Shown: positions 1 through 64,000 of the stretch, in pieces
Numbering within the stretch: position 1 is the stretch's first letter
How the letters are laid out: each line of letters begins with the position of its first letter
Assembly (NCBI GenBank): GCA_019135865.1
Contig: JAGVVD010000024.1
Span: 1-64,000 of the forward strand
From: Elusimicrobiota bacterium
GTDB taxonomy: Bacteria; Elusimicrobiota; Elusimicrobia; Elusimicrobiales; UBA9959
Reading direction: 5' to 3'
Length of the DNA: 64,000 nucleotides
Made by a program: the position numbers and the translations under genes
Notes under the pieces: model-generated
What the model was told of the DNA's origin: nothing
Seen by the model: the letters and a program-made list of their open reading frames with translations, nothing else
The model's database searches: none

Positions 1-75
1 TCCTCAACGGTCTTGGCGTACCTCGTTTTTGTCGGCCTATCCGGTGATGGCCTGTCAGACCTCTGTAACAGTGAG

Positions 76-81
76 TATAAT
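76..81 (+). promoter_or_regulatory. Possible -10 box before structured element A
   Basis: A perfect TATAAT lies about 18 bases before the first stem of structured element A. The hexamer 17 bases upstream (TGTCAG) is a poor -35 match. If it is a promoter, transcription would begin at about 88 and run straight into the element, which would make the element an RNA. This rests on a single hexamer. Confidence 0.35.
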
Positions 82-98
82 AAAACCTGGTTATACAA

Positions 99-229
99 GC
101 TTTTTCCCCGAGCGCAGTGAGGGTACCGGCACTGCCGGACGGGCATGATTGTCTGAGGCCCGTGGCGCTGTGCGCCCGGGCCGAGTTCGTGCCCGGCCGA
201 ACGGAGCGAAGGCGCATCCCGGAAAAAGC
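99..229. repeat. Structured intergenic element, copy A
   Basis: This non-coding segment folds into nested stems. P1 is GCTTTTTCC (99-107) with GGAAAAAGC (221-229). P2 is a 5-bp hairpin with a 3-base loop (126-138). P3 is CGGGCA (140-145) with TGCCCG (190-195). P4 is an 11-bp hairpin with one bulge and a 3-base loop (157-182). A second copy at 32030-32159 aligns without gaps from about 108 to 200, with about 15 differences. Several of these are paired changes that keep P2 and P4 intact, while the loop between P3 and P4 is nearly invariant. That pattern indicates selection on a fold, as RNA or as hairpin DNA. I do not recognise the family, and the active strand is not known. Confidence 0.7.
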
Positions 230-271
230 GGACCGTGACGAGCGCGTGTCCCCGGGAGGGACCTGGGACCG

Positions 272-345
272 TGCCCCCTGGAGGATTTGAACCTCCAACC
301 CTCTGCTCCGAAGGCAGATGCTCTATCCAGTTGAGCTAAGGGGGC
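272..345 (-). tRNA. tRNA-Arg (anticodon UCG)
   Basis: On the minus strand the segment forms a full cloverleaf. The acceptor stem GCCCCCT pairs with AGGGGGC, the D arm contains TAGCTCAACTGGATAGAGC, the anticodon stem TCTGC/GCAGA encloses the loop CTTCGGA, and the T arm carries GGTTCAAATCC. The anticodon at positions 34-36 is TCG, which reads CGA arginine codons. The discriminator base is A, and CCA is not encoded. Confidence 0.93.
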
Positions 346-370
346 TCCGGTTGCCTGAATTCTCCTTATT

Positions 371-376
371 ATTATA
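371..376 (-). promoter_or_regulatory. Probable -10 box of tRNA-Arg
   Basis: On the minus strand a perfect TATAAT sits 25 bases before the mature 5' end of tRNA-Arg, in an AT-rich patch within GC-rich sequence. The position 17 bases further upstream has no good -35 hexamer. Confidence 0.45.
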
Positions 377-436
377 GAATTTATTTTTCCGGGGCACTAA
401 TCCCGGTCAGAAAACCGGACTTTAAGGAGTTTCACC

Positions 437-1183
437 ATGGGCGGACATTCCCACTGGGCGGGCATAAAGCACAAGAAGGCCATCACCGACGCCAAAAAAG
501 GCAAGGTCTTCACCAAGATCATCAAGGAAATAACCATCGCCGCGCGGTTGAGCGGCGGCGACCCCGCGCACAACCCCCGCCTGCGCAAGGCGATGGACGA
601 CGCCAAGGCGGCCAATATGCCGCTCGACAATGTCAAGCGCGCCGTCATGAAGGGCACGGGCCAGCTGCCCGGCGCCATGTACGAGGACGTCATGTACGAG
701 GGCTACGGCCCGGCGCAGATAGCGCTCATGATAGAGGCCACCACGGACAACAAGAACCGCGCCTTCAGCGAGATCCGCAAGATAGTCGAGGATTACGGCG
801 GCAACCTGGGCGGCAGCGTCGCCTGGATGTTCGACAGTAAGGGCTTCATCACCGTTCCCAAGACCGGCCTGCAGGAGGACGCGCTTATGGAGGCGGCCAT
901 AGAGGCCGGCGCCGACGACGTAAAGAACGCCGAGGGCGACAATTACGAGATACTCACCGCCCCGCAGGACCTGGACAAGGTCAAGAACGCCCTGACGGCC
1001 AAGGGCATGACCGTCGCCTCCTCGGAGATCACGATGATCCCCAAGACCGAGGTGGACGTTCCCGAGGAGAAGGCCAAACAGGTCGTGGACCTCATGAACG
1101 CTCTCGAGGACCACGAGGACGTCAAGAAGGTCTACTCCAACTTCAATATCCCCGACGAGATCCTCGCCAAACTGGACCAGTAA
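437..1183 (+). CDS. yebC: YebC/PmpR (TACO1) family protein
   Basis: The 248-residue product begins MGGHSHWAGIKHKK, the hallmark N-terminus of the YebC family, followed by the basic helical domain 1 and two alpha/beta domains. The full length matches the family. Members are described as DNA-binding regulators in some bacteria, and as translation factors easing ribosome stalling in more recent work; the sequence does not decide between these roles. An AAGGAG ribosome-binding site lies 8 bases before the ATG. The gene is directly followed by ruvC with no spacer, the classical yebC-ruvCAB arrangement. Confidence 0.95.
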   Translation: MGGHSHWAGIKHKKAITDAKKGKVFTKIIKEITIAARLSGGDPAHNPRLRKAMDDAKAANMPLDNVKRAVMKGTGQLPGAMYEDVMYEGYGPAQIALMIEATTDNKNRAFSEIRKIVEDYGGNLGGSVAWMFDSKGFITVPKTGLQEDALMEAAIEAGADDVKNAEGDNYEILTAPQDLDKVKNALTAKGMTVASSEITMIPKTEVDVPEEKAKQVVDLMNALEDHEDVKKVYSNFNIPDEILAKLDQ

Positions 1184-1690
1184 GTGAAGATCTTAGGTAT
1201 AGACCCGGGGCTGGACCGCACGGGCTGGGCGCTGCTCGAACGGAGCGGGGCCGGCCCGGGCCGCCTGCTCCGGGCCGGCCTTTTCCACACGGGGGCGGAC
1301 GAGCCGTTGCACGCCCGCCTGTCCGGCCTCTACGACTCCTTCACCGAACTCCTGGCCGAGGAGCGGCCCGACGAGTGCGCCATCGAGGAAGTGTTCTTCA
1401 CCAAGCGGGCGAAGACGCAGTCCGAGACCGTGCACGCGCGCGGCGTGATACTGCTCGCCTGCGCGCGCGCCGGGGTGCCCCCCCGCAGTTATAATCCGCG
1501 CTCGGTGAAACAGAACCTCACCGGCAGCGGCTCGGCGGCCAAGCCGCAGATGCAGCGCATGGTGCAGCTCATCCTCAAGCTCGACAGGCCGCTGGAACCC
1601 GACGACGTCTCGGACGCCGCGGCCATCGCCCTTTACCACGCCCGCCGCGCCCCGTTCGAGCGGCTCGCGGCGGCCGGGAGGCGCAAGTGA
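1184..1690 (+). CDS. ruvC: Holliday junction endonuclease RuvC
   Basis: This 168-residue nuclease resolves Holliday junctions together with RuvAB. The four acidic catalytic positions are visible: D7 in ILGIDPG, E68 in CAIEEVFF, and D141 and D144 in DDVSDAA. The start is GTG directly after the yebC stop, and that frame opens with the conserved MKILGIDPG. The 3' end overlaps ruvA by a GTGA junction, which indicates translational coupling. Length and motif order are normal for the family. Confidence 0.96.
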   Translation: MKILGIDPGLDRTGWALLERSGAGPGRLLRAGLFHTGADEPLHARLSGLYDSFTELLAEERPDECAIEEVFFTKRAKTQSETVHARGVILLACARAGVPPRSYNPRSVKQNLTGSGSAAKPQMQRMVQLILKLDRPLEPDDVSDAAAIALYHARRAPFERLAAAGRRK

Positions 1691-2286
1691 TAGCCAGCCT
1701 CAGGGGCGCCGTACGGTCCGTCGGCGGGGACAGCGCCGTTGTCGAGGCCGGCGGCGTCGGCTACGAGGTTTTCCTCTGCGGGCCCGACCTCGCCTCCCTT
1801 TCCGAGGGGCAGGAACTTTTCCTGCTGGTCTCGGAATCTGCGTCGATGTACGGCGGCCCGGTTCTCTACGGTTTTCTTTCCGCCGAACGCAAGGAGCTCT
1901 TCGAGCTCTTCCGCGAGGCCGTGCCCAATACCGGCGCCAAGAAGGCCCTGGAATACCTGGGCAAGGCCGTGCGCTCCCTTCCGGAGTTCCGCGCCGCCGC
2001 CGCGGCCAAGGACATAAAGCTCCTTACCGGCATGTTCGGCTTCACCGCCAAGACGGCGGAGAAGATAGTCGACGCGCTCAAGCATAAGCTCCCCCCGGCG
2101 CCGGCCGCCGCGGCCGGGGGCGGGGACGGCGAGGTCTACGCGCGCGCCGCCGGCGCCCTGTCCGGCCTGGGCTTCAGGTCGCCCGAGGTGCGCTCGGCCC
2201 TCGACGAAGTCCGCCGGGAAGGCGGCGCCCCTACGGCCGAGGAAATGGTGCGCAAGGCGCTGAGGAAGCTTTCGGGCGGCTTATGA
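1687..2286 (+). CDS. ruvA: Holliday junction branch migration protein RuvA
   Basis: The 199-residue RuvA tetramer binds four-way junctions and loads the RuvB helicase. The N-terminal OB-fold begins MIASLRGAV and contains the GVGYEVF turn. The middle helix-hairpin-helix region covers about residues 65-130, and an Ala/Gly-rich flexible linker leads to the small C-terminal RuvB-contacting domain (about 150-199). The GTG start overlaps the end of ruvC, and the stop overlaps the ruvB start as ATGA, so the three genes are coupled. Confidence 0.95.
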
Positions 2287-3305
2287 CCATAAAAAAAGAG
2301 ACTGTTTTTTCGGCCAAGCCCGATCGCGAGGAGCTGCGCAGCGACGCGGCCCTGCGCCCCGTCACGCTCGGGGAGTTCGTCGGCCAGGACAAGATCAAGG
2401 AGAACCTCTCCGTCTTCATCGAGGCCGCCCGCAAGCGCAAGGAATCCCTCGACCACTGCCTTTTCTATTCCCCCCCGGGCCTCGGCAAAACGACCCTGGC
2501 GCATATCCTCGCCCGGGAGATGGGCGTCAACATAAAGGTGACCTCCGGCCCCGTGCTCTCCAGGCCCGGCGACCTGGCCGCCATGCTGACCACGGAGCTC
2601 GCCGACGGCGACATCCTTTTCATAGACGAGATCCACCGCCTCAACGCGGCCGTGGAGGAAGCCCTTTACCCGGTCATGGAGGACTACCTCTTCTTCATAA
2701 ACACCGGCAAGGGGCCGGGCGCCACGACGCTCAAGATCACCACCCCCCGCGTCACGCTGGTCGGCGCCACCACCCGCAGCGGCCTCCTGACCGGCCCTCT
2801 GCGCGACCGCTTCGGCATAGTCTTCAACCTGGGCTTCTACGGCCCGGCGGAGCTGCAGAAGATAATAGCCCGTTCGGCCGGCATACTCGGGGTGAAAGCC
2901 ACGCCGGAGGGCATAGCGGAGATAGCTTCGCGCTCGCGCGGCACGCCGCGCATAGCCAACCGCCTGCTGCGGCGCGCGCGCGACTACGCCCAGGTCAAAG
3001 GGACCGGCGTCATAGATCCCTCCATCACCGCGAAGGCGATGGAGGCGATGGAGATAGACGCGCAGGGACTCGACGCCCTGGACCGCCGCCTGCTCTCCGT
3101 CATCGCCGACAATTTCTCCGGAGGCCCGGTCGGGATAGACAATCTCGCAGTGGCCCTGTCGGAAGAGGCCGATACGCTCACCGACGTCATCGAACCGTTC
3201 CTGATACAGGCGGGGTTCCTGCAGCGCACGGCCCGCGGCCGGGTCCTGACGCAGAACGCCTACAGGCATCTCGGCCTCAATCCTCCTTCGGACAAACTCT
3301 TCTAG
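2283..3305 (+). CDS. ruvB: Holliday junction helicase RuvB
   Basis: This 340-residue AAA+ ATPase drives branch migration with RuvA. The P-loop PPGLGKTT spans residues 64-71, Walker B is ILFIDEIH with the DE pair at 115-116, and the sensor segment GATTRSGLL and the arginine-finger segment LRDRFG follow. The C-terminal winged helix ends HLGL. It starts inside the ruvA stop (ATGA) and completes the ruvCAB operon. Confidence 0.97.
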
Positions 3306-3309
3306 GACG

Positions 3310-4431
3310 ATGCGACACAGGACCCTGGCACCAGCGCTGGCGGCCGCCCTCCTGCTTTGCGGGACGGCGGGAGCGGCCGAAATACGGGTGGGGATACGGC
3401 TGGGAACCCCCAGTTTCCGCCTGCGCACCGACGGGCAGGTCTTCGTCAGGGACCTGGCCTCCGGCCGCCGCTACCTCCTGGTCGAGAAGTCCCCCTACGA
3501 GATAACCCCAGTCGGCGGCCTGGTCCGCGTGGCCGGCGAAACACTGGGCCCGGAGATCAGCCTGGAGCCCAAGGAAGGAGACCTGGGCGTGAAGATAAAC
3601 GGCGTTTTCTACCGCGGCAGGCTCGCGCTCAAAGCCACCCCGGAAGGCGCGCTCAATGTCGTCGAGCACCTGGATATCGAGGATTACCTGGAGGGCGTGC
3701 TGCCCGTGGAGATGAGCCCCGGTTCTCCGCTGGAAGCGCTCAAGGCCCAGGCGGTGGCTTCGCGCAGCTACGCCATGAAGAGGCTTTCTCCTTCCAGGGA
3801 TTACGACGTCACCGCCGATGTCAACAGCCAGGTCTACAACGGGCGGAACAATGTCAACGGCCGGATAAAGACGGCCATAGAGAAGACCAGGGGACAGGTC
3901 CTCACCTATAAAAGGAAGATCGTTACGGCCTATTTTCACGCCTGCTGCGGCGGTCATACCGCCAGTTCCACCGCGGCCTGGGGCGAGAACATATACAAAC
4001 CCCTCTACGGCGTAAAGGACCCTTTCTGCTCCTCCTCCCGCCACTCCAGCTGGAAGCTTTATGTGCCCGAACGCGACCTTCTCTCCTTCATACAGAAGCA
4101 GGGGTCCACGGCCCTCAGCCTCAAGAAGGTGCGGGTAGCCAAGAAAGACAGGTCCGGCCGCGCCCTGCGCATAGCCTTCGACACCGAGAAGAAGACCCAC
4201 TACGCCGAGGGCAAGGCCCTGCGCGCCGCCTTCGGCAACTCCGATTTCCGCAGTACCCTGATAACTTCGGTCTCCCCCACCTCCGGCGGCTGGCTCTTCA
4301 AGGGCCGCGGCTGGGGGCACGGGGTAGGCATGTGTCAGTCCGGCGCGGCGGCGATGGCGAACAAGGGCAGGGACTATAAGCGCATACTCCGCCACTATTA
4401 TCCCGGCGCGTCCATCACCGTCCTGAAATGA
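3310..4431 (+). CDS. SpoIID/LytB-family secreted protein
   Basis: The 373-residue product has a signal peptide (residues 1 to about 23, ending AGAA). A SpoIID domain follows, with the diagnostic segments LEGVLPVEMSP, KAQAVASRSYA and, near the C-terminus, GRGWGHGVGMCQSGA. In Firmicutes, SpoIID is a lytic transglycosylase acting on denuded glycan; in diderms the family is widespread and probably also acts on peptidoglycan. It lies 4 bases after ruvB and overlaps queA by ATGA, so it is probably co-transcribed with them, although no functional link is known. Confidence 0.88.
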   Translation: MRHRTLAPALAAALLLCGTAGAAEIRVGIRLGTPSFRLRTDGQVFVRDLASGRRYLLVEKSPYEITPVGGLVRVAGETLGPEISLEPKEGDLGVKINGVFYRGRLALKATPEGALNVVEHLDIEDYLEGVLPVEMSPGSPLEALKAQAVASRSYAMKRLSPSRDYDVTADVNSQVYNGRNNVNGRIKTAIEKTRGQVLTYKRKIVTAYFHACCGGHTASSTAAWGENIYKPLYGVKDPFCSSSRHSSWKLYVPERDLLSFIQKQGSTALSLKKVRVAKKDRSGRALRIAFDTEKKTHYAEGKALRAAFGNSDFRSTLITSVSPTSGGWLFKGRGWGHGVGMCQSGAAAMANKGRDYKRILRHYYPGASITVLK

Positions 4432-5471
4432 GCCTCGAACGATTCGCGACACTCGAGATAGAACCTCTTATCGCGCCCGGCCCCGCCGAGCCGAGGGATT
4501 CCTCCCGCCTGCTGCGTCTTGACCGGGCCTCGGGGGTGACAGGCCACTCCGCGTTCCGCGATCTGCCGTCTTTCCTGAGGCCCGGAGACTGCCTGGTCCT
4601 TAACCGCAGCGCCGTGCGCAAGGCCCGGCTCCCGGCGCGCAAGCGGACGGGAGGCAAGGCCGAGCTCCTGCTGGTTTCCCCGCTCGACGCGAGCCTGACG
4701 CGCTGGAAGGCGCTGGGCCGCAAGCTCTCCCCCGGCACGCCCCTCGAACTTCCCGACGGGTCGGGCGCGGAGATAGAGGGGCTCGCCGACGACGCCTCGC
4801 TGCTGGTGCGCTTCTCCGTCCCGCTCACCTCCGGGTGGCTGGACCGCCACGGCGAGGCCCCGCTGCCCGGCTATATCGTGAAATCGCGCCGCCGCCGCGG
4901 CCTGCCCGAAGAGCGGCCGGACGACAAGAGCCTTTACCAGACCGTCTACGCCCGGGAGGAAGGCTCCATAGCGGCCCCTACCGCGGGCTTCCATTTCACG
5001 CCGGAGTTACTGGCCGGGATCGAGGCTTCCGGAGTGACTGTCGCCTATGTCACGCTCCACGTAGGCTGGGGCACTTTCAAGCCGGTCCGGACGGAGAACC
5101 CGGCCGACCATGTGATGCTCCCGGAAGCCTGCGAGGTCCTCCCGGAAGCCGCGGAGAAGGTCAACGCCTGCCTGGCCCACGGCGGCAGGGTCATAGCGGT
5201 CGGCACCTCCTCCATGCGCACCCTGGAGACGCTCTCCGGCGGGGACGGCCGCCTGTCGCCCGGCAAGGCCGACGCCACCCTTTTCATCTATCCGGGCCAC
5301 CGGTTCCGCACCGCGTCGGGGTTCATCACCAATCTCCATGTCCCGGGCTCCGCCCCGCTCTACATGACCGCCGCCTTCGCCGGCGAAGAAAAACTTTACG
5401 CGGCCTACGCCGAAGCGGTGCGCGAAAAATACCGGTTCTATTCATACGGCGACGCCATGCTGATAATATGA
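4428..5471 (+). CDS. queA: S-adenosylmethionine:tRNA ribosyltransferase-isomerase QueA
   Basis: QueA transfers the ribosyl part of SAM to preQ1 at the tRNA wobble position, the penultimate step of queuosine synthesis. The 347-residue sequence carries the family segments SLYQTVYA, GSIAAPTAGFHFT, HVGWGTFKPV and FITNLHVPGS. Its length is typical. It overlaps the SpoIID-like gene by ATGA. tgt, the previous pathway step, lies about 315 bases downstream on the same strand, beyond a probable terminator. Confidence 0.96.
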   Translation: MSLERFATLEIEPLIAPGPAEPRDSSRLLRLDRASGVTGHSAFRDLPSFLRPGDCLVLNRSAVRKARLPARKRTGGKAELLLVSPLDASLTRWKALGRKLSPGTPLELPDGSGAEIEGLADDASLLVRFSVPLTSGWLDRHGEAPLPGYIVKSRRRRGLPEERPDDKSLYQTVYAREEGSIAAPTAGFHFTPELLAGIEASGVTVAYVTLHVGWGTFKPVRTENPADHVMLPEACEVLPEAAEKVNACLAHGGRVIAVGTSSMRTLETLSGGDGRLSPGKADATLFIYPGHRFRTASGFITNLHVPGSAPLYMTAAFAGEEKLYAAYAEAVREKYRFYSYGDAMLII

Positions 5472-6914
<1,443 letters not shown>

Positions 6915-6918
6915 ATCG

Positions 6919-6962
6919 GGGGACACGATACCTGTTCCGGCCGAAATAGGTATTGTGTCCCC
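6919..6962. repeat. Long hairpin between tgt and yajC
   Basis: The arms GGGGACACGATACCT (6919-6933) and AGGTATTGTGTCCCC (6948-6962) pair over 15 positions with one G-T pair, around a 14-base loop. The T-run after it is weak (GAATTTGTT), so it may be a poor terminator or a REP-like palindrome. No other copy was seen in this window. Confidence 0.6.
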
Positions 6963-7017
6963 GAATTTGTTACAATTTCATTAATATAGTTAAAGATTCA
7001 AGGAGAGCCCCCTAAAG

Positions 7018-7290
7018 ATGGAACCGAATTCACCCATAATGCAGTTCGTCCCTTTCATAGCTATACTCGTTATTTTCTATTTCCTCCTCATCAGGCCGCA
7101 GCAGAAGCAGATGAAGGAACGCAAACTTATGCTCGACGGTCTCAAGGCCGGGGACAAGGTCCTCACCCAGGGAGGCATTATCGCTTCCATAACTTCCGTC
7201 CACGGCGAGGAGCTCGAAGCCGAGATAGCCAAGGGCGTGAAGGTCGCGCTGGTCAAGAACGGCGTGGCGTCGGTACTAAAATCCGCCTGA
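7018..7290 (+). CDS. yajC: Preprotein translocase subunit YajC
   Basis: The 90-residue protein has one N-terminal membrane helix (about residues 8-24, FVPFIAILVIFYFLLIRPQQKQ) followed by a small cytoplasmic domain with the family segment GDKVLTQGG. YajC associates with SecDF in the accessory Sec complex. It is followed after 16 bases by secD, the standard yajC-secD-secF order. An AAGGAG site lies about 13 bases before the ATG. Confidence 0.94.
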   Translation: MEPNSPIMQFVPFIAILVIFYFLLIRPQQKQMKERKLMLDGLKAGDKVLTQGGIIASITSVHGEELEAEIAKGVKVALVKNGVASVLKSA

Positions 7291-7306
7291 TCACAGGAGA
7301 GAGACG

Positions 7307-8737
7307 ATGAACAAACTTCAATGGAAACTCGGCCTGGTCCTGGGCCTGCTCATACTCGCGGTGTGGCTGCTCTACCCCACGATAGAGTGGTACACCAAGA
7401 CGCAGGACGAGCGCGGCAAGCTCGAGTCCGTGCGCCTGCGCCCCAAGCGCATCCTTAACCTCGGCCTCGACCTGCGCGGCGGCACCCACATGCTGCTCGA
7501 GCTCGACGTCGAGAAGCTCGAGAAAAAAGAGACCCTGGCCGACGCCATGGCCCGCGCCATCGAGATCATCCGCAACCGCGTCGACCAGTACGGCGTGGGC
7601 GAAGTCCCGATAGCCCGCCAGGGCGACCGCTGGATCTCCGTCGACCTGCCCGGCATCTCCAACACCGAGGAGGCCGAGAACCTGATCGGCAAGACGGCGC
7701 TGCTGGAGTTCCGCCTGACCAACGACGGCCCCGAGGCGATGAAGGTCCTGGAGAAGGTGGACGCCCTGGGCGAATCCCCCTTCAAGAAGGACGGTTCGCT
7801 CAAGCCCGAGATAGCCAAGGTCATACCCAAAGGCCTGGTCCTGGCCAAGGCCGCCGCCGGCGAGGACGCCAGGCAGAGTTACTATGTGCTGGAAGCCACG
7901 GTCCCGCTGACCGGCGCCTACCTGGAGAACGCCCGCGTCGAGACCGACGCCCAGTTCGGCTATCCCAACATCGGTTTCACGTTCAACAAGGAGGGCGGCC
8001 GGATCTTCGAGCGTTTCACCGGCGCCAATGTCAACCGCAACCTGGCGATAGTCCTCGACGGCGTGGTGCACTCCGCCCCGGTCATCAAGACCCGCATCGG
8101 CGGCGGCACCGGCGTCATAGAGGGCAACTTCACCATGCAGGAGGCCCGCAACCTGGCGATAGTCCTGCGCGCCGGCGCCCTGCCTGCGCCGGTCAACATA
8201 ATAGAGAAGCGCGTGGTGGGCCCGAGCCTCGGAGAGGACTCCATCAAGAAGGGCCTGACGGCCTCGCTGATAGGCTTCCTCTTCGTCTTCGTCTTCATGA
8301 TGGTCTACTACCGCGCCGGCGGTTTCGTCGCCGGCCTGGCGCTGGGGCTCAACTTCGTCTTCCTGGTCGCCGCGATGAGTTACTTTGCCGCCACGCTGAC
8401 GCTGCCCGGCATCGCCGGCATGATCCTGGCCCTGGCCATGGCCATCGACGCGAACGTGCTGATCCTGGAGCGCATGCGCGAGGAAATGGCGCTGGCCAAG
8501 CCGCTGGCGATGGTCATCCCGACCAGCTACGACAAGGCCTGGAGCGCCATCTTCGATTCCAACGTTACCACCTGGATAGCGGGCATCTTCCTCTTCCAGT
8601 TCGGTTCCGGCCCGGTCAAGGGCTTCGCCGTGACGCTGACCATCGGTCTGCTCATCGGCGTGTTCACCTCCGTGTTCATCACGCGGGCCATCTACGACTT
8701 CTGGCTCACGTCCAATCCCAAGGAGCTCAGCATATGA
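7307..8737 (+). CDS. secD: Protein translocase subunit SecD
   Basis: SecD, with SecF, uses the proton gradient to pull exported proteins through SecYEG. The 476-residue sequence has an N-terminal helix, the GLDLRGGTHML motif, the periplasmic P1 region, and five C-terminal helices with the AMAIDANVLILERMREE segment carrying the functional aspartate. It is shorter than E. coli SecD but within the range seen in other phyla. It overlaps secF by ATGA. Confidence 0.96.
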   Translation: MNKLQWKLGLVLGLLILAVWLLYPTIEWYTKTQDERGKLESVRLRPKRILNLGLDLRGGTHMLLELDVEKLEKKETLADAMARAIEIIRNRVDQYGVGEVPIARQGDRWISVDLPGISNTEEAENLIGKTALLEFRLTNDGPEAMKVLEKVDALGESPFKKDGSLKPEIAKVIPKGLVLAKAAAGEDARQSYYVLEATVPLTGAYLENARVETDAQFGYPNIGFTFNKEGGRIFERFTGANVNRNLAIVLDGVVHSAPVIKTRIGGGTGVIEGNFTMQEARNLAIVLRAGALPAPVNIIEKRVVGPSLGEDSIKKGLTASLIGFLFVFVFMMVYYRAGGFVAGLALGLNFVFLVAAMSYFAATLTLPGIAGMILALAMAIDANVLILERMREEMALAKPLAMVIPTSYDKAWSAIFDSNVTTWIAGIFLFQFGSGPVKGFAVTLTIGLLIGVFTSVFITRAIYDFWLTSNPKELSI

Positions 8738-9627
8738 TAAAGCTCGTCGGCAAGACCAACATCGACTTCGTAGGCAAGCGCTTCGCCTTCTTCGGGCTCT
8801 CGGCCGCCGTCATACTGGCCGGGATCATCTCCCTGTCGGTGAAAGGCATCAACCTGGGCCTCGACTTCACCGGCGGCACGCTGTTGCAGGTGGCCTTCGA
8901 ACAGCCCGTGGCCATAGGCCAGGTGCGCAAGGCGATGTCCGACGCCGGGATAGAGGCGGTCATACAGAGCTACACCGGCCGCAACGCCTACTCGGTGCGC
9001 GTGAAGGGCAAGCAGGACAACGTCAACGAGGTCGCCAACCGCATCATCAAGGGCTTCGAGACCGCCTTCCCGGGCAACAAGTACACCGAGGAGAAGCGCG
9101 ACTATGTCGGCCCCGTGGTGGGACGGGACCTGGCCAAGAAGGCCATGTTCGCGATCATCCTCTCGCTGTTCGGCATCATCATCTACGTCGCGTTCCGGTT
9201 CTCCAACCCGATCTGGGGCGCCGCCGGCGTCCTGGCACTGGCGCACGACGTCTTCGTGACGATGGGCGCCCTTTCGATAACGAACCGCGAGATAGACCTG
9301 GTGGTCGTAGCGGCCCTGCTGACGATAGCCGGCTACTCCATAAACGACACCATCGTCATCTTCGACCGCATGCGCGAGAACATCCGCAAGTTCCCGAAGA
9401 TGCCCCTCGGCCAGCTCATAAACGTCAGCGTCAACGAGACCGTCTCCCGTACGATCATCACCAACCTGACCGTGCTGGCCGTGGTCCTGATACTGTTCGT
9501 CTTCGGCGGCGACGTCATCAACAACTTCGCTTTCGCCATGCTGATAGGCAGCATAGCCGGGACCTATTCCACGATGGCCATAGCCACTCAGATGGTCTAT
9601 CAGTGGGAGAACAAGTCGCGCAGGTAG
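8734..9627 (+). CDS. secF: Protein translocase subunit SecF
   Basis: The 297-residue partner of SecD has the motif GLDFTGGTLLQV near residues 45-56 and six predicted membrane helices, with SINDTIVIFDRMREN in the fourth-to-fifth helix region. The start overlaps the secD stop, so the pair is translationally coupled. Length is normal for SecF. Confidence 0.96.
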   Translation: MIKLVGKTNIDFVGKRFAFFGLSAAVILAGIISLSVKGINLGLDFTGGTLLQVAFEQPVAIGQVRKAMSDAGIEAVIQSYTGRNAYSVRVKGKQDNVNEVANRIIKGFETAFPGNKYTEEKRDYVGPVVGRDLAKKAMFAIILSLFGIIIYVAFRFSNPIWGAAGVLALAHDVFVTMGALSITNREIDLVVVAALLTIAGYSINDTIVIFDRMRENIRKFPKMPLGQLINVSVNETVSRTIITNLTVLAVVLILFVFGGDVINNFAFAMLIGSIAGTYSTMAIATQMVYQWENKSRR

Positions 9628-9652
9628 GCCGGCTCCCGCCGCGAGGCAGCAA

Positions 9653-10252
9653 GTGAGGAAGATCAAGAAGTTCAAGATCCCGGTCTACGCGCACGAGGTG
9701 CAGCGCAAGGCCCGCAAGGAGAAGATAGACCTCTTCTCCGTCGGCCTGGCCGCGCCCGAGCACCTGCGCGAGTTCTGCGCTTCCCTGTTCCACGACTGCG
9801 AACCGGCCACCGTCTTCGACCACGCGCGGGAGGATCTCCCCGAAATGAAGGAGAAGGGCTCCCCCGGCCGGACCGTGGGGGTCATGACCCTCGGCTCCGG
9901 CCTGGAAACGAAGGCCGCGGGCATGCAGGGCGACATGGCCCGCCTGGCGGAGATCGCGGCCGGGGTTTTCCTCGAGACGGGCCTTAAAGTGGTGGCCGAC
10001 CTGGCGGCGCAGGAAGCCGGCGCCGAGGGCTTCGACCTGGGCGAACCGGAACTCCGGGCCGCCCCCTGGCTCGACGCGTCCGGGGCAGATCTCCCCTCGC
10101 TGCTGGCCCCGCTGGACGCGGCCAAGATAGGCGTTTCGGCCGGGAACGGAGCGCTGAGCCCCAGGCATACCCTCGTTTTTTCCATACCGTGGCTGGACCG
10201 CAAGAAGAAGGAAAAAGAGAAGAAGGCCGTGAAGCCGGGCGATAAAAAATGA
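9653..10252 (+). CDS. Small protein resembling the MetH activation domain
   Basis: The 199-residue protein starts with GTG; no membrane segment or signal peptide is visible. Residues about 75-115 (VGVMTLGSGLE through FLETGLKVVADL) and about 140-180 (LPSLLAPLDAAKIGV, then GALSPRHTLVFSI) follow the layout of the B12-dependent methionine synthase activation domain, which binds SAM and helps reductive reactivation. The C-terminus is a lysine-rich tail. It lies 25 bases after secF and overlaps the DUF374 gene by ATGA. The assignment is by motif memory only; no methionine synthase is encoded in this window. Confidence 0.5.
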   Translation: MRKIKKFKIPVYAHEVQRKARKEKIDLFSVGLAAPEHLREFCASLFHDCEPATVFDHAREDLPEMKEKGSPGRTVGVMTLGSGLETKAAGMQGDMARLAEIAAGVFLETGLKVVADLAAQEAGAEGFDLGEPELRAAPWLDASGADLPSLLAPLDAAKIGVSAGNGALSPRHTLVFSIPWLDRKKKEKEKKAVKPGDKK

Positions 10253-10902
10253 CTTCCGGCCCAGCAGCCGCGCCTGCCGTTCCCCTTTCAAGCCGCGCCC
10301 TCTCCCTGCTGATATACCTTTACATGCGCCTGGTGTACGCCACAGTGCGCCTGGTCACCCCCCCGCCCCCTAAAGAGTTCCCGCAGTCGGTGCTGGTCCA
10401 CTGGCATCATCAGCTGGCCTACTGCATCTGCGCCCACCGCGGCAGGCGGGTCGCCGCGCTGGTCAGCCGCAGCTCGGACGGCGAGTTCATAAACGGCGCG
10501 CTGCGCCTGCTGGGTTACGAGACGGTACGCGGGTCGAGCAGCAAGGGCGCCGCCCGGGCCCTTATACTGCTGCTGCGCAAGGCCGGGGAAGGCTTTTCCC
10601 TGGCCATGACCCCCGACGGCCCGAAAGGCCCCGCGCGCAAGGCCCAGCCCGGCGCGCTGTACCTCGCCCAAAAGACGGGCCTGCCGATACTGCCCATCTC
10701 CTGCGCCACGGCCTGGCGCATAGTCTTCAATTCCTGGGACAGATTCAATTTCCCGCTGCCCTTCAGCCGGGCCGCAATAGTTTACGGGGAGCCGCTGCGG
10801 GTCGGAACGGGCGACGACCTGGAAGACGCCGCCCGCGAACTGGAGCGCCGCCTCGACGGGGCCTGCGCGGAAGCGGAAAGAGCGCTCGGGAGGGCCGGAT
10901 GA
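10249..10902 (+). CDS. DUF374 lysophospholipid acyltransferase-like protein
   Basis: The 217-residue protein matches the DUF374 branch of acyltransferases. HWHHQLAYC, SRSSDGEF, GSSSKGAARAL, TPDGPKGP and LPILPIS mark the acceptor and donor regions. Members often sit next to Kdo transferase genes and are proposed to acylate lipid A precursors. Here the gene overlaps waaA by ATGA, which supports a lipid A role. The precise substrate is not known. An N-terminal hydrophobic stretch (about residues 14-35) may anchor it to the membrane. Confidence 0.85.
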   Translation: MTSGPAAAPAVPLSSRALSLLIYLYMRLVYATVRLVTPPPPKEFPQSVLVHWHHQLAYCICAHRGRRVAALVSRSSDGEFINGALRLLGYETVRGSSSKGAARALILLLRKAGEGFSLAMTPDGPKGPARKAQPGALYLAQKTGLPILPISCATAWRIVFNSWDRFNFPLPFSRAAIVYGEPLRVGTGDDLEDAARELERRLDGACAEAERALGRAG

Positions 10903-12167
10903 CGGCCAGGGCGATGTATCTGCTCTACAACCTGGTCTCGCCGCTGCTGGCGCTGGCTTTCCTGGCCGGCTTCGCGCTCTCCCCCCGGCGCCGGCTTCTT
11001 GGCAACCTCTTCAAGGAACTCGGCGAGCGGCTCACCCCCTCGATGGAGAAGCTGCCGGGCCGGCCGGTCTGGATACACGCCGCCTCCGTCGGCGAGGTCC
11101 GCTCCCTGCCGAAACTGGCCGCCGCGCTGAAAGAACGGATGCCGGACGCTCCGCTGCTTATCACCTGCTCGACCTGGGCCGGGCGCAAAGAGGCGCTCAA
11201 GCTCACGCCCCACGCCAGGCTGCTGCCGCTGGACTTCTACCCGCTGATGCGCGCCTTCTGCCGCGCCGCCAACCCCTCCCTCCTCCTGATAGCCGAGACC
11301 GAGATCTGGCCGGGCCTGGTCCTCTGCGCGCGGCAGAGGGAAGCGAAGGTCTTTTTCATGAACGCCAGGATGTCGGCCCGCAGCTTCGGCTCCTACCGCC
11401 TCCTCCGCCCCATACTCTCGTGGACGCTCTCCATGGCCGACGGCGTGCTGGCCCAGACGCCGGAAGACGCTGAGCGCTACGGCCATTTCCTGCCGCCCGG
11501 CCGCAGGGCGGAGGTGACCGGCAACATAAAGTACGATCTTGTGGAACCCGACGCCTCCAAAGAGGCGGAGATAAAGGAAGGGCTGCGGCGGGCCGGCTTC
11601 GCCGGCAAACCCGTCTTCTGCGCCGCCAGCACCCACCCGCTCGACGAGGAAGCCGTCCTCGGGGCCTTCTGCGCCGCCAGGGAGTCGCGCCACGAGCTCA
11701 AACTCCTGCTGGCGCCCCGCCACCCGGAGAGGGCGGCCGACGCGCTCAAAGCGGCGGCCGGAGCGGGCTTAAAATGCCTGCGCTGGCGGGACAGGGACTC
11801 CTGGAGCGGCGAAGGCGACTGCCTCCTCATGGACGAGCTGGGCTGGCTGGCGGGTTTCTATCCTTTCTGCGAGGCGGTCTTCGTCGGCGGCACCATAGCC
11901 CCCGTCGGGGGCCACAACCTGCTGGAGCCCGCGGCGGCCTCGAAGCCGGTGTTCTTCGGCAGGAACTACGCCAACGCGCTGGTCGCCGGCAGGGCCCTGC
12001 TCTCCTCCGGCGGCGGCTTCCTGGCCGCCGACGGCGACGAGCTGGCGGCCCGCCTCAAGGTACTGCTCCATTCCCCCACTTTCTCGGCCACCGCCGGAAA
12101 AAAAGCCCTGGAGGCCTTGCGAAGCCTCCAGGGCGCCACCGAAAAGACGCTCGGCTCGGTTATTTGA
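10899..12167 (+). CDS. waaA: 3-deoxy-D-manno-octulosonic acid transferase WaaA
   Basis: WaaA adds Kdo from CMP-Kdo to lipid IVA at the inner membrane. The 422-residue GT-B enzyme has an N-terminal membrane anchor, WIHAASVGEVRS with the catalytic glutamate, ETEIWPGL, and the C-terminal GGTIAPVGGHNLLEPAA donor-binding segment. The window also encodes CMP-Kdo synthesis (kdsA, kdsB, kdsD). Its last 70 bases contain an intrinsic terminator that serves the convergent gene on the other strand. Confidence 0.95.
   Translation: MTARAMYLLYNLVSPLLALAFLAGFALSPRRRLLGNLFKELGERLTPSMEKLPGRPVWIHAASVGEVRSLPKLAAALKERMPDAPLLITCSTWAGRKEALKLTPHARLLPLDFYPLMRAFCRAANPSLLLIAETEIWPGLVLCARQREAKVFFMNARMSARSFGSYRLLRPILSWTLSMADGVLAQTPEDAERYGHFLPPGRRAEVTGNIKYDLVEPDASKEAEIKEGLRRAGFAGKPVFCAASTHPLDEEAVLGAFCAARESRHELKLLLAPRHPERAADALKAAAGAGLKCLRWRDRDSWSGEGDCLLMDELGWLAGFYPFCEAVFVGGTIAPVGGHNLLEPAAASKPVFFGRNYANALVAGRALLSSGGGFLAADGDELAARLKVLLHSPTFSATAGKKALEALRSLQGATEKTLGSVI
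12098..12134 (-). terminator. Intrinsic terminator of the tail-fibre-like gene, inside waaA
   Basis: Read on the minus strand, an 11-bp perfect stem (12124-12134 with 12105-12115) with an 8-base loop is followed by seven T (12104-12098). It lies 37 bases past the stop of the convergent 12171-15893 gene and wholly inside the coding end of waaA. The T-run is on the minus-strand side only. Confidence 0.85.
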
Positions 12168-12170
12168 TCA

Positions 12171-15100
12171 CTAGTTGCAGTCAGTGTCGGTTATTATGCC
12201 GTTGGTGATGGACAGCGTGCAGCCGGCGGCCATCGTGGCCGTTCCCGTGAATCCACCGCCGAGTCCCAGATTGGTGCGCGCGTCCGCGGCGGTACCGGCC
12301 CCGGTGCCGCCGTCGGCCACGGCCAGGTCCGTGATGCCGGTTATGCTGCCTCCCGTTATGGAGACGCTGGCGGAACTCTGAGTAGCCATGCTCCCGAGTT
12401 CAAGACTGCTCCGTGCCCCGGCCGCCGTGGTGGCGCCGGTGCCTCCCCGGTCCAGGGCAAGGGTCCCCGTCGTATCGCTTATAGCTCTGGTCGCAAGATT
12501 GGCGAGCGAGGACCCGGTCTTGCTGACCGAGGCCCAGGTGACGTTATTGGTGCCGTTGATCGTGATATTGTCCGGCACGTCGCCGTCGGCGATGGAATTC
12601 CCGCCCGACAGGACGCCCGAAGCGTTGTTCTTGACGAAGCCCTGGGTAGTGAAGGCCGCTACGGTGAGGCCGTTGCCGGAGGCCAGGGTCACTCCGCCGG
12701 CGGCGCCGATGGTCAGGCGCGTGGTATCGTTGGTCTTGAAGACGAGATCCGACGAGTTTATGCTGCCCAGCCAGTCCGAGCCGCCCAGATAGTTGCCGGT
12801 GCGCTTCCAGACGGAACCGGACGTGGAGTCGAGCTTGTCGTCCACGTAGAACTTGGTCGCGGCGTCCTGGTTGGACACCGGGTCCAGCATATTACGGACT
12901 CGACCGGCGCTGTTCATGTTGAGTATGCCGGCCCGCATCAATATGCCCGAACTGGTGTCCACGCTGTAGTTCGCCGCCCCCGTCAGCCTGAAGGTGCCGC
13001 TGGAAGCCGTGGTGATGGCGCCGGTGAAGTCGGCCGGCGCGGCGACGGTGAAACGGGTCCCGTTGTCGCTCAGGATGGAACTGGCCGCTATGGTGTCCGC
13101 CGCGGACCACCTGGTGACCGCGTTGAGGGCTCCCGTCATAGCGCTGGGCGCCCCGGTATTATTGCCTTTCAGCACGCCGGTAAGCGAGACGCTGGCGGCC
13201 AGCGCCGAAGCCCCCTTGTATATGATACCGCCCTGGTCGGCGACGGAAAGGTCAGCGTTGGACCCGCCGCGCGTCAGGGCGGTATACTGCTCGGCCTGTA
13301 TCGTGTTGGCGTCCGACCAGTAGGCATTGTAATTGGCGGTGCCGGTCAGAGCGGTCATGGCGCCGGTCCCGTTGCCTTTGACCACGCCGGTGAGCGAGAT
13401 CGCGCCGGTGCCGCCGGAAGGGACGGTCAGCGGGGTGCGCAGGTTCAGCGCGCCGGCCGCGGTGAAGGTCGATTTCTGGGCGCCGGCGCCGAACCGGGCG
13501 TCCCCGTTGACGTCGAACTTCGTCTGCGGGGAAACGGTGCCCACCCCGGTCCTCCCGGAGGCGGCGGTGGAGAGATGGACGTCCCCGGATATTATGGCCG
13601 CGGCCAGTTCCACCGGGATGGCCGACCTCTGGACTATGCCCTGGTCCACCACCAGGCTGCCGGCCACGAGCAGGTCGTCCTGGCCGTTGGTGTCGTAACT
13701 GCCCACGAACGGCGCGCCGATCACCATATCGCCGCCGCGCAGATGCAGTCTTGAGATCGGGGAGGCGTGTCCCACGCCCACGCGCCCGGAGATATCGACG
13801 AAAATGCCGTCGGCGGCCCCGGACTTGATTATGACGCTGCCGCTGCCGCCGAGGCCGGCCTGGACCAGCGCGTCGGAGAGGCTGGAAATGGAAGTGGCCG
13901 CCGTGGCGCTGTTGGTGGAGGCGATGATGGTGCCGTCCGGGAAGATCAGCGGGCCGGAGAGGAGGCGTATGCCGCCGTCGACGTTGAGCTGCCAGGTCGG
14001 GTCCGCGCTTATCTGCGCGCCCATGGAGACGTCGCCGCTCTGGTTCACGAAGATCGCCGGGTTCCCGCTTTCGCCCGGGGAGACCCAGACGGGGCTGTTC
14101 TGTATGCGGAACTGGGAGCTGGTTATGAGCGCCCGCGTGGTACCGGCCACCGTGAAGGCCATGGCGCCGGCCCCGGCCGTACGGATCCCGCCCGTCTCCT
14201 GCGACCCCCGCCAGAGCCCTATCCTGGCATCGGCGTCGGCGCCGCCCACCACGTAGAGGGCCGCGGGATGGTTCTGGTAGGCGGGGATGCTGTCGCCTAT
14301 CTGCAGGTATCTGTCGTTGACGCCCAGGCCGAAGTCGAAATTCAGCACTCCCACCCCGAGACGCGAGGCCACCAGCGCGTCCGTGGAAACGGTGAGGAGC
14401 TCGGAGAAGACGTTCTTCCCTTCGAAGGTCTGATCGTCGGAAAGATAGGCCGGCCTGCCGCCCTCCGCCCCGAGGACCTGGCCCGTGACCTGCAGGCTGC
14501 CGTAGATCGTGGTGGAGGAAAGTTCCACGGTGTTTCCGAGGCCGGTGTTCGCCTTGAGATTACCGGCCACTTCCAGCGAAGGATTGGCGCCGGTCACCCC
14601 CGAGCCGGAGAAATAAGCGGAAGAGGCTATAACGCTGTAATCCGCGCGTATCGACCCTCCGACATGCAGCTTCTGCAGCGGCGTGGCGGTGCCGATCCCC
14701 ACATTGTAAGGATTGCTCTGCTGCAGCAGCAGGTGCGTGGCGTCTGCGGCCCTAACTTCATTTGCCAGAGTAGTCCAGCCGGAAAACCCGCCGACCGAAA
14801 CGGCGTTGGCGCGCAAACCGGTGGTGGTTCTTATATCGCCTCCCACCGTCAAACGGGTATCCGGCGCGGCAGCGTTAATGCCGACATAGCCGTTCGTATG
14901 CACGCGCATACGTTCGCTCCCGTTGGAAACCAGCGCTATAGTATTATTGGTCTCGCCTATGGCGATATATTCGTCGTTAGCGCCGATGACCCGTCCCCCT
15001 TTGACCCATATATTGGGATTGAACGGGACCGGGCCGCCGGAGCGCTCCGAAACGCCCCAGGTGCTCACCACCACGGTGCCGTCCACGTCCAGCTTGGCTC

Positions 15101-15893
15101 CGGAGATGGCGGTGGGATCGGATATCGCCGCCGGGCCCACGGAGAACAGGCCGTTGTTGGCGTTGTCGAAGAGCCTCATGCGCTCCACGTTGGCGGTGAG
15201 AAAGCGCAGATTCCCGTCGCCGTCGGCGCCGGCGGACAACGCGGAATCGTTATTGGAGGTCACTCCGCCGACGGCTTCTCCCACTCCCGCCTCGGTCATG
15301 CAGGAAAGGGTTGCGGGACCGCCGCTCTGGAAACAAAGCTGGCTGGCCGGACCGCTTATCATGACGCGCCCGTTCACCGTCAGTTTGTCCGTGGCGTTAA
15401 TGGTGCCTATGGCCACATTGCCCGAGCTGGTGGCCAGGTACACGCTGTAGGCCGCCGTCGCCGAGCTGAAACCGACGCTGGCCCCGTCCTCGAGTTTTTT
15501 GGCGATATAGGAATAGACGACGCTGTTTATCTTCTCGCGGGGAGAAAGCGTCTCGCTTTCCACCTCCACTTCCAGGTACTTCGCCGAACCGGAGGAAAAG
15601 ACGCTGACCGGAGGTTCGAGGAGGGCCGTGAACATGCCCTGCACGGCCTGCACGGTTATCTCGGAGGGGTTCTGCCAGAGCAGATTGCCGCCGGTCGGGG
15701 CGTCGTAGACGCGGAAATAAAGGTGCACGGTGCCCGTGACCGGGGAATTATCCCTTTCCAGCCTGCCCTGGTAGTTTATGGTGCCGGGAACGGCTCCCGG
15801 CGAGATCTCGCCGCCCGTGGGGAAAGTAGCCGCAGGGGAAGGAGCCACGCTCCCGAGAAATATGGCCAGAACCGCCGCTGCTGTTTTTTTCAT
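12171..15893 (-). CDS. Large secreted protein with phage-tail-fibre-like repeats
   Basis: The 1240-residue product has a signal peptide (1 to about 22). An N-terminal domain follows (about 35-135) containing INYQGRL and VHLYFRVYDAPTGG. A long region then repeats a V-G-I-G-T-x-x-P-x-x-K-L-x-V-x-G pattern (for example near residues 155, 337, 397, 710 and 780). The C-terminal third has GGTGA-type repeats (RGGTGATTAAGARSSLEL, DGGTGAGTAADARTNLGL) known from phage tail fibres. No S74-type chaperone domain is seen at the end (ITDTDCN). It is likely a cell-surface fibre or adhesin; the binding target is unknown. The FlgD-like protein gene lies 22 bases upstream on the same strand. Confidence 0.75.
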   Translation of the reverse strand: MKKTAAAVLAIFLGSVAPSPAATFPTGGEISPGAVPGTINYQGRLERDNSPVTGTVHLYFRVYDAPTGGNLLWQNPSEITVQAVQGMFTALLEPPVSVFSSGSAKYLEVEVESETLSPREKINSVVYSYIAKKLEDGASVGFSSATAAYSVYLATSSGNVAIGTINATDKLTVNGRVMISGPASQLCFQSGGPATLSCMTEAGVGEAVGGVTSNNDSALSAGADGDGNLRFLTANVERMRLFDNANNGLFSVGPAAISDPTAISGAKLDVDGTVVVSTWGVSERSGGPVPFNPNIWVKGGRVIGANDEYIAIGETNNTIALVSNGSERMRVHTNGYVGINAAAPDTRLTVGGDIRTTTGLRANAVSVGGFSGWTTLANEVRAADATHLLLQQSNPYNVGIGTATPLQKLHVGGSIRADYSVIASSAYFSGSGVTGANPSLEVAGNLKANTGLGNTVELSSTTIYGSLQVTGQVLGAEGGRPAYLSDDQTFEGKNVFSELLTVSTDALVASRLGVGVLNFDFGLGVNDRYLQIGDSIPAYQNHPAALYVVGGADADARIGLWRGSQETGGIRTAGAGAMAFTVAGTTRALITSSQFRIQNSPVWVSPGESGNPAIFVNQSGDVSMGAQISADPTWQLNVDGGIRLLSGPLIFPDGTIIASTNSATAATSISSLSDALVQAGLGGSGSVIIKSGAADGIFVDISGRVGVGHASPISRLHLRGGDMVIGAPFVGSYDTNGQDDLLVAGSLVVDQGIVQRSAIPVELAAAIISGDVHLSTAASGRTGVGTVSPQTKFDVNGDARFGAGAQKSTFTAAGALNLRTPLTVPSGGTGAISLTGVVKGNGTGAMTALTGTANYNAYWSDANTIQAEQYTALTRGGSNADLSVADQGGIIYKGASALAASVSLTGVLKGNNTGAPSAMTGALNAVTRWSAADTIAASSILSDNGTRFTVAAPADFTGAITTASSGTFRLTGAANYSVDTSSGILMRAGILNMNSAGRVRNMLDPVSNQDAATKFYVDDKLDSTSGSVWKRTGNYLGGSDWLGSINSSDLVFKTNDTTRLTIGAAGGVTLASGNGLTVAAFTTQGFVKNNASGVLSGGNSIADGDVPDNITINGTNNVTWASVSKTGSSLANLATRAISDTTGTLALDRGGTGATTAAGARSSLELGSMATQSSASVSITGGSITGITDLAVADGGTGAGTAADARTNLGLGGGFTGTATMAAGCTLSITNGIITDTDCN

Positions 15894-15915
15894 ATAAAAC
15901 CCCTGTCTTCCGCTT

Positions 15916-16446
15916 TTATCTGACGATGACCAGTTTTCCTGTCTTCGCGCTGCCGCCGCCTTCCAGGTGGTAGATATAAAGTCCGCTCACGACGGTACGC
16001 CCGTCCTCGTTCTTAAGGTCCCAGGGCATGTTGTCCAGATTGCCGGTCTTCTTCAGCGTGCGCACAAGTTCCCCGGAAAGCGTGTAGATCCTTATCGTGC
16101 CCGTGATCGTCAGGCGGGTGAAATTGACGGACGTGCAGCCCTTCTTGCGGCTGCAGGGATTGGGGAAGGCGTGGGCGGTGCTCATAGTGAGCTGGGGCGG
16201 CCTGGAGGCGTTGATCACGCCCCAGGCCACGGTGTACCTGGAACCGGAAGAGCCGGAGAGCCCTACCGACGAGAGGGTGCCGAGCAGCGAGTAGCCGGCC
16301 CCGGTCTTTATTTCGGAATTCGCCAGCCCGACTATCTCGGTCATCACCGTCCGGTACGACTCGCCCGTCATGAGGGAGAACGCGGAATGGTAGAACAGGA
16401 AAAGGGCGGCGAATCCGGCGGCAGACCCGGCCGACAGGCGTTTCAT
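15916..16446 (-). CDS. Secreted protein with FlgD-like/sorting-type C-terminal domain
   Basis: The 176-residue protein begins MKRLSAGSAAGFAALF, a signal peptide, in the frame whose ATG overlaps the stop of the upstream MFS gene (ATGA). The C-terminal 85 residues (FPNPCS, IRIYTLSGELVRTL, WDLKNEDGRTVVSGLYIYHLE, KTGKLVIVR) match the FlgD-like beta-sandwich found at the end of many surface proteins in diderm phyla, where it resembles type IX sorting domains. The middle stretch SEIKTGAGYSLLGTLSSVG is also common in such proteins. It is probably exported; the function is unknown. Confidence 0.7.
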   Translation of the reverse strand: MKRLSAGSAAGFAALFLFYHSAFSLMTGESYRTVMTEIVGLANSEIKTGAGYSLLGTLSSVGLSGSSGSRYTVAWGVINASRPPQLTMSTAHAFPNPCSRKKGCTSVNFTRLTITGTIRIYTLSGELVRTLKKTGNLDNMPWDLKNEDGRTVVSGLYIYHLEGGGSAKTGKLVIVR

Positions 16447-17819
16447 CTCCGCGCCTCCCCCGCCTTCGGGGCCAGGAGTCTGCCGAAAAGCAGCAGTCCG
16501 GCCGGGGTTACGCAGGCTATCAGCGCGTAAATAAGCCAGAGCGACGCGGGGTCCTGCGTTCCGGAGACGGGAATATACTTGTTCAGCATCGCGCCGGAAT
16601 AGAGTCCCGTGGTGAACTTGGCCATGAACCAGGGGAGGCCGGCGAGGCCCATATAGGCCCCGACCTGGCCCTTGGGCGCTATATCCGCCACGTATTCGAG
16701 GAAACGGGAGGACCAGACGGCCTCGCCGAGGGAGAAGAGGGCGACGTAGAGCAGCAGGACGTTCACGTCCGGCTGCGAGACCAGCAGGAAGGTGGTGAGG
16801 GCCGAGATGGTCGTGCCGACGATCATCATCCGCAGGACCCTGACGTTCTCCGTCATGGCGGCTATGAGCGGCACGAAGATCACGATGATGAGGGGATTGA
16901 GGCCCGCTATCCATTCGAACCGGGCGCCCACCCCCTCGGGGAAGGCGCGGAACACGTAATCCGGGAGGGTCAGGAACTGATGGGCGAAAAGGGTGCGCAC
17001 CGGCAGCAGCATGAAGATGAAGAGCATGAACCGCAGGTCGGCGAAAGGCAGGGACTTGAGGGTCTCCCGCAGTCCTTTCTTCTCTCCCTCCGAAGGAGTC
17101 TGCAGCCGCGCGGCCCCGGCCTCTACCTTATCCGTGAAGAAAAGCAGGTGGTTGAGGAGAGTGACGGCGGTTATAATGGTGCAGAACCAGTATACCCCGT
17201 CGATGCCGAGCCCCAGCCCGGATACCGCCCCCAGGAAAGGGGCGCTGAACACGTCGCTGGTGCGTATGAACGGCGAGATGAGGTTCTCGGCGATTATGCC
17301 GAGGTTCATGATCGCGTAAAGGAAACTGTAGCCCAGCGTGGCGGTCCTCTCGTCGGTATGCTCCTTGGTGCCCGCGTACATGGCCGGCTGGATCACGCCC
17401 TCCCCGGCGGCCATCACCAGCAGCGCGAACAGCGCCGCCGCCACGCGCGGCGTGCCGGCGGAGAGGTAAGGCGAGGCCAGCAGGAGCAGCCGGCCGGCCA
17501 GTACGGCGGAAAGGGAGAGGGTCATCGCCCGGCGGGTGCCGAGGCGGTCGGAGACGAAACCGCCGCCGAACATGAAGAGCGTGACGAGACCAGTGAAAAA
17601 AGAGACGCTCAGCCCGGTAAGTTCGTCGCTCATCCCGACCCGCGTGCCGAGGAAACGCGTCAGCAGCGTGAGTATGCCGAAATAGGCGATGCCGTCGCCG
17701 AAGTTGACGGCGTTGACGAGCCAGAACCCGCGGGACGCCCCGAACAGGACGCCGAAGGATCCCCTTATGCTCAGTTTTTTCTCAGCGGTTTCCAGACCTT
17801 TCCTCCCTGGGCCGGACAT
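16443..17819 (-). CDS. MFS transporter
   Basis: The 458-residue protein has about twelve hydrophobic helices and the MFS loop motif between helices 2 and 3 (GGGFVSDRLGTRRAM). The segments GEGVIQPAMYAG and GYSFLYAIMNLG recall peptide/POT-type carriers, but the substrate cannot be told. The reading frame stays open further upstream, but those residues look like antisense translation of the divergent gene; the start chosen is the ATG before SGPGRKGLE. It overlaps the FlgD-like gene by ATGA and diverges from the GT9 gene. Confidence 0.8.
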   Translation of the reverse strand: MSGPGRKGLETAEKKLSIRGSFGVLFGASRGFWLVNAVNFGDGIAYFGILTLLTRFLGTRVGMSDELTGLSVSFFTGLVTLFMFGGGFVSDRLGTRRAMTLSLSAVLAGRLLLLASPYLSAGTPRVAAALFALLVMAAGEGVIQPAMYAGTKEHTDERTATLGYSFLYAIMNLGIIAENLISPFIRTSDVFSAPFLGAVSGLGLGIDGVYWFCTIITAVTLLNHLLFFTDKVEAGAARLQTPSEGEKKGLRETLKSLPFADLRFMLFIFMLLPVRTLFAHQFLTLPDYVFRAFPEGVGARFEWIAGLNPLIIVIFVPLIAAMTENVRVLRMMIVGTTISALTTFLLVSQPDVNVLLLYVALFSLGEAVWSSRFLEYVADIAPKGQVGAYMGLAGLPWFMAKFTTGLYSGAMLNKYIPVSGTQDPASLWLIYALIACVTPAGLLLFGRLLAPKAGEARR

Positions 17820-17859
17820 CCCAATGATTCTATAATATTTCTTTCCCGGAACTAAATGA

Positions 17860-17865
17860 TATAAT
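17860..17865 (+). promoter_or_regulatory. Possible -10 box for the GT9 operon
   Basis: TATAAT lies 42 bases before the GT9 start, in the 88-base gap between divergent genes. A second TATAAT is at 17831-17836. No clear -35 hexamer is seen. A short direct repeat GGGTCGAC (around 17878 and 17890) follows. Confidence 0.35.
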
Positions 17866-17907
17866 TTTCCGTGAAAGGGTCGACGGAAGGGTCGACCTCC
17901 CCGGAAT

Positions 17908-19446
17908 ATGCCCGCTTCGCCCGCGCCGAAAATACTCCTGCTCCGGCTCTCCTCCCTGGGGGACATCATCCTCACGGCCCCCGCCGTCCGCGCCCTGCGC
18001 GAGAGATTCCCCTCCGCCGACATAAGGATGCTGGTCAAACCGCAGTTCGCGCAGGCCGCGGGCGCCAACCCCTCTCTCTCGGGAGTCCTCGTTTTCCGGT
18101 CCCTCCGCGCTTCCGCCGCCGAGATCGACGCGCTCGGCTTCGACGTCATAGTCGACCTTCACGCCACCCCGCGCACCCGCCTGCTCTGCGCTCTCTGCCG
18201 GGCCCCGCGCAAACTGCGCTACCGCAAGGATTCGCTGGCCCGCCGCCTTTTCGTCGCTTTCCGCTTCCCGAGCCCCGCCCTGCAGCGCCATACGCTGGAC
18301 CGCTACATGGCCGCGCTGGAGCCCCTGGGCGTTAAGGCCGGGACCCACTCGCCGGCCCTGGGGGACTGGGGCCCGGCGGCCGGGGCGCGGGAGGCGGGGA
18401 AGCCGGGCGGCCCGGCGTCCCCGCCGCGCAGGATAGTCCTGCTGCAGGGCGCCTTCCTCGGCGACTGCGTGCTCACGCTGCCGCTGCTCAAACAACTCAG
18501 GGAACTTTTCCCCTCCTCTGCGGTCTCCGTCCTGGCCAGGCCCGGGACCGCCGGGGTTTTCGCCCAGGCCGATCCTTCCGCCGCCATCATCGAGGACAGG
18601 AAGCGCTCCTCCTCCTTCCTCGCCGAATTCTTCCGGCTGAAGCGCGAGCTGCAAAAGGGCGCCTTCGACCTCGCCGTCATCCCCCACCGCTCGCTGCGCA
18701 GCGCGCTGCTCGCCAGGCTGGCCGGGATACCGCGCCGGGTCGGCTTCTCTTCCAGCGCCGGCGCCTTCCTGCTCACCGACAGGGTCCCTTTTTCCTGGCT
18801 GCTGCACGACCTGGAACGGAACCTTACCCTCCTGCTGCCCCTCAAAGGCAGCCCGCAGCCCGCCTGGCCGGGACTCTCGTCGCCCCCCGACCCTTTCAAA
18901 AAGTTCGGCCTGCCGGATTCCGGGCTCTTCGGCGTCAATCCGGGTTCGGCCTGGCCGACCAAGTGCTGGCCCGCCGCCCGCTACGCCGAAGTGATAAAGC
19001 GGCTCTACGGGGAGCTGGGATTGCGGGCCGTACTGGTCGGCGGGCCCAGGGAACGGGAGGTGGCGGCCGAAGTGGAGAAGCTCGCCGGCCCCGGCGCCTG
19101 CTTCAACCTCGCCGGCCTCACCGGTCTCGATGAACTGATGGCCGTCATAAAGCGGATGAGCCTCTTCCTCACCAACGATTCCGGCCCGATGCACATCGCC
19201 GCCGCCTACGGCGTGCCCGTCGTCGCGGTCTTCGGCCCCACCACCCGCGAGCTCGGCTTCTTCCCCTACGGCGGGAGGAACGAAGTGATCGAGGAATTCC
19301 TGGAATGCCGTCCCTGCGCGCTGCACGGCTCCCGCAGCTGCCCCCGCGGACATTTTCTCTGCATGAAACTCATAACAGCGGACAAGGTCCACGCGGCCGC
19401 CGTCAGACTGCTGGGCCCGTCCGCCCTTACCGGAGGCCTTAAATGA
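17908..19446 (+). CDS. GT9 heptosyltransferase-family protein with duplicated N-terminal domain
   Basis: The 512-residue protein is about 150 residues longer than usual ADP-heptose:LPS heptosyltransferases. Residues 8-142 form one GT9 N-terminal Rossmann domain (KILLLRLSSLGDIIL). A Gly/Pro-rich linker (143-174) follows, then a second N-terminal domain (175 to about 330, RIVLLQGAFLGDCVL), and finally one C-terminal ADP-heptose-binding domain (FGVNPGSAWPTKCW, NDSGPMHIAAAYGVP). The first domain has no C-terminal partner. Catalysis is probably by the second-N plus C pair, with the first acting as a regulatory or acceptor-binding copy; that is inference. It overlaps the deacetylase gene by ATGA. 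Confidence 0.85.
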   Translation: MPASPAPKILLLRLSSLGDIILTAPAVRALRERFPSADIRMLVKPQFAQAAGANPSLSGVLVFRSLRASAAEIDALGFDVIVDLHATPRTRLLCALCRAPRKLRYRKDSLARRLFVAFRFPSPALQRHTLDRYMAALEPLGVKAGTHSPALGDWGPAAGAREAGKPGGPASPPRRIVLLQGAFLGDCVLTLPLLKQLRELFPSSAVSVLARPGTAGVFAQADPSAAIIEDRKRSSSFLAEFFRLKRELQKGAFDLAVIPHRSLRSALLARLAGIPRRVGFSSSAGAFLLTDRVPFSWLLHDLERNLTLLLPLKGSPQPAWPGLSSPPDPFKKFGLPDSGLFGVNPGSAWPTKCWPAARYAEVIKRLYGELGLRAVLVGGPREREVAAEVEKLAGPGACFNLAGLTGLDELMAVIKRMSLFLTNDSGPMHIAAAYGVPVVAVFGPTTRELGFFPYGGRNEVIEEFLECRPCALHGSRSCPRGHFLCMKLITADKVHAAAVRLLGPSALTGGLK

Positions 19447-20258
19447 CCTGTTTTATCGCGGGAGGGGCCCTGGCCGCGGCCGCGGCCCTCAGCGCCCGCT
19501 GGACCTGGTGGCGGGCGGCGAAGCCGGGCCTGCCCGTTCTCTGCTACCATAAGGTTGGGACGCCTCCCCCCGGCTCCCGCCTCAGGGACTTATGGGTCTC
19601 CCCGGAGGATTTCCGGCGGCAGATGCGCTACCTGAAGGAAAAGGGCTACGAGACGCTTCTCTTCTCGGAACTGCTGGCGATACGGCGCGGGAAGAGACCT
19701 ATGCCGGAAAAAGCGGCGGTCGTCACCTTCGACGACGGCTACGAGAACAACTATTCCCACGCCTGGCCGATAATGTCCGAGACCGGGACGAAGGGCAATA
19801 TCTTCGTCGTTTTCGATACCATAGGGAAGGCCAATCTCTGGCACGATCCCGCTTCCGAGCCCTGGGTCGGCATGGCCGATCTCGGGATGCTGAAAAAAAT
19901 GCAGGAGAGCGGCGTCGTCGAGTACGGCTCGCACACCATGTCCCACCCCAGGCTCCCCCGCCTCCCTCTCGAGGACGCCGACTGGCAGATGCGGGAGTCG
20001 AAGAAACGCCTGGAGGAGGCCCTGGGCCGCGAGATCTGCGCTTTCGCCTACCCCTACGGCGCCGGCGCCTACGAGCCGGAAGTCCGGGCCCTCGCGCTCA
20101 AATACTACGAGTTCGATTTCAGTTTCACGCAGGGAAAGACCCCCTGGCCCTGGGACCGCGGGGCCGGCCCCGTCGACCGGCTCTTCATCAAGGGCTCCGA
20201 CACGATGCTGGACTTCGCGCTTCAGCTCAGCCGCGGGCGCTCGCGCCTTTTTGTATAA
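19443..20258 (+). CDS. Polysaccharide deacetylase (NodB family)
   Basis: The 271-residue protein has an N-terminal hydrophobic anchor (about 1-20) and the NodB domain. Motif 1 is TFDDGYENN, motif 2 with two histidines is SHTMSHPRL, and FAYPYGAG follows. These supply the metal ligands of carbohydrate esterase family 4. LCYHKVG at about residue 35 is the usual lead-in. It probably removes N-acetyl groups from a surface glycan made by the neighbouring transferases; the substrate is not determined. It is coupled to the GT9 gene by ATGA. Confidence 0.88.
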   Translation: MTCFIAGGALAAAAALSARWTWWRAAKPGLPVLCYHKVGTPPPGSRLRDLWVSPEDFRRQMRYLKEKGYETLLFSELLAIRRGKRPMPEKAAVVTFDDGYENNYSHAWPIMSETGTKGNIFVVFDTIGKANLWHDPASEPWVGMADLGMLKKMQESGVVEYGSHTMSHPRLPRLPLEDADWQMRESKKRLEEALGREICAFAYPYGAGAYEPEVRALALKYYEFDFSFTQGKTPWPWDRGAGPVDRLFIKGSDTMLDFALQLSRGRSRLFV

Positions 20259-20259
20259 T
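20254..20259 (+). promoter_or_regulatory. Possible -10 box before the twin DUF4254-like genes
   Basis: TATAAT overlaps the deacetylase stop codon and lies 26 bases before the ATG at 20286, which has its own GAGAGGGA site. No -35 match is visible 17 bases upstream. Confidence 0.35.
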
Positions 20260-20285
20260 TCAGGGAATAACATCGAGAGGGAACC

Positions 20286-20489
20286 ATGGGAAAACCGCAG
20301 ATAGGCAGCCTGGTCAGCGAACTGGCCATGACGAACACCGAGCTCTGGCACGAGGAGGACAAGGCGCGCGTCGGCGACGTGCCGGCCATAGCGGCCGCCA
20401 AGAAGAACATCGACCGCCTCAACCAGAAGCGCAACGACCTCATCGAGCGCATAGACGAGAAGGTCCTGGAGGCCGTCGACAATGGCTGA
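20286..20489 (+). CDS. Small DUF4254-like helical protein
   Basis: The 67-residue protein ([23 protein letters not shown], then [19 protein letters not shown]) matches the core of DUF4254. That family of helical proteins is usually longer and often lies near LPS glycosyltransferases. The ribosome-binding site GAGAGGGA precedes the ATG. It overlaps the next small gene by 8 bases in a different frame. The function is unknown; the context between a GT9 cluster and another GT9 gene points to an accessory role in glycan assembly. Confidence 0.6.
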
Positions 20490-20751
20490 GACGGTGGGAA
20501 GCCTGGCGGACAAGATCAGCATAATCCAGCTCAAGATCTACCACATGCGCCGGCAGCTGGAGCGCGCGGACGCCTCCGAAGAGCACAAGGCCGCCTGCTC
20601 CGGCAGGCTCGGGGTGATGGAGGTCCAGCTCAGGGACCTCGAGGACGAACTCACGCAGCTCGTCTCCGACGTGGCCGCGGGCCGGGTGAAACTCAGGATC
20701 TACCGCCAGTTCAAGATGTACAACGACCCGCGCTACAGGACCAAGGCCTGA
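20482..20751 (+). CDS. Small helical protein, likely paralogue of its neighbour
   Basis: The 89-residue protein opens [24 protein letters not shown], which mirrors the [20 protein letters not shown] of the preceding gene, and is predicted to be almost fully helical. It ends in a basic segment ([15 protein letters not shown]). It overlaps the upstream gene by 8 bases and ends 4 bases before a GT9 gene. I do not recognise a named family beyond similarity to DUF4254-type or DUF6165-type proteins. Confidence 0.55.
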
Positions 20752-20755
20752 AGCG

Positions 20756-21724
20756 ATGAGGCCCGTTTCCGCCGCCGACCCTCCGCGCTCCGTCCTTTTC
20801 ATCGTCTTTAAAGGGATAGGCGACGTCATACTGACCACCCCGCTGCTGCGCGCCCTGCGGAAGAAATGGCCCGGCTGCGAGGTCCATTTCTTCACGCGCC
20901 GGGCCTCCGAAAAGATACTGCGGCACAATCCCAACGTGACCTCGGTGATACTCCGGGAAAAAGGCGCCCTCGCGCGCGTAAGGGCCTGCCGCCCCGACAT
21001 AGCCGTGGATTTCATGGGCTCCTCGGTCTCGGCCTTCTACTCGCTGTTTTCCGGGGCCCGGACGCGGCTGGCCTACCGGAAGCCGTACGGCCGCCTCGTC
21101 TATAACCGCATGGTCCCGCGCCCGGACAGGGGTTACACCGTCAACGACCGCTACGCGATGCTCGAGCCCCTCGGGGTGGAACCCGACGGGATAAGACCGG
21201 ACCTTTTCTTCCCCCCGGCGAGCGAGCGCAGGGCGCTGGACTTCCTGTCCGCGAACGGCCTTGCCCCGTCCGGCTTCGTCACGCTCGATATCACCAGCCC
21301 CAGGGCGCACCGGCAGTGGCCCGCCGCGGCGTTCGGCCGCCTGGCGGACCTCATAGACGAACGACTGGGCCTGCGCTGCGTCTTCCTTTCCGGGCCCGGC
21401 GAAGAGGAGTACGTGGCAGCCGCGGCCGCGGCCTGCTCCCGCCGCCACGTCCTGTGCCCCGGTTTCGACCTGCTGGACCTGGCCGCCCTTATAAGGAAAG
21501 CCGGGCTTCACGCGGGAACGACCTCTTCGCCCATGCATATCGCCGTAAGCCAGGACACTCCCACCTTCACCATATACGGCCCGCGCAACAGCCCCCGCAG
21601 CTGGGGACCCCCGTCCCCCCTGCATGCCTGGGAACAGGGCGAACTGGAGACCCTGCGGCCCGAGACCGTTTTCGAAAAGTTCTCGGCGCACGCGGCGGGC
21701 CTGCCCGCCCGGAGGGAACAGTGA
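20756..21724 (+). CDS. Glycosyltransferase family 9 (heptosyltransferase-like)
   Basis: This is a 322-residue two-domain GT9 enzyme of normal size. FIVFKGIGDVILTTPLLRAL marks the N-terminal domain. The C-terminal domain carries VTLDITSPRAHRQWP and GTTSSPMHIAVSQDTP, where other members have a conserved D-S-G-P-M-H. The aspartate of that motif is replaced (TSSPMH), so donor use may differ. It overlaps lpxK by GTGA and belongs to the envelope operon. Confidence 0.85.
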   Translation: MRPVSAADPPRSVLFIVFKGIGDVILTTPLLRALRKKWPGCEVHFFTRRASEKILRHNPNVTSVILREKGALARVRACRPDIAVDFMGSSVSAFYSLFSGARTRLAYRKPYGRLVYNRMVPRPDRGYTVNDRYAMLEPLGVEPDGIRPDLFFPPASERRALDFLSANGLAPSGFVTLDITSPRAHRQWPAAAFGRLADLIDERLGLRCVFLSGPGEEEYVAAAAAACSRRHVLCPGFDLLDLAALIRKAGLHAGTTSSPMHIAVSQDTPTFTIYGPRNSPRSWGPPSPLHAWEQGELETLRPETVFEKFSAHAAGLPARREQ

Positions 21725-22830
21725 GCGTCGTAGTGGGACGCGGCGCGGAAGCGCTGCGCGATTCCCTCCGTTCGCGCCTTCCCGGCCGGGTCCTGCTCTG
21801 GATCGTCTCCCGTTTCTACCTGGCGGCCGTGGCCCTGCGGCGCGCGCTCTACGCCTCGGGGCTCCTGCGTTCGTGCTCGCTCCCCGCCAGGGTGGTCTGT
21901 TTCGGCAATATCTCCGCCGGCGGCACCGGAAAAACGCCCACCGTGATCGCCGCGGCCAGGGAGCTGAAGGGACTGGGCTTCCGCCCCGCCGTCCTTCTGC
22001 GCGGTTACGGGCGCCGGGGGCCTTCGGACAGGCTGACGGTGCTCCGGGACGGCGCCGCGTACGACGCAGCCGACTGCGGCGACGAAGCGGTCATCATCCA
22101 TAACGCGCTGAAGGACCTCTCCATCCCGGTGGTCGTCTCCTCCGACCGCTGCGCCGCGGGCCGGACCGCGGTCGAAAAGCTGGACTGCGACATGCTCCTT
22201 CTCGACGACGGCTATCAGCACTTCGCGCTGAAGCGCGACAGGGACATAGTCATAGTCAACGCCGCCTCGCCTTTCCATAAGGACGCCCCTCTGCCGCTCG
22301 GCAACCTGCGCGAGGGCCCGTCCGGCCTGCGCCGGGCCCACATGATCGTGATCTCCCACTGCGAGCGCGCCTCGACCGCGGAACTGGAGGCGCTCCACGC
22401 CGAGATAAGGCGCGTGAACCCCCGCGCCGCGGTGGCGGAGAGCATGCACGTGCCCGAGCATTTCATCGACGCCCGCCGCCGCCTGCCGGTACCGCTCACG
22501 GTCGTCAGGGACCGTCCCGTCTCCGTTATCTCGGCCATAGGCGACCCGGAGTCCTTCGAGCGTTCGCTCCGGGAGCTCGGGGCGAGACTGCAGGGAGTCT
22601 GGCGCTATCCCGATCATCACCGCTTCACGGCCGGCGAGATGCGCGCGCTGGCCGCGGCCTCGGACGGCGTCCCCGTCGTCACCACTTACAAGGATTTCTC
22701 CCGTTTCCCCCCGGAGTGGGAGACCATGCTCGGAGGAGACCTCTACATACTCTCCTCTAAGATATCTTTCCTCTGCGACGGCTACCGTCTGCTCATGGAC
22801 CAGCTCGTTCCTCCCGGGACCGCGGCATGA
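21721..22830 (+). CDS. lpxK: Tetraacyldisaccharide 4'-kinase LpxK
   Basis: LpxK phosphorylates the lipid A disaccharide at the 4' position on the inner membrane. From the GTG at 21721 the product is 369 residues, beginning VSVVVGRGAEALRDS; this start overlaps the GT9 stop (GTGA). An N-terminal hydrophobic helix is followed by the P-loop ISAGGTGKTP, LRGYGRRG, the DDGYQH segment with catalytic acidic residues, and LREGPSGLRRA. The open frame extends upstream, but only as out-of-frame GT9 sequence. Confidence 0.93.
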   Translation: MSVVVGRGAEALRDSLRSRLPGRVLLWIVSRFYLAAVALRRALYASGLLRSCSLPARVVCFGNISAGGTGKTPTVIAAARELKGLGFRPAVLLRGYGRRGPSDRLTVLRDGAAYDAADCGDEAVIIHNALKDLSIPVVVSSDRCAAGRTAVEKLDCDMLLLDDGYQHFALKRDRDIVIVNAASPFHKDAPLPLGNLREGPSGLRRAHMIVISHCERASTAELEALHAEIRRVNPRAAVAESMHVPEHFIDARRRLPVPLTVVRDRPVSVISAIGDPESFERSLRELGARLQGVWRYPDHHRFTAGEMRALAAASDGVPVVTTYKDFSRFPPEWETMLGGDLYILSSKISFLCDGYRLLMDQLVPPGTAA

Positions 22831-23426
22831 GGGCCTGGCCGACGAGGAAACCGGCCGCCGGCGCGCGCAGGCCCGCCGTCTTCCTCGACAGGGACGGCGT
22901 CCTGGTCCATAACCGCGCCGGCTATTACCTTACCGACCCCGGGAAAATGCGGATCTATCCCTTCGCCGCGCGCGCGCTGCGCCTCCTTTCCGCCGCCGGC
23001 TTCCGCCTGCTGGTCGTCACCAACCAGTCCGCCGTGGCGAGGGGCTATATGACCTTGCGCGCGGCCTTAAGGATAAACGTGGAACTGGCCCGCGCCCTCC
23101 GGAAGGAAGGAGCGCCTCTGGACGGGGTATACCTCTGTCCGCACGGGCCGGACGGCGGCTGCTCCTGCCGTAAGCCCTCCGCCGGGCTGCTTAAAGAGGC
23201 GTTCGGGGATTTCCCTACGGTGAAGGAAAGGTCCTGGATGATAGGGGACAAGTTCAGCGACGTCGCCATGGCGGAACGGGGCGGACTCAGGCCGGTGCTC
23301 GTCCTTACGGGCCAGGGCCGGGGCCAGTTGCGCGCAAAAGGCTCTTCCCGCCGCGGTACCGCCGTGGCGAGGGACCTGCTCGCCGCGGCGCGCGTCATCG
23401 CCGCCTTCGCCGGAAAGAAACGATGA
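22827..23426 (+). CDS. gmhB: D-glycero-D-manno-heptose 1,7-bisphosphate 7-phosphatase
   Basis: The 199-residue HAD phosphatase has FLDRDGV (nucleophile motif), VVTNQSAVARG, and a zinc-binding loop CPHGPDGGCSCRKP typical of GmhB and histidinol phosphatase relatives. GDKFSDVAMA carries the last acidic motif. It acts on heptose bisphosphate in the ADP-heptose pathway with the kinase encoded at 24305. It overlaps lpxK and the DUF3108 gene by ATGA on both sides. Confidence 0.9.
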   Translation: MRAWPTRKPAAGARRPAVFLDRDGVLVHNRAGYYLTDPGKMRIYPFAARALRLLSAAGFRLLVVTNQSAVARGYMTLRAALRINVELARALRKEGAPLDGVYLCPHGPDGGCSCRKPSAGLLKEAFGDFPTVKERSWMIGDKFSDVAMAERGGLRPVLVLTGQGRGQLRAKGSSRRGTAVARDLLAAARVIAAFAGKKR

Positions 23427-24256
23427 AGATATTCCCGCTCCTCGCCGCCTTCTCCGCGCATTTTTTCGCCGCCGCCCTGCGTGCCGCGGAGCCCGCGATG
23501 CTCTCCCACCCGCTGGCGGCTTCGCCGGAGGTAACGCTCTCGACCGCCGTCCCCCACCCCCCCTGGTCCGGAGAGAAACTGAGCTTCGACCTGAGGTGGG
23601 GCGTCATGGGGGTCGGGGAAGCCCATCTCTCCGCCAGGGCGCCGGTCATGGCGGCCGGTGAAGAGGCCTGGCACCTGGTCTCCGAGGCCGTCTCGGCCTC
23701 CTGGATCGATTCTTTTTTCAAGGTCCGCGACCGGAACGACGCCTGGCTGGCCGTATCCGACCACCGTTCGCTGGGGTACTCGAAAGACATACGGGAAGGG
23801 TCCTGGCGGCTCAAAGAGTGGGTATACTTCGACTATTCGTCGATGACCTTTACCGGCCAGCGCTCGAAGAAGGACGCGGAGCCCTATGCCGTGGGAGGAG
23901 CGTTGCCGGGCAGGGTGAACGACATCCTCTCCGCTCTTTACGCCGCGCGGGTCATGCCGCTCGAGCCGGGCTCGGTCTATTCCATGGACGTGAACACCCG
24001 GAAGAACTGGAAGCTGGATATCGCCGTCGTCAGGCGGGAGAAGATAAAGACCGCCCTCGGCAGGAAGAAATGCCTCGTCGTGGAACCGCGCGTCGGCGAA
24101 GAGGGTATCTTCGTGGCCAAGAAAGGCAAGCGCCTGCTCGTCTGGCTGACCGACGACGAACTGAAGGTCCCGGTCCTGCTCAAGGCGGAGGTCTTCATAG
24201 GCGCCGTCACCGCCGAGCTCAAGAGCCGTTCCGTCGCCCCCCCGGCCGCGCCCTGA
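23423..24256 (+). CDS. DUF3108 periplasmic protein
   Basis: The 277-residue product has a signal peptide (about 1-22) and the DUF3108 core. WSGEKLSFDLRWG opens it, followed by GRVNDILSALYAAR, KTALGRKKCLVVEP and a closing LTDDELKVPVLLKAE with the usual beta-rich pattern. DUF3108 proteins are predicted to be lipocalin-like and are often encoded near LPS genes; the function is not established. It overlaps gmhB by ATGA and closes this operon segment. Confidence 0.82.
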   Translation: MKIFPLLAAFSAHFFAAALRAAEPAMLSHPLAASPEVTLSTAVPHPPWSGEKLSFDLRWGVMGVGEAHLSARAPVMAAGEEAWHLVSEAVSASWIDSFFKVRDRNDAWLAVSDHRSLGYSKDIREGSWRLKEWVYFDYSSMTFTGQRSKKDAEPYAVGGALPGRVNDILSALYAARVMPLEPGSVYSMDVNTRKNWKLDIAVVRREKIKTALGRKKCLVVEPRVGEEGIFVAKKGKRLLVWLTDDELKVPVLLKAEVFIGAVTAELKSRSVAPPAAP

Positions 24257-24293
24257 ACCGGCCCCGCTTTCAGCCGTCCCCCCTTATCTTTTA

Positions 24294-24299
24294 TATAAT
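24294..24299 (+). promoter_or_regulatory. Possible -10 box placing hldE start at the 5' end
   Basis: TATAAT ends 5 bases before the ATG at 24305. A transcript from it would begin at or next to the start codon, so the mRNA would be leaderless. There is no Shine-Dalgarno site before the ATG and no clear -35. Confidence 0.4.
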
Positions 24300-24304
24300 A
24301 TGTC

Positions 24305-25321
24305 ATGCCCCGCCAGAACCTGTCCCGGCTCAATTCGATAATCAACAATTTCCGAGGCGCCCGCGTCGCCGTGGTAGGCGACATAATGCTGGACCGCTAT
24401 ATCAAGGGTTCCGTCAAGCGTATCTCCCCCGAGGCCCCGGTCCCCGTCGTGCGCGTCAGGGAGGAGCAGAGGGTCTGCGGCGGTTCCGGCAATGTCGCCT
24501 GCAACCTCGCCGCTCTCGGCGCGCGCCCGGCCCTGGCCGCCCTGGTGGGCGAGGACGCCGCGGCCGGAGAACTGCGCGCCATCCTCTCCGCCCAGGGCGT
24601 CGCTTCCTCCTTCCTCGTAGCCGACCCCTCCTTCCGCACCATAGAGAAGACCCGCGTCATAGCCGAACATCAGCAGGTGGTGCGCTATGACAAGGACCCC
24701 GAAGGCGCTATTCCCCGTCCGGCGGCCCTGCGCCTGGAGCAGGCGCTCAGGGACGAACTTGCCGCGGGGGCCAAGGCGGTCATCCTTTCCGATTACGGCA
24801 AGGGCATACTGGTGCCCGCCACCATAAAGCGCTTCACGGCCATCTGCCGCAAGGCTGGGGTCCCCGTTTTCGTGGACCCCAAGGTGGAGCATTTCCGCCA
24901 GTACAAGGGCGTGACCTGCCTGACGCCCAATACGCTGGAGGCCTTCTCCGGCATGGGCCTGCCGGTCAAGGACGGGCCGGAGGCCGCGGAAAAGCTCGGC
25001 CGCGACATAATACGCGCCCTCGGTTCCAGGGCGCTGCTCATAACCCAGGGCGAGAACGGCATGACGCTTTTCGAAAAGAAGGGCTCATCCGTCTCTTCGA
25101 CCCATATACCTACCCGCGCGCGCGAGGTTTACGACGTCACCGGAGCCGGCGACACCGTCATCTCCGTCCTGGCCCTTTCCGCGGCGGCGGGGGCGGACCT
25201 CTACGAGGCCGCGCTTATCGCCAATTTCGCCGCCGGGGTGGTCGTCGGCAAGCTGGGCACCGCCGTCGTAACCCCGGCCGAACTCAAGGAGACCATGAAA
25301 GAATGGCTGAAAACTGCCTGA
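24305..25321 (+). CDS. D-glycero-beta-D-manno-heptose-7-phosphate kinase (HldE kinase domain)
   Basis: The 338-residue PfkB-family kinase starts VAVVGDIMLDRYIKG and carries GGSGNVACNLAALG, SDYGKGIL and the catalytic loop DVTGAGDTV. It matches the RfaE/HldE domain I. The C-terminal adenylyltransferase domain fused in E. coli HldE is absent, so a separate enzyme must do the ADP-heptose step; none is visible here. The kdsB start lies 19 bases inside its 3' end. Confidence 0.92.
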   Translation: MPRQNLSRLNSIINNFRGARVAVVGDIMLDRYIKGSVKRISPEAPVPVVRVREEQRVCGGSGNVACNLAALGARPALAALVGEDAAAGELRAILSAQGVASSFLVADPSFRTIEKTRVIAEHQQVVRYDKDPEGAIPRPAALRLEQALRDELAAGAKAVILSDYGKGILVPATIKRFTAICRKAGVPVFVDPKVEHFRQYKGVTCLTPNTLEAFSGMGLPVKDGPEAAEKLGRDIIRALGSRALLITQGENGMTLFEKKGSSVSSTHIPTRAREVYDVTGAGDTVISVLALSAAAGADLYEAALIANFAAGVVVGKLGTAVVTPAELKETMKEWLKTA

Positions 25322-26052
25322 TAGTCATACCGGCGCGCTACGGCTCGCAGCGTTTCCCCGGCAAGGTCCTGGCCCCCATAGCCGGCAAACCCGTGCTGCA
25401 GTGGTGCTGGGAGGCGGCCGTGAAGTCGCGCCTCGGCCGCGTCATCATCGCCACCGAACATGAGCGGGTGCTGGCTTTCGCGCGCTCCATAGGCGCCGAG
25501 GCGCTCATGACCAGCCCTTCCTGCCAGTCCGGCACCGACCGGGTCTACGAGGCCTTCCGCGCCGCGGGCGGACACCCCTCCTTCGTCGTTAATTTCCAGG
25601 GCGACGAGCCGTTCATGACCTCCGCCACGCTGGTCAAGGCTTTCAAAAAGCTGAAGTCCTCTCCCGATTGCGGCATCGCCACGGCCTGCGCCAGGATAAA
25701 GGAGAAGGCCGAGATCTCCAATCCCAACTGCGTGAAGATAGCGATGAACGCCGCCGGCCGCGCCCTTTATTTCTCGCGCTGCCCGGTGCCGTACCATCAC
25801 GAGCTGTCCGACCTGAAGGGCTACCCCTATTTCAAGCATTGCGGCTTCTACATTTACCGGCGCGGGGCGCTGGAGAAGTTCGTGCGCCTCAAGCCCTCGC
25901 CGCTCGAGCGGCTCGAGAGGCTGGAGCAGCTGCGGGCCATGGAGAACGGCATCGGCATAACCGTGGCCGAAGTGCCGGCCCTGGGCCCGGCCATCGACGT
26001 GCCGGCCGACCTCGGGGCGGCGGCGAAATTCCTCAGGAAGATCCGGCGTTAG
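25303..26052 (+). CDS. kdsB: CMP-Kdo synthetase KdsB
   Basis: KdsB activates Kdo as CMP-Kdo for WaaA. The 249-residue nucleotidyltransferase has VIPARYGSQRFPGK near the N-terminus, ALMTSPSCQSGTDRV, VNFQGDEPF and the closing DVPADL. Length is typical. Its start overlaps the end of the heptose kinase by 19 bases in another frame, which suggests coupling. Confidence 0.95.
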   Translation: MAENCLIVIPARYGSQRFPGKVLAPIAGKPVLQWCWEAAVKSRLGRVIIATEHERVLAFARSIGAEALMTSPSCQSGTDRVYEAFRAAGGHPSFVVNFQGDEPFMTSATLVKAFKKLKSSPDCGIATACARIKEKAEISNPNCVKIAMNAAGRALYFSRCPVPYHHELSDLKGYPYFKHCGFYIYRRGALEKFVRLKPSPLERLERLEQLRAMENGIGITVAEVPALGPAIDVPADLGAAAKFLRKIRR

Positions 26053-26120
26053 GAGGAGCGCGGGTCCGCCCCCCCGCTGGAGGGGCTTTTCGGGGTTTTG
26101 CGCTTAAGCGCGGGGATAAA

Positions 26121-27719
26121 ATGACCAGATATATATTCGTCACCGGCGGCGTAGTCAGTTCTCTCGGCAAAGGGATAACCGCGGCCTCCATCGGCCGCCT
26201 CCTCAAGGCCCACGGGCTGACGGTCAACATCGTCAAGTGCGACCCGTACATCAACGTCGACGCCGGCACGATGGCCCCGTTCCAGCACGGCGAGGTCTTC
26301 GTGACCGACGACGGCGCCGAGACCGACCTCGACCTGGGATACTACGAGCGGTTCCTGGGCCTGGACACCACCCGCGTCAATATCGTCACCGCCGGCCAGA
26401 TCTACCAGGCCGTCATCGCCCGCGAGCGCGAGGGCGGCTACCTGGGCCAGACCGTGCAGGTCATACCCCATATCACCGACGAGATAAAGAAGCGCTTCCT
26501 CAAGGCCGGCGAAGGCTTCGACATCGCCATCATCGAGATAGGCGGCACCGTCGGCGACATCGAGAGCCTGCCCTTCCTGGAGGCCGCGCGGCAGATGCGC
26601 CCCGACCGCACCCGCAACGACGTGCTCTACCTGCACGTGACGCTGGTGCCCTACCTCTCCGCCTCCGACGAGCTCAAGACCAAGCCGACCCAGCATTCGG
26701 TCAACAAGCTGCGCGAGATCGGCATAGACCCCGATATAATCGTCTGCCGGGCCGAGAAGACCCTCTCCCGCGAGATCAAGAACAAGATAGCCCTCTTCAC
26801 CAGCGTACCCAAGGAGGCGGTCATAGACTGCCCCGACGCCCAGTCCATCTACGACGTGCCGTTCCTGCTCAAGAAGCAGGGGCTCGACGAGCAGATCATG
26901 ATGCTGCTGCGCCTGCGCAGCGGGAAGTGGGACTTCGACGAATGGACCGATTTCGTCAAGAAGCTCAAGGAGGCCTCCTGCGCCCCGTCCGTGCGCATCG
27001 CCATCGCCGGCAAGTACACCAAGCTCAAGGACTCGTACAAGTCGCTGGTCGAGGCCATAAACCACGGCGCCATCGCCAACGGCGTGAAGGCCGAGTTCGA
27101 CTACGTCGACGTGGAGGAGAAGGACTGCCGCGACCGCTTGGCGAAGGCCGACGGGCTGATAGTGCCCGGCGGCTTCGGCGACCGCGGGATAGAGGGGAAG
27201 ATAGAGGCCGTGCGCTTCGCGCGCGAGAATAAACTGCCGTTCCTGGGCATCTGCCTGGGCATGCAGTGCGCGGTCATAGAGTTCGCCCGCGACGTGCTGG
27301 GCTGGAAGGGCGCGCATTCCTCCGAGTTCGAACCGAAGACCAAGTATCCCGTCGTCGACCTGATGGCGGCCCAGAAGAAGGTGAAGGACAAGGGCGGCAC
27401 CATGCGCCTGGGCGCCTACCCCTGCTCGATAAAGCCGGGCACGCTGGCGCGCAACGTCTACGGCGCGGCCGAGATCAGCGAGCGCCACCGCCACCGCTAC
27501 GAGTTCAACCACAAGTACGCCCCCGCCTACGAGAAGAAAGGGATGACGATAAGCGGGACGAACAGGAAGCTCAACCTCCCCGAGATGGTGGAGATAAAGA
27601 AACACCCGTGGTTCATGGGCGTGCAGTTCCACCCGGAGTTCAAATCCAAGCCGCTGGCCCCGCACCCGCTGTTCTGCAGCTTCATAGCGGCGGCGGTGAA
27701 GAACCAGAGGAAGGCCTAG
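26121..27719 (+). CDS. pyrG: CTP synthase
   Basis: CTP synthase makes CTP from UTP and glutamine, which also feeds CMP-Kdo formation by the upstream KdsB. From the ATG before TRYIFVTGGVVSSLGKG the product is 532 residues. The synthase domain spans about 1-265 with CDPYINVDAGTMAP. The glutaminase domain contains LGICLGMQ with the nucleophile C378 and the closing HPEF histidine-glutamate pair. The open frame continues upstream, but only as out-of-frame kdsB sequence. Confidence 0.97.
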   Translation: MTRYIFVTGGVVSSLGKGITAASIGRLLKAHGLTVNIVKCDPYINVDAGTMAPFQHGEVFVTDDGAETDLDLGYYERFLGLDTTRVNIVTAGQIYQAVIAREREGGYLGQTVQVIPHITDEIKKRFLKAGEGFDIAIIEIGGTVGDIESLPFLEAARQMRPDRTRNDVLYLHVTLVPYLSASDELKTKPTQHSVNKLREIGIDPDIIVCRAEKTLSREIKNKIALFTSVPKEAVIDCPDAQSIYDVPFLLKKQGLDEQIMMLLRLRSGKWDFDEWTDFVKKLKEASCAPSVRIAIAGKYTKLKDSYKSLVEAINHGAIANGVKAEFDYVDVEEKDCRDRLAKADGLIVPGGFGDRGIEGKIEAVRFARENKLPFLGICLGMQCAVIEFARDVLGWKGAHSSEFEPKTKYPVVDLMAAQKKVKDKGGTMRLGAYPCSIKPGTLARNVYGAAEISERHRHRYEFNHKYAPAYEKKGMTISGTNRKLNLPEMVEIKKHPWFMGVQFHPEFKSKPLAPHPLFCSFIAAAVKNQRKA

Positions 27720-27726
27720 GAGAAAA

Positions 27727-28569
27727 ATGGTCAAGAGCAAGACGGTAAAAGCCGGGAAAGTATCGTTCTGCAACTCGGGCAGGCTGGCCTACATAGCCGG
27801 CCCCTGCGTGATCGAGTCCCCCTCCTCTTACGCGGCCCAGGCCGCCTCGCTGAAGCGGACCTTCGGGGCCCTGCGCACGCCGTTCGTGCTCAAGGCGTCC
27901 TTCGACAAGGCCAACCGCACCTCGCATTCCTCCTTCAGGGGCGTGGGCATGGAGGCCGGGCTTGAGCTGCTGGCCGGGATCAAGGCCAAGCTGGGCGTCC
28001 CGCTCGTAGTGGACATACACCTGCCCCAGCAGGCCGCGGCCGTGGCGGAGGTCGCCGACATACTCCAGATCCCCGCCTTCCTCTGCCGCCAGACCGACCT
28101 GCTCTACGCCGCCGCCGACACCGGCCGCGCCGTTAACGTCAAGAAGGGGCAGTTCATGTCCCCCTGGGAGGCGCAGAACATAGTCGCCAAGCTCGAATCG
28201 CGCGGCTGCCGCGACATCATGCTCACCGAGCGCGGCGCCAGCTTCGGCTACGGCAACCTGGTCGTGGACATGCGCTCGCTCGAAATAATGAAGGAGACCG
28301 GCCGGCCGGTGATTTTCGACTGCACCCATTCGGTGCAGAAGCCCGGCGCGCTCGGCAAGGCTACCGGCGGGGACATAAGGTTCTCGCTGCCGCTGGCCCG
28401 GGCCGCCGCGGCGCTGGGCATAGCCGGCATATTCTTCGAGGCCCACCCCCGCCCCGAAAGGGCCCTTTCCGACGGCCCCAACTCCCTGCCGATGCGTGTT
28501 GTCCGCCCGGCGGTCAATATGTTAAATACTATGGATAGACTCGCCAAAAGGCTCCGCAACCCCTTATGA
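27727..28569 (+). CDS. kdsA: Kdo-8-phosphate synthase KdsA
   Basis: KdsA condenses arabinose 5-phosphate with phosphoenolpyruvate. The 280-residue TIM-barrel carries YIAGPCVIES, KASFDKANRTS, the QTDLL region and DCTHSVQKPG. Length is standard. N26 of the family, which distinguishes metal-free from metal-dependent types, corresponds to C in AGPCVIES, a residue used by metal-dependent enzymes. It overlaps the zinc-ribbon gene by ATGA. Confidence 0.95.
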   Translation: MVKSKTVKAGKVSFCNSGRLAYIAGPCVIESPSSYAAQAASLKRTFGALRTPFVLKASFDKANRTSHSSFRGVGMEAGLELLAGIKAKLGVPLVVDIHLPQQAAAVAEVADILQIPAFLCRQTDLLYAAADTGRAVNVKKGQFMSPWEAQNIVAKLESRGCRDIMLTERGASFGYGNLVVDMRSLEIMKETGRPVIFDCTHSVQKPGALGKATGGDIRFSLPLARAAAALGIAGIFFEAHPRPERALSDGPNSLPMRVVRPAVNMLNTMDRLAKRLRNPL

Positions 28570-28829
28570 AATGTCCTAACTGCTCGCAGGAGAACAAAGC
28601 CTCCACCCGTTTCTGCAAAAAATGCGGGCGCGACCTCGCGCTTCCGCCGGTCTGGTTCCCGGACTGGAGATGGCATCTCAGGGCCCTGTCCTGGATATTC
28701 CTGGCCCTTATAGGGTTCTTCTTCACGGCCAGCCATTTCCTGCACCGGTTGCCGCCGCCCTACGACCAGCGGGACATACCCAAGGAAATGACCCCCTGGC
28801 TGAACCCGCACAAGATACCGGCGCCATGA
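28566..28829 (+). CDS. Small zinc-ribbon membrane protein in the Kdo operon
   Basis: The 87-residue protein begins with a zinc ribbon (C3, C6, C17, C20: CPNC then CKKC), followed by one membrane helix (about 41-60, LSWIFLALIGFFFTASHFL) and a short proline-rich tail. It overlaps kdsA at its start and kdsD at its end, both by ATGA, so it is tightly coupled to Kdo synthesis. I know no named family for it. A regulatory or scaffold role at the membrane is a guess from context. Confidence 0.75.
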   Translation: MKCPNCSQENKASTRFCKKCGRDLALPPVWFPDWRWHLRALSWIFLALIGFFFTASHFLHRLPPPYDQRDIPKEMTPWLNPHKIPAP

Positions 28830-29806
28830 ACGCCAGATCGACCGACTCCCGCATAGTCTCCCGCGGCCGGATGGTGGTAAAGGCCGAGGCCGCCGCCGTA
28901 GCCGGCCTGCGGAAGGCCGTCGGCAGGTCCTTCGTGAAAGCCGTGCGCCTGATAGCCGCGGCGCCGCGCGTGGCCGTGGTCGGCGTCGGCAAGTCCGGCC
29001 TTATCGGCCGCAAGATAGCCGCCACCCTGGCCTCCACGGGCACCTCCAGCGTCTTCCTCCATCCCGTGGAATGCCTGCACGGTGACATGGGTATGCTCTC
29101 GAAAGGCGACGTAGTGCTGGCCCTCTCCCATTCGGGGGAAACGGAAGAGACCAACAAGCTCCTGCCCTACCTCCGCCGCCAGGGCTTCAGCATAGTCTCG
29201 TTCACCGGGAATATCTCCTCGCGCATGGCGAAGTATTCCAATATAGCCATAGATCTGGGGGTCAGGTCCGAGGCCTGCCCTTACAACATAGTCCCGACCT
29301 CCTCCACGGCGGCCATGCTGGCCCTGGGCGACGCGCTGGCGATAACGCTGATGGAGCTTAAGGGCTTCACCAGCTCGCATTTCGCCAGGCTCCACCCGGG
29401 CGGTTCCCTGGGCAGGCTGCTCAATCTCAGCGTCAGCGACATCATGCGCAAAGGAAAGGACAACCCGGTGATAGAAGCCCGGGCCCCCCTCTCCCGGGCC
29501 CTCAAGGTGATGACCGCCACCAAGCTCGGCGCGGTCTCCGCCGTCGATGGGAGGGGCCGCCTCGCCGGGTTCTTCACCGACGGCGACCTGCGCCGCTGCC
29601 TGCAGTCCGGCCCCATCACGCTCTCCACCCCCCTGTCGGCGGTCATGACGCGTTCGCCGCTGCGCGTTTCCCCCGGGGCTCCGGCCATGGAGGCCGCGGC
29701 CATGATAACTTCCCGGAAGATAGACAATATCCCCGTGGTCGACTCCCGGGGCAGGCCGGTCGGCATAATCGACGAGCGCGACCTGCTGAAAGAGGGGCTT
29801 CTGTAG
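28826..29806 (+). CDS. kdsD: Arabinose-5-phosphate isomerase KdsD
   Basis: KdsD converts ribulose 5-phosphate to arabinose 5-phosphate, the first step of Kdo synthesis. From the ATG at 28826 the product is 326 residues: a SIS domain with GVGKSGLIGRK, ECLHGDMG and SHSGETEE, then two CBS domains (about 200-326). The conserved lysine, glutamate and histidine positions are present. The frame is open further upstream, but the ATG overlapping the zinc-ribbon stop gives the conserved N-terminus. Confidence 0.94.
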   Translation: MNARSTDSRIVSRGRMVVKAEAAAVAGLRKAVGRSFVKAVRLIAAAPRVAVVGVGKSGLIGRKIAATLASTGTSSVFLHPVECLHGDMGMLSKGDVVLALSHSGETEETNKLLPYLRRQGFSIVSFTGNISSRMAKYSNIAIDLGVRSEACPYNIVPTSSTAAMLALGDALAITLMELKGFTSSHFARLHPGGSLGRLLNLSVSDIMRKGKDNPVIEARAPLSRALKVMTATKLGAVSAVDGRGRLAGFFTDGDLRRCLQSGPITLSTPLSAVMTRSPLRVSPGAPAMEAAAMITSRKIDNIPVVDSRGRPVGIIDERDLLKEGLL

Positions 29807-30327
29807 TGCGGTACCGTTCCCTGCCTCCCCTCATCCTGCTGCTGGGGGCGCTGGCCGCCTGCTCCAGGAGCGGCCCGGCCGCGGACTTCCCCACCGGCGC
29901 CGGCCTCATCACCGGCCTGCGTGTCACCGAGCGGGAGACCTCGGACCCCAAATGGTCGCTGGAATCACGGGCGGCCACCCTCGACGAGAAGTCCGGCATG
30001 CTCGATTTCGCTTCTCCCCGTATAACCTTTTTCGAGGCCGGCGGCACGGCCTCGGTCATAACCTCCGGCGAAGGGGAACTGGACATGGCCACCCAGGACG
30101 CGCGCCTGGAGAAGGGCGTCCGCGTGGACTCCCGCTCGGAAGGCATGACGCTGGTCACCGAGACGCTGCGGTTCAGCTCCGCCGAGAACAAGATACTCAC
30201 CGAGGACGAAGTGCTCATCACACGCGGCCGCACCCGGATAAGGGGCCGGGGCTTCAGGGCCAACCCGGACCTGTCCCGCATAGAACTGAAGAAGCAGGAA
30301 ACCACCCTCATGCCGGAGGAAGAATGA
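29806..30327 (+). CDS. lptC: LPS export protein LptC-like lipoprotein
   Basis: The 173-residue product, from a GTG that shares its G with the kdsD TAG stop, has a lipoprotein-type signal with lipobox LAAC around residues 16-19. A beta-rich LptC-type domain follows: LRVTERETSDPKWSLES, AATLDEKSGM, ENKILTEDEV. E. coli LptC has a plain membrane anchor, so the lipobox is a difference. It is followed by lptA and lptB, which supports the call. Confidence 0.8.
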   Translation: MRYRSLPPLILLLGALAACSRSGPAADFPTGAGLITGLRVTERETSDPKWSLESRAATLDEKSGMLDFASPRITFFEAGGTASVITSGEGELDMATQDARLEKGVRVDSRSEGMTLVTETLRFSSAENKILTEDEVLITRGRTRIRGRGFRANPDLSRIELKKQETTLMPEEE

Positions 30328-31043
30328 AGCGCGCCGCCTCTCCCGGCGCGCTGCTGGCCGTCCTGCTGCTCTGCCCTCCCGCGGCGGCCGCCCAGCCGTC
30401 CCAGAGCAAGGACAAGCGCGACGATATCCTCATGGGTTCGGTGGTCAAGAGCGAGTCCTGGAGCATGGACCGCAACACGGATACCGAGCATTTCACCGGC
30501 AATGTCCGCTTCTCCAACCCGGGCTACAGCCTGAGAGCGGACGAGGCGGTCTATTACCGCGGCCGCCGGGAATGGAGCGTAAAAGGCCAGGTCGCCGTCC
30601 GCCGCCTGCTGGAGGACGGCTCCACCGTGGACCTCGCCTGCGACCGCGGGCGCTACGCCGAGGAAGGGGAGAAAGCCGAACTGTTCCGCGGCGCCGAGCC
30701 CGTGCGTTCGGTCTACACGGCGAAGGACGGGCGCGCCCTGAAGGCCCGCAGCGACCGGCTCCTGGCCTCGGGTGCGGAGAACCTCATGACCTTCGAAAAG
30801 GACTTCTCGCTGGCCAGCGAGAACATCGTCATAGTCTCGTCCCGCGCGGTATACGACAATGCGGCGGCCTCGTTCCTGATCACCGGGGACCGTCCCCTGG
30901 CGGCCGGGGTGAACGAGGATTATAATTTCGCGATGTCCGCCGACCGGCTGCTCTTTTTCCGCGACAGCCGGGACATGCAGGCCTCCGGCGGGGTCGCCGG
31001 CTGGGTCAAGGACAAGGAGGCTTCCGATGCAGCTGCGCGCTGA
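30324..31043 (+). CDS. lptA: LptA/OstA-like periplasmic LPS transport protein
   Basis: From the ATG overlapping the lptC stop (ATGA) the product is 239 residues with a signal peptide (about 1-23). The OstA-type beta-jellyroll repeats include HFTGNVRFSNPGYSLRADEAVYY, WSVKGQVAVR and NLMTFEKDFSLASENI. It would bridge LPS between inner and outer membrane in the Lpt complex. It overlaps lptB by 17 bases. It is longer than E. coli LptA, with roughly two OstA units. Confidence 0.8.
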   Translation: MKRAASPGALLAVLLLCPPAAAAQPSQSKDKRDDILMGSVVKSESWSMDRNTDTEHFTGNVRFSNPGYSLRADEAVYYRGRREWSVKGQVAVRRLLEDGSTVDLACDRGRYAEEGEKAELFRGAEPVRSVYTAKDGRALKARSDRLLASGAENLMTFEKDFSLASENIVIVSSRAVYDNAAASFLITGDRPLAAGVNEDYNFAMSADRLLFFRDSRDMQASGGVAGWVKDKEASDAAAR

Positions 31044-31746
31044 GCTTTTGCAGAAGAAGTTCGACGGCCGCCGGGTGGTCAGCGGCGTTTCACTGTCCGT
31101 CTCCTCCGGCGAGGTCGTGGGGCTGCTGGGCCCCAACGGCGCCGGCAAGAGCACGACTTTCCATATGCTCGTCGGCTTTCTCCCCCCCGACGAGGGCAGG
31201 GTCTTCATGGACGGAGCCGACGTGTCGGCCGAGCCGATGTTTATGCGCGCCCGGAAGGGATTGGGCTACCTCGCGCAGGAGCCCACGGTCTTCAGGGGCC
31301 TCAGCGTGGAGGACAATCTCAGGGCGATACTGGAGCGCATAGTCGAGGACCCGGACGAGCTGGCCTCCCGCGTGGACAAACTGCTGGAGGAGTTCGGCCT
31401 GGCGCGGCTCCGCAAACAGAAGGCGCTGACCCTTTCCGGCGGCGAGAAACGCAGGCTCGAGGTCGCGCGCGTGATGATAAACGAGCCCAAGATCATCCTG
31501 CTCGACGAGCCTTTCGTCGGCATAGACCCCATAACGGTGAGCGAGCTCAAGGGCATCATCGGCATGCTCAAGGGGCGCGGGATAGGCGTCCTGATCACCG
31601 ACCACAATGTGCGCGAGACCCTTTCCATCACCGACAGGTCCTACCTGATACATTCCGGCGAGATACTGACCGAAGGCGCGGCCGAAGTTCTCCTGAACGA
31701 CAAGCGCGCCCGCGAGCTCTACCTCGGCTGGGACTTCAAGATGTAG
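31027..31746 (+). CDS. lptB: LPS export ABC transporter ATP-binding protein LptB
   Basis: The 239-residue ATPase has Walker A LLGPNGAGKST, Q-loop AQEPTVF, signature LSGGEKRRLEVAR and Walker B IILLDEPFVGID followed by the H-loop TDHNVRE. The TDHNVRETL segment is typical of LptB. It powers LPS extraction with LptFG, which are not in this window. The start lies inside the lptA 3' end. Confidence 0.95.
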   Translation: MQLRAELLQKKFDGRRVVSGVSLSVSSGEVVGLLGPNGAGKSTTFHMLVGFLPPDEGRVFMDGADVSAEPMFMRARKGLGYLAQEPTVFRGLSVEDNLRAILERIVEDPDELASRVDKLLEEFGLARLRKQKALTLSGGEKRRLEVARVMINEPKIILLDEPFVGIDPITVSELKGIIGMLKGRGIGVLITDHNVRETLSITDRSYLIHSGEILTEGAAEVLLNDKRARELYLGWDFKM

Positions 31747-31755
31747 CGTCCCCTT

Positions 31756-31782
31756 CCCGGGAATAGGAACAACTATTCCGGG
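31756..31782. repeat. Hairpin after lptB
   Basis: CCCGGGAATAG pairs with CTATTCCGGG around a 6-base loop, with one bulged G. No T-run follows on either strand, so a Rho-independent terminator is not well supported. Confidence 0.55.
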
Positions 31783-31789
31783 TGCTGAC

Positions 31790-31953
31790 GGGGCATCACT
31801 CCGCAAAGACACGCTCGTACACCGTACTCGCGCTCCGACCTCGGCCCTCGCGCTCGTATGCGCCTCCGCTTCCGCGAGAAGCAAAGCACCGTACGCTGCG
31901 GCGCATACTACGTAAGCTCGGGCCTTCGGACGGCTTTGCTTAAGTGATGCCCC
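31790..31953. repeat. Nested palindromic element (MITE-like or structured)
   Basis: The ends are perfect 11-bp inverted repeats GGGGCATCACT (31790-31800) and AGTGATGCCCC (31943-31953). Inside them GCAAAG (31803-31808) pairs with CTTTGC (31934-31939), GGCCC (31843-31847) with GGGCC (31920-31924), and GTATGCGCC (31856-31864) with GGCGCATAC (31900-31908). The nested order would form one long interrupted hairpin. No transposase is nearby, so this could be a miniature element or a structured RNA. Confidence 0.65.
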
Positions 31954-31994
31954 GCCATCCCCCGGTTGCCCCCTTATGGGACGCTTAACGGGCG

Positions 31995-32195
31995 GGTTCC
32001 CCCGGCGGGCCTTCCGAAGCCACATCGGAGGCTTTCCCCAAGCGTAGCGAGGGTACCGCCTCTGGCGGACGGGCATGAATGTTTGAGGCCTAGCGCGCTA
32101 TGCGCGCAGGCCGAGTTCGTGCCCGGCCGAGCGCAGCGCCGGGTGTATTTTCGAAAGCCGAACCCGTGGCGGAGCGAAGGCCCGCCGGGGGAACC
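31995..32195. repeat. Structured intergenic element, copy C, with 20-bp perfect terminal inverted repeat
   Basis: A perfect 20-bp inverted repeat (31995-32014 with 32176-32195) encloses P1 (GGCTTTC 32030-32036 with GAAAGCC 32153-32159), the P2 hairpin (32056-32068), P3 (32070-32075 with 32120-32125) and the P4 hairpin (32087-32112). P2, P3 and P4 have the same spacing as in copy A at the window start, with compensated base changes in P2 and P4. Copy A lacks the outer 20-bp stem. The whole has the look of a multi-branched RNA about 200 bases long, or of hairpin DNA. Confidence 0.7.
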
Positions 32196-32255
32196 TGAGA
32201 CTTTTCTCAGCGGCGAGGCATCACGCCATGCCCCCGGCAGAGTAATTCCGATTTC

Positions 32256-33281
32256 TTACGTGAAGGTCTCCAGGTGGGTGTGGAGGCCGTGGCGCTTTAT
32301 GAAATTAAGGGCGGCGGCGTGGGCCTTTTCGGCGCCGGCGGCGTCGCCCATCAGGTAGCGCAGCTGCGCCATGGAAAGCATGGTCAGCGCCTCGCCGCGC
32401 GGCTCGGAACGGCCCTTGAACAGCTTTTCAGCGGCCTTGTAGCGGGCGAAGGCCCCGCGGAAATCGCCGTTGCGGCGCAGTATCTCGCCCATTCCCCATT
32501 CGACGAAACCCAGGTCCGCCCAGTCGGAAAGCGACGAGTAAAGCTCGTGGGCGCGCTCATACCCCGCCCAGGCCTCGTCCAGCCTGCCCAGCTGCCGCAG
32601 GACATTGGCCGTGCCGCATTCGGCGTAGGCGCGGGCGAAGGTATCGTCGGTGCGGGCGAAGGTCCGCCTGGCCCGCACATAGCAGTCCAGCGCGCGCCCC
32701 ATGAAGCCGGCCACGCGCAGCAGGCCCCCCAGTCCGAAGAGGGCGTAGCCTTCCGCGGCCCGGTCGCCGGCCTTCGCGGCGGCCGCGCGCGCGTCCTCGA
32801 AAGTCTTAAGCCCCTCGGCGTAGCGTCCCCGCAGCCTGTAAAGGCCGCCCAGCGCCCACAGCACGAAAGAAGCGCCGGCATGGTCGCGGTCCAGCCGGTA
32901 GCCCTTGAGCAGGCGCAGGAGCATCTTTTCGGCCTGGTCCAGTTTGCCGGCGAGGCGCAGGGCGAGGGCCCATTCCAGTTCCGCCTCGTCCCGCAGGAGA
33001 CGCAGGCGTTTCGAGAGCGTGAGGGCCTTCTTGGCCGCGGCGAAAGCTTTCGGCGCGTCGCCCAGGGCGCGCCGGCACCTGGCCGAGCCCAGCGCCGCTT
33101 CCAGGGCGTATTCCACCCCGCCGGCGGCGGCGCGGGAGTAAGAGCGGGCGGCTTCCGCGAAAAGGCCCAGGCCGCGCAGGGCCTCGCCTTCCAGGTAAGG
33201 GTCCCGGCGGCCCCCCGCCTTAACGGCGGCGAGGGCTTTTTTGAATTCTCCCCGGTCGAGCAGAGCTTCTATCTTTTCCAT
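32256..33281 (-). CDS. Tetratricopeptide-repeat protein
   Basis: The 341-residue protein consists almost wholly of helical TPR-like units (LYRLRGRYAEGLKTFEDA, LGRLDEAWAGYERAHELY, NGDFRGAFARYKAAEKLF), with no signal peptide or other domain. TPR proteins bind partner proteins; the partner here is unknown. It begins 62 bases inside the 3' end of the endonuclease III-like gene, an unusually long same-strand overlap; a later start would shorten it. Confidence 0.75.
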   Translation of the reverse strand: MEKIEALLDRGEFKKALAAVKAGGRRDPYLEGEALRGLGLFAEAARSYSRAAAGGVEYALEAALGSARCRRALGDAPKAFAAAKKALTLSKRLRLLRDEAELEWALALRLAGKLDQAEKMLLRLLKGYRLDRDHAGASFVLWALGGLYRLRGRYAEGLKTFEDARAAAAKAGDRAAEGYALFGLGGLLRVAGFMGRALDCYVRARRTFARTDDTFARAYAECGTANVLRQLGRLDEAWAGYERAHELYSSLSDWADLGFVEWGMGEILRRNGDFRGAFARYKAAEKLFKGRSEPRGEALTMLSMAQLRYLMGDAAGAEKAHAAALNFIKRHGLHTHLETFT

Positions 33282-34017
33282 GGTCCTTCCTTCTTCCGGC
33301 GTGATCGCATTCCAGCCTCAGCGGGCAGTCCCCGCAGAGCGGCGAATTCTTCCTGCAGAAATCCTTTGCCAGCCTGACCAGCAGGGCGTGGTATTCATTG
33401 TATATCTCCGCCCGGCGGGGCAGCCCGGCCTCGAACAGGACCTTCCAGCGGTCATAATCCCCGCCCCGGGCCAGCCCCAGCCGGACGCCTATCCGCCGGG
33501 TATAGGCGTCTATCACGAAAGAGGGCAGTCCGGCCGCGTAGAGGACGATGCTGTCGGCGGTCTCCGGGCCCACTCCCCTGTACGAAAGCAGCTCCCGCCT
33601 CAGCCGTTCCGCCGTGCCGGACCGGAACCAGCGCTCCAGCCCCTCCGGGTGCTCCCTGCGGACCCTGGCGAAAAGCTCTTTCAGCCTGCGGGCCTTCTGC
33701 CGGTAATAACCGCTGGGCCTTATCAGCGCCGCCAGCCTCGGCAGGGGGCAGGAGGCGACGCCTTCCGGCGAAAGCGGGCCGGCTCCGTGAAGCCCGGCCA
33801 GGGCCTTCTCGACATTGGTCCAGGCCGTGTTCTGGGTCAGTATCGCCCCGGCGCAGATCTCGGCCATCTCCGCGCCCGTGCGCGGTCCGTAAAAGCGCGG
33901 GGTGTAGACCGGTACGCGCGCGCCGCGCGGCGTTACGGGCCACCAGCCCTGCGGCCCGAAGGCCTTCAGGAGCAGACGGTAGATCCGTCCGAGGGGGCTC
34001 CCCGCGCTCGCCTTCAC
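33220..34017 (-). CDS. Endonuclease III-related HhH-GPD protein with [4Fe-4S] site
   Basis: The 265-residue protein starts with GTG overlapping the receiver-domain stop. It has the HhH-GPD fold: ILTQNTAWTNVEKAL, SYRGVGPETADSI (helix-hairpin-helix) and VIDAYTRRI with the catalytic aspartate. The iron-sulfur loop CRKNSPLCGDCPLRLEC (C-x6-C-x2-C-x5-C) matches endonuclease III spacing. The lysine of bifunctional endonuclease III (GVGRKTA) is glutamate here, so it may be a plain glycosylase without lyase activity, as in the COG2231 subgroup. Confidence 0.85.
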   Translation of the reverse strand: MKASAGSPLGRIYRLLLKAFGPQGWWPVTPRGARVPVYTPRFYGPRTGAEMAEICAGAILTQNTAWTNVEKALAGLHGAGPLSPEGVASCPLPRLAALIRPSGYYRQKARRLKELFARVRREHPEGLERWFRSGTAERLRRELLSYRGVGPETADSIVLYAAGLPSFVIDAYTRRIGVRLGLARGGDYDRWKVLFEAGLPRRAEIYNEYHALLVRLAKDFCRKNSPLCGDCPLRLECDHAGRRKDHGKDRSSARPGRIQKSPRRR

Positions 34018-34397
34018 TGGCCCAGCAGGCGCTTTATCTCCGCCAGGAGATCGTCGAGGTTGTAGGGCTTGCGCATGAAATTGGCCGCGCCCGCGGCCTT
34101 GGCCCTGGCCACGCTCTCAGGTTTGTCCATCGTGGAGATGACCAGCACCGGTATATGGCGGGTGTTATTGTCGCGCTTTATGGTATTGCAGACATCGTAG
34201 CCGCTGAGCTTGGGCAGGAGCAGGTCGAGGAGGACCAGGTCGGGCTTCTCGCGGCGGATCATGGCGACGCCGGCGACGCCGTCGGGGGCGTGCATCACGG
34301 TATAGCCCTCGGCCTTGAGGACGTCGACCAGCACGGTGGAGATATTCTTGCTGTCCTCGACCAGGAGTATCCTCTTCGCGGGGGCTTCTCCGGTCAT
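34014..34397 (-). CDS. Stand-alone response regulator receiver protein
   Basis: From the ATG overlapping the upstream stop, this is a 127-residue single receiver domain. The acidic pair is E14-D15 (LLVEDSKN), the phospho-acceptor is D58 (VLLDLLLP), the switch serine/threonine is in VLVIST and the conserved lysine is in FMRKPYN. There is no output domain, so it probably signals by protein contact. The kinase is not in the window. Confidence 0.88.
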   Translation of the reverse strand: MTGEAPAKRILLVEDSKNISTVLVDVLKAEGYTVMHAPDGVAGVAMIRREKPDLVLLDLLLPKLSGYDVCNTIKRDNNTRHIPVLVISTMDKPESVARAKAAGAANFMRKPYNLDDLLAEIKRLLGQ

Positions 34398-34906
34398 TTT
34401 TCCCCCCTGCCGGCGTACATGGAGGCCAGCAGCGCGTAATTCTTCTCCGAGTCGGCCAGGGCGGCCAGTTCTTCCGGCTTCAGTGCCCTCACCGCTTTGG
34501 CGGGCGAGCCCAGGACCATCTGGCCGCGGGGCACCGAGGTGCGCGGGGTGACCAGCGCCCCGGCGCCGACCAGGCATTCGTCGCCTATCTCGGCGGCCAT
34601 TATGACGGCCCCCATGCCGACCAGGCACCTGTCGCCCACGGTGGAACCGTGCACCACGGCGCAATGGCCCACCGTGACGCCGGCGCCCAGCCGCACGGGG
34701 CGTCCCTGGTCGGGGTGCAGGACCGCGCCGTCCTGTATGTTGGAGCCGTCCCCGACGGTTATAGTGTCGACATCGCCGCGTATGACGGCGTTGGGCCAGA
34801 CCGAGACCCTGTCGCCCAGTTTCACCCGGCCTATTATGACGGCCGACGGGTGCACCCAGGCCCCGGGATGGATCTCGGGCGCCTCGCCCATGAATTCCTC
34901 TATCAT
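34394..34906 (-). CDS. Gamma-carbonic-anhydrase-like left-handed beta-helix protein
   Basis: The 170-residue protein shows hexapeptide repeats (VIIGRV, AVIRGD, AVLHPD, AVVHGS, AVIMAA, ALVTPR) of the left-handed beta-helix fold. The three zinc histidines are at H64, H81 and H86, as in gamma carbonic anhydrases (YrdA/PaaY/CamH group). Whether it hydrates CO2 is not certain, since many relatives are untested. The ATG chosen gives MIEEFMGEAPEI; upstream sequence is out-of-frame flippase-like gene. It is coupled to both neighbours by ATGA. Confidence 0.85.
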   Translation of the reverse strand: MIEEFMGEAPEIHPGAWVHPSAVIIGRVKLGDRVSVWPNAVIRGDVDTITVGDGSNIQDGAVLHPDQGRPVRLGAGVTVGHCAVVHGSTVGDRCLVGMGAVIMAAEIGDECLVGAGALVTPRTSVPRGQMVLGSPAKAVRALKPEELAALADSEKNYALLASMYAGRGEK

Positions 34907-35979
34907 CGTCCCTCCCCCTCTCCGAGAACGGGGCATTCCTCCCCGTTCTCCGGGTGGAAATAGTCGTAGAAAGGCTCCGACATCTTGAGCCCCCAGTAGA
35001 TGAAGATGCTGAAGAAAGCCGGCAGGAGATAGTAGAAAAGCCTGAAGATCAGCGCGGCCGCCAGGGCCTTCTCCCACGGTATCCCCATCTGTGCGTAAGA
35101 GGCGGTCATGGCCGCCTCCATCGCTCCCAGGCCGCCCGGCAGTATCGGGATTATCGTCATCAGCATGCCGAAGGCGAAGCCGGTCACCAGCACGCCGCTG
35201 CTGATGTCGACCCCGACGGCCTTGAAGGCGAAATAGAGGATGAAGATGGTGGAGATCCAGTCGGCGCAGACATAGGCGATGACGGTCTGCAGTTCGAACT
35301 TCCTGTCGTGAAGTTTATGGATGCCCTCGTTGAGCTGCCCCTCGAACTCCAGGAAGGTCTCCTCGGGTATCTCGCGCTTGGAGAAGAAATACATGACATA
35401 GTTGACACCGTCGTAGACCTTGCGGCCCCAGGCGGAGCGCAGCTCGTGGTGGAAGAGCATCGTGGTCAGGGCGAAAGCGAAGCCAAGTATCAGCATGACG
35501 CCGATAACGCCTTCGAAGAAGGTGAGGTCGAAGCGCGGATGGTCGATGAGCCGCAGCAGGACGCCCTGCAGTATGATGAGCGAGAGGACCAGATAGATGA
35601 GGACGCTGATGACCACCGACGAGGTCACGCTGATGCCGTAAGGGACCCTGCGCTTGCAGAGCAGGTGCGCGCGGGTGGCGAAGCCGCTGACGCCGCCCGA
35701 GGAGAAGAAATAGTTGACGGTGGTGGAGACCAGGGCGATGCCTCCGGTCTCCCAGAAAGGGAGCTGGAACCCGAGTATCGAGAGCACCTCCCAGAGCGTG
35801 AGGCTCATGCAGGTATAACTGGAGACGGCGAAGAGCAGGGATACGGCCAGCCAGGCGCCCGAGGCTCCGGCCAGCGTGCGCTTGAGGGCCGGGAAGCTGG
35901 GGTAGATCAGCCAGGCCAGTATGGCGGCGGATATGAGTATCGGCAGGTATACCAGAAGTTTCTTCTTGAGGTCCGCCAT
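34903..35979 (-). CDS. UPF0104/LPG-synthase-TM-like membrane protein
   Basis: The 358-residue protein has about eight membrane helices and the family segments FFSSGGVSGFATRAHLL and IPILPGGLGAMEAAM found in flippase-like proteins related to the MprF membrane domain (YbhN group). The substrate is unknown; lipid or polyprenyl-linked glycan movement is suggested for the family. It diverges from nadB with only 36 bases between start codons and leads a five-gene minus-strand unit. Confidence 0.8.
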   Translation of the reverse strand: MADLKKKLLVYLPILISAAILAWLIYPSFPALKRTLAGASGAWLAVSLLFAVSSYTCMSLTLWEVLSILGFQLPFWETGGIALVSTTVNYFFSSGGVSGFATRAHLLCKRRVPYGISVTSSVVISVLIYLVLSLIILQGVLLRLIDHPRFDLTFFEGVIGVMLILGFAFALTTMLFHHELRSAWGRKVYDGVNYVMYFFSKREIPEETFLEFEGQLNEGIHKLHDRKFELQTVIAYVCADWISTIFILYFAFKAVGVDISSGVLVTGFAFGMLMTIIPILPGGLGAMEAAMTASYAQMGIPWEKALAAALIFRLFYYLLPAFFSIFIYWGLKMSEPFYDYFHPENGEECPVLGEGEGR

Positions 35980-36015
35980 AAGTGTTAAAATATTCTAGAT
36001 TTTTAGCGGCCTCTT

Positions 36016-37617
36016 ATGAAAGCGAACCATTCCGATTTCCTGGTGCTGGGCGGCGGCCTGGCCGGCCTCATGCTGTCCGAGAAACTCTCCCGGCTGGGGA
36101 CGGTGAGCGTGCTGGTCAAGCGCGACCTGCGCACCTGCTCCACCGGCCTGGCGCAGGGCGGCATAGCCGCCGTCACCGCCGCCGCGGACTCTTTCGAACG
36201 CCACGCCGAAGACACGCTGAAGGCCGGCGCCGGACTCTGCGACAGGGACATCGTGCGGATGACCGTGCGCGAGGGCCCCGCGCGCGTCAAGGAACTCCTT
36301 GAGCTGGGCGTGAAGTTCAACCGCAAGGACGGGGATTTCGACCTCGGCCTGGAGGGCGGCCACAGCGCCCGCCGGGTCCTGCATTGCGGCGACTACACCG
36401 GGCGCGACATACAGGAGGCGCTGCTGGCCGCCTGTTCGCGCAACAAGCGGGTGCGCATATACGAACGGCACCCGGCGATAGACTTCATACTGGAGGAAAA
36501 GGCCCACTCCTGCCGCCCCGCCTCCAACCGCTGTCTCGGGGCTTACGCGCTGGACGAAAGCACCGGCCGGGTGGAGACCTTCACCGCCGGCCGGACCTTC
36601 CTCGCCAGCGGCGGCGCGGGCAAGGTCTACCGCTACACTTCCAATCCCGACACGGCCACTGGCGACGGCATGGCGATGGCCTGGCGGGCCGGGCTGGACC
36701 TGGCCAATATGGAATTCGTCCAGTTCCACCCCACCTGCCTCTACCATCCGCAGGCCAAGTCCTTCCTGATCTCGGAGGCCGTGCGCGGCGAAGGCGGTCT
36801 CCTCCGGCTGGCCGACGGAGACCGTTTCATGCCGCGCTATCACAAGGACGCCGAGCTGGCCCCGCGCGACATAGTGGCCCGCGCCATAGACGCCGAGCTC
36901 AAGCGCACCGGCCAGGACTGCGCCTGGCTGGACATCAGTTTCAAAGGGAGGACCTTCCTGAAGAAAAGGTTCCCGCAGATCTACGCGCGCTGCCTGGAAC
37001 TCGGGATAGACATCGCGCGGTCCCCCATCCCCGTGGTCCCCGCGACCCATTTCTTCTGCGGCGGCGTGCGGGTCGACAGGGACGGCAGGACCGCCATGCC
37101 CGGCCTCTACGCCGCCGGCGAGACCGCCTATACCGGGCTGCACGGCGCCAACCGCCTGGCCTCCAACTCCCTGCTCGAGGCCTGTGTCTTCGCCCACCGG
37201 GCGGCGGAAGCGGCCGCGGCGGACCGTCCTGGCTCCCCCAGGACAGCCGGGAAGGCAGAGGCCTGGAACTACGGCGACGCCCGGCCTTCCGACGAGGCCG
37301 TCATCATCAGCCACAACTGGGAGGAGATACGCACCCTGATGTGGAACTATGTCGGCATAGTGCGCAGCGACAAGCGCCTGGAACGGGCCCGCCGCCGCAT
37401 AGAGATAATCTCCGGGGAGATATTGCGCTATTACTGGGACTTCCTGCTGACCACCGACCTGCTGGAACTGCGCAATATCGCCTGCCTGGCCGGGGCCATA
37501 ATCGACTCGGCCTCGGCCCGCAAGGAATCGCGCGGCCTGCATTTCAACATAGATTACCCGGAAGCCTCGGATAAGTTCCTGCGGCCGACCGCGGTCAACC
37601 GTTACGGAGGCAGGTGA
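36016..37617 (+). CDS. nadB: L-aspartate oxidase NadB
   Basis: NadB oxidises aspartate to iminoaspartate in NAD synthesis. The 533-residue flavoprotein has FAD-binding [35 protein letters not shown], and the substrate region [11 protein letters not shown] followed by GLYAAGETA and [13 protein letters not shown]. The C-terminal helical domain is present. NadA and NadC are not in the window. It is followed by uvrA after one base. Confidence 0.95.
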
Positions 37618-37618
37618 G

Positions 37619-40418
<2,800 letters not shown>

Positions 40419-40441
<23 letters not shown>

Positions 40442-41309
40442 TAAAGCCGAAAGAGGAAAGTTTTACCGGCTGGAAGTTGAAGCTGGCGCTCGGCTGCTGC
40501 CGGCCGAAGCCGGGTCTGTCCTGGGCGCGGTATAGGTCCAGCCAGGCGAGCCATTTCCTTTCGAACTGGTCGATATCCTTCGCCCGGTACACTTCCCAGA
40601 GCGCCCCTTCCAGGTCCGTCCCGGCGCGTATCCTCTCGCAGAAGTTCCGGAACTGCAGACGCTGCGCCGGGCTGTAGATATGCTTGACGATGCCGAAAGC
40701 CTGGAGATACCAGTCGCCTATCTTCTGGTCGGTGTTGAGCGAGGCGAGTTCGCTGGTGAAATACGACCTCATCGTGAAGAACCTTTCCCGCGGCATGTAT
40801 TTCAGGGCCGTCGTCCAGGGGCCGCCTTCGGCCGAATGCGAGGCGTCCTCCATCATGACGGCCAGCCCTTCGTTGAGCCATTGCGGAGGGTATTTCAGCT
40901 TTTCCGCGAAATAGGTCTCGAAATACAGGTGGGTCAGTTCATGCGCTATGACGGCCCGCAGCTTTCCCAGGTCGCCGGAGTCGTAGACGACTATGGTCTT
41001 CCTGGACGTAAAAGCGAGCCCCTTGGACCAGGAAGGAGGCTCGAACTCTCCCTTCAGGTAGGTCTGCTGGCTGGAATGGATGTATACTTTCGTCTTCTCC
41101 TTGACCATCCACGGCGCGAACATGGCCAGGTTCAGCCGCATGGAGGAATAGAGCTTCTCCAGCTCTATGGAGATGGAGTTCGGCGCCCAGCCGGCTTCGT
41201 GGTGGATGAGGAAGTGCGGGGATTCCTTGAGTTTCCAACCGTCCGCCCCCCAGGCGGGACCGACGGTCAGAGCGGGGGCCAGAAGAACGAGCGCAGCCCT
41301 GCGGATCAT
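40419..41309 (-). CDS. Secreted gluzincin peptidase (peptidase MA-like)
   Basis: The 296-residue product starts MIRRAALVLLAPAL, a signal peptide. Zinc motif H123-E124-x-x-H127 (VIAHELTHLYF) and the downstream glutamate in WLNEGLA (E147) define a gluzincin. The preceding PHFLIHHEAG segment is common in MA-like peptidases. It overlaps the pilin-like gene upstream by ATGA and the convergent uvrA end by 23 bases. Placement at the end of the pilus block suggests envelope processing; the target is unknown. Confidence 0.82.
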
Positions 41310-41614
41310 TCCGATAATTCCACCGTGACGGTCTTTATTGCCCCCGTGCCTGGATCCGTGTCCAGCCCGTTGCATGGAGCCGCCGTCGGGGTCAACTGCG
41401 CGTTCCAGCTCGAGATAAGGTGCCCCGCGCAGCCCTCCGCCCGGGTCTGCGCCACGGCGCTGTTGTGGACGCGGCTGGCCAGTATATAGCGCGACAGCAC
41501 CCAGCGCATCAGCATGACGGCCATCATGCTGATGACCACGCTCATCACCAGGGTCTGCACCAGGATGGTGCCCCGCCTCGTGAACGCGCGGACCGCCGGC
41601 AAAGCCCGTCTCAT
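41306..41614 (-). CDS. Short pilin-like/PilX-type protein
   Basis: The 102-residue protein has an N-terminal basic stretch and one long hydrophobic helix (about 17-40, ILVQTLVMSVVISMMAVMLMRWVL), then a small domain with two cysteines. It resembles the N-termini of minor pilins such as PilX but lacks a clear G-F-T-L-x-E prepilin site (RRGTILVQT instead). It ends the pilin cluster. Confidence 0.6.
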   Translation of the reverse strand: MRRALPAVRAFTRRGTILVQTLVMSVVISMMAVMLMRWVLSRYILASRVHNSAVAQTRAEGCAGHLISSWNAQLTPTAAPCNGLDTDPGTGAIKTVTVELSE

Positions 41615-41656
41615 TCAGATAGTCTAGCAGAGGGCGGCGGGTTTTTCAATGCCGGC

Positions 41657-42385
41657 TCAGTAGGCGCAGGGAGCCGCGGCGCCGGGGCAGGCGCTGCGCT
41701 GGACGCTGGCGGTGGAATCGAGAGTGGCGTCCACTTCGCGGGAGGAGGCGCTCAGGTCCTTGCCGGATACCGCCGGCGGGATCCACCTCACGCGCAGGCG
41801 GACGCGGACGGCGCCCTTTTCGTTTATGCCGTCGGCCGGGCGGCGCGAGAAGAGCGGCGCCAGGGAGACGTTCACGTACTCCGCCAGCTGTATATAAGTG
41901 CCGCCGCTGCAGCCGGCGGGATACGGGGAGGTGAAGGTCCAGCCCGGGGGCGCGGGACAAGCGCCTCCCGCCGTAGTGATGGTGCCGGTGTAATAGCGCA
42001 GGCAGCCCCCCGAAGGACAGGAGGCGTCGGCGGTGGCGTAATGGCAGAAATAATGCCAGCGCCTCGGCACCGCACTGTGGATAGGGTGACAGCCCGTCAT
42101 CTGGTCCACGTTCTCGGCTATTTTCAGCTCGTCACCGTCGGAACCGTACGCCGGCAGGTCTATCCTCGTGGCGGCCGGGATGCGGCTCAGTACGGTCTTC
42201 ATGGCGTAGGAGGCGCCGTTCTTTATCACGTTCTGCCGGTAATTCTGCAGCATGTAGTTGGAGCTGGTGGTCTGTATGGCGGCCAGCGAGACCAGGAGCA
42301 TCCCCGAGATCATGACGGATATCATCAGCTCGGCCAGGGTGAAGCCGGGCCTCGCGCGCACGAAGAAGCGGTGTCTAGTCGGCAT
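41657..42385 (-). CDS. Type IV pilin-like minor pseudopilin
   Basis: From the ATG at 42385 the product is 242 residues. The prepilin site is RPGFTLAELMISVMIS, with the glutamate at +5, followed by the hydrophobic helix. The globular part is rich in cysteine and aromatic residues (CHPIH, YFCHYATADASCPSGGC). Its start overlaps the previous pilin gene by 11 bases. It is probably a PilW/GspJ-like minor component; the exact position in the fibre is not known. Confidence 0.8.
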   Translation of the reverse strand: MPTRHRFFVRARPGFTLAELMISVMISGMLLVSLAAIQTTSSNYMLQNYRQNVIKNGASYAMKTVLSRIPAATRIDLPAYGSDGDELKIAENVDQMTGCHPIHSAVPRRWHYFCHYATADASCPSGGCLRYYTGTITTAGGACPAPPGWTFTSPYPAGCSGGTYIQLAEYVNVSLAPLFSRRPADGINEKGAVRVRLRVRWIPPAVSGKDLSASSREVDATLDSTASVQRSACPGAAAPCAY

Positions 42386-42857
42386 AACGCAGGTTGAAGG
42401 TGACCCTTTTGCAGGCCCAGGCCGTATTGGCCGTGCCCAGGCCGCAGTCATAATCCACCACGGTGTAGGTGAAAAAACAGTAGGCGTTGCCGGCCGCGCA
42501 GGTCTGGCCGGGGACCTGCAGTTCGGTGCCGTTCAGCAGCGAAGAGATGTCATGGGTGACCCCCCCCCCGGCATTGCCGCGCAGCGACCAGCCGAGGGTG
42601 GCAGAAGCGGCCCAGTGCCCGACCCCGCCCGGGGAGGAGGTAGGAGTATAGGTGGAATCCGAGGGCACGGCCGAGACATAGTTCGCCAGGCTCTGGCTGG
42701 CCCGCTTTATGACCATGGCGGCGAGTTCGCGCTTATCGGCCTTTTCGTGGGAGACCAGGCCGGACAGGACGATGGAAAAGACGGCCGCGCTGGTCATGGC
42801 GGTTATGAGCGCGGCTATGGACACCTCTATCAGCGTCACGCCGGGCCGGGTCCTCAT
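42375..42857 (-). CDS. Type IV pilin-like minor pseudopilin
   Basis: The 160-residue protein has a very short leader and the prepilin site RPGVTLIEVSIAALIT, with phenylalanine replaced by valine. A globular domain of about 110 residues carries cysteines (GQTCAAGNAYCFF, YDCGLG). It looks like a PilV/GspI-type component. It lies between two other pilin genes. Confidence 0.78.
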   Translation of the reverse strand: MRTRPGVTLIEVSIAALITAMTSAAVFSIVLSGLVSHEKADKRELAAMVIKRASQSLANYVSAVPSDSTYTPTSSPGGVGHWAASATLGWSLRGNAGGGVTHDISSLLNGTELQVPGQTCAAGNAYCFFTYTVVDYDCGLGTANTAWACKRVTFNLRYAD

Positions 42858-42890
42858 CTGCGATACTCCTTATATCCTCAGGTCTGCGGC

Positions 42891-43388
42891 TCAGAAACTG
42901 GGGCAGGTCGGAGCGCCGCCGACCACAGCGCAGGCGCCGATACTCGAGATGGTATAGCCCCAGGCGGAGTACGTCCCCTCCCGCCGGCGGGCGCTGGCGG
43001 TGAGGCCGGCGGCGCAGCCGGAGCCGCCGGCGCCGGAGGTCGGGTTGCAGGAACGGTAGATATAGGGCAGGCCATCCCAGTTCTGGGCCGCGAGGTACCG
43101 GCATCTGACCAGGTCGCACGCGTCGCGGGTCCCGCCGGTGGAACAGGGGGCCGTCTGGCAGGTACCGGCGCTGGTCAAGAGGCCGCCGTTATAGGTGAGC
43201 GACGGATTGTCGGCCATGAGCATGCGGGTGGCCGACGAGATCATATTGGCCATCGCCACCGCGTCCAGGGCCTTGGAGCTTTCCACCGTCTTGATGTAAT
43301 AAGGCACCCCGATGGAAGTCAGGATGCTCAGGATTATGATCACCACCATCAGCTCGATGAGCGTGAAACCTTTCCTGGAAGAAGACAT
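42891..43388 (-). CDS. Type IV pilin / GspG-like major pseudopilin candidate
   Basis: From the ATG at 43388 the product is 165 residues with a short leader and a canonical site KGFTLIELMVVIIILSIL. The globular domain has several cysteines (GTCQTAPCS, DLVRCRY, YRSCNP, GACAVVGG), suggesting disulfides. It directly follows pilC and has the best-conserved N-terminus of the set, so it is the likeliest major subunit here. The reading frame extends upstream only as out-of-frame pilC sequence. Confidence 0.85.
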   Translation of the reverse strand: MSSSRKGFTLIELMVVIIILSILTSIGVPYYIKTVESSKALDAVAMANMISSATRMLMADNPSLTYNGGLLTSAGTCQTAPCSTGGTRDACDLVRCRYLAAQNWDGLPYIYRSCNPTSGAGGSGCAAGLTASARRREGTYSAWGYTISSIGACAVVGGAPTCPSF

Positions 43389-43402
43389 CTCCCCCCCTTT
43401 CC

Positions 43403-44620
43403 TCATTTGGAACCTATCTGCGAGAGCTGGAAAATGGGCATGAAGATCGACATGACGATCACGGCGATGATGCCGCCGATGCCGACCACGAGTATCGGGT
43501 CTATCATGGCGGAGAAGCGCCTCAGGAACTGGTCTATCTGCTCCTGGTAGAACTTGGAGAGCACCGAGATGATGTCCGGGAGCTTGCCCGACTCCTCGCC
43601 CATCCACATCATTTCCGTCACCATGCCCGGGAAGAGGCCCGTCTTGCGGAAGGAGTCGGCGATGGAGCGGCCGCTGGCTATCTCCGTCTTGGCCTTCTTT
43701 AGCGCGTTCTGGAAGATCAGGTTCTTGCGGAACGCGCCTTCCAGGACCGAGACCGCGTTGAGTATGCTGACGCCGGAACGGATCAGCGTCGAGAGCGTGG
43801 TCAGCAGGCGTTCGGTGTTTATGCTCTTGACCAGCGGGCCGAGGAAAGGGATCTTGAAGATGAAATGGTTCCAGGTCAGGCGCCCCGCCGGGGTGGAGAT
43901 ATAGGCGCGCAGGGCCAGGACGAAGCCTATCACCACGACCGTGGCCAGGAGGTAGTACTTGGTGACGATGCCGGAAAAGATCAGGATTATGCGGGTGATG
44001 AACGGGAGGTCGAGGTTGAAGTCCCTGAATATGCCGGCGAAGACCGGGACGATGAAGATGATGAAATAGGCCAGCACGCCCATCGACATCGTGAAGAGGA
44101 CGGCCGGGTAGGCCACCGCGGTCACGAGTTTGGACTTGATGCCTTCCTGGGCCTCGGAATAGGCCGTGATCTGGCGCAGCACGGCGGGAAGCTGGCCCGA
44201 GACCTCTCCGGCCTGCACCAGCGAGATCCAGACCTCGTCGAAGACCTTCGGATGCTTCTCCAGCGCCTTGTGAAGCGCGCCGCCCGCCGAGACCTCCTTG
44301 GTTATCTGGCCGAGGACGGCGCCGAGGGTCTTGTTCTCCGCGTGGTCCGACAGAAGGGAGAGCGCCCTGACGAGGGGCACGCCGCCGGCCAGCAGCGTGG
44401 CGACCTGTTCGCCGAAAAAGACGAGCTCGCGCCCGGAGACGGAACCGGAAGCGGACTGCTTGCGCAGTCCGCCGGTCTTGGTCTGTTCCGACTGGATGGA
44501 AAGGATGAAAAGGCCCTTCCCCTGGAGGGCCTGTACCGCCTGGTCCTCGTCCTCCGCGTCGAGATGCCCGGTCGTGACCGTGCCCTGCGCGTCCTGAACG
44601 GTGTAAATGAACTTGGCCAT
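43403..44620 (-). CDS. pilC: Type IV pilus/type II secretion inner-membrane platform protein PilC/GspF
   Basis: From the ATG before AKFIYTVQDAQG the product is 405 residues with two GspF cytoplasmic domains (about 70-195 and 270-395) and three membrane helices. FFGEQVATLLAGGVPLVRAL and FLRRFSAMIDPILVVGIGG are typical. It anchors the assembly ATPase. It lies between pilB and the pilin cluster. Length is standard. Confidence 0.93.
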   Translation of the reverse strand: MAKFIYTVQDAQGTVTTGHLDAEDEDQAVQALQGKGLFILSIQSEQTKTGGLRKQSASGSVSGRELVFFGEQVATLLAGGVPLVRALSLLSDHAENKTLGAVLGQITKEVSAGGALHKALEKHPKVFDEVWISLVQAGEVSGQLPAVLRQITAYSEAQEGIKSKLVTAVAYPAVLFTMSMGVLAYFIIFIVPVFAGIFRDFNLDLPFITRIILIFSGIVTKYYLLATVVVIGFVLALRAYISTPAGRLTWNHFIFKIPFLGPLVKSINTERLLTTLSTLIRSGVSILNAVSVLEGAFRKNLIFQNALKKAKTEIASGRSIADSFRKTGLFPGMVTEMMWMGEESGKLPDIISVLSKFYQEQIDQFLRRFSAMIDPILVVGIGGIIAVIVMSIFMPIFQLSQIGSK

Positions 44621-44675
44621 AGCGCTACCGAAGACTCTACCAAAAATAACCGCCGCGAGCAACGCGCGCGAAGGC

Positions 44676-46418
44676 TCAGTGCTCCGACATCGTGACGCCC
44701 ATCATGTCCTCCACGGAAGTGACACCCGCCAGGACCTTGCGCCAGCCGCTGGCCCGCAGGTCCCAGGCGCCGCTCTTGGCGGCGGCGGTCTTCAGTTTGG
44801 GGATATCGGCGTCCTTGGAGATGATGCGCTTCATTTCCTCCGTGACGAAACAGATCTCGTAAATGGCCCGGCGGCCGCGGTAGCCCAGATCGAAGCATTT
44901 GGGGCAGCCTTTCGGCTTGTAGAAAATGAGCCGGTTGAGGTCCGGGAGCGGATTGAGCATGGACTCCTTGGCGAACAGGTCCAGCTCGTCCTGGGGCGGC
45001 TTGTAGGGGATCTTGCAGTCGCAAAGGACGCGGACCAGGCGCTGGGCCGCCACCAGCAGCAGCGTGCTGGCCAGGAGGTAGGGCTCTATCTCCATATCGA
45101 TAAGGCGCGGGATGGCCTCCAGCGCGTTGTTGGTGTGGAGGGTGGAGAGCACGAGGTGGCCGGTCATGGCGGCCTTGAGGCAGGCTTCGGCCGTCTCGTT
45201 GTCGCGCGTTTCGCCGACCAGTATGACGTCCGGGTCCTGTCGGAGGAAGGAACGGAGGCCGGCCGCGAAGGTCAGGCCTATCTGGGGCCTGATCTGGACC
45301 TGGCTGACCCCCTCCATCTTGATTTCGACGGGGTCCTCCAGCGTCATGACGTTTATCTCCGGCGATTTGATCGTGTTCAGCACGGCGCCGAGCGTAGTGG
45401 TCTTACCGGAGCCGGTGGGGCCGGTCAGCAGGATAAGGCCGTGCGGCGAGCGGGCGGCCTGGAGGAAGTCGTCCTTCTGCCTGGGCTCGAAACCGATCTT
45501 GTCGATGTTGAGCTCCACGGAGCCCCGGTCCATGATACGGAGGACCAGCTTTTCGCCGAAGACCGTGGGACAGACGCTTACGCGGTTCTCGATGTTGCGG
45601 CTCTGGAACTTGATGGTGAAGCTGCCGTCCTGCGGCAGGCGGCGTTCCGCGACGTCCAGTTTGGAGAGGATCTTGAAGCGGGAGATCAGGTTGTCGAAAA
45701 GTTCCGCCGGCGGGGCGCTGCGCTCGTAAAGGGAGCCGTCTATGCGGAACCGCAGGGAGATCTTCTCGTCGAACTTCTCGAGATGGATGTCCGAAGTGCG
45801 CTCGGCTATGGCCTGCTTCAGGATGGCGTTGACGAGCTGTATCGACTGGGCGCCTTTGCCGGAGCCGACTATGACCTTGTCGAGGTCCAGTTTGCCGTCG
45901 GGAGTGAGCGCGTCCGCGACGTCCCCGCCGCCGTCCTTACCCTCGCCCCCTTCCATGACCCGGTCTATCAGGTCGCCCTGCACCTGGTAGAACTGGTCTA
46001 TGACCTTCAGGACCTGGGCGCGCGTGGAGATGAACGGGGTGATCTCCATCCCGGCCACCATCTTTATGTTGTCGAGCAGCAGGATATTGGTGGGATCGGT
46101 CATGGCGACCGCGAGGATATTGTCCTCTATGAACAGCGGGACGATGGCGTTCTCGCGGGCGAACTTCTCGGAAACTATCTTCTCCAGGCCCTGGCCCTTC
46201 TCCGGGTTGAGGATCTTGTTCTCGCGCGAGGCGTAAGGGGTCCCCAGCTGCTTGGAAAGGGCCATGGCCACCTGTTCCTCGGAGGCGTAGCCCAGTTTGA
46301 CCAGGGCCTCGCCGATGAGACAGGGTGTCTGCGTCTGGAACTTGAGCGCTTTCGCCAGCTGCTCCTCGTTTATGACGCCTGACTGGATGAGTATCTCGCC
46401 TAGTTTTTTACGGGCCAT
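44676..46418 (-). CDS. pilB: Type IV pilus assembly ATPase PilB/GspE
   Basis: The 580-residue ATPase has an N-terminal GspE-N domain (LGEILIQSGVINEEQL). Walker A is LLTGPTGSGKTTTLG, the aspartate box is TLEDPVEI, Walker B is DPDVILVGETRD and the histidine box is LSTLHTNNA. A CDC ... CPKC set of cysteines forms the zinc region. It powers fibre assembly. No retraction ATPase PilT is found in the window. Confidence 0.95.
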   Translation of the reverse strand: MARKKLGEILIQSGVINEEQLAKALKFQTQTPCLIGEALVKLGYASEEQVAMALSKQLGTPYASRENKILNPEKGQGLEKIVSEKFARENAIVPLFIEDNILAVAMTDPTNILLLDNIKMVAGMEITPFISTRAQVLKVIDQFYQVQGDLIDRVMEGGEGKDGGGDVADALTPDGKLDLDKVIVGSGKGAQSIQLVNAILKQAIAERTSDIHLEKFDEKISLRFRIDGSLYERSAPPAELFDNLISRFKILSKLDVAERRLPQDGSFTIKFQSRNIENRVSVCPTVFGEKLVLRIMDRGSVELNIDKIGFEPRQKDDFLQAARSPHGLILLTGPTGSGKTTTLGAVLNTIKSPEINVMTLEDPVEIKMEGVSQVQIRPQIGLTFAAGLRSFLRQDPDVILVGETRDNETAEACLKAAMTGHLVLSTLHTNNALEAIPRLIDMEIEPYLLASTLLLVAAQRLVRVLCDCKIPYKPPQDELDLFAKESMLNPLPDLNRLIFYKPKGCPKCFDLGYRGRRAIYEICFVTEEMKRIISKDADIPKLKTAAAKSGAWDLRASGWRKVLAGVTSVEDMMGVTMSEH

Positions 46419-46458
46419 ATCCGCGATCCTGGGGCGGCCTGGCCGCCCCTTTCCTCTA

Positions 46459-48162
46459 TCAATCGACCAGAATGGTCGGGGTCAGGAAGATCACCAGGTC
46501 GGTGTTCGTGCGCCTGGAACTGACGCTGGTGAAGAGCCAGCCGATTATCGGTATATAGCCCAGCAGCGGCACCTTCTTGACGGTCTTCGTCTCCGTGGAG
46601 GAGAGCATGCCGCCGATGACCACGGTCTGGCCGTTCTTGACGCGGACCATGGTGGAAGCGCCGCGGCTGACCGGATCGTAGACGGTATCGCCCTGCACCG
46701 TGATCGCCGACGGCGTTATATCCGAATAGGAAGGCTGCACTATCATCGTGATGAAGCCCTCCTTGTTGACCTGGGGGGTGACCAGCAGGTTGAGGCCGAT
46801 ACGGCGCCGTTCCAGCGAAGTGGACGCCTCGCCGGCCGCGCCGCCGGCCGAAGTAACGGAACTGGCGGTGCCTACCGCCGCGTCCCGGGCTATCTGGATG
46901 ACGGCGGTCTTGTTGTTCATCGAGACGATCTTGGGCTTGCCCAGGTAGCGCGCCTCTCCTCGGGAGATGAGGGCCCTGAAAATGGCCTGCAGCTGGGCCA
47001 GGCTGAAGACGCCGTAATAGATGCCCTTGTTGCCGCCGAGACTGGTCTGGCCGGTGGAGAATATGGGATCTATTCCGCCGCCGCCGCCGCCATCGCCGCC
47101 CTCTTCGGCATCCACGTCGGTCGCCGCGGAGGGATAGAAACGCTTCCATTCCTCGCCCGTGAAAAAGCCCGGGCGAAGGCCGTAGTCGGTAAGGCGGGCG
47201 GGACCGGCGAAATAAGCCATCTCGCCGCGGGAACCGCCCCACTCTATCCCCAGCTCGTTCATGCGGTCCGTGTTTATCTCGACGATCTGCGCCTCTATCA
47301 GGATCTGCGGGGCCTTCTTGTCCAGTTCGGCGATTATCTGCTCGACCTGGGGGAAGACCTCCGGTATGTCCGTGATGACCAGGGAATTGGTGCGGGGGTC
47401 CGTGGCCATCTTGCCGTACTTCTTGGAAAGCACGCTGTTGACGATGTTGAGTATCGCGATGGCGTTCTCCGATTTATCCCCGCCGGGCGCGCCGCCGGTA
47501 CCGGCGTCGCCCTGCTGTCCCTGGGACATGGACGAGCCGCCGCCGGACGAGACGTCCTGGGAAGTTATGGCGCTTATGTCGCTGTAAACGGAGGAGACCG
47601 GGATGAGCGGGATATAGTTGAGGGTGTATATCTTGGTGATCAGGTTCGGCTGGTCCGCGGCGCGTTTGGTCACCACATAGGTATTGCTCTTGCCTATGCG
47701 CTGATAAGTAAGGCCTTTGACCCGCAGCAGCAGTTCCAGCGCCTCGCGCACCGTGGTCTTGCGCAGAAAGACCGTGATCGTGGCCTTCTCCAGGCCGTCG
47801 GTGATGATGAAATTCACCCTCGACTGCGCCGAGACCACGTCCAGGAAAGTGGAGAGGGGCGCGGATTTGAGCCGGATCGGGCCGATCTTGCGGTCCAGCG
47901 GGGAAACGGTCTCCGCCTCCTCGTACATGGGGGCCTCACGCTGGACGCCGCCTATCTGGGCCGATTCGATGGGGGAGCCGGGGACCTGGGCCCGCGGAGC
48001 GGGGGTCTGGCCCGGGTCCAGTATCGGACCGCCTTCGTCCGACGGTCCCTGCAGTTCGTTCATGAACTGGCGGTCCGCGTCCTGGGCGAAGGCCGGCGCC
48101 GCGGGGAGCAGCGCTGTCTGCAGGAAAAGAACCGCCGCGGTCAGAACTCTGAGAACTCTCAT
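46459..48162 (-). CDS. pilQ: Secretin of the type IV pilus / type II-like system
   Basis: The 567-residue product has a signal peptide (about 1-26). An STN-like N0 domain follows (LKSAPLSTFLDVVSAQSRVNF), then N1 with LVITDIPEVFPQVEQIIAELD, a Gly/Asp-rich insert (GGDGGGGGG) and the secretin barrel ending VPLLGYIPIIGWLFTS and DLVIFLTPTILVD. It forms the outer membrane gate. The PilM-to-PilP genes before it support a type IV pilus assignment over type II secretion. Confidence 0.93.
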   Translation of the reverse strand: MRVLRVLTAAVLFLQTALLPAAPAFAQDADRQFMNELQGPSDEGGPILDPGQTPAPRAQVPGSPIESAQIGGVQREAPMYEEAETVSPLDRKIGPIRLKSAPLSTFLDVVSAQSRVNFIITDGLEKATITVFLRKTTVREALELLLRVKGLTYQRIGKSNTYVVTKRAADQPNLITKIYTLNYIPLIPVSSVYSDISAITSQDVSSGGGSSMSQGQQGDAGTGGAPGGDKSENAIAILNIVNSVLSKKYGKMATDPRTNSLVITDIPEVFPQVEQIIAELDKKAPQILIEAQIVEINTDRMNELGIEWGGSRGEMAYFAGPARLTDYGLRPGFFTGEEWKRFYPSAATDVDAEEGGDGGGGGGIDPIFSTGQTSLGGNKGIYYGVFSLAQLQAIFRALISRGEARYLGKPKIVSMNNKTAVIQIARDAAVGTASSVTSAGGAAGEASTSLERRRIGLNLLVTPQVNKEGFITMIVQPSYSDITPSAITVQGDTVYDPVSRGASTMVRVKNGQTVVIGGMLSSTETKTVKKVPLLGYIPIIGWLFTSVSSRRTNTDLVIFLTPTILVD

Positions 48163-48200
48163 AAACCCTCCGAAGCCCGTGTCATTGTCCGATTAAGTCC

Positions 48201-48938
48201 CTACTGCATCGCCTTCCGGAAACGCCTGCCCTTGTGCTCCCCGATTATATAGTCCGTGCCTATGCGTATTATCTTCGCGCCCATGACGGTATCGCCGCGG
48301 GAATACATCTCGCCGTTTATGATCACGTTCGTCCCTACGATCCCCTGTATCGTCATGCGGCTCTCGACGGGGACCTCCCTGGGGGCCTGATTGGCGCGGC
48401 GCCGCTCCATGGCGGCCGCCCTGCGCATGTCCTCCTGCTCCCGCAGCATCGCGTAATCCTGGGGCGTCATAAAGGGGTTGCGCTTGGTCCTGGGACGGAA
48501 GTAAGAGGCCTCGGTGACGGTAGACTTCGCGACCTCCGGCGCGGTCCCGGTCCGGGCCGCGGGCGCTTCGCCTCCCGGCTTGACGGCCGCGGCGGGCGCT
48601 TCGGCGCCGGCCCCTGGCGCCGCTTCCGGGGCCGCGGAAGGGGCCCGTTCCGGGGCGGCCTGGGACGAAGTCCCGGCGGGAAGTTCCTCCGCCGCTTCCG
48701 CCGCCGCGGGCTTCTCCGGCCGGGCCGCGGCGCCGGAGGACGATACCGCTACCGCCTCCGTCCCCTGTTTCGCGCCTTCCTGGCCCGGAAAGAAATTGCG
48801 CGGCACGGCCTGCCCGCTCGCCGCCGATTGGGCCTCCTTGGCCTTGTTGGCGGACCACCAGTTGTAGAAGAGGAAAGAGGGGACCGCCAGCACCGCCGCC
48901 AGGAGGAGCCAGCCCATGACGCTGGTAAAATTCTTCAT
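48201..48938 (-). CDS. PilP/GspC-like protein with long Ala/Pro-rich linker
   Basis: The 245-residue protein has one N-terminal membrane helix (about 9-26) and a long Ala/Pro/Glu-rich linker (about 40-150). The C-terminal beta domain of about 50 residues (MTIQGIVGTNVIINGEMYSRGDTV, IIRIGTDYIIGEHKGRRFRK) resembles PilP and GspC homology regions that contact the secretin. Its start overlaps the PilO-like stop by ATGA, and secretin follows. The order M-N-O-P-Q supports the call. Confidence 0.75.
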   Translation of the reverse strand: MKNFTSVMGWLLLAAVLAVPSFLFYNWWSANKAKEAQSAASGQAVPRNFFPGQEGAKQGTEAVAVSSSGAAARPEKPAAAEAAEELPAGTSSQAAPERAPSAAPEAAPGAGAEAPAAAVKPGGEAPAARTGTAPEVAKSTVTEASYFRPRTKRNPFMTPQDYAMLREQEDMRRAAAMERRRANQAPREVPVESRMTIQGIVGTNVIINGEMYSRGDTVMGAKIIRIGTDYIIGEHKGRRFRKAMQ

Positions 48939-49531
48939 ACCGCCCCCCCCGTCAGGGAGGCATCCCGCGGAAGCACGATGGAAAGGACGATCTTGACCTG
49001 CACCGAGGTCGGGGTCGCCGGGTTCTTGCCCATTTGCAGACTGGTGATCTTCAGGAAGATCTTGGAATTCTCCATCTCGGCCAGCCAGGCGCCCACCTGC
49101 TCATAGGTGCCGGTGACGCTGGCCCCCCGGGATACCAGTATCAGGGGCCCGGCGTTGCGCTCCTCCTGCTGGGAGAGCGCTTCGAAAGTGAGACCGTGGT
49201 TCTTCGAGGTCGAAGTGAGGATATAGCCCAGCCACTCGTCCTTGTCCTTGGGGAGGGGCATCCTGCGCCGCAGTTCCGTCCTCTGATTCTGAACGTCCAT
49301 GTATTCGGCGTAATGGGCGGATATCACTTTCAACTTGGCGCTTTCGATCCTTCTTTCGCGGAGGCTGTTCGAAGAGGGAGAATAGACTCCGGCGTAGGCG
49401 ATAAGCAGCGCGGGCAGGGCCATGAGCAGCGGTTTCTTGAAGGGAAGGGCTCCTTTTTCGGCGTAGATGACGAGAACGTCGTCACGCATCTCCGTCAGTG
49501 AGTCCTTTATCTTGTTCAGAATGGCTTTCAT
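48935..49531 (-). CDS. PilO-like inner-membrane protein
   Basis: The 198-residue protein has a cytoplasmic N-terminus, one membrane helix (about 34-50, PLLMALPALLIAYAGVY), a coiled-coil segment, and a ferredoxin-like C-terminal domain (GASVTGTYEQVGAWLAEMENSKIF, TSVQVKIVLSIVL). This is the PilO layout. It lies 14 bases after the PilM-PilN fusion. Confidence 0.78.
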   Translation of the reverse strand: MKAILNKIKDSLTEMRDDVLVIYAEKGALPFKKPLLMALPALLIAYAGVYSPSSNSLRERRIESAKLKVISAHYAEYMDVQNQRTELRRRMPLPKDKDEWLGYILTSTSKNHGLTFEALSQQEERNAGPLILVSRGASVTGTYEQVGAWLAEMENSKIFLKITSLQMGKNPATPTSVQVKIVLSIVLPRDASLTGGAV

Positions 49532-49545
49532 GGGGCTGTGCCTGC

Positions 49546-51108
49546 CTATTTGCCCGTCAGTATCACGGTAAAGGGGGTCGCTTCGTCCTCCGGCCCGTCG
49601 ACGGCGGAAAACCCCGCCTTGCCGCCCGAAGCGAGGTCGAACTGGATGGTCCCGGTGGGCGGCTGGAACAGCTTGAGCTCCGGGAGAGTCTTAAGATTCC
49701 TGACATAGAGGTCCACCGCGTTGAACTTCAGCTGTCCCTGCAGCCGGGTGCCGCCGAGCACGGAAAGCTCCTTTTCGGTCCCCGTGTTCTCGCTCACGGG
49801 AAGGTCGTGCCTGTACGAGATGGTCTGCGCCCAGAGCTCGCCCGGGATCGCGTCGCCCAGGGCCTGGAGCTTGGGCGCCAGGACCTCCTTGTCGGAGAAG
49901 ATAGCGCGCAGCATGCGGATCTCGACGCCGCCTTTCTCTATGACGTCCCGGATGGACTCCTCGGTATGGTTCTGGAACTCGGTCACGTCGCCCACCTGGG
50001 ACATGATGGACGAGATCTCGGAATTCAGCACGTAAATGCGCGCGTGATTGATAACCGCGAGCAGGAGGAAGAATGAGGCTATCACCGAGGTGACGGTCCA
50101 GACGTAGCGGGCGATCTTCTGCTCGACCGCGCTGCCGGCCGAAAGCCCCGTCATGTCCAGGCGCACCCTGCCCGGGATGGAGCCGCAGAGGGAGGCGCCG
50201 AGGGCGAAGACCTGGGCCTGCTCCGCCGTTTTCAGCCCCGCGAGGCCGACCGGGCTCCATATCTCGACGGGAACGGGGGACTCCTGGGACGCCATGCCCT
50301 GCCAGGCCTCGACGGAATCGCCGCTGAGCAGGAGCTTCTTGTATTCCTTGCCGCCGGCGTAGCGCGAGACGAACTGGAAAGCGCCTTTCACGTCCAGGCG
50401 CTTGCGCTCGGACAGGGACGAGGAGGAAGAAGCGGAGAAATCCGTTTCCCTGTAAAGCACGGGAAAACCGCCGCTGGAAAGCAGTATGCAGGCGGTCTCC
50501 CCCGAGAAATGGACATAGGCCTTGTCGTCGTGCTCCTTGGGGTCCAGGAACGCGAAAAGGCGCTCCATGGAGCAGGCCGCCATTTCGAGGGAGGCGAGCT
50601 GCAGCCCGGCCTCCGTGAAGACGTTTATCAGGAACTCGACCGTCTTGCGCTGGGTCAGTCCGAAGATGACGCCGAGCTTTTTGCCCTCCTCCAGGGGCGT
50701 GGCGGTGAAATCGTAGATCACTTCCTCGAAAGCCACGGGGATGTATTTCTTCGACTCGATAGGGATGGACTTGGCCCAGTATTTCCTGTCGACGAAAGGC
50801 ATGACGAAATAACGGAGTATGCCGAAATGCTGGGAAAAAGTGACCGTCGCGCGGGTAGTCGCCCACGGCGTCTTCTTGACGGCCTGCTTGAAAGCGGCGA
50901 CCCAGGCGGCCTTCTCGCTGAAGAACTCGTTATTAAGGGAAAGAGGGCGCATGATACCCTCTTTGAAGGAAAAGGAAGTGGGGACCTTCACCAGGTGCTC
51001 GACCTCGGTCTTACCGCCGGCCGGCTTGGACTGGACTATGGTTATGGCGCCGGGCTCGATATAGATGCCCAGCATCCTGGAGTTCTTTGAACCGCTTCCG
51101 CCAATCAT
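49546..51108 (-). CDS. PilM-PilN fusion protein
   Basis: In most bacteria PilM (actin-like, cytoplasmic) and PilN (membrane) are separate and interact. Here one 520-residue chain has a PilM-type ATPase fold (about 11-320: LGIYIEPGAITIV, GDSVEAWQGM), one membrane helix (about 335-356), and a PilN-type coiled coil plus periplasmic domain (about 360-520). This resembles GspL in layout, so the machine could be viewed as type II-like as well. It leads the assembly gene set. Confidence 0.82.
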   Translation of the reverse strand: MIGGSGSKNSRMLGIYIEPGAITIVQSKPAGGKTEVEHLVKVPTSFSFKEGIMRPLSLNNEFFSEKAAWVAAFKQAVKKTPWATTRATVTFSQHFGILRYFVMPFVDRKYWAKSIPIESKKYIPVAFEEVIYDFTATPLEEGKKLGVIFGLTQRKTVEFLINVFTEAGLQLASLEMAACSMERLFAFLDPKEHDDKAYVHFSGETACILLSSGGFPVLYRETDFSASSSSSLSERKRLDVKGAFQFVSRYAGGKEYKKLLLSGDSVEAWQGMASQESPVPVEIWSPVGLAGLKTAEQAQVFALGASLCGSIPGRVRLDMTGLSAGSAVEQKIARYVWTVTSVIASFFLLLAVINHARIYVLNSEISSIMSQVGDVTEFQNHTEESIRDVIEKGGVEIRMLRAIFSDKEVLAPKLQALGDAIPGELWAQTISYRHDLPVSENTGTEKELSVLGGTRLQGQLKFNAVDLYVRNLKTLPELKLFQPPTGTIQFDLASGGKAGFSAVDGPEDEATPFTVILTGK

Positions 51109-51150
51109 ATAGTTAACATGATATTCGTTTTCGCGCCCGTTTTCAACAGG

Positions 51151-52932
51151 TCATTCCCCGCCGCCCATGCGTATTTCGACGATATTCGAGGAGGTTTTCG
51201 AAAGGCGATGGCTCACTTCTATGCGGTCGGACGGAACGCCGTACTTCGCCGAAACGAGGTTCTTGAAGACCAGGTCCGCCCGGTCTTTCGCCAGTCCTTC
51301 CCCTCCTTCGTCGTCGGGGGAGGCGTAACCCGTCAGTTTCAGCATGGAATCGGGATAATGTTTTACGGTATTGGCGACCTGGGCCAGTTTCTTTTCGCTG
51401 TTGGCGGTTATAGCCGAGGTCCCCTGGCGGAAATAGATCTTGTAGATGACCTGACCGATGAACTCGCTCGTTTCGCCCTGCCCGGCGGGTTCCCGCTCAT
51501 CGGGTTCCTCGGCGGGCGCGGGAGCGGCCGCGGGGAGTTTCGCGGCGGCGGCGGGGGCTTTTTTGACCCTGGTCTTCGAAGGTACCGGCTTCTTCAGACC
51601 CGGTTTGCGGGCGGAGGCGGTTTTCGCGGAAGCCGCCGGGCGCACGTCCCGTGCGGGCGAGGCCGCGGGTTTGGCCGCGGCCGTCTCCTCCGGTCCCGGT
51701 TTCACCAGCAGCAGCCGGCGGAGGGAGCTTTCCTTTCCCCGGATATCGTAGGCGGTAAGGGAGAAGAGATAGCGGCCGGACGGATAGGGCTCGCCGAAAA
51801 AGTTCTTTCTGCCGTTCCAGAAACTCTGGTTGAACTGCGGCCCTTCCCCGGCCACTTCCTGCACGAGGAGAAGACTGTCGTCGTTCAGCATCTGGTGGAT
51901 CTGGAACTTCCAGGTGGGTTTCCCGGCGGCCGACTCGAAGACGGACAGTTCGACGAGAGCGCCTTCCCCCTTGCGCACCTCGATGGCGGTGGGGTAGAGA
52001 CCGAGGGAGATCTTGGGTCCCCCGGAGCGCGGATCCTCGTCGGAATCCCTGAGACGGGGCTGGATGTCGGGATTTAGTATCATGACGATCCCGCTGACAT
52101 TGGTCAGTTCGCGCGGGAATTTCACGTCGGCGCCGGTCAGGTTGACGTCGAGACGGGAGGAGGAGAGCCCGCGGGAGACCAGATAGGAATTGAGGGCTAT
52201 GGCCCTCCTTATGTTAAGTATCTGTATATCCCCCCCGACGCTGCCCTCCGGGATGATAAGGCAATTGGTGCGGCCCAGGGTAAAAAGGAGGGCGGCGAGA
52301 TCCCCGAGAATATCCATCGCGGACGACTTGAAAGTAGTGCCCGCGGAGAAGAACTGCGCCGTGTCCAGGGTCACCGCCTTGGGCTGCCCGTCGGCCCCGG
52401 AATAGATCTTGACCCCTTTGACGCGCCCGAGCGCCAGCATCTTGTCCCGCCGCATCTCCGCTATCTTTTCGTTGACCTTCTCGGCCACGAGCGCGCGCCT
52501 GTCCTCCGTGTCTTCCGGCGGCGCGGCGGCGGTTTTAGACGGGGAGGAGGGGCGGGACTCTTCCGTGACGACGCTGGGGGCGGCGGGCCTGGAGACCCGG
52601 ACCGGCCTCACGGGGTTGAGAGCGCTTTCCGAGGGGCCGGCCGTTTCCTCCGGGGCCCCCGGCACGGTGCTCATGCGCAGGGTGATGCGGTTTATATATT
52701 CGTTGGCCAGGGCCTTCTCGGAAGGAGTGCCTTTCATGAGAATGTCCATGAAGCGGTCCATGGCATCGTTGTCCTTCCGCTCGTGGTAAAGGCGTATGGC
52801 CTGCTCCATCGGCCTGCTGACCCCGGGAGGGATCTGGCCCGAGACCTCGGCCTGCGGCGCGGCGAGGACGGCGAGAGAGACGGCCGCCGCCGCGCAAAAA
52901 GCCCCGATCCTGTTCTTTGATCCGCTCATCAT
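51151..52932 (-). CDS. OmpA-family protein with two OmpA-like domains and a FlgD-like domain
   Basis: The 593-residue product has a signal peptide (about 1-32), a helical segment (about 35-95) and a degenerate OmpA-like domain (about 195-285, RTNCLIIPEGSVGG, NIRRAIALNSYLVSRGL). A FlgD-like beta-sandwich (about 300-415, WNGRKNFFGEPYPSGRYLFSLTAYD) and a Lys/Ala/Pro-rich linker follow. The C-terminal OmpA domain (about 495-590) carries LTGYASPDDEGGEGLAKDRADLVF. It would link the outer membrane or pilus base to peptidoglycan. It lies 42 bases upstream of PilM-PilN. Confidence 0.85.
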   Translation of the reverse strand: MMSGSKNRIGAFCAAAAVSLAVLAAPQAEVSGQIPPGVSRPMEQAIRLYHERKDNDAMDRFMDILMKGTPSEKALANEYINRITLRMSTVPGAPEETAGPSESALNPVRPVRVSRPAAPSVVTEESRPSSPSKTAAAPPEDTEDRRALVAEKVNEKIAEMRRDKMLALGRVKGVKIYSGADGQPKAVTLDTAQFFSAGTTFKSSAMDILGDLAALLFTLGRTNCLIIPEGSVGGDIQILNIRRAIALNSYLVSRGLSSSRLDVNLTGADVKFPRELTNVSGIVMILNPDIQPRLRDSDEDPRSGGPKISLGLYPTAIEVRKGEGALVELSVFESAAGKPTWKFQIHQMLNDDSLLLVQEVAGEGPQFNQSFWNGRKNFFGEPYPSGRYLFSLTAYDIRGKESSLRRLLLVKPGPEETAAAKPAASPARDVRPAASAKTASARKPGLKKPVPSKTRVKKAPAAAAKLPAAAPAPAEEPDEREPAGQGETSEFIGQVIYKIYFRQGTSAITANSEKKLAQVANTVKHYPDSMLKLTGYASPDDEGGEGLAKDRADLVFKNLVSAKYGVPSDRIEVSHRLSKTSSNIVEIRMGGGE

Positions 52933-53014
52933 TTCGGCTCCGCGAAAACCTGTTTCCTGTGCGGTATATTAAAACACCGCGGCTTTGCCTAAATATTACG
53001 TTCTTGTTACGCGA

Positions 53015-55624
53015 TTATTGCCCTTCCCGGCGGAGGGCGGCCAGGCGTTCGGCCGCCTTGGCGTTGCCGGGCTCCCGCTGCAGCAGGAGTTCCCAGTGGC
53101 GCGCGGCCTCTTCGGGCTCGCCGGACCTCTCGAGGAGGGCGGCGAGCCCGTAGCGGGCCTCGTTGTGGCCGGGGTCGGCGGCCAGGGTGAGGGCCAGTTC
53201 TTCGCGGGCGCCCTTCATGTCCCCGGAAGCGAACTTGGCCTTGGAGAGGAGGTACCGCGCGCGGGCTTCCCCTCCTTCGCCGTCGAGCAGCCGGTCCGCG
53301 TAGGCCAGGGCTCCTTTGGGGTCCCCGGCCTGGAGAAGGCGCTCCGCTTCCCGGTAGAAGCCCAGCCAGCGCAGGTGCGCGTCGCGGGCCCGGCCCGCCG
53401 CGGCGGCCGCTCCGCGGAGATTGGCTTCCGAGGTCCTGTTGTACGGGTCCAGCCTTACGGCCCGGCCGTAAGCGTCCGCGGCGCCCCTGTGATCGCCCAG
53501 GACGGAGTGAAAATATCCCAGCAGGTTGCGGAAGGAAGGGTCCGCCGGGAAGATCCGGACCGCGCCCGACAGCAGACGGACGGCCTCCGGAGCGTAGACG
53601 GAGGGGTCCGAAGAGTATACTTCGGCCGCGGCATGGTAGGTCTGGCTATTGAGGGGATTTATGAGCGCCGAGAGGCGCAGGCTCCGCGCCGCGTCGGTGA
53701 AAGCGCCGGTCTTCTTCTGGATGATCGCGAGATTGAAGAAGATCTCGTCGTAGCCCGGGTTCGACTTCAGAGCTTCGCCGTAGGCGAGGATCGCGGCCTG
53801 ATAGTCCCCGGTCCGCACATGCGCGTTGCCCAGTTCGTAATTAGTGTTGACTTCCCTGGGCCAGGCGGAGTGGGCGCGCTCCAGCTCGGCCACGGCGGCG
53901 CGTGCATCCCCCCTGCGCATCAGCTTGGACCCGGAGAAATAGAGCATTTCCCGCCGGAACTGGCCCTGCCAGTAGTAAATGGCCCCGAGGGAGAACAGGA
54001 GAAGGGCCGCCGCGGCCGCGCGGGCGGCCCAGGGACGGCGCCAGGGCGCCGCCACAACGGCGGGATGACCCGAGAGGCGGGACGAGAGCGCGCCCATGAC
54101 CCACCAGAAAGCGAAACCCGGGACAGCGAAGTGGAGGGAGACGTTCAGCAGATTATCCGCAAACATGCCGACGACCCCGGCGGCCAGCGCCGCCGTCCAG
54201 AGCGCGGTCTCGGGCGGCGCGGACCGGAAATGCCGCAGACAGGCGGCGGCCAGAACGGCGGCGGCCAGGAAAAAAGCCGCCAGCCCGGCCAGGCCCGCCT
54301 GGGCCCAGAGCTCGAGCAGTTCGTTATGGGCGTTATTGGCATGAGTGCGCAGGCCCCTCACGCCCTCGTACTCCGCGAGGAGGTTGCCCTGGTAGAAAGG
54401 ATAGAACAGCTCGAAGTTCCCCCAGCCTTTTCCCAGCAGGGGGCTTTCGAGGCCCATCTGCCAGGCTGAAGTCCAGATCAGGACACGCTGGTGAAAAGAA
54501 CCGTAGAGCCGGTCCTTGCTTACGGAGAGCGAGAGGTCTCCGGACGATACTATCCGTCCGGCGCCTTCGGAAAGCCTCTGCGCCAGGCCGGTACCCAGCG
54601 GCGCGGAAGAACTGACGGGCCACAGCGCTGCCAGGCCAAGCGCGAGCGCGGCCAGTACCGCCCCGCGGCGGCCGGCGGCGAGCGCTTTCCTCCGGACCGC
54701 TGGCACCGCGGCGAGGAAGGCCAGGCCCGCCGCCATACCCAGCCAGGAAGAACGGGTGAGGCTCGCCAGGAGCATTCCCTCATAGGAGAGCAGGACGACC
54801 GCGTAAAAGGAACGGGCCGCCGCCGTTCTGGCCTCGAGCCAGCAGACCAGGGCCAGAGGCGCTAAAACCACCACGTACGAAGAGATGAAATTCGGGTTCC
54901 CGAAAGTGGAAACGGAGCGGTTGCCGTAAGGATTGAGCGCCTTGAGCCAGACCAGTTCCACGCCGAAGTATTGCAGGATCCCGTAGACGGAAGCCAGGGC
55001 CCCGGCGGTAAGGGCCAGGTTCAGATAGTCCGACTGCGTCCCCCCCCGTACGGCCCGCCAGGCGGCGGCCAGTCCCGTCAGCCAGAGGAAGCCCCCGTAA
55101 GGGTCCCAGAACCTTTCCCAGAACCCCGTCCCCGGGGACTGGGACCGGAGGAAAGGGAAGAAGGCCCAGGCCCCGCCCCAGACCAGCAGGAGGAACAGGT
55201 AGGGTCCGGTCCTCGTCGGTGGGCCGTCCCCCCAGGGAACCGAGGAGGAAAGCCAGAAGGCGAGACCGCAATTGACAAAAAGGAAGAGAAAAGCCCTCAG
55301 CCCCTCGCTGAAGATCGCCGGCCGGAAGAACGGCTCGTGCATGAAGAACGATCTCGCCCAGGAGATCAGCAGCACCGAAGAGAGGGCGAGCAGCGAGGGC
55401 CAGAGCAGATTGCGCGGGACCCGCCATTCCCCGGCGCGCGCCATCGCGCCCAGACGGGCCAGGAAAGCCGCGACGAGCGCGGCGTTCAGGAGGGCGATCT
55501 GGAGGTAATACGGATTGCGGGTCAGGTCCGTGAAGAACAGGAGCGGCGAGACGAAGAAGGCCAGGGTTAGCGGGAACGTGACGAGTGAACTTTCGCGGCC
55601 CAGGCCCTTCACTTCCGGCTGCAT
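53015..55624 (-). CDS. O-antigen-ligase-family protein with C-terminal TPR repeats
   Basis: The 869-residue protein has about twelve membrane helices (to about residue 560). The Wzy_C region carries GNPNFISSYVVV and the catalytic-loop segment GKGWGNFELFYPFY followed by THANNAHNELLELW. About 300 residues of TPR units (YELGNAHVRTGDYQAAILAYGEAL) close it. The family includes O-antigen ligases and protein O-oligosaccharyltransferases. With a second copy next to the pilus locus, pilin or other protein glycosylation is possible, but unproven. Confidence 0.85.
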   Translation of the reverse strand: MQPEVKGLGRESSLVTFPLTLAFFVSPLLFFTDLTRNPYYLQIALLNAALVAAFLARLGAMARAGEWRVPRNLLWPSLLALSSVLLISWARSFFMHEPFFRPAIFSEGLRAFLFLFVNCGLAFWLSSSVPWGDGPPTRTGPYLFLLLVWGGAWAFFPFLRSQSPGTGFWERFWDPYGGFLWLTGLAAAWRAVRGGTQSDYLNLALTAGALASVYGILQYFGVELVWLKALNPYGNRSVSTFGNPNFISSYVVVLAPLALVCWLEARTAAARSFYAVVLLSYEGMLLASLTRSSWLGMAAGLAFLAAVPAVRRKALAAGRRGAVLAALALGLAALWPVSSSAPLGTGLAQRLSEGAGRIVSSGDLSLSVSKDRLYGSFHQRVLIWTSAWQMGLESPLLGKGWGNFELFYPFYQGNLLAEYEGVRGLRTHANNAHNELLELWAQAGLAGLAAFFLAAAVLAAACLRHFRSAPPETALWTAALAAGVVGMFADNLLNVSLHFAVPGFAFWWVMGALSSRLSGHPAVVAAPWRRPWAARAAAAALLLFSLGAIYYWQGQFRREMLYFSGSKLMRRGDARAAVAELERAHSAWPREVNTNYELGNAHVRTGDYQAAILAYGEALKSNPGYDEIFFNLAIIQKKTGAFTDAARSLRLSALINPLNSQTYHAAAEVYSSDPSVYAPEAVRLLSGAVRIFPADPSFRNLLGYFHSVLGDHRGAADAYGRAVRLDPYNRTSEANLRGAAAAAGRARDAHLRWLGFYREAERLLQAGDPKGALAYADRLLDGEGGEARARYLLSKAKFASGDMKGAREELALTLAADPGHNEARYGLAALLERSGEPEEAARHWELLLQREPGNAKAAERLAALRREGQ

Positions 55625-55631
55625 ACCCTTA

Positions 55632-57995
55632 TCAGGGGGCCTGCCGGCCCGTCAAAGCGCGGTAATTGCGCAGGGCGGGCTCGGAAGCCGGGTCGAGGGC
55701 CAGGGCGGAAGCGAAAGCCTCGACGGCTTTGCCGGGACGGCCGGAAATGTAATACAGATTACCCAGATTGGTATAGGCCTCGGGCGTACCGTGGTCGTGC
55801 CCCTCGACGTGGCACTTCCAGGCGTTGATGTTGTTGAGATACTCGCGCTCGGCCGCGTCGTAGCGGCGGCGCGATATGTATATCTGCGCCTTGCGGTAAT
55901 AGTTGAAGGCGAATACCGGGTCGAGATTCTCGTAAAGGGCGAAACGGGCGAGGGCCTTGTCGAGGGACTCCTGCGCCTCCTTTTCCCTGCCCTGCGCGCG
56001 CAGGTGATCGTGCATCTTCATGTAAAGCAGTCCCACCTGGTGATGCATCTGCACGTAATTGGGGGCGATAGAGCGCACATGCTCGTAGGAATCCATGGCC
56101 CGCTCGTAATCGTCCCTGGGCTCCTCGTTCGCGTCGCCCCATTCCTTCCGGTACTGCTTGGTCATGTTGAAGCGGTCGTTGAAGACGTTGCCGGTGAAGT
56201 AGTAGGGCATTATGAAGTAGGGGTTGAGAGCGTGCACCCGCTGGTAAAAGGAGAGGGCGTCGTCCCAGCGGCCCTGCTTGGAGAAGAATATCGCCATGTT
56301 GTGATAGACGTCGGCCCGGAACCAGCCCCAGAAATACCAGACGGGTCCGAGCGCGGCGGCCATCACCAGGGCGGCGAGGACCGAACGGCCGGTGAAGGCC
56401 ACGCGCAGATAGACCCAGGCCATGTATACGACGCAGGCGAGAAAGACAGCCCAGGCTATGAACCATTGCAGGGAGTCCCCCCCGCTCTGCTGGCCGCGCA
56501 GCGGCCCCTGCAGTTCGGGGAACCAGCGCAGCAGCACATACAGGACCGCTCCCACCGCGGAGACCAGGAGCGCCCTGGCCCCCCAGAGGGCCCAGGACGG
56601 CGCGCCGACGTCCCGCTCCGCCTCCTGGGAAGGGTCCCCTTTGTAGTGGAGCTCCCAGAGCGCCTGGCCGCGGGCGAGGTTGATGATGACCGCGGGCAGC
56701 AGGCCGAGGAAGACCCCGGACGAGACGAAGCGCATGCTCACGTCGACGAAGTTATGGATGAGCATGCCCAGAAGAGCGGTGATATAACCGAGAAGGCTGT
56801 AGGCCGAGGGCGGAGGCCTGGCGCCCTTCAGGTTCTCGGTGAGGGTGCCTAGACCGCGAAGGCCGATGGTCAGAACGAAAGCTATGAGCCAGATATAGAG
56901 GCCGAACCCTATGATGCCGTTATCCATCCACTGCTCGAGGTGCTCGTTCTCCGCGTGGTCCGTCTCGGTATTGTGCTTCCCCTCTATGTGGAAGATCACG
57001 GGCCGCCTGTAGGCCGGGTAGACGACCTTGAAACTGCCCACCCCTATGCCTATCAGCGGCTTGGTCTCCACCATCTCCCAGGTCGAGAGCCAGGTCGCGA
57101 TCCGGAAATTATAAGAGGAGGGATTCCCGAAATGATAGACGACGCCCACGGCCGTGAGCGGGAAAACGGAAGCGATGGCGAGGAACGCCTTCCTGCTGAT
57201 GCGGAGGTTCTCGCGCAGGAAGAAATAGGCGTAGAGGACCACGAAAATGAAAGAGGAGATGCCGAACCCCAGCCAGGCGCCCTTGGTCCTGGTGCCGTAA
57301 AGGCAGAGAAGGTCCAGGGCTATCAGGGGGAGCAGGTATACCGACCGCGTCTTCATGAACTGGGTGACGGCGATCGGCAGCACCAGGACCAGGAAGTTGC
57401 CGAAAAAGTTGGGATTGCCGTAGGTGGAGAACACGCGGTCGGAGAAGGCCCCCCTCCAGATGAAAGGATCGATGCCCGGACCGATATGTTTGGGCGGGAA
57501 CCAGCGCGTGTCTATGAACTGCACCAGCCCGTAAAGGACGGCTACATAGGCCGCGGCCAGCAGGACGCGGGTAAGCCGCTCGAGAGCGGTCTGCCCGAAT
57601 TCGCGTATGACGATGAGCCCCACCGACATATAGAGGAAGTAACGGACGAAATCGTCGACGCTGGGCCCGGGATAGGGGACGCGCAGGAACCCGACGGCTA
57701 TATACGCCAGATAGGCGAAGAAGGGGGCGAGGAACACGAAGTCGGCGCTTTTGAAGGCTTTGCGTCCCTCCAGGAAAAGCAGACCCAGCCACAGACCCAG
57801 CAGGGAGAAGCCGCCCATCTGCAGGAGGGTGATCTTCACCTGAGCGGAATCGTAGGTCCGCAGGTAGAAAGAATCGGAGATCAGGAGGTAGAGGAACGGC
57901 AGCCAGGTCCAGATGGCCCGCCGGGCCTGTTGAACGCCTGGCGCGAACTTGAGGTCCGAGTATTCTTCGTTATTGGCGGAGGTAGTTTTTGCCAT
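55632..57995 (-). CDS. O-antigen-ligase-family protein with C-terminal TPR repeats
   Basis: From the ATG before AKTTSANNEE the product is 787 residues, a paralogue of the gene directly downstream. GNPNFFGNFLVLVLP, GIGVGSFKVVYPAYRR and the histidine-containing loop DHAENEHLEQW mark the ligase domain, and the last 230 residues are TPR-like. The frame upstream runs back over the tRNA-Thr gene and is rejected. It ends 7 bases before the second copy, so the two are co-transcribed. Confidence 0.85.
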   Translation of the reverse strand: MAKTTSANNEEYSDLKFAPGVQQARRAIWTWLPFLYLLISDSFYLRTYDSAQVKITLLQMGGFSLLGLWLGLLFLEGRKAFKSADFVFLAPFFAYLAYIAVGFLRVPYPGPSVDDFVRYFLYMSVGLIVIREFGQTALERLTRVLLAAAYVAVLYGLVQFIDTRWFPPKHIGPGIDPFIWRGAFSDRVFSTYGNPNFFGNFLVLVLPIAVTQFMKTRSVYLLPLIALDLLCLYGTRTKGAWLGFGISSFIFVVLYAYFFLRENLRISRKAFLAIASVFPLTAVGVVYHFGNPSSYNFRIATWLSTWEMVETKPLIGIGVGSFKVVYPAYRRPVIFHIEGKHNTETDHAENEHLEQWMDNGIIGFGLYIWLIAFVLTIGLRGLGTLTENLKGARPPPSAYSLLGYITALLGMLIHNFVDVSMRFVSSGVFLGLLPAVIINLARGQALWELHYKGDPSQEAERDVGAPSWALWGARALLVSAVGAVLYVLLRWFPELQGPLRGQQSGGDSLQWFIAWAVFLACVVYMAWVYLRVAFTGRSVLAALVMAAALGPVWYFWGWFRADVYHNMAIFFSKQGRWDDALSFYQRVHALNPYFIMPYYFTGNVFNDRFNMTKQYRKEWGDANEEPRDDYERAMDSYEHVRSIAPNYVQMHHQVGLLYMKMHDHLRAQGREKEAQESLDKALARFALYENLDPVFAFNYYRKAQIYISRRRYDAAEREYLNNINAWKCHVEGHDHGTPEAYTNLGNLYYISGRPGKAVEAFASALALDPASEPALRNYRALTGRQAP

Positions 57996-58016
57996 CGGGC
58001 GGCCGGACAGATCTTC

Positions 58017-58088
58017 AGCCGAGGATGGGATTTGAACCCACAACCTGTCGCTTACGAAGCGAATGCTCTACCGTTGAGCTACCTCGGC
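58017..58088 (-). tRNA. tRNA-Thr (anticodon CGU)
   Basis: On the minus strand GCCGAGG pairs with CCTCGGC, the D arm is TAGCTCAACGGTAGAGC and the T arm is TGTGGGTTCAAATCCCA. The anticodon loop TTCGTAA carries anticodon CGT, reading ACG threonine codons. The first pair of the anticodon stem is a mismatch (T-C). The discriminator is T and CCA is not encoded. Confidence 0.92.
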
Positions 58089-58096
58089 GCGCTATA

Positions 58097-58125
58097 ATTA
58101 TATAGTAATTGGCGGCAAAACACAA
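58097..58125 (-). promoter_or_regulatory. Promoter of tRNA-Thr
   Basis: On the minus strand a TATAAT (58097-58102) lies 8 bases before the mature tRNA, and TTGTGT (58120-58125) lies 17 bases further upstream, matching sigma-70-type spacing. Confidence 0.65.
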
Positions 58126-58144
58126 AAGGCCCGCCTGGCTTCGC

Positions 58145-58184
58145 AAAAAAAAGCCGCTCCCTCTTCGAGAAGGAGCGGCTTTTT
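58145..58184. terminator. Bidirectional intrinsic terminator after the P-loop gene
   Basis: GCCGCTCC (58153-58160) pairs with GGAGCGGC (58172-58179) around an 11-base loop, and A/T flanks extend the stem. The minus strand has eight T after the stem and the plus strand five. It stands 16 bases past the stop of the P-loop gene on the minus strand. Confidence 0.85.
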
Positions 58185-58199
58185 GGACGGGAAATGCCG

Positions 58200-59171
58200 T
58201 CAGTGCTGCATCCTGAAGACCTTGTCCAGCGCGGAGCGTATGCCCTCGTGCACGCCGGCCACGTCCTCCTTGGCCCACTTGGCCTTCTCCTCGCGGAGGA
58301 AGCTGGTCTTGTCGACCCGGTTGTCGAAGCGCCCTATCGGCAGATGATAGACCGAACCGTGCGCCTCGATGGCTATCGTGCCCGGCTTGTCCGAGTTCTT
58401 CTCCAGCCAGTCCATGTCGTCGCAGCCGTAATCGCCCATCATCACGTCTATCGGCACCCCGTGGTGCAGGATGGAGCCGGGGTCGTTGGGGTCGGTGCGG
58501 GCGGCGTTCTTGCGGCGGCTCTCCTCCGGCGTCACCCAGACGTAGAGTATGACCGCGCGCTTGAGTATCTCGGGCGAGAGCTGGGCGAGCGAGTATTTGT
58601 AGCCGAAAGGCGCCTGCAGCGGCATCGCGGAGCCGTGCGCGCCGCCGCGGGCCGCCTCTATCACTATGGTCTTCCCCTCGAAAGAGGCGGGATAGGCGGC
58701 GTGCTTCTCGTCGAGCAGTTTGCGGCACTCCTTCTCTATCTTGTCGGCGACGGCGTCCTTGACGGCCTTGTCCAGGTCGTTGAGCCGGTAATCGATATCC
58801 GCGAGTTCGGCGGCCTTCTCGATGCGCTCCATGATGAAGAGGCCGGCGGAGGCGGGATTGGAGGCCTTCTTGGCCATCAGGTCGGCGTAGTCCTCGTTTA
58901 TCAGGTGTATCAGGGTGCCCCAGTCCTTGGGGTTCTTGAAGGGCTTGTCTCCGGACTTGAAGAAGACGCGCTCCTTGCCCAGCGCGGCCAGCTCGTCGTC
59001 GATGCGGCGCATCAGGTGAACATAGGGGAAATCGTCTATCTGCAGGGTCTCTCCGATATGGAAGTCGCGGCGCAGCGACTCCTCCGGCACATTGGCCAGG
59101 TAGCGGCGTACTTCCGACTTGCCCGAGGCGGGGAGCGCCAGGAGCAGCACTATATCCAGGGTCTTTTCCAT
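58200..59171 (-). CDS. Uncharacterised P-loop NTPase
   Basis: From the ATG with a strong AGGAGGAG site the product is 323 residues. A P-loop LPASGKS at residues 13-19 near the N-terminus suggests a nucleotide or small-molecule kinase fold. Other visible motifs are IGETLQIDDFPYVH, KTIVIEAARGGAHGSAMPL, YVWVTPEESRRKN and HHGVPIDVMMGDYGCDDM. I do not recognise a named family. It stands alone between two strong terminators and a divergent terC gene. Confidence 0.8.
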   Translation of the reverse strand: MEKTLDIVLLLALPASGKSEVRRYLANVPEESLRRDFHIGETLQIDDFPYVHLMRRIDDELAALGKERVFFKSGDKPFKNPKDWGTLIHLINEDYADLMAKKASNPASAGLFIMERIEKAAELADIDYRLNDLDKAVKDAVADKIEKECRKLLDEKHAAYPASFEGKTIVIEAARGGAHGSAMPLQAPFGYKYSLAQLSPEILKRAVILYVWVTPEESRRKNAARTDPNDPGSILHHGVPIDVMMGDYGCDDMDWLEKNSDKPGTIAIEAHGSVYHLPIGRFDNRVDKTSFLREEKAKWAKEDVAGVHEGIRSALDKVFRMQH

Positions 59172-59261
59172 TTCTCCTCCTAACTTTATGTTCGTGCTAT
59201 TGTAGTCAAATTTTACCGTCCGTTCAAGACGGCGCCTTCCGGCGGCTCCCGCGGGAAAAGG

Positions 59262-59267
59262 TATAAT
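59262..59267 (+). promoter_or_regulatory. Possible -10 box close to the terC start
   Basis: TATAAT ends 9 bases before the ATG at 59277, so a transcript would have at most a few leader bases. There is no Shine-Dalgarno site and no clear -35. Confidence 0.4.
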
Positions 59268-59276
59268 CTCCGTATT

Positions 59277-60215
59277 ATGGACAACCTGACTATAATGTGG
59301 CTGGTCTTCGTCGTCACCGCCTCCTCGCTCTTCATCGCCGACATAAAGCTCTCGGCGGGCCGGGCCCACGAGATAGGCACCCGCGAATCGCTGAAACTCG
59401 TCGCTTTCTGGATAACCGTAGCGCTGCTGTTCGGCCTGCTGACGGGCCATATGCTGGGGCGCGAACGGATGGTCGAGTTCTTCACGGGCTATGTCATCGA
59501 ATACTCGCTCTCGATGGACAATATGTTCGTCTTCCTTATAATCTTCAACTATTTCGCCGTGCCCAAGCGTTACCAGCCCAAGATCCTGACCTGGGGCATA
59601 CTCGGAGCCGTCTTCATGCGCCTCATACTAATCTTCGTCGGCGTCGGGCTGATAAACGCCTTCCACTGGATCATCTACGTCTTCGGGCTGATACTGATCG
59701 TCACGGCGGTCAAACTGATAATGCAGAAGGACGAGCAGCTCGACCCCGGCCACAACCCGGTCCTGCGCTTCCTGGAGAAGTTCATCCCGTTCGACAAGGA
59801 CCTGAACCACGGCAATTTCTTCGTCAAGAAGGAGGTCTGGCACGCGACGCCCCTCTTCGCCACGCTGGTCGTGGTGGAGACCACCGACCTGATCTTCGCC
59901 GTCGATTCCATCCCGGCGATACTCGCCATCTCCCGCGAGCCGTTCATCGTCTACACCTCCAATGTCTTCGCGGTGGTCGGCCTGCGCTCGCTCTACTTCC
60001 TGCTGGCCTCCATAATGGACTATTTCAGGTTCCTCAAGGTGGGTATCTCCGTGGTCCTGTTCTACGTCGGCGTGAAGATGATGCTCTCGGGCGTCTACCA
60101 TATACCGGCGCTCTTCTCCCTCGGCGTGGTGCTGGGAATACTCGGCCTGTCCATACTCTTCTCCCTGCTGCTGCCCCCCCCGCCGCCGCCCAAACCTCTG
60201 CCCCATAAAAAATAG
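59277..60215 (+). CDS. TerC/Alx family membrane protein
   Basis: The 312-residue protein has about nine membrane helices and the TerC acidic motifs EYSLSMDNMFVF and ETTDLIFAVDSIPA, whose aspartates and glutamates are thought to bind metal. Family members export manganese or calcium, or help load metal into exported proteins. Length matches the Alx-type branch. It ends with a proline-rich cytoplasmic tail (PPPPPPKPLPHKK). Confidence 0.92.
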   Translation: MDNLTIMWLVFVVTASSLFIADIKLSAGRAHEIGTRESLKLVAFWITVALLFGLLTGHMLGRERMVEFFTGYVIEYSLSMDNMFVFLIIFNYFAVPKRYQPKILTWGILGAVFMRLILIFVGVGLINAFHWIIYVFGLILIVTAVKLIMQKDEQLDPGHNPVLRFLEKFIPFDKDLNHGNFFVKKEVWHATPLFATLVVVETTDLIFAVDSIPAILAISREPFIVYTSNVFAVVGLRSLYFLLASIMDYFRFLKVGISVVLFYVGVKMMLSGVYHIPALFSLGVVLGILGLSILFSLLLPPPPPPKPLPHKK

Positions 60216-60229
60216 CCGGTCCCGGACCG

Positions 60230-60267
60230 AAAAAAAGGCCGTCCGCTTTCAGGCGGACGGCCCTTTT
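60230..60267. terminator. Intrinsic terminator between terC and the FKBP gene
   Basis: GGCCGTCCGC (60237-60246) pairs with GCGGACGGCC (60253-60262) around TTTCAG. The minus strand ends in seven T and the plus strand in CTTTTC, so it mainly serves the minus-strand FKBP gene and may also stop terC transcription. Confidence 0.85.
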
Positions 60268-60285
60268 CGTTCACGGCCCGCGCGG

Positions 60286-61020
60286 CTATTTCTTCTCTTC
60301 TTTCTTTTCCTGCGCGGGTTCCGCCTTTTTGGCGGGGGCCGGGGCGGCCTCGGGCTTCTCGGGCTTAACGATGTCGAGGAGTTCGACCTCGAAGATCAGC
60401 GTGGCGCCGCCGGGGATGAAGGGCGGCCTGCCCTCGTCGCCGTAGGCGATGTCGGAGGGACAGGTCAGCGTGGCCTTGCCGCCCACTTTCATCATCTGCA
60501 CGCCCTCGGTCCAGCAGGGAATGACCGCGCCCAGCGGGAACTCGGCCGGCTGCTTGCGTTCCACGGAGGAATCGAAGACCTTGCCGTCGGTGAAGGTGCC
60601 GTGATAGTGAACTTTCACCATATCGTCGGCCTTGGGCGAAGCGCCCTTGCCCTTCTTGGTTTCCTTGAATATCAGGCCCGACTTGGTTTTCCTGGCCCCC
60701 TTCTCTTTGGCGGCCTTGTCGAGGAAGGGTTTGGCCTTGGCTTTCTCTTCGGCGGCCATGGCTTCCTGTTTCTTGGAGACGAACTCGCCTATCTTCTGCC
60801 CGTAATCGTCGGACACGCGGGAATCCTTGCCCTCCAGCGACTCGGAGAAGCCCAGTACCACCATCTTCCCCTCCTCGGGGGTAAGGTTGAACTGCTTGAG
60901 ATTGCGGCTGACCATGCGGCCCAGGTAGTACAGGGTCTTGTCGTCCTCGGTCTTGAGCTCCTGCGCGAAGGCCGGGGCCAGCAGGGTCAGGGCGAAGGCG
61001 GCTAAAAGTATCTTCTTCAT
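60286..61020 (-). CDS. FKBP-type peptidyl-prolyl isomerase (FkpA-like)
   Basis: The 244-residue product has a signal peptide (about 1-19, ending AFAQ), an N-terminal dimerisation region (LGRMVSRNLKQFNLTPEEGKMVVLG) and an FKBP domain (VKVHYHGTFTDGKVFDSS, FPLGAVIPCWTEGVQMMKVGGKATLTCPSDIAYG, IFEVELLDI). A Lys/Ala/Pro-rich tail follows. It helps fold periplasmic proteins. It is followed by the terminator at 60230-60267. Confidence 0.94.
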   Translation of the reverse strand: MKKILLAAFALTLLAPAFAQELKTEDDKTLYYLGRMVSRNLKQFNLTPEEGKMVVLGFSESLEGKDSRVSDDYGQKIGEFVSKKQEAMAAEEKAKAKPFLDKAAKEKGARKTKSGLIFKETKKGKGASPKADDMVKVHYHGTFTDGKVFDSSVERKQPAEFPLGAVIPCWTEGVQMMKVGGKATLTCPSDIAYGDEGRPPFIPGGATLIFEVELLDIVKPEKPEAAPAPAKKAEPAQEKKEEKK

Positions 61021-61088
61021 CGTGTCATTCCTCCTTGGGAGTCTGTCGGGAATATTCTATCAAATAGTCCGGCGGGGCGCGCGGGTCT

Positions 61089-62474
61089 CTACCCCGCGAA
61101 CATGCCCCGGGCGGTCATTAGAATGATGAACAGTATCGCGGCGGGGCAGACATACTTTATGAGGAAAGACCAGGCCCGCGCGAAAGGGAAGGGATTCCCC
61201 TCCGCCTTCAGCTCGGCTACGACATTGTCGGCGCCCCAGACCCAGCCGGCGAAGACGGCGATAAGGAGGCCGCCTATCGGCAGGGCCCAGTTGTTCCAGA
61301 CCGTGGCCATCAGCGTCAGGAAATCCATGCCGAAGAGGGGGAGTTTCGAGAGGGCCGGCGACGCCCCCTGCGAGAGGGCGGAGGGCACGGCGAGGATGGT
61401 GACGAACAGGGTCAGCGTCATCACCGATTTGCGGCGGCAGAAGCCCCTGTCCACCAATACGGCGGTCGGCACTTCGAGCAGGGAAATGGCGCTGGTGAGC
61501 GCCGCTATCGTAAGAAGCACGAAGAACGCGGCCCCGAAAAGCGCCCCGCCGGGCATCGTCGCGAAAAGCCCGGGCAGCACGGCGAAGATCAGGCCCGGCC
61601 CGCCCTCGGCCGGGTTGAAGCCGGCCAGCGAGAAACCGGCCGGGAAGATCAGGAAACCGGCCAGCAGCGCCACCATGGTATCGAGCCCCGCCACCCAGGC
61701 GGCGGACTTTATCACCATCGTCTTCTTCGAAAGATAACTGCCGTAGGTCATCATGGCGCCCATGCCCAGGCTCAGCGAGAAGAAGGCCTGGCCGAGCGCG
61801 GCGTTAAGGACGGCGATATTGGCCGCCTTGGAGAAATCCGGCTTCAGGTAGTACGCGAGGCCCTGCACCGCGCCGGGCAGCGTCAGGGCGCGCAGCCCCA
61901 GCAGGATGAGGATGAGAAAAAGCGCCGGCATCATCACCTTGGAAGCTTTTTCTATCCCTTCCTTCACGCCGCCTATTATTATCCCGGCCGTTATGACGAG
62001 GACGGCGAAAGAAAGCCAGACGTTCTTGGACCCGTCGGCGACGAAGCCCCCGAAGAAAGCCCCGGGATCCGTCCCCGCCGCGCCGGTCGCGGCGTACCAG
62101 ACATAGGCCAGCGTCCAGCCGGCTATCACGGAGTAGAAAGAGAGTATGCCGACGCCGGCCACCACGCCGAGAGCGCCCACGACCCACCAGGGAGTGCGGG
62201 GCTTGAGGCACTGGAAGGCCCCTATCGGGTCGCGCGCCGCGGCCCGGCCTATGGCCAGCTCGGCTATGAGTATCGGGAAACAGATGACGAAAACGCAGAC
62301 CAGGTAAAGGAGGACGAAGATGGCGCCTCCGCCTTTACCGACCTGCATGGGGAAGCCCCAGATATTGCCCAGGCCGACCGCCGAGCCCGCCGCCGCGAGG
62401 ATGAAACCGACGCTGGAGCCCCAGGAGCCGCGGCTCTCGTCCGGGGCGCAATTCTGCGAGGATGGATTATCCAT
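61089..62474 (-). CDS. Sodium:neurotransmitter symporter family (SNF) transporter
   Basis: The 461-residue protein has about eleven or twelve membrane helices and the family opening GFILAAAGSAVGLGNIWGFP with the sodium-site residues, then LIAELAIGR and FFSLSLGMGAMMTYGSY. The bacterial members (LeuT/MhsT type) carry amino acids; the substrate here cannot be told. It diverges from the DUF4266 gene. Confidence 0.92.
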   Translation of the reverse strand: MDNPSSQNCAPDESRGSWGSSVGFILAAAGSAVGLGNIWGFPMQVGKGGGAIFVLLYLVCVFVICFPILIAELAIGRAAARDPIGAFQCLKPRTPWWVVGALGVVAGVGILSFYSVIAGWTLAYVWYAATGAAGTDPGAFFGGFVADGSKNVWLSFAVLVITAGIIIGGVKEGIEKASKVMMPALFLILILLGLRALTLPGAVQGLAYYLKPDFSKAANIAVLNAALGQAFFSLSLGMGAMMTYGSYLSKKTMVIKSAAWVAGLDTMVALLAGFLIFPAGFSLAGFNPAEGGPGLIFAVLPGLFATMPGGALFGAAFFVLLTIAALTSAISLLEVPTAVLVDRGFCRRKSVMTLTLFVTILAVPSALSQGASPALSKLPLFGMDFLTLMATVWNNWALPIGGLLIAVFAGWVWGADNVVAELKAEGNPFPFARAWSFLIKYVCPAAILFIILMTARGMFAG

Positions 62475-62615
62475 AATGCCGCCTATGATACAAAAATACT
62501 ATGCGGGATATACACATATTGGCGCCGCCCGGACTGAAACTTTTTACGCCGCACAGCATCTAAAAGCGGAGAGGAAATTGATATTATGTCCGTAATTCCA
62601 GGGTTAGGAGGACAG

Positions 62616-62834
62616 ATGGGCATTTTCCGGATGATAGCTTTGGCCGCGCTCGCGGTCACGGCCTCCGGCTGCGTGCGGGTCAACCAGGTCGACCGCGGCA
62701 CGCTGTCGAAGCAGATAATGCAGTTCGAGCCTATGGGCAATAAGCAGAACTTCATAAGCGAGTTCCACGCCATACGCGAAGGCGCTTCCGGCGGCGTGAA
62801 CCAGAGCGCGGGAGGCGGCTGTGGCTGCAATTAA
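62616..62834 (+). CDS. DUF4266 small lipoprotein
   Basis: The 72-residue product from the ATG after AGGAGG has a lipoprotein signal (lipobox-like TASGC) and ends in a Gly/Cys-rich tail GGGCGCN. The DUF4266 core covers QVDRGTLSKQIMQFEPMG. DUF4266 genes commonly precede DUF3570 genes, as here, with an overlap of 14 bases. The function is unknown; the tail cysteines may bind metal or flavin-linked groups. Confidence 0.85.
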   Translation: MGIFRMIALAALAVTASGCVRVNQVDRGTLSKQIMQFEPMGNKQNFISEFHAIREGASGGVNQSAGGGCGCN

Positions 62835-63936
62835 AAAGGTACTCCTTTCCCTCGTCCTCGCGGCGGCCCTCGAGGCCTCCGCCCTCGCCGCCACCAGCCT
62901 CGACCTGGTCCTCAACTACCTCTCGCAGGGAGGCAAGGGCGGCAAGCAGGTCTACGACGGCAACGGCGACCAGGACCTCACGATATACGAGCCGGTCCTC
63001 TATGTCAACCACGAGATAGACTCGAAGACCGCCGTGTTCGGCAGCGTCGTCTACGACCTGCTCAGCTCGGCCTCGAACAAGGCCTTCGACACCGGCACAG
63101 GCGCCTCCAAGGGAGGCTGGCAGGACCGCAAGGCCGTGAACGCCGGGTACTCCAAGCGCCTCGGCGACTGGCTGTTCACCCCCACACTGGGCTTCTCGAC
63201 CGAACTCTCCTATAAATCGCTCTCCGGCGGTCTCAATGTGCAGCGGTTCTTCGCTGAGGAGAACTTCGTCCTCTCGGCCGGCGTCTTCCATTACGCCGAC
63301 CAGGCGAAGCCCTGGGATATAACGGCCGGAGCCTTCCGTAAGTGGCAGGACAAGAAGACGGATTCCTTCAACCTGAGCGCGACCCAGCTGCTCAGCGAGC
63401 GGGACATGGTCCTGGCGGGGGTCAGCTATACTTCCCAGAGCGGCTATCTCGAGGGAACGCGCAATACGGTGGACACCGGCACGCGCGTGGAAGAAGTCCT
63501 GCCCGGCACCCGCGAGAAATACACCTTGAGCGGCCGCTATGTCCGCTCGCTCAAAGAAAAGCTCGCGCTGCACCTGGACTACCGCTACTATACCGACAGC
63601 TGGGACATAAAAGCCCATACGCTGGAGCCGGCGCTGGCGGTATCCTTCGCCGAGGAGAAGGGCCTGTACCGGGTCTTCTACCGCCTGCATTCGCAGAGCG
63701 AGGCCAAGTACTACCAGGACTCCTTCCTTTCCGGGGCCCGGACCTACATGACCTCGGACTCGGACCTCGACAAGTTCACGGCCAACGAGGTCGGCGTGCA
63801 GTTCAGCTACGCGCCGGAGCGCTGGGAAGGGATGATGGGAGGGGACTGGACCTGGGGCGGCACGGCGCTTTACTACGACCGGTCCAACGACCTCGACGCC
63901 GTCATCATGCAGCTCAACCTGGGGGTGAAGTTCTAG
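62821..63936 (+). CDS. DUF3570 outer membrane beta-barrel protein
   Basis: The 371-residue product from a GTG overlapping the DUF4266 stop has a signal peptide (about 1-23, ending LAA) and alternating beta-strand segments through to a terminal VIMQLNLGVKF, typical of a barrel ending in phenylalanine. DUF3570 proteins occur with ApbE flavin transferases and DUF4266. A role in an extracytoplasmic electron-transfer system is suggested for the cluster, but it is not established. Confidence 0.87.
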   Translation: MAAIKKVLLSLVLAAALEASALAATSLDLVLNYLSQGGKGGKQVYDGNGDQDLTIYEPVLYVNHEIDSKTAVFGSVVYDLLSSASNKAFDTGTGASKGGWQDRKAVNAGYSKRLGDWLFTPTLGFSTELSYKSLSGGLNVQRFFAEENFVLSAGVFHYADQAKPWDITAGAFRKWQDKKTDSFNLSATQLLSERDMVLAGVSYTSQSGYLEGTRNTVDTGTRVEEVLPGTREKYTLSGRYVRSLKEKLALHLDYRYYTDSWDIKAHTLEPALAVSFAEEKGLYRVFYRLHSQSEAKYYQDSFLSGARTYMTSDSDLDKFTANEVGVQFSYAPERWEGMMGGDWTWGGTALYYDRSNDLDAVIMQLNLGVKF

Positions 63937-63937
63937 T

Positions 63938-64000
63938 ATGGCGGAGCCGGTGGTCGTCAGAAAGACCCTGATGGGGTCCCCCTTCGAGATGACCGCCTGG
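63938..64000 (+). CDS. FAD:protein FMN transferase ApbE, N-terminal fragment
   Basis: The frame opens with ATG two bases after the DUF3570 stop and runs off the window. The 21 visible residues include RKTLMGSPFEMTAW, which matches the LMG-S/T-x-F-x-I/M start of ApbE. ApbE attaches FMN to exported proteins. The order DUF4266-DUF3570-ApbE is a known conserved trio. Only the N-terminus is visible, so no catalytic residue can be checked. Confidence 0.75.
   Translation, partial: MAEPVVVRKTLMGSPFEMTAW

Follow-up and report, generated by a model that had tools for sequence, protein, structure and literature searches.

Bacterial fibres that resemble phage tail fibres are common, and a study of Bdellovibrio bacteriovorus named as open the question of how the cell holds their base (PMC10769870). 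In the mosaic adhesive trimeric (MAT) fibres of this bacterium, the N-domain binds a surface element that 'awaits further study' (PMC10769870). MAT fibres combine a long tail-fibre-like shaft with interchangeable C-terminal tips, and those of the non-S74 subgroup possess a signal peptide and a conserved, beta-rich N-terminal domain of ~130 amino acids that has no PDB homologue (PMC10769870). The fibre described here shares this layout, the likeness being one of architecture.

Proteins with an INYQGRL N-domain, which we take to be usually annotated as 'tail fiber domain-containing protein', have this domain and the shaft motifs in common with our fibre. Literature searches on these proteins found no account that pairs their genes with that of an anchored partner, and searches on the INYQGRL motif, and on tail fiber or type IX secretion in Elusimicrobiota, found no such pair. 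The partner of our fibre ends in a type A sorting domain, as does type IX cargo of this class; here, however, this domain sits on the small partner and not on the fibre, and the partner ends differ in other phyla. In the window, the whole stretch of 64,000 nucleotides of Elusimicrobiota DNA that we analysed, the gene of this secreted partner directly precedes the fibre gene, and the pairing recurs in several phyla.

Architecture of the fibre

The fibre gene (12171..15893; here and below, coordinates are on the minus strand unless marked +) encodes a secreted INYQGRL-type tail-fibre-like protein of 1240 amino acids, as defined by its open reading frame (ORF), family searches and family orthologues. 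Re-reading of the ORF confirmed the coordinates, strand, length, Sec-type signal and INYQGRL motif given by the sequence-only reading. The signal peptide (residues 1–22, 15828..15893; MKKTAAAVLAIFLGSVAPSPAA), with a putative cleavage site placed by eye, precedes the INYQGRL base domain (residues 24–142, 15468..15824), which AlphaFold predicts to be a beta-sandwich with a pLDDT of 84, above 95 in the core, and a pTM of 0.71. Searching the PDB with this predicted domain gave no match at E<=0.001. The shaft (12264..15467), recognised by motif and profile matches, consists of degenerate VGIGT-type repeats and then GGTGA repeats, whereas the C-terminal tip (12174..12263), ending in ...CTLSITNGIITDTDCN, was delimited by orthologue comparison as one of several interchangeable types. 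Pfam and NCBIfam searches assigned the fibre to no family (Pfam none at E<=1).

Motif counts revealed three copies of GGTGA, at residues 827, 1150 and 1195, which are not a product of chance because none of 1000 shuffles reaches three. The strict NVGIGT motif is present once, at residue 397, and the relaxed VGIGT-type pattern twice, a number equalled by 5 of 1000 shuffles. The 'long array' of repeats described from the sequence alone is therefore too strong a term for the scarce VGIGT motif; with GGTGA borne out in its three copies, that observation named the right kind of repeats and overstated how many there are.

On the 3' side of the fibre gene lies a terminator-like hairpin (12105..12134) with a 13-bp stem and a T run, the strongest of the terminator-like sites, whose regional count is no higher than in shuffles. 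A 718-residue ORF on the opposite strand (13767-15923, +), which overlaps nearly all of the fibre gene, is probably a GC-rich shadow ORF.

A secreted partner encoded upstream of the fibre

The partner gene (15916..16446), missed by the sequence-only reading, encodes a secreted protein of 176 amino acids directly upstream of the fibre gene. Its start overlaps the stop of a major facilitator superfamily (MFS) transporter gene (ATGA), and 22 nt separate its end from the start of the fibre gene. The MFS gene (16443..18149), identified by domain search, is the first gene of the presumed operon; it was rejected as a functional part, since it adjoins the pair in only some relatives. Envelope genes flank the locus at 8734-12167 (+) and 17908-20258 (+), encoding SecF-like, DUF374, Kdo transferase, glycosyltransferase family 9 and polysaccharide deacetylase proteins.

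Profile search combined with profile comparison revealed an SGGG/GFW-type segment in the partner (residues 29–80, 16207..16362). The C-terminal part (15922..16167) is a type IX (T9SS type A-like) sorting domain, which scores 32.2 bits with TIGR04183 against a cut-off of 23, and 19.6 bits with Pfam PF18962, under the cut-off of 27. In the partner orthologue at locus L149, the best PDB match of this domain is PorZ (5m11), with 89 columns superimposed at 2.1 A.

Distribution of the pair

A search for the same architecture, suggested by the sequence-only reading, found the N-domain in 143 of 295 Elusimicrobiota genomes and no match among phage records. The nearest named relatives of the window fibre come from Elusimicrobia and Elusimicrobiota metagenome-assembled genomes (MAGs). 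Nearly all genomes of the family carry an orthologue of the fibre, and the partner orthologue adjoins it in nearly all of them; paralogous pairs are found elsewhere. A partner is recognised at 69 of 117 Elusimicrobiota fibre loci but not at the other 48, and 33 of the 117 have a PorV-like gene; several relatives show the gene order partner, PorV-like gene, fibre.

The window genome (2.95 Mb) contains two further fibre operons, each with a PorV-family protein over the PorV_fam cut-off. One, on contig C29 (L229), encodes a 453-residue sorting-domain protein, the PorV-family protein and a 1354-residue fibre; the sorting-domain protein possibly contains a divergent SGGG-like segment. The other, on contig C8 (L230), encodes a 567-residue protein, a protein judged FecR-like by eye, the PorV-family protein and a 2342-residue fibre. 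The genome also has a SprA-like ORF (E 7e-23, under the family cut-off).

Beyond Elusimicrobiota, the N-domain is common in bacterial genomes of many phyla, with one match in a MAG labelled as archaeal. Segment-bearing small genes stand beside fibre genes in Desulfobacterota-type genomes, Zixibacteria, Verrucomicrobia, Chloroflexi, a Microgenomatus-labelled MAG and others. These small secreted neighbours have the pattern xYxLxxxVxSGGGxxxxSxxYxLxxTIGQ...YxLxxGFW and varied C-terminal ends. The end is FlgD_ig/sorting-like at L172, with FlgD_ig over its cut-off; by eye, it is Ca-binding dockerin-like at L175, L180, L202 and L205, and a membrane-spanning basic C-terminus at L226 (3672-3827). At L203 a TSP3-like repeat falls just under the Pfam cut-off, and L200 and L228 look similar. 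The N-terminal part of the L226 partner, including the segment, matches NCBIfam NF058579 (the CPR-type pilus protein PamT) at E 7e-6, far under the cut-off, and we take this relation as a lead only; a literature search for PamT found no paper.

We scanned 35 genomes, all selected for carrying a fibre, with the segment and fibre profiles. At least 36 of 53 segment matches have a same-strand fibre gene no more than 1.5 kb away, at least 20 of them lying upstream of it and at least 16 downstream. Leaving aside seed sequences and Elusimicrobiota, at least 16 of 29 matches (29 genomes) are adjacent, where 0.22 would be expected (Poisson P 1.5e-24), the expectation being derived, per genome, from the density of fibre genes among the matches listed; these matches are partly dependent, and neighbouring genes of secreted proteins may cluster for other reasons.

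A profile built from the other phyla only, run over 4707 ORFs of Elusimicrobiota loci, gave six matches at E<=0.01, all of them partner ORFs, the window partner not being among them. With hhalign, the window-type segment matches that of other phyla at 91% with intermediates and 8% without. On this profile evidence, the tie of the window partner to other phyla passes through intermediates.

At the 53 fibre loci of other phyla, a partner is recognised at 18 and none at 35. Short INYQGRL proteins of about 300 residues (L101, L110, L116, L119, L129, L137 and L138) have no partner recognised nearby, and several short INYQGRL proteins end in a manner that looks tail-collar-like by eye, e.g. HNNMPPYYALCYIMK. 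A plasmid search for the N-domain found no match. On the Rhodothermus plasmid pRMAR01 (L233), a PorV/PorQ gene follows that of a sorting-tail protein, with no fibre present.

Proposed model and alternatives

These findings lead us to propose, at about even confidence, that the fibre is the long subunit of a surface adhesin and that the partner is a dedicated surface socket receiving its base. In this model, the partner would be secreted by Sec and would then cross the outer membrane by means of its type IX-like sorting domain, possibly through the SprA-like translocon and the PorV-family proteins encoded in the genome. Once held at the surface, the partner would receive the fibre base through its SGGG/GFW segment. 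The fibre, with its conserved INYQGRL base, tail-fibre-like shaft and exchangeable tip, would presumably trimerise and be left with the tip pointing outward, where it may bind a surface ligand.

The two products might instead be secreted proteins merely co-expressed from a single envelope operon, the fibre taking another surface route without contact with the partner, which we regard as unlikely though not negligible. Many fibres have no recognised partner, as this alternative would allow. Partner and base-domain distances correlate closely (r 0.90); this correlation is not decisive, because shared vertical inheritance predicts the same, and co-inheritance alone thus accounts for it. We also modelled with AlphaFold a fusion of partner and base from L149, in which the stop between the in-frame partner and fibre was read through. 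The sorting domain and the base domain are each folded in the model, without a confident arrangement between them (pTM 0.46) and with the segment at pLDDT <50. The lack of a confident dock suits mere co-expression, whereas the model itself would speak neither for nor against folding of the segment upon binding. Against this alternative stands the pairing itself, which occurs in both gene orders, in several phyla and with varied partner ends, and for which shared secretion alone would hardly account.

Domestication of a phage tail fibre, which would have come from a prophage and been kept as a cell adhesin, is considerably less probable than the socket model. The shaft and the GGTGA part do match tail fibres: PHROG 9942 (tail fiber) at residues 323–437 with E 6e-9, PHROG 5481 (tail fiber) in the C-terminal GGTGA part with E 0.002, and the solved tail fibre 7z47 in the GGTGA stretch with E 3e-5. 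Judged by these matches, the tail-fibre resemblance is real but weak. The short relatives with tail-collar-like ends, as seen by eye, also fit such an origin. However, tblastn against 50,697 phage records found no match for the N-domain at E<=0.01 or for the whole fibre at E<=1e-5, and a pattern scan of viral contigs with a narrow N-domain alignment found no relative of the fibre. Viral structural matches to the predicted base domain are weak and of the beta-sandwich type, the best having E 8e-4 and a TM of 0.48. Among the ten ORFs neighbouring the fibre gene, PHROG recognised no phage gene, its sole match linking the MFS transporter with a family whose function is unknown; the statement that no phage genes lie near thus holds for these ten ORFs. 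The spread of the base domain across many bacterial phyla likewise argues against a prophage source. With neither a phage relative by tblastn nor one in viral contigs, and with weak structural matches, the earlier suggestion of a domesticated tail-fibre module is left unsupported rather than refuted.

The adhesin role in the socket model draws on the tips. Between same-genus orthologues, base residues 116–175 are 87% identical and the last ~100 residues 32%; throughout the fibre orthologues the base domain is kept and the last ~100 residues are diverged or replaced. Even within one genus, orthologues at a single locus have tips of different types, and the tips of two paralogous fibres in the window genome also differ, that of the C29 fibre being an FGE-sulfatase domain, which has a C-type-lectin fold. 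C-terminal tips are therefore exchanged between otherwise alike fibres. The window tip has ~30 residues with two cysteines and no known binding domain, as might suit a structural cell-coat or matrix protein whose C-terminus is a folding cap and not a ligand-binding tip, but the swapping of tips among congeneric fibres at one locus and the FGE-sulfatase tip of the paralogue make this alternative very improbable. The surface adhesin proposed by the sequence-only reading fits the conserved base and the diverged or replaced tips, surface display being the part that we infer.

Comparison with MAT fibres and implications

The tip of the window fibre, unlike those of MAT fibres, is very short, and no predation is known in the window organism. 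The C-terminal S74 chaperone-protease of the S74 subgroup is absent from the window fibre (Pfam, E<=1), which may instead belong to the non-S74 subgroup. Another difference is that a candidate gene for the surface element adjoins the window fibre. By analogy, the window system is thus a variant of MAT-like fibres, in which the sorted partner beside the fibre would be the new part. More tentatively than for the window pair itself, we suggest that the SGGG/GFW segment may be a general socket for INYQGRL fibres across phyla, mounted on each phylum's own anchor, and may represent the missing MAT surface element or its functional equivalent.

In summary, a partner gene travels with the fibre, bearing a sorting signal in Elusimicrobiota and other ends elsewhere, which makes the question of base anchoring directly testable. 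The partner gene also provides a genomic marker by which functional fibre loci can be recognised in uncultured phyla.
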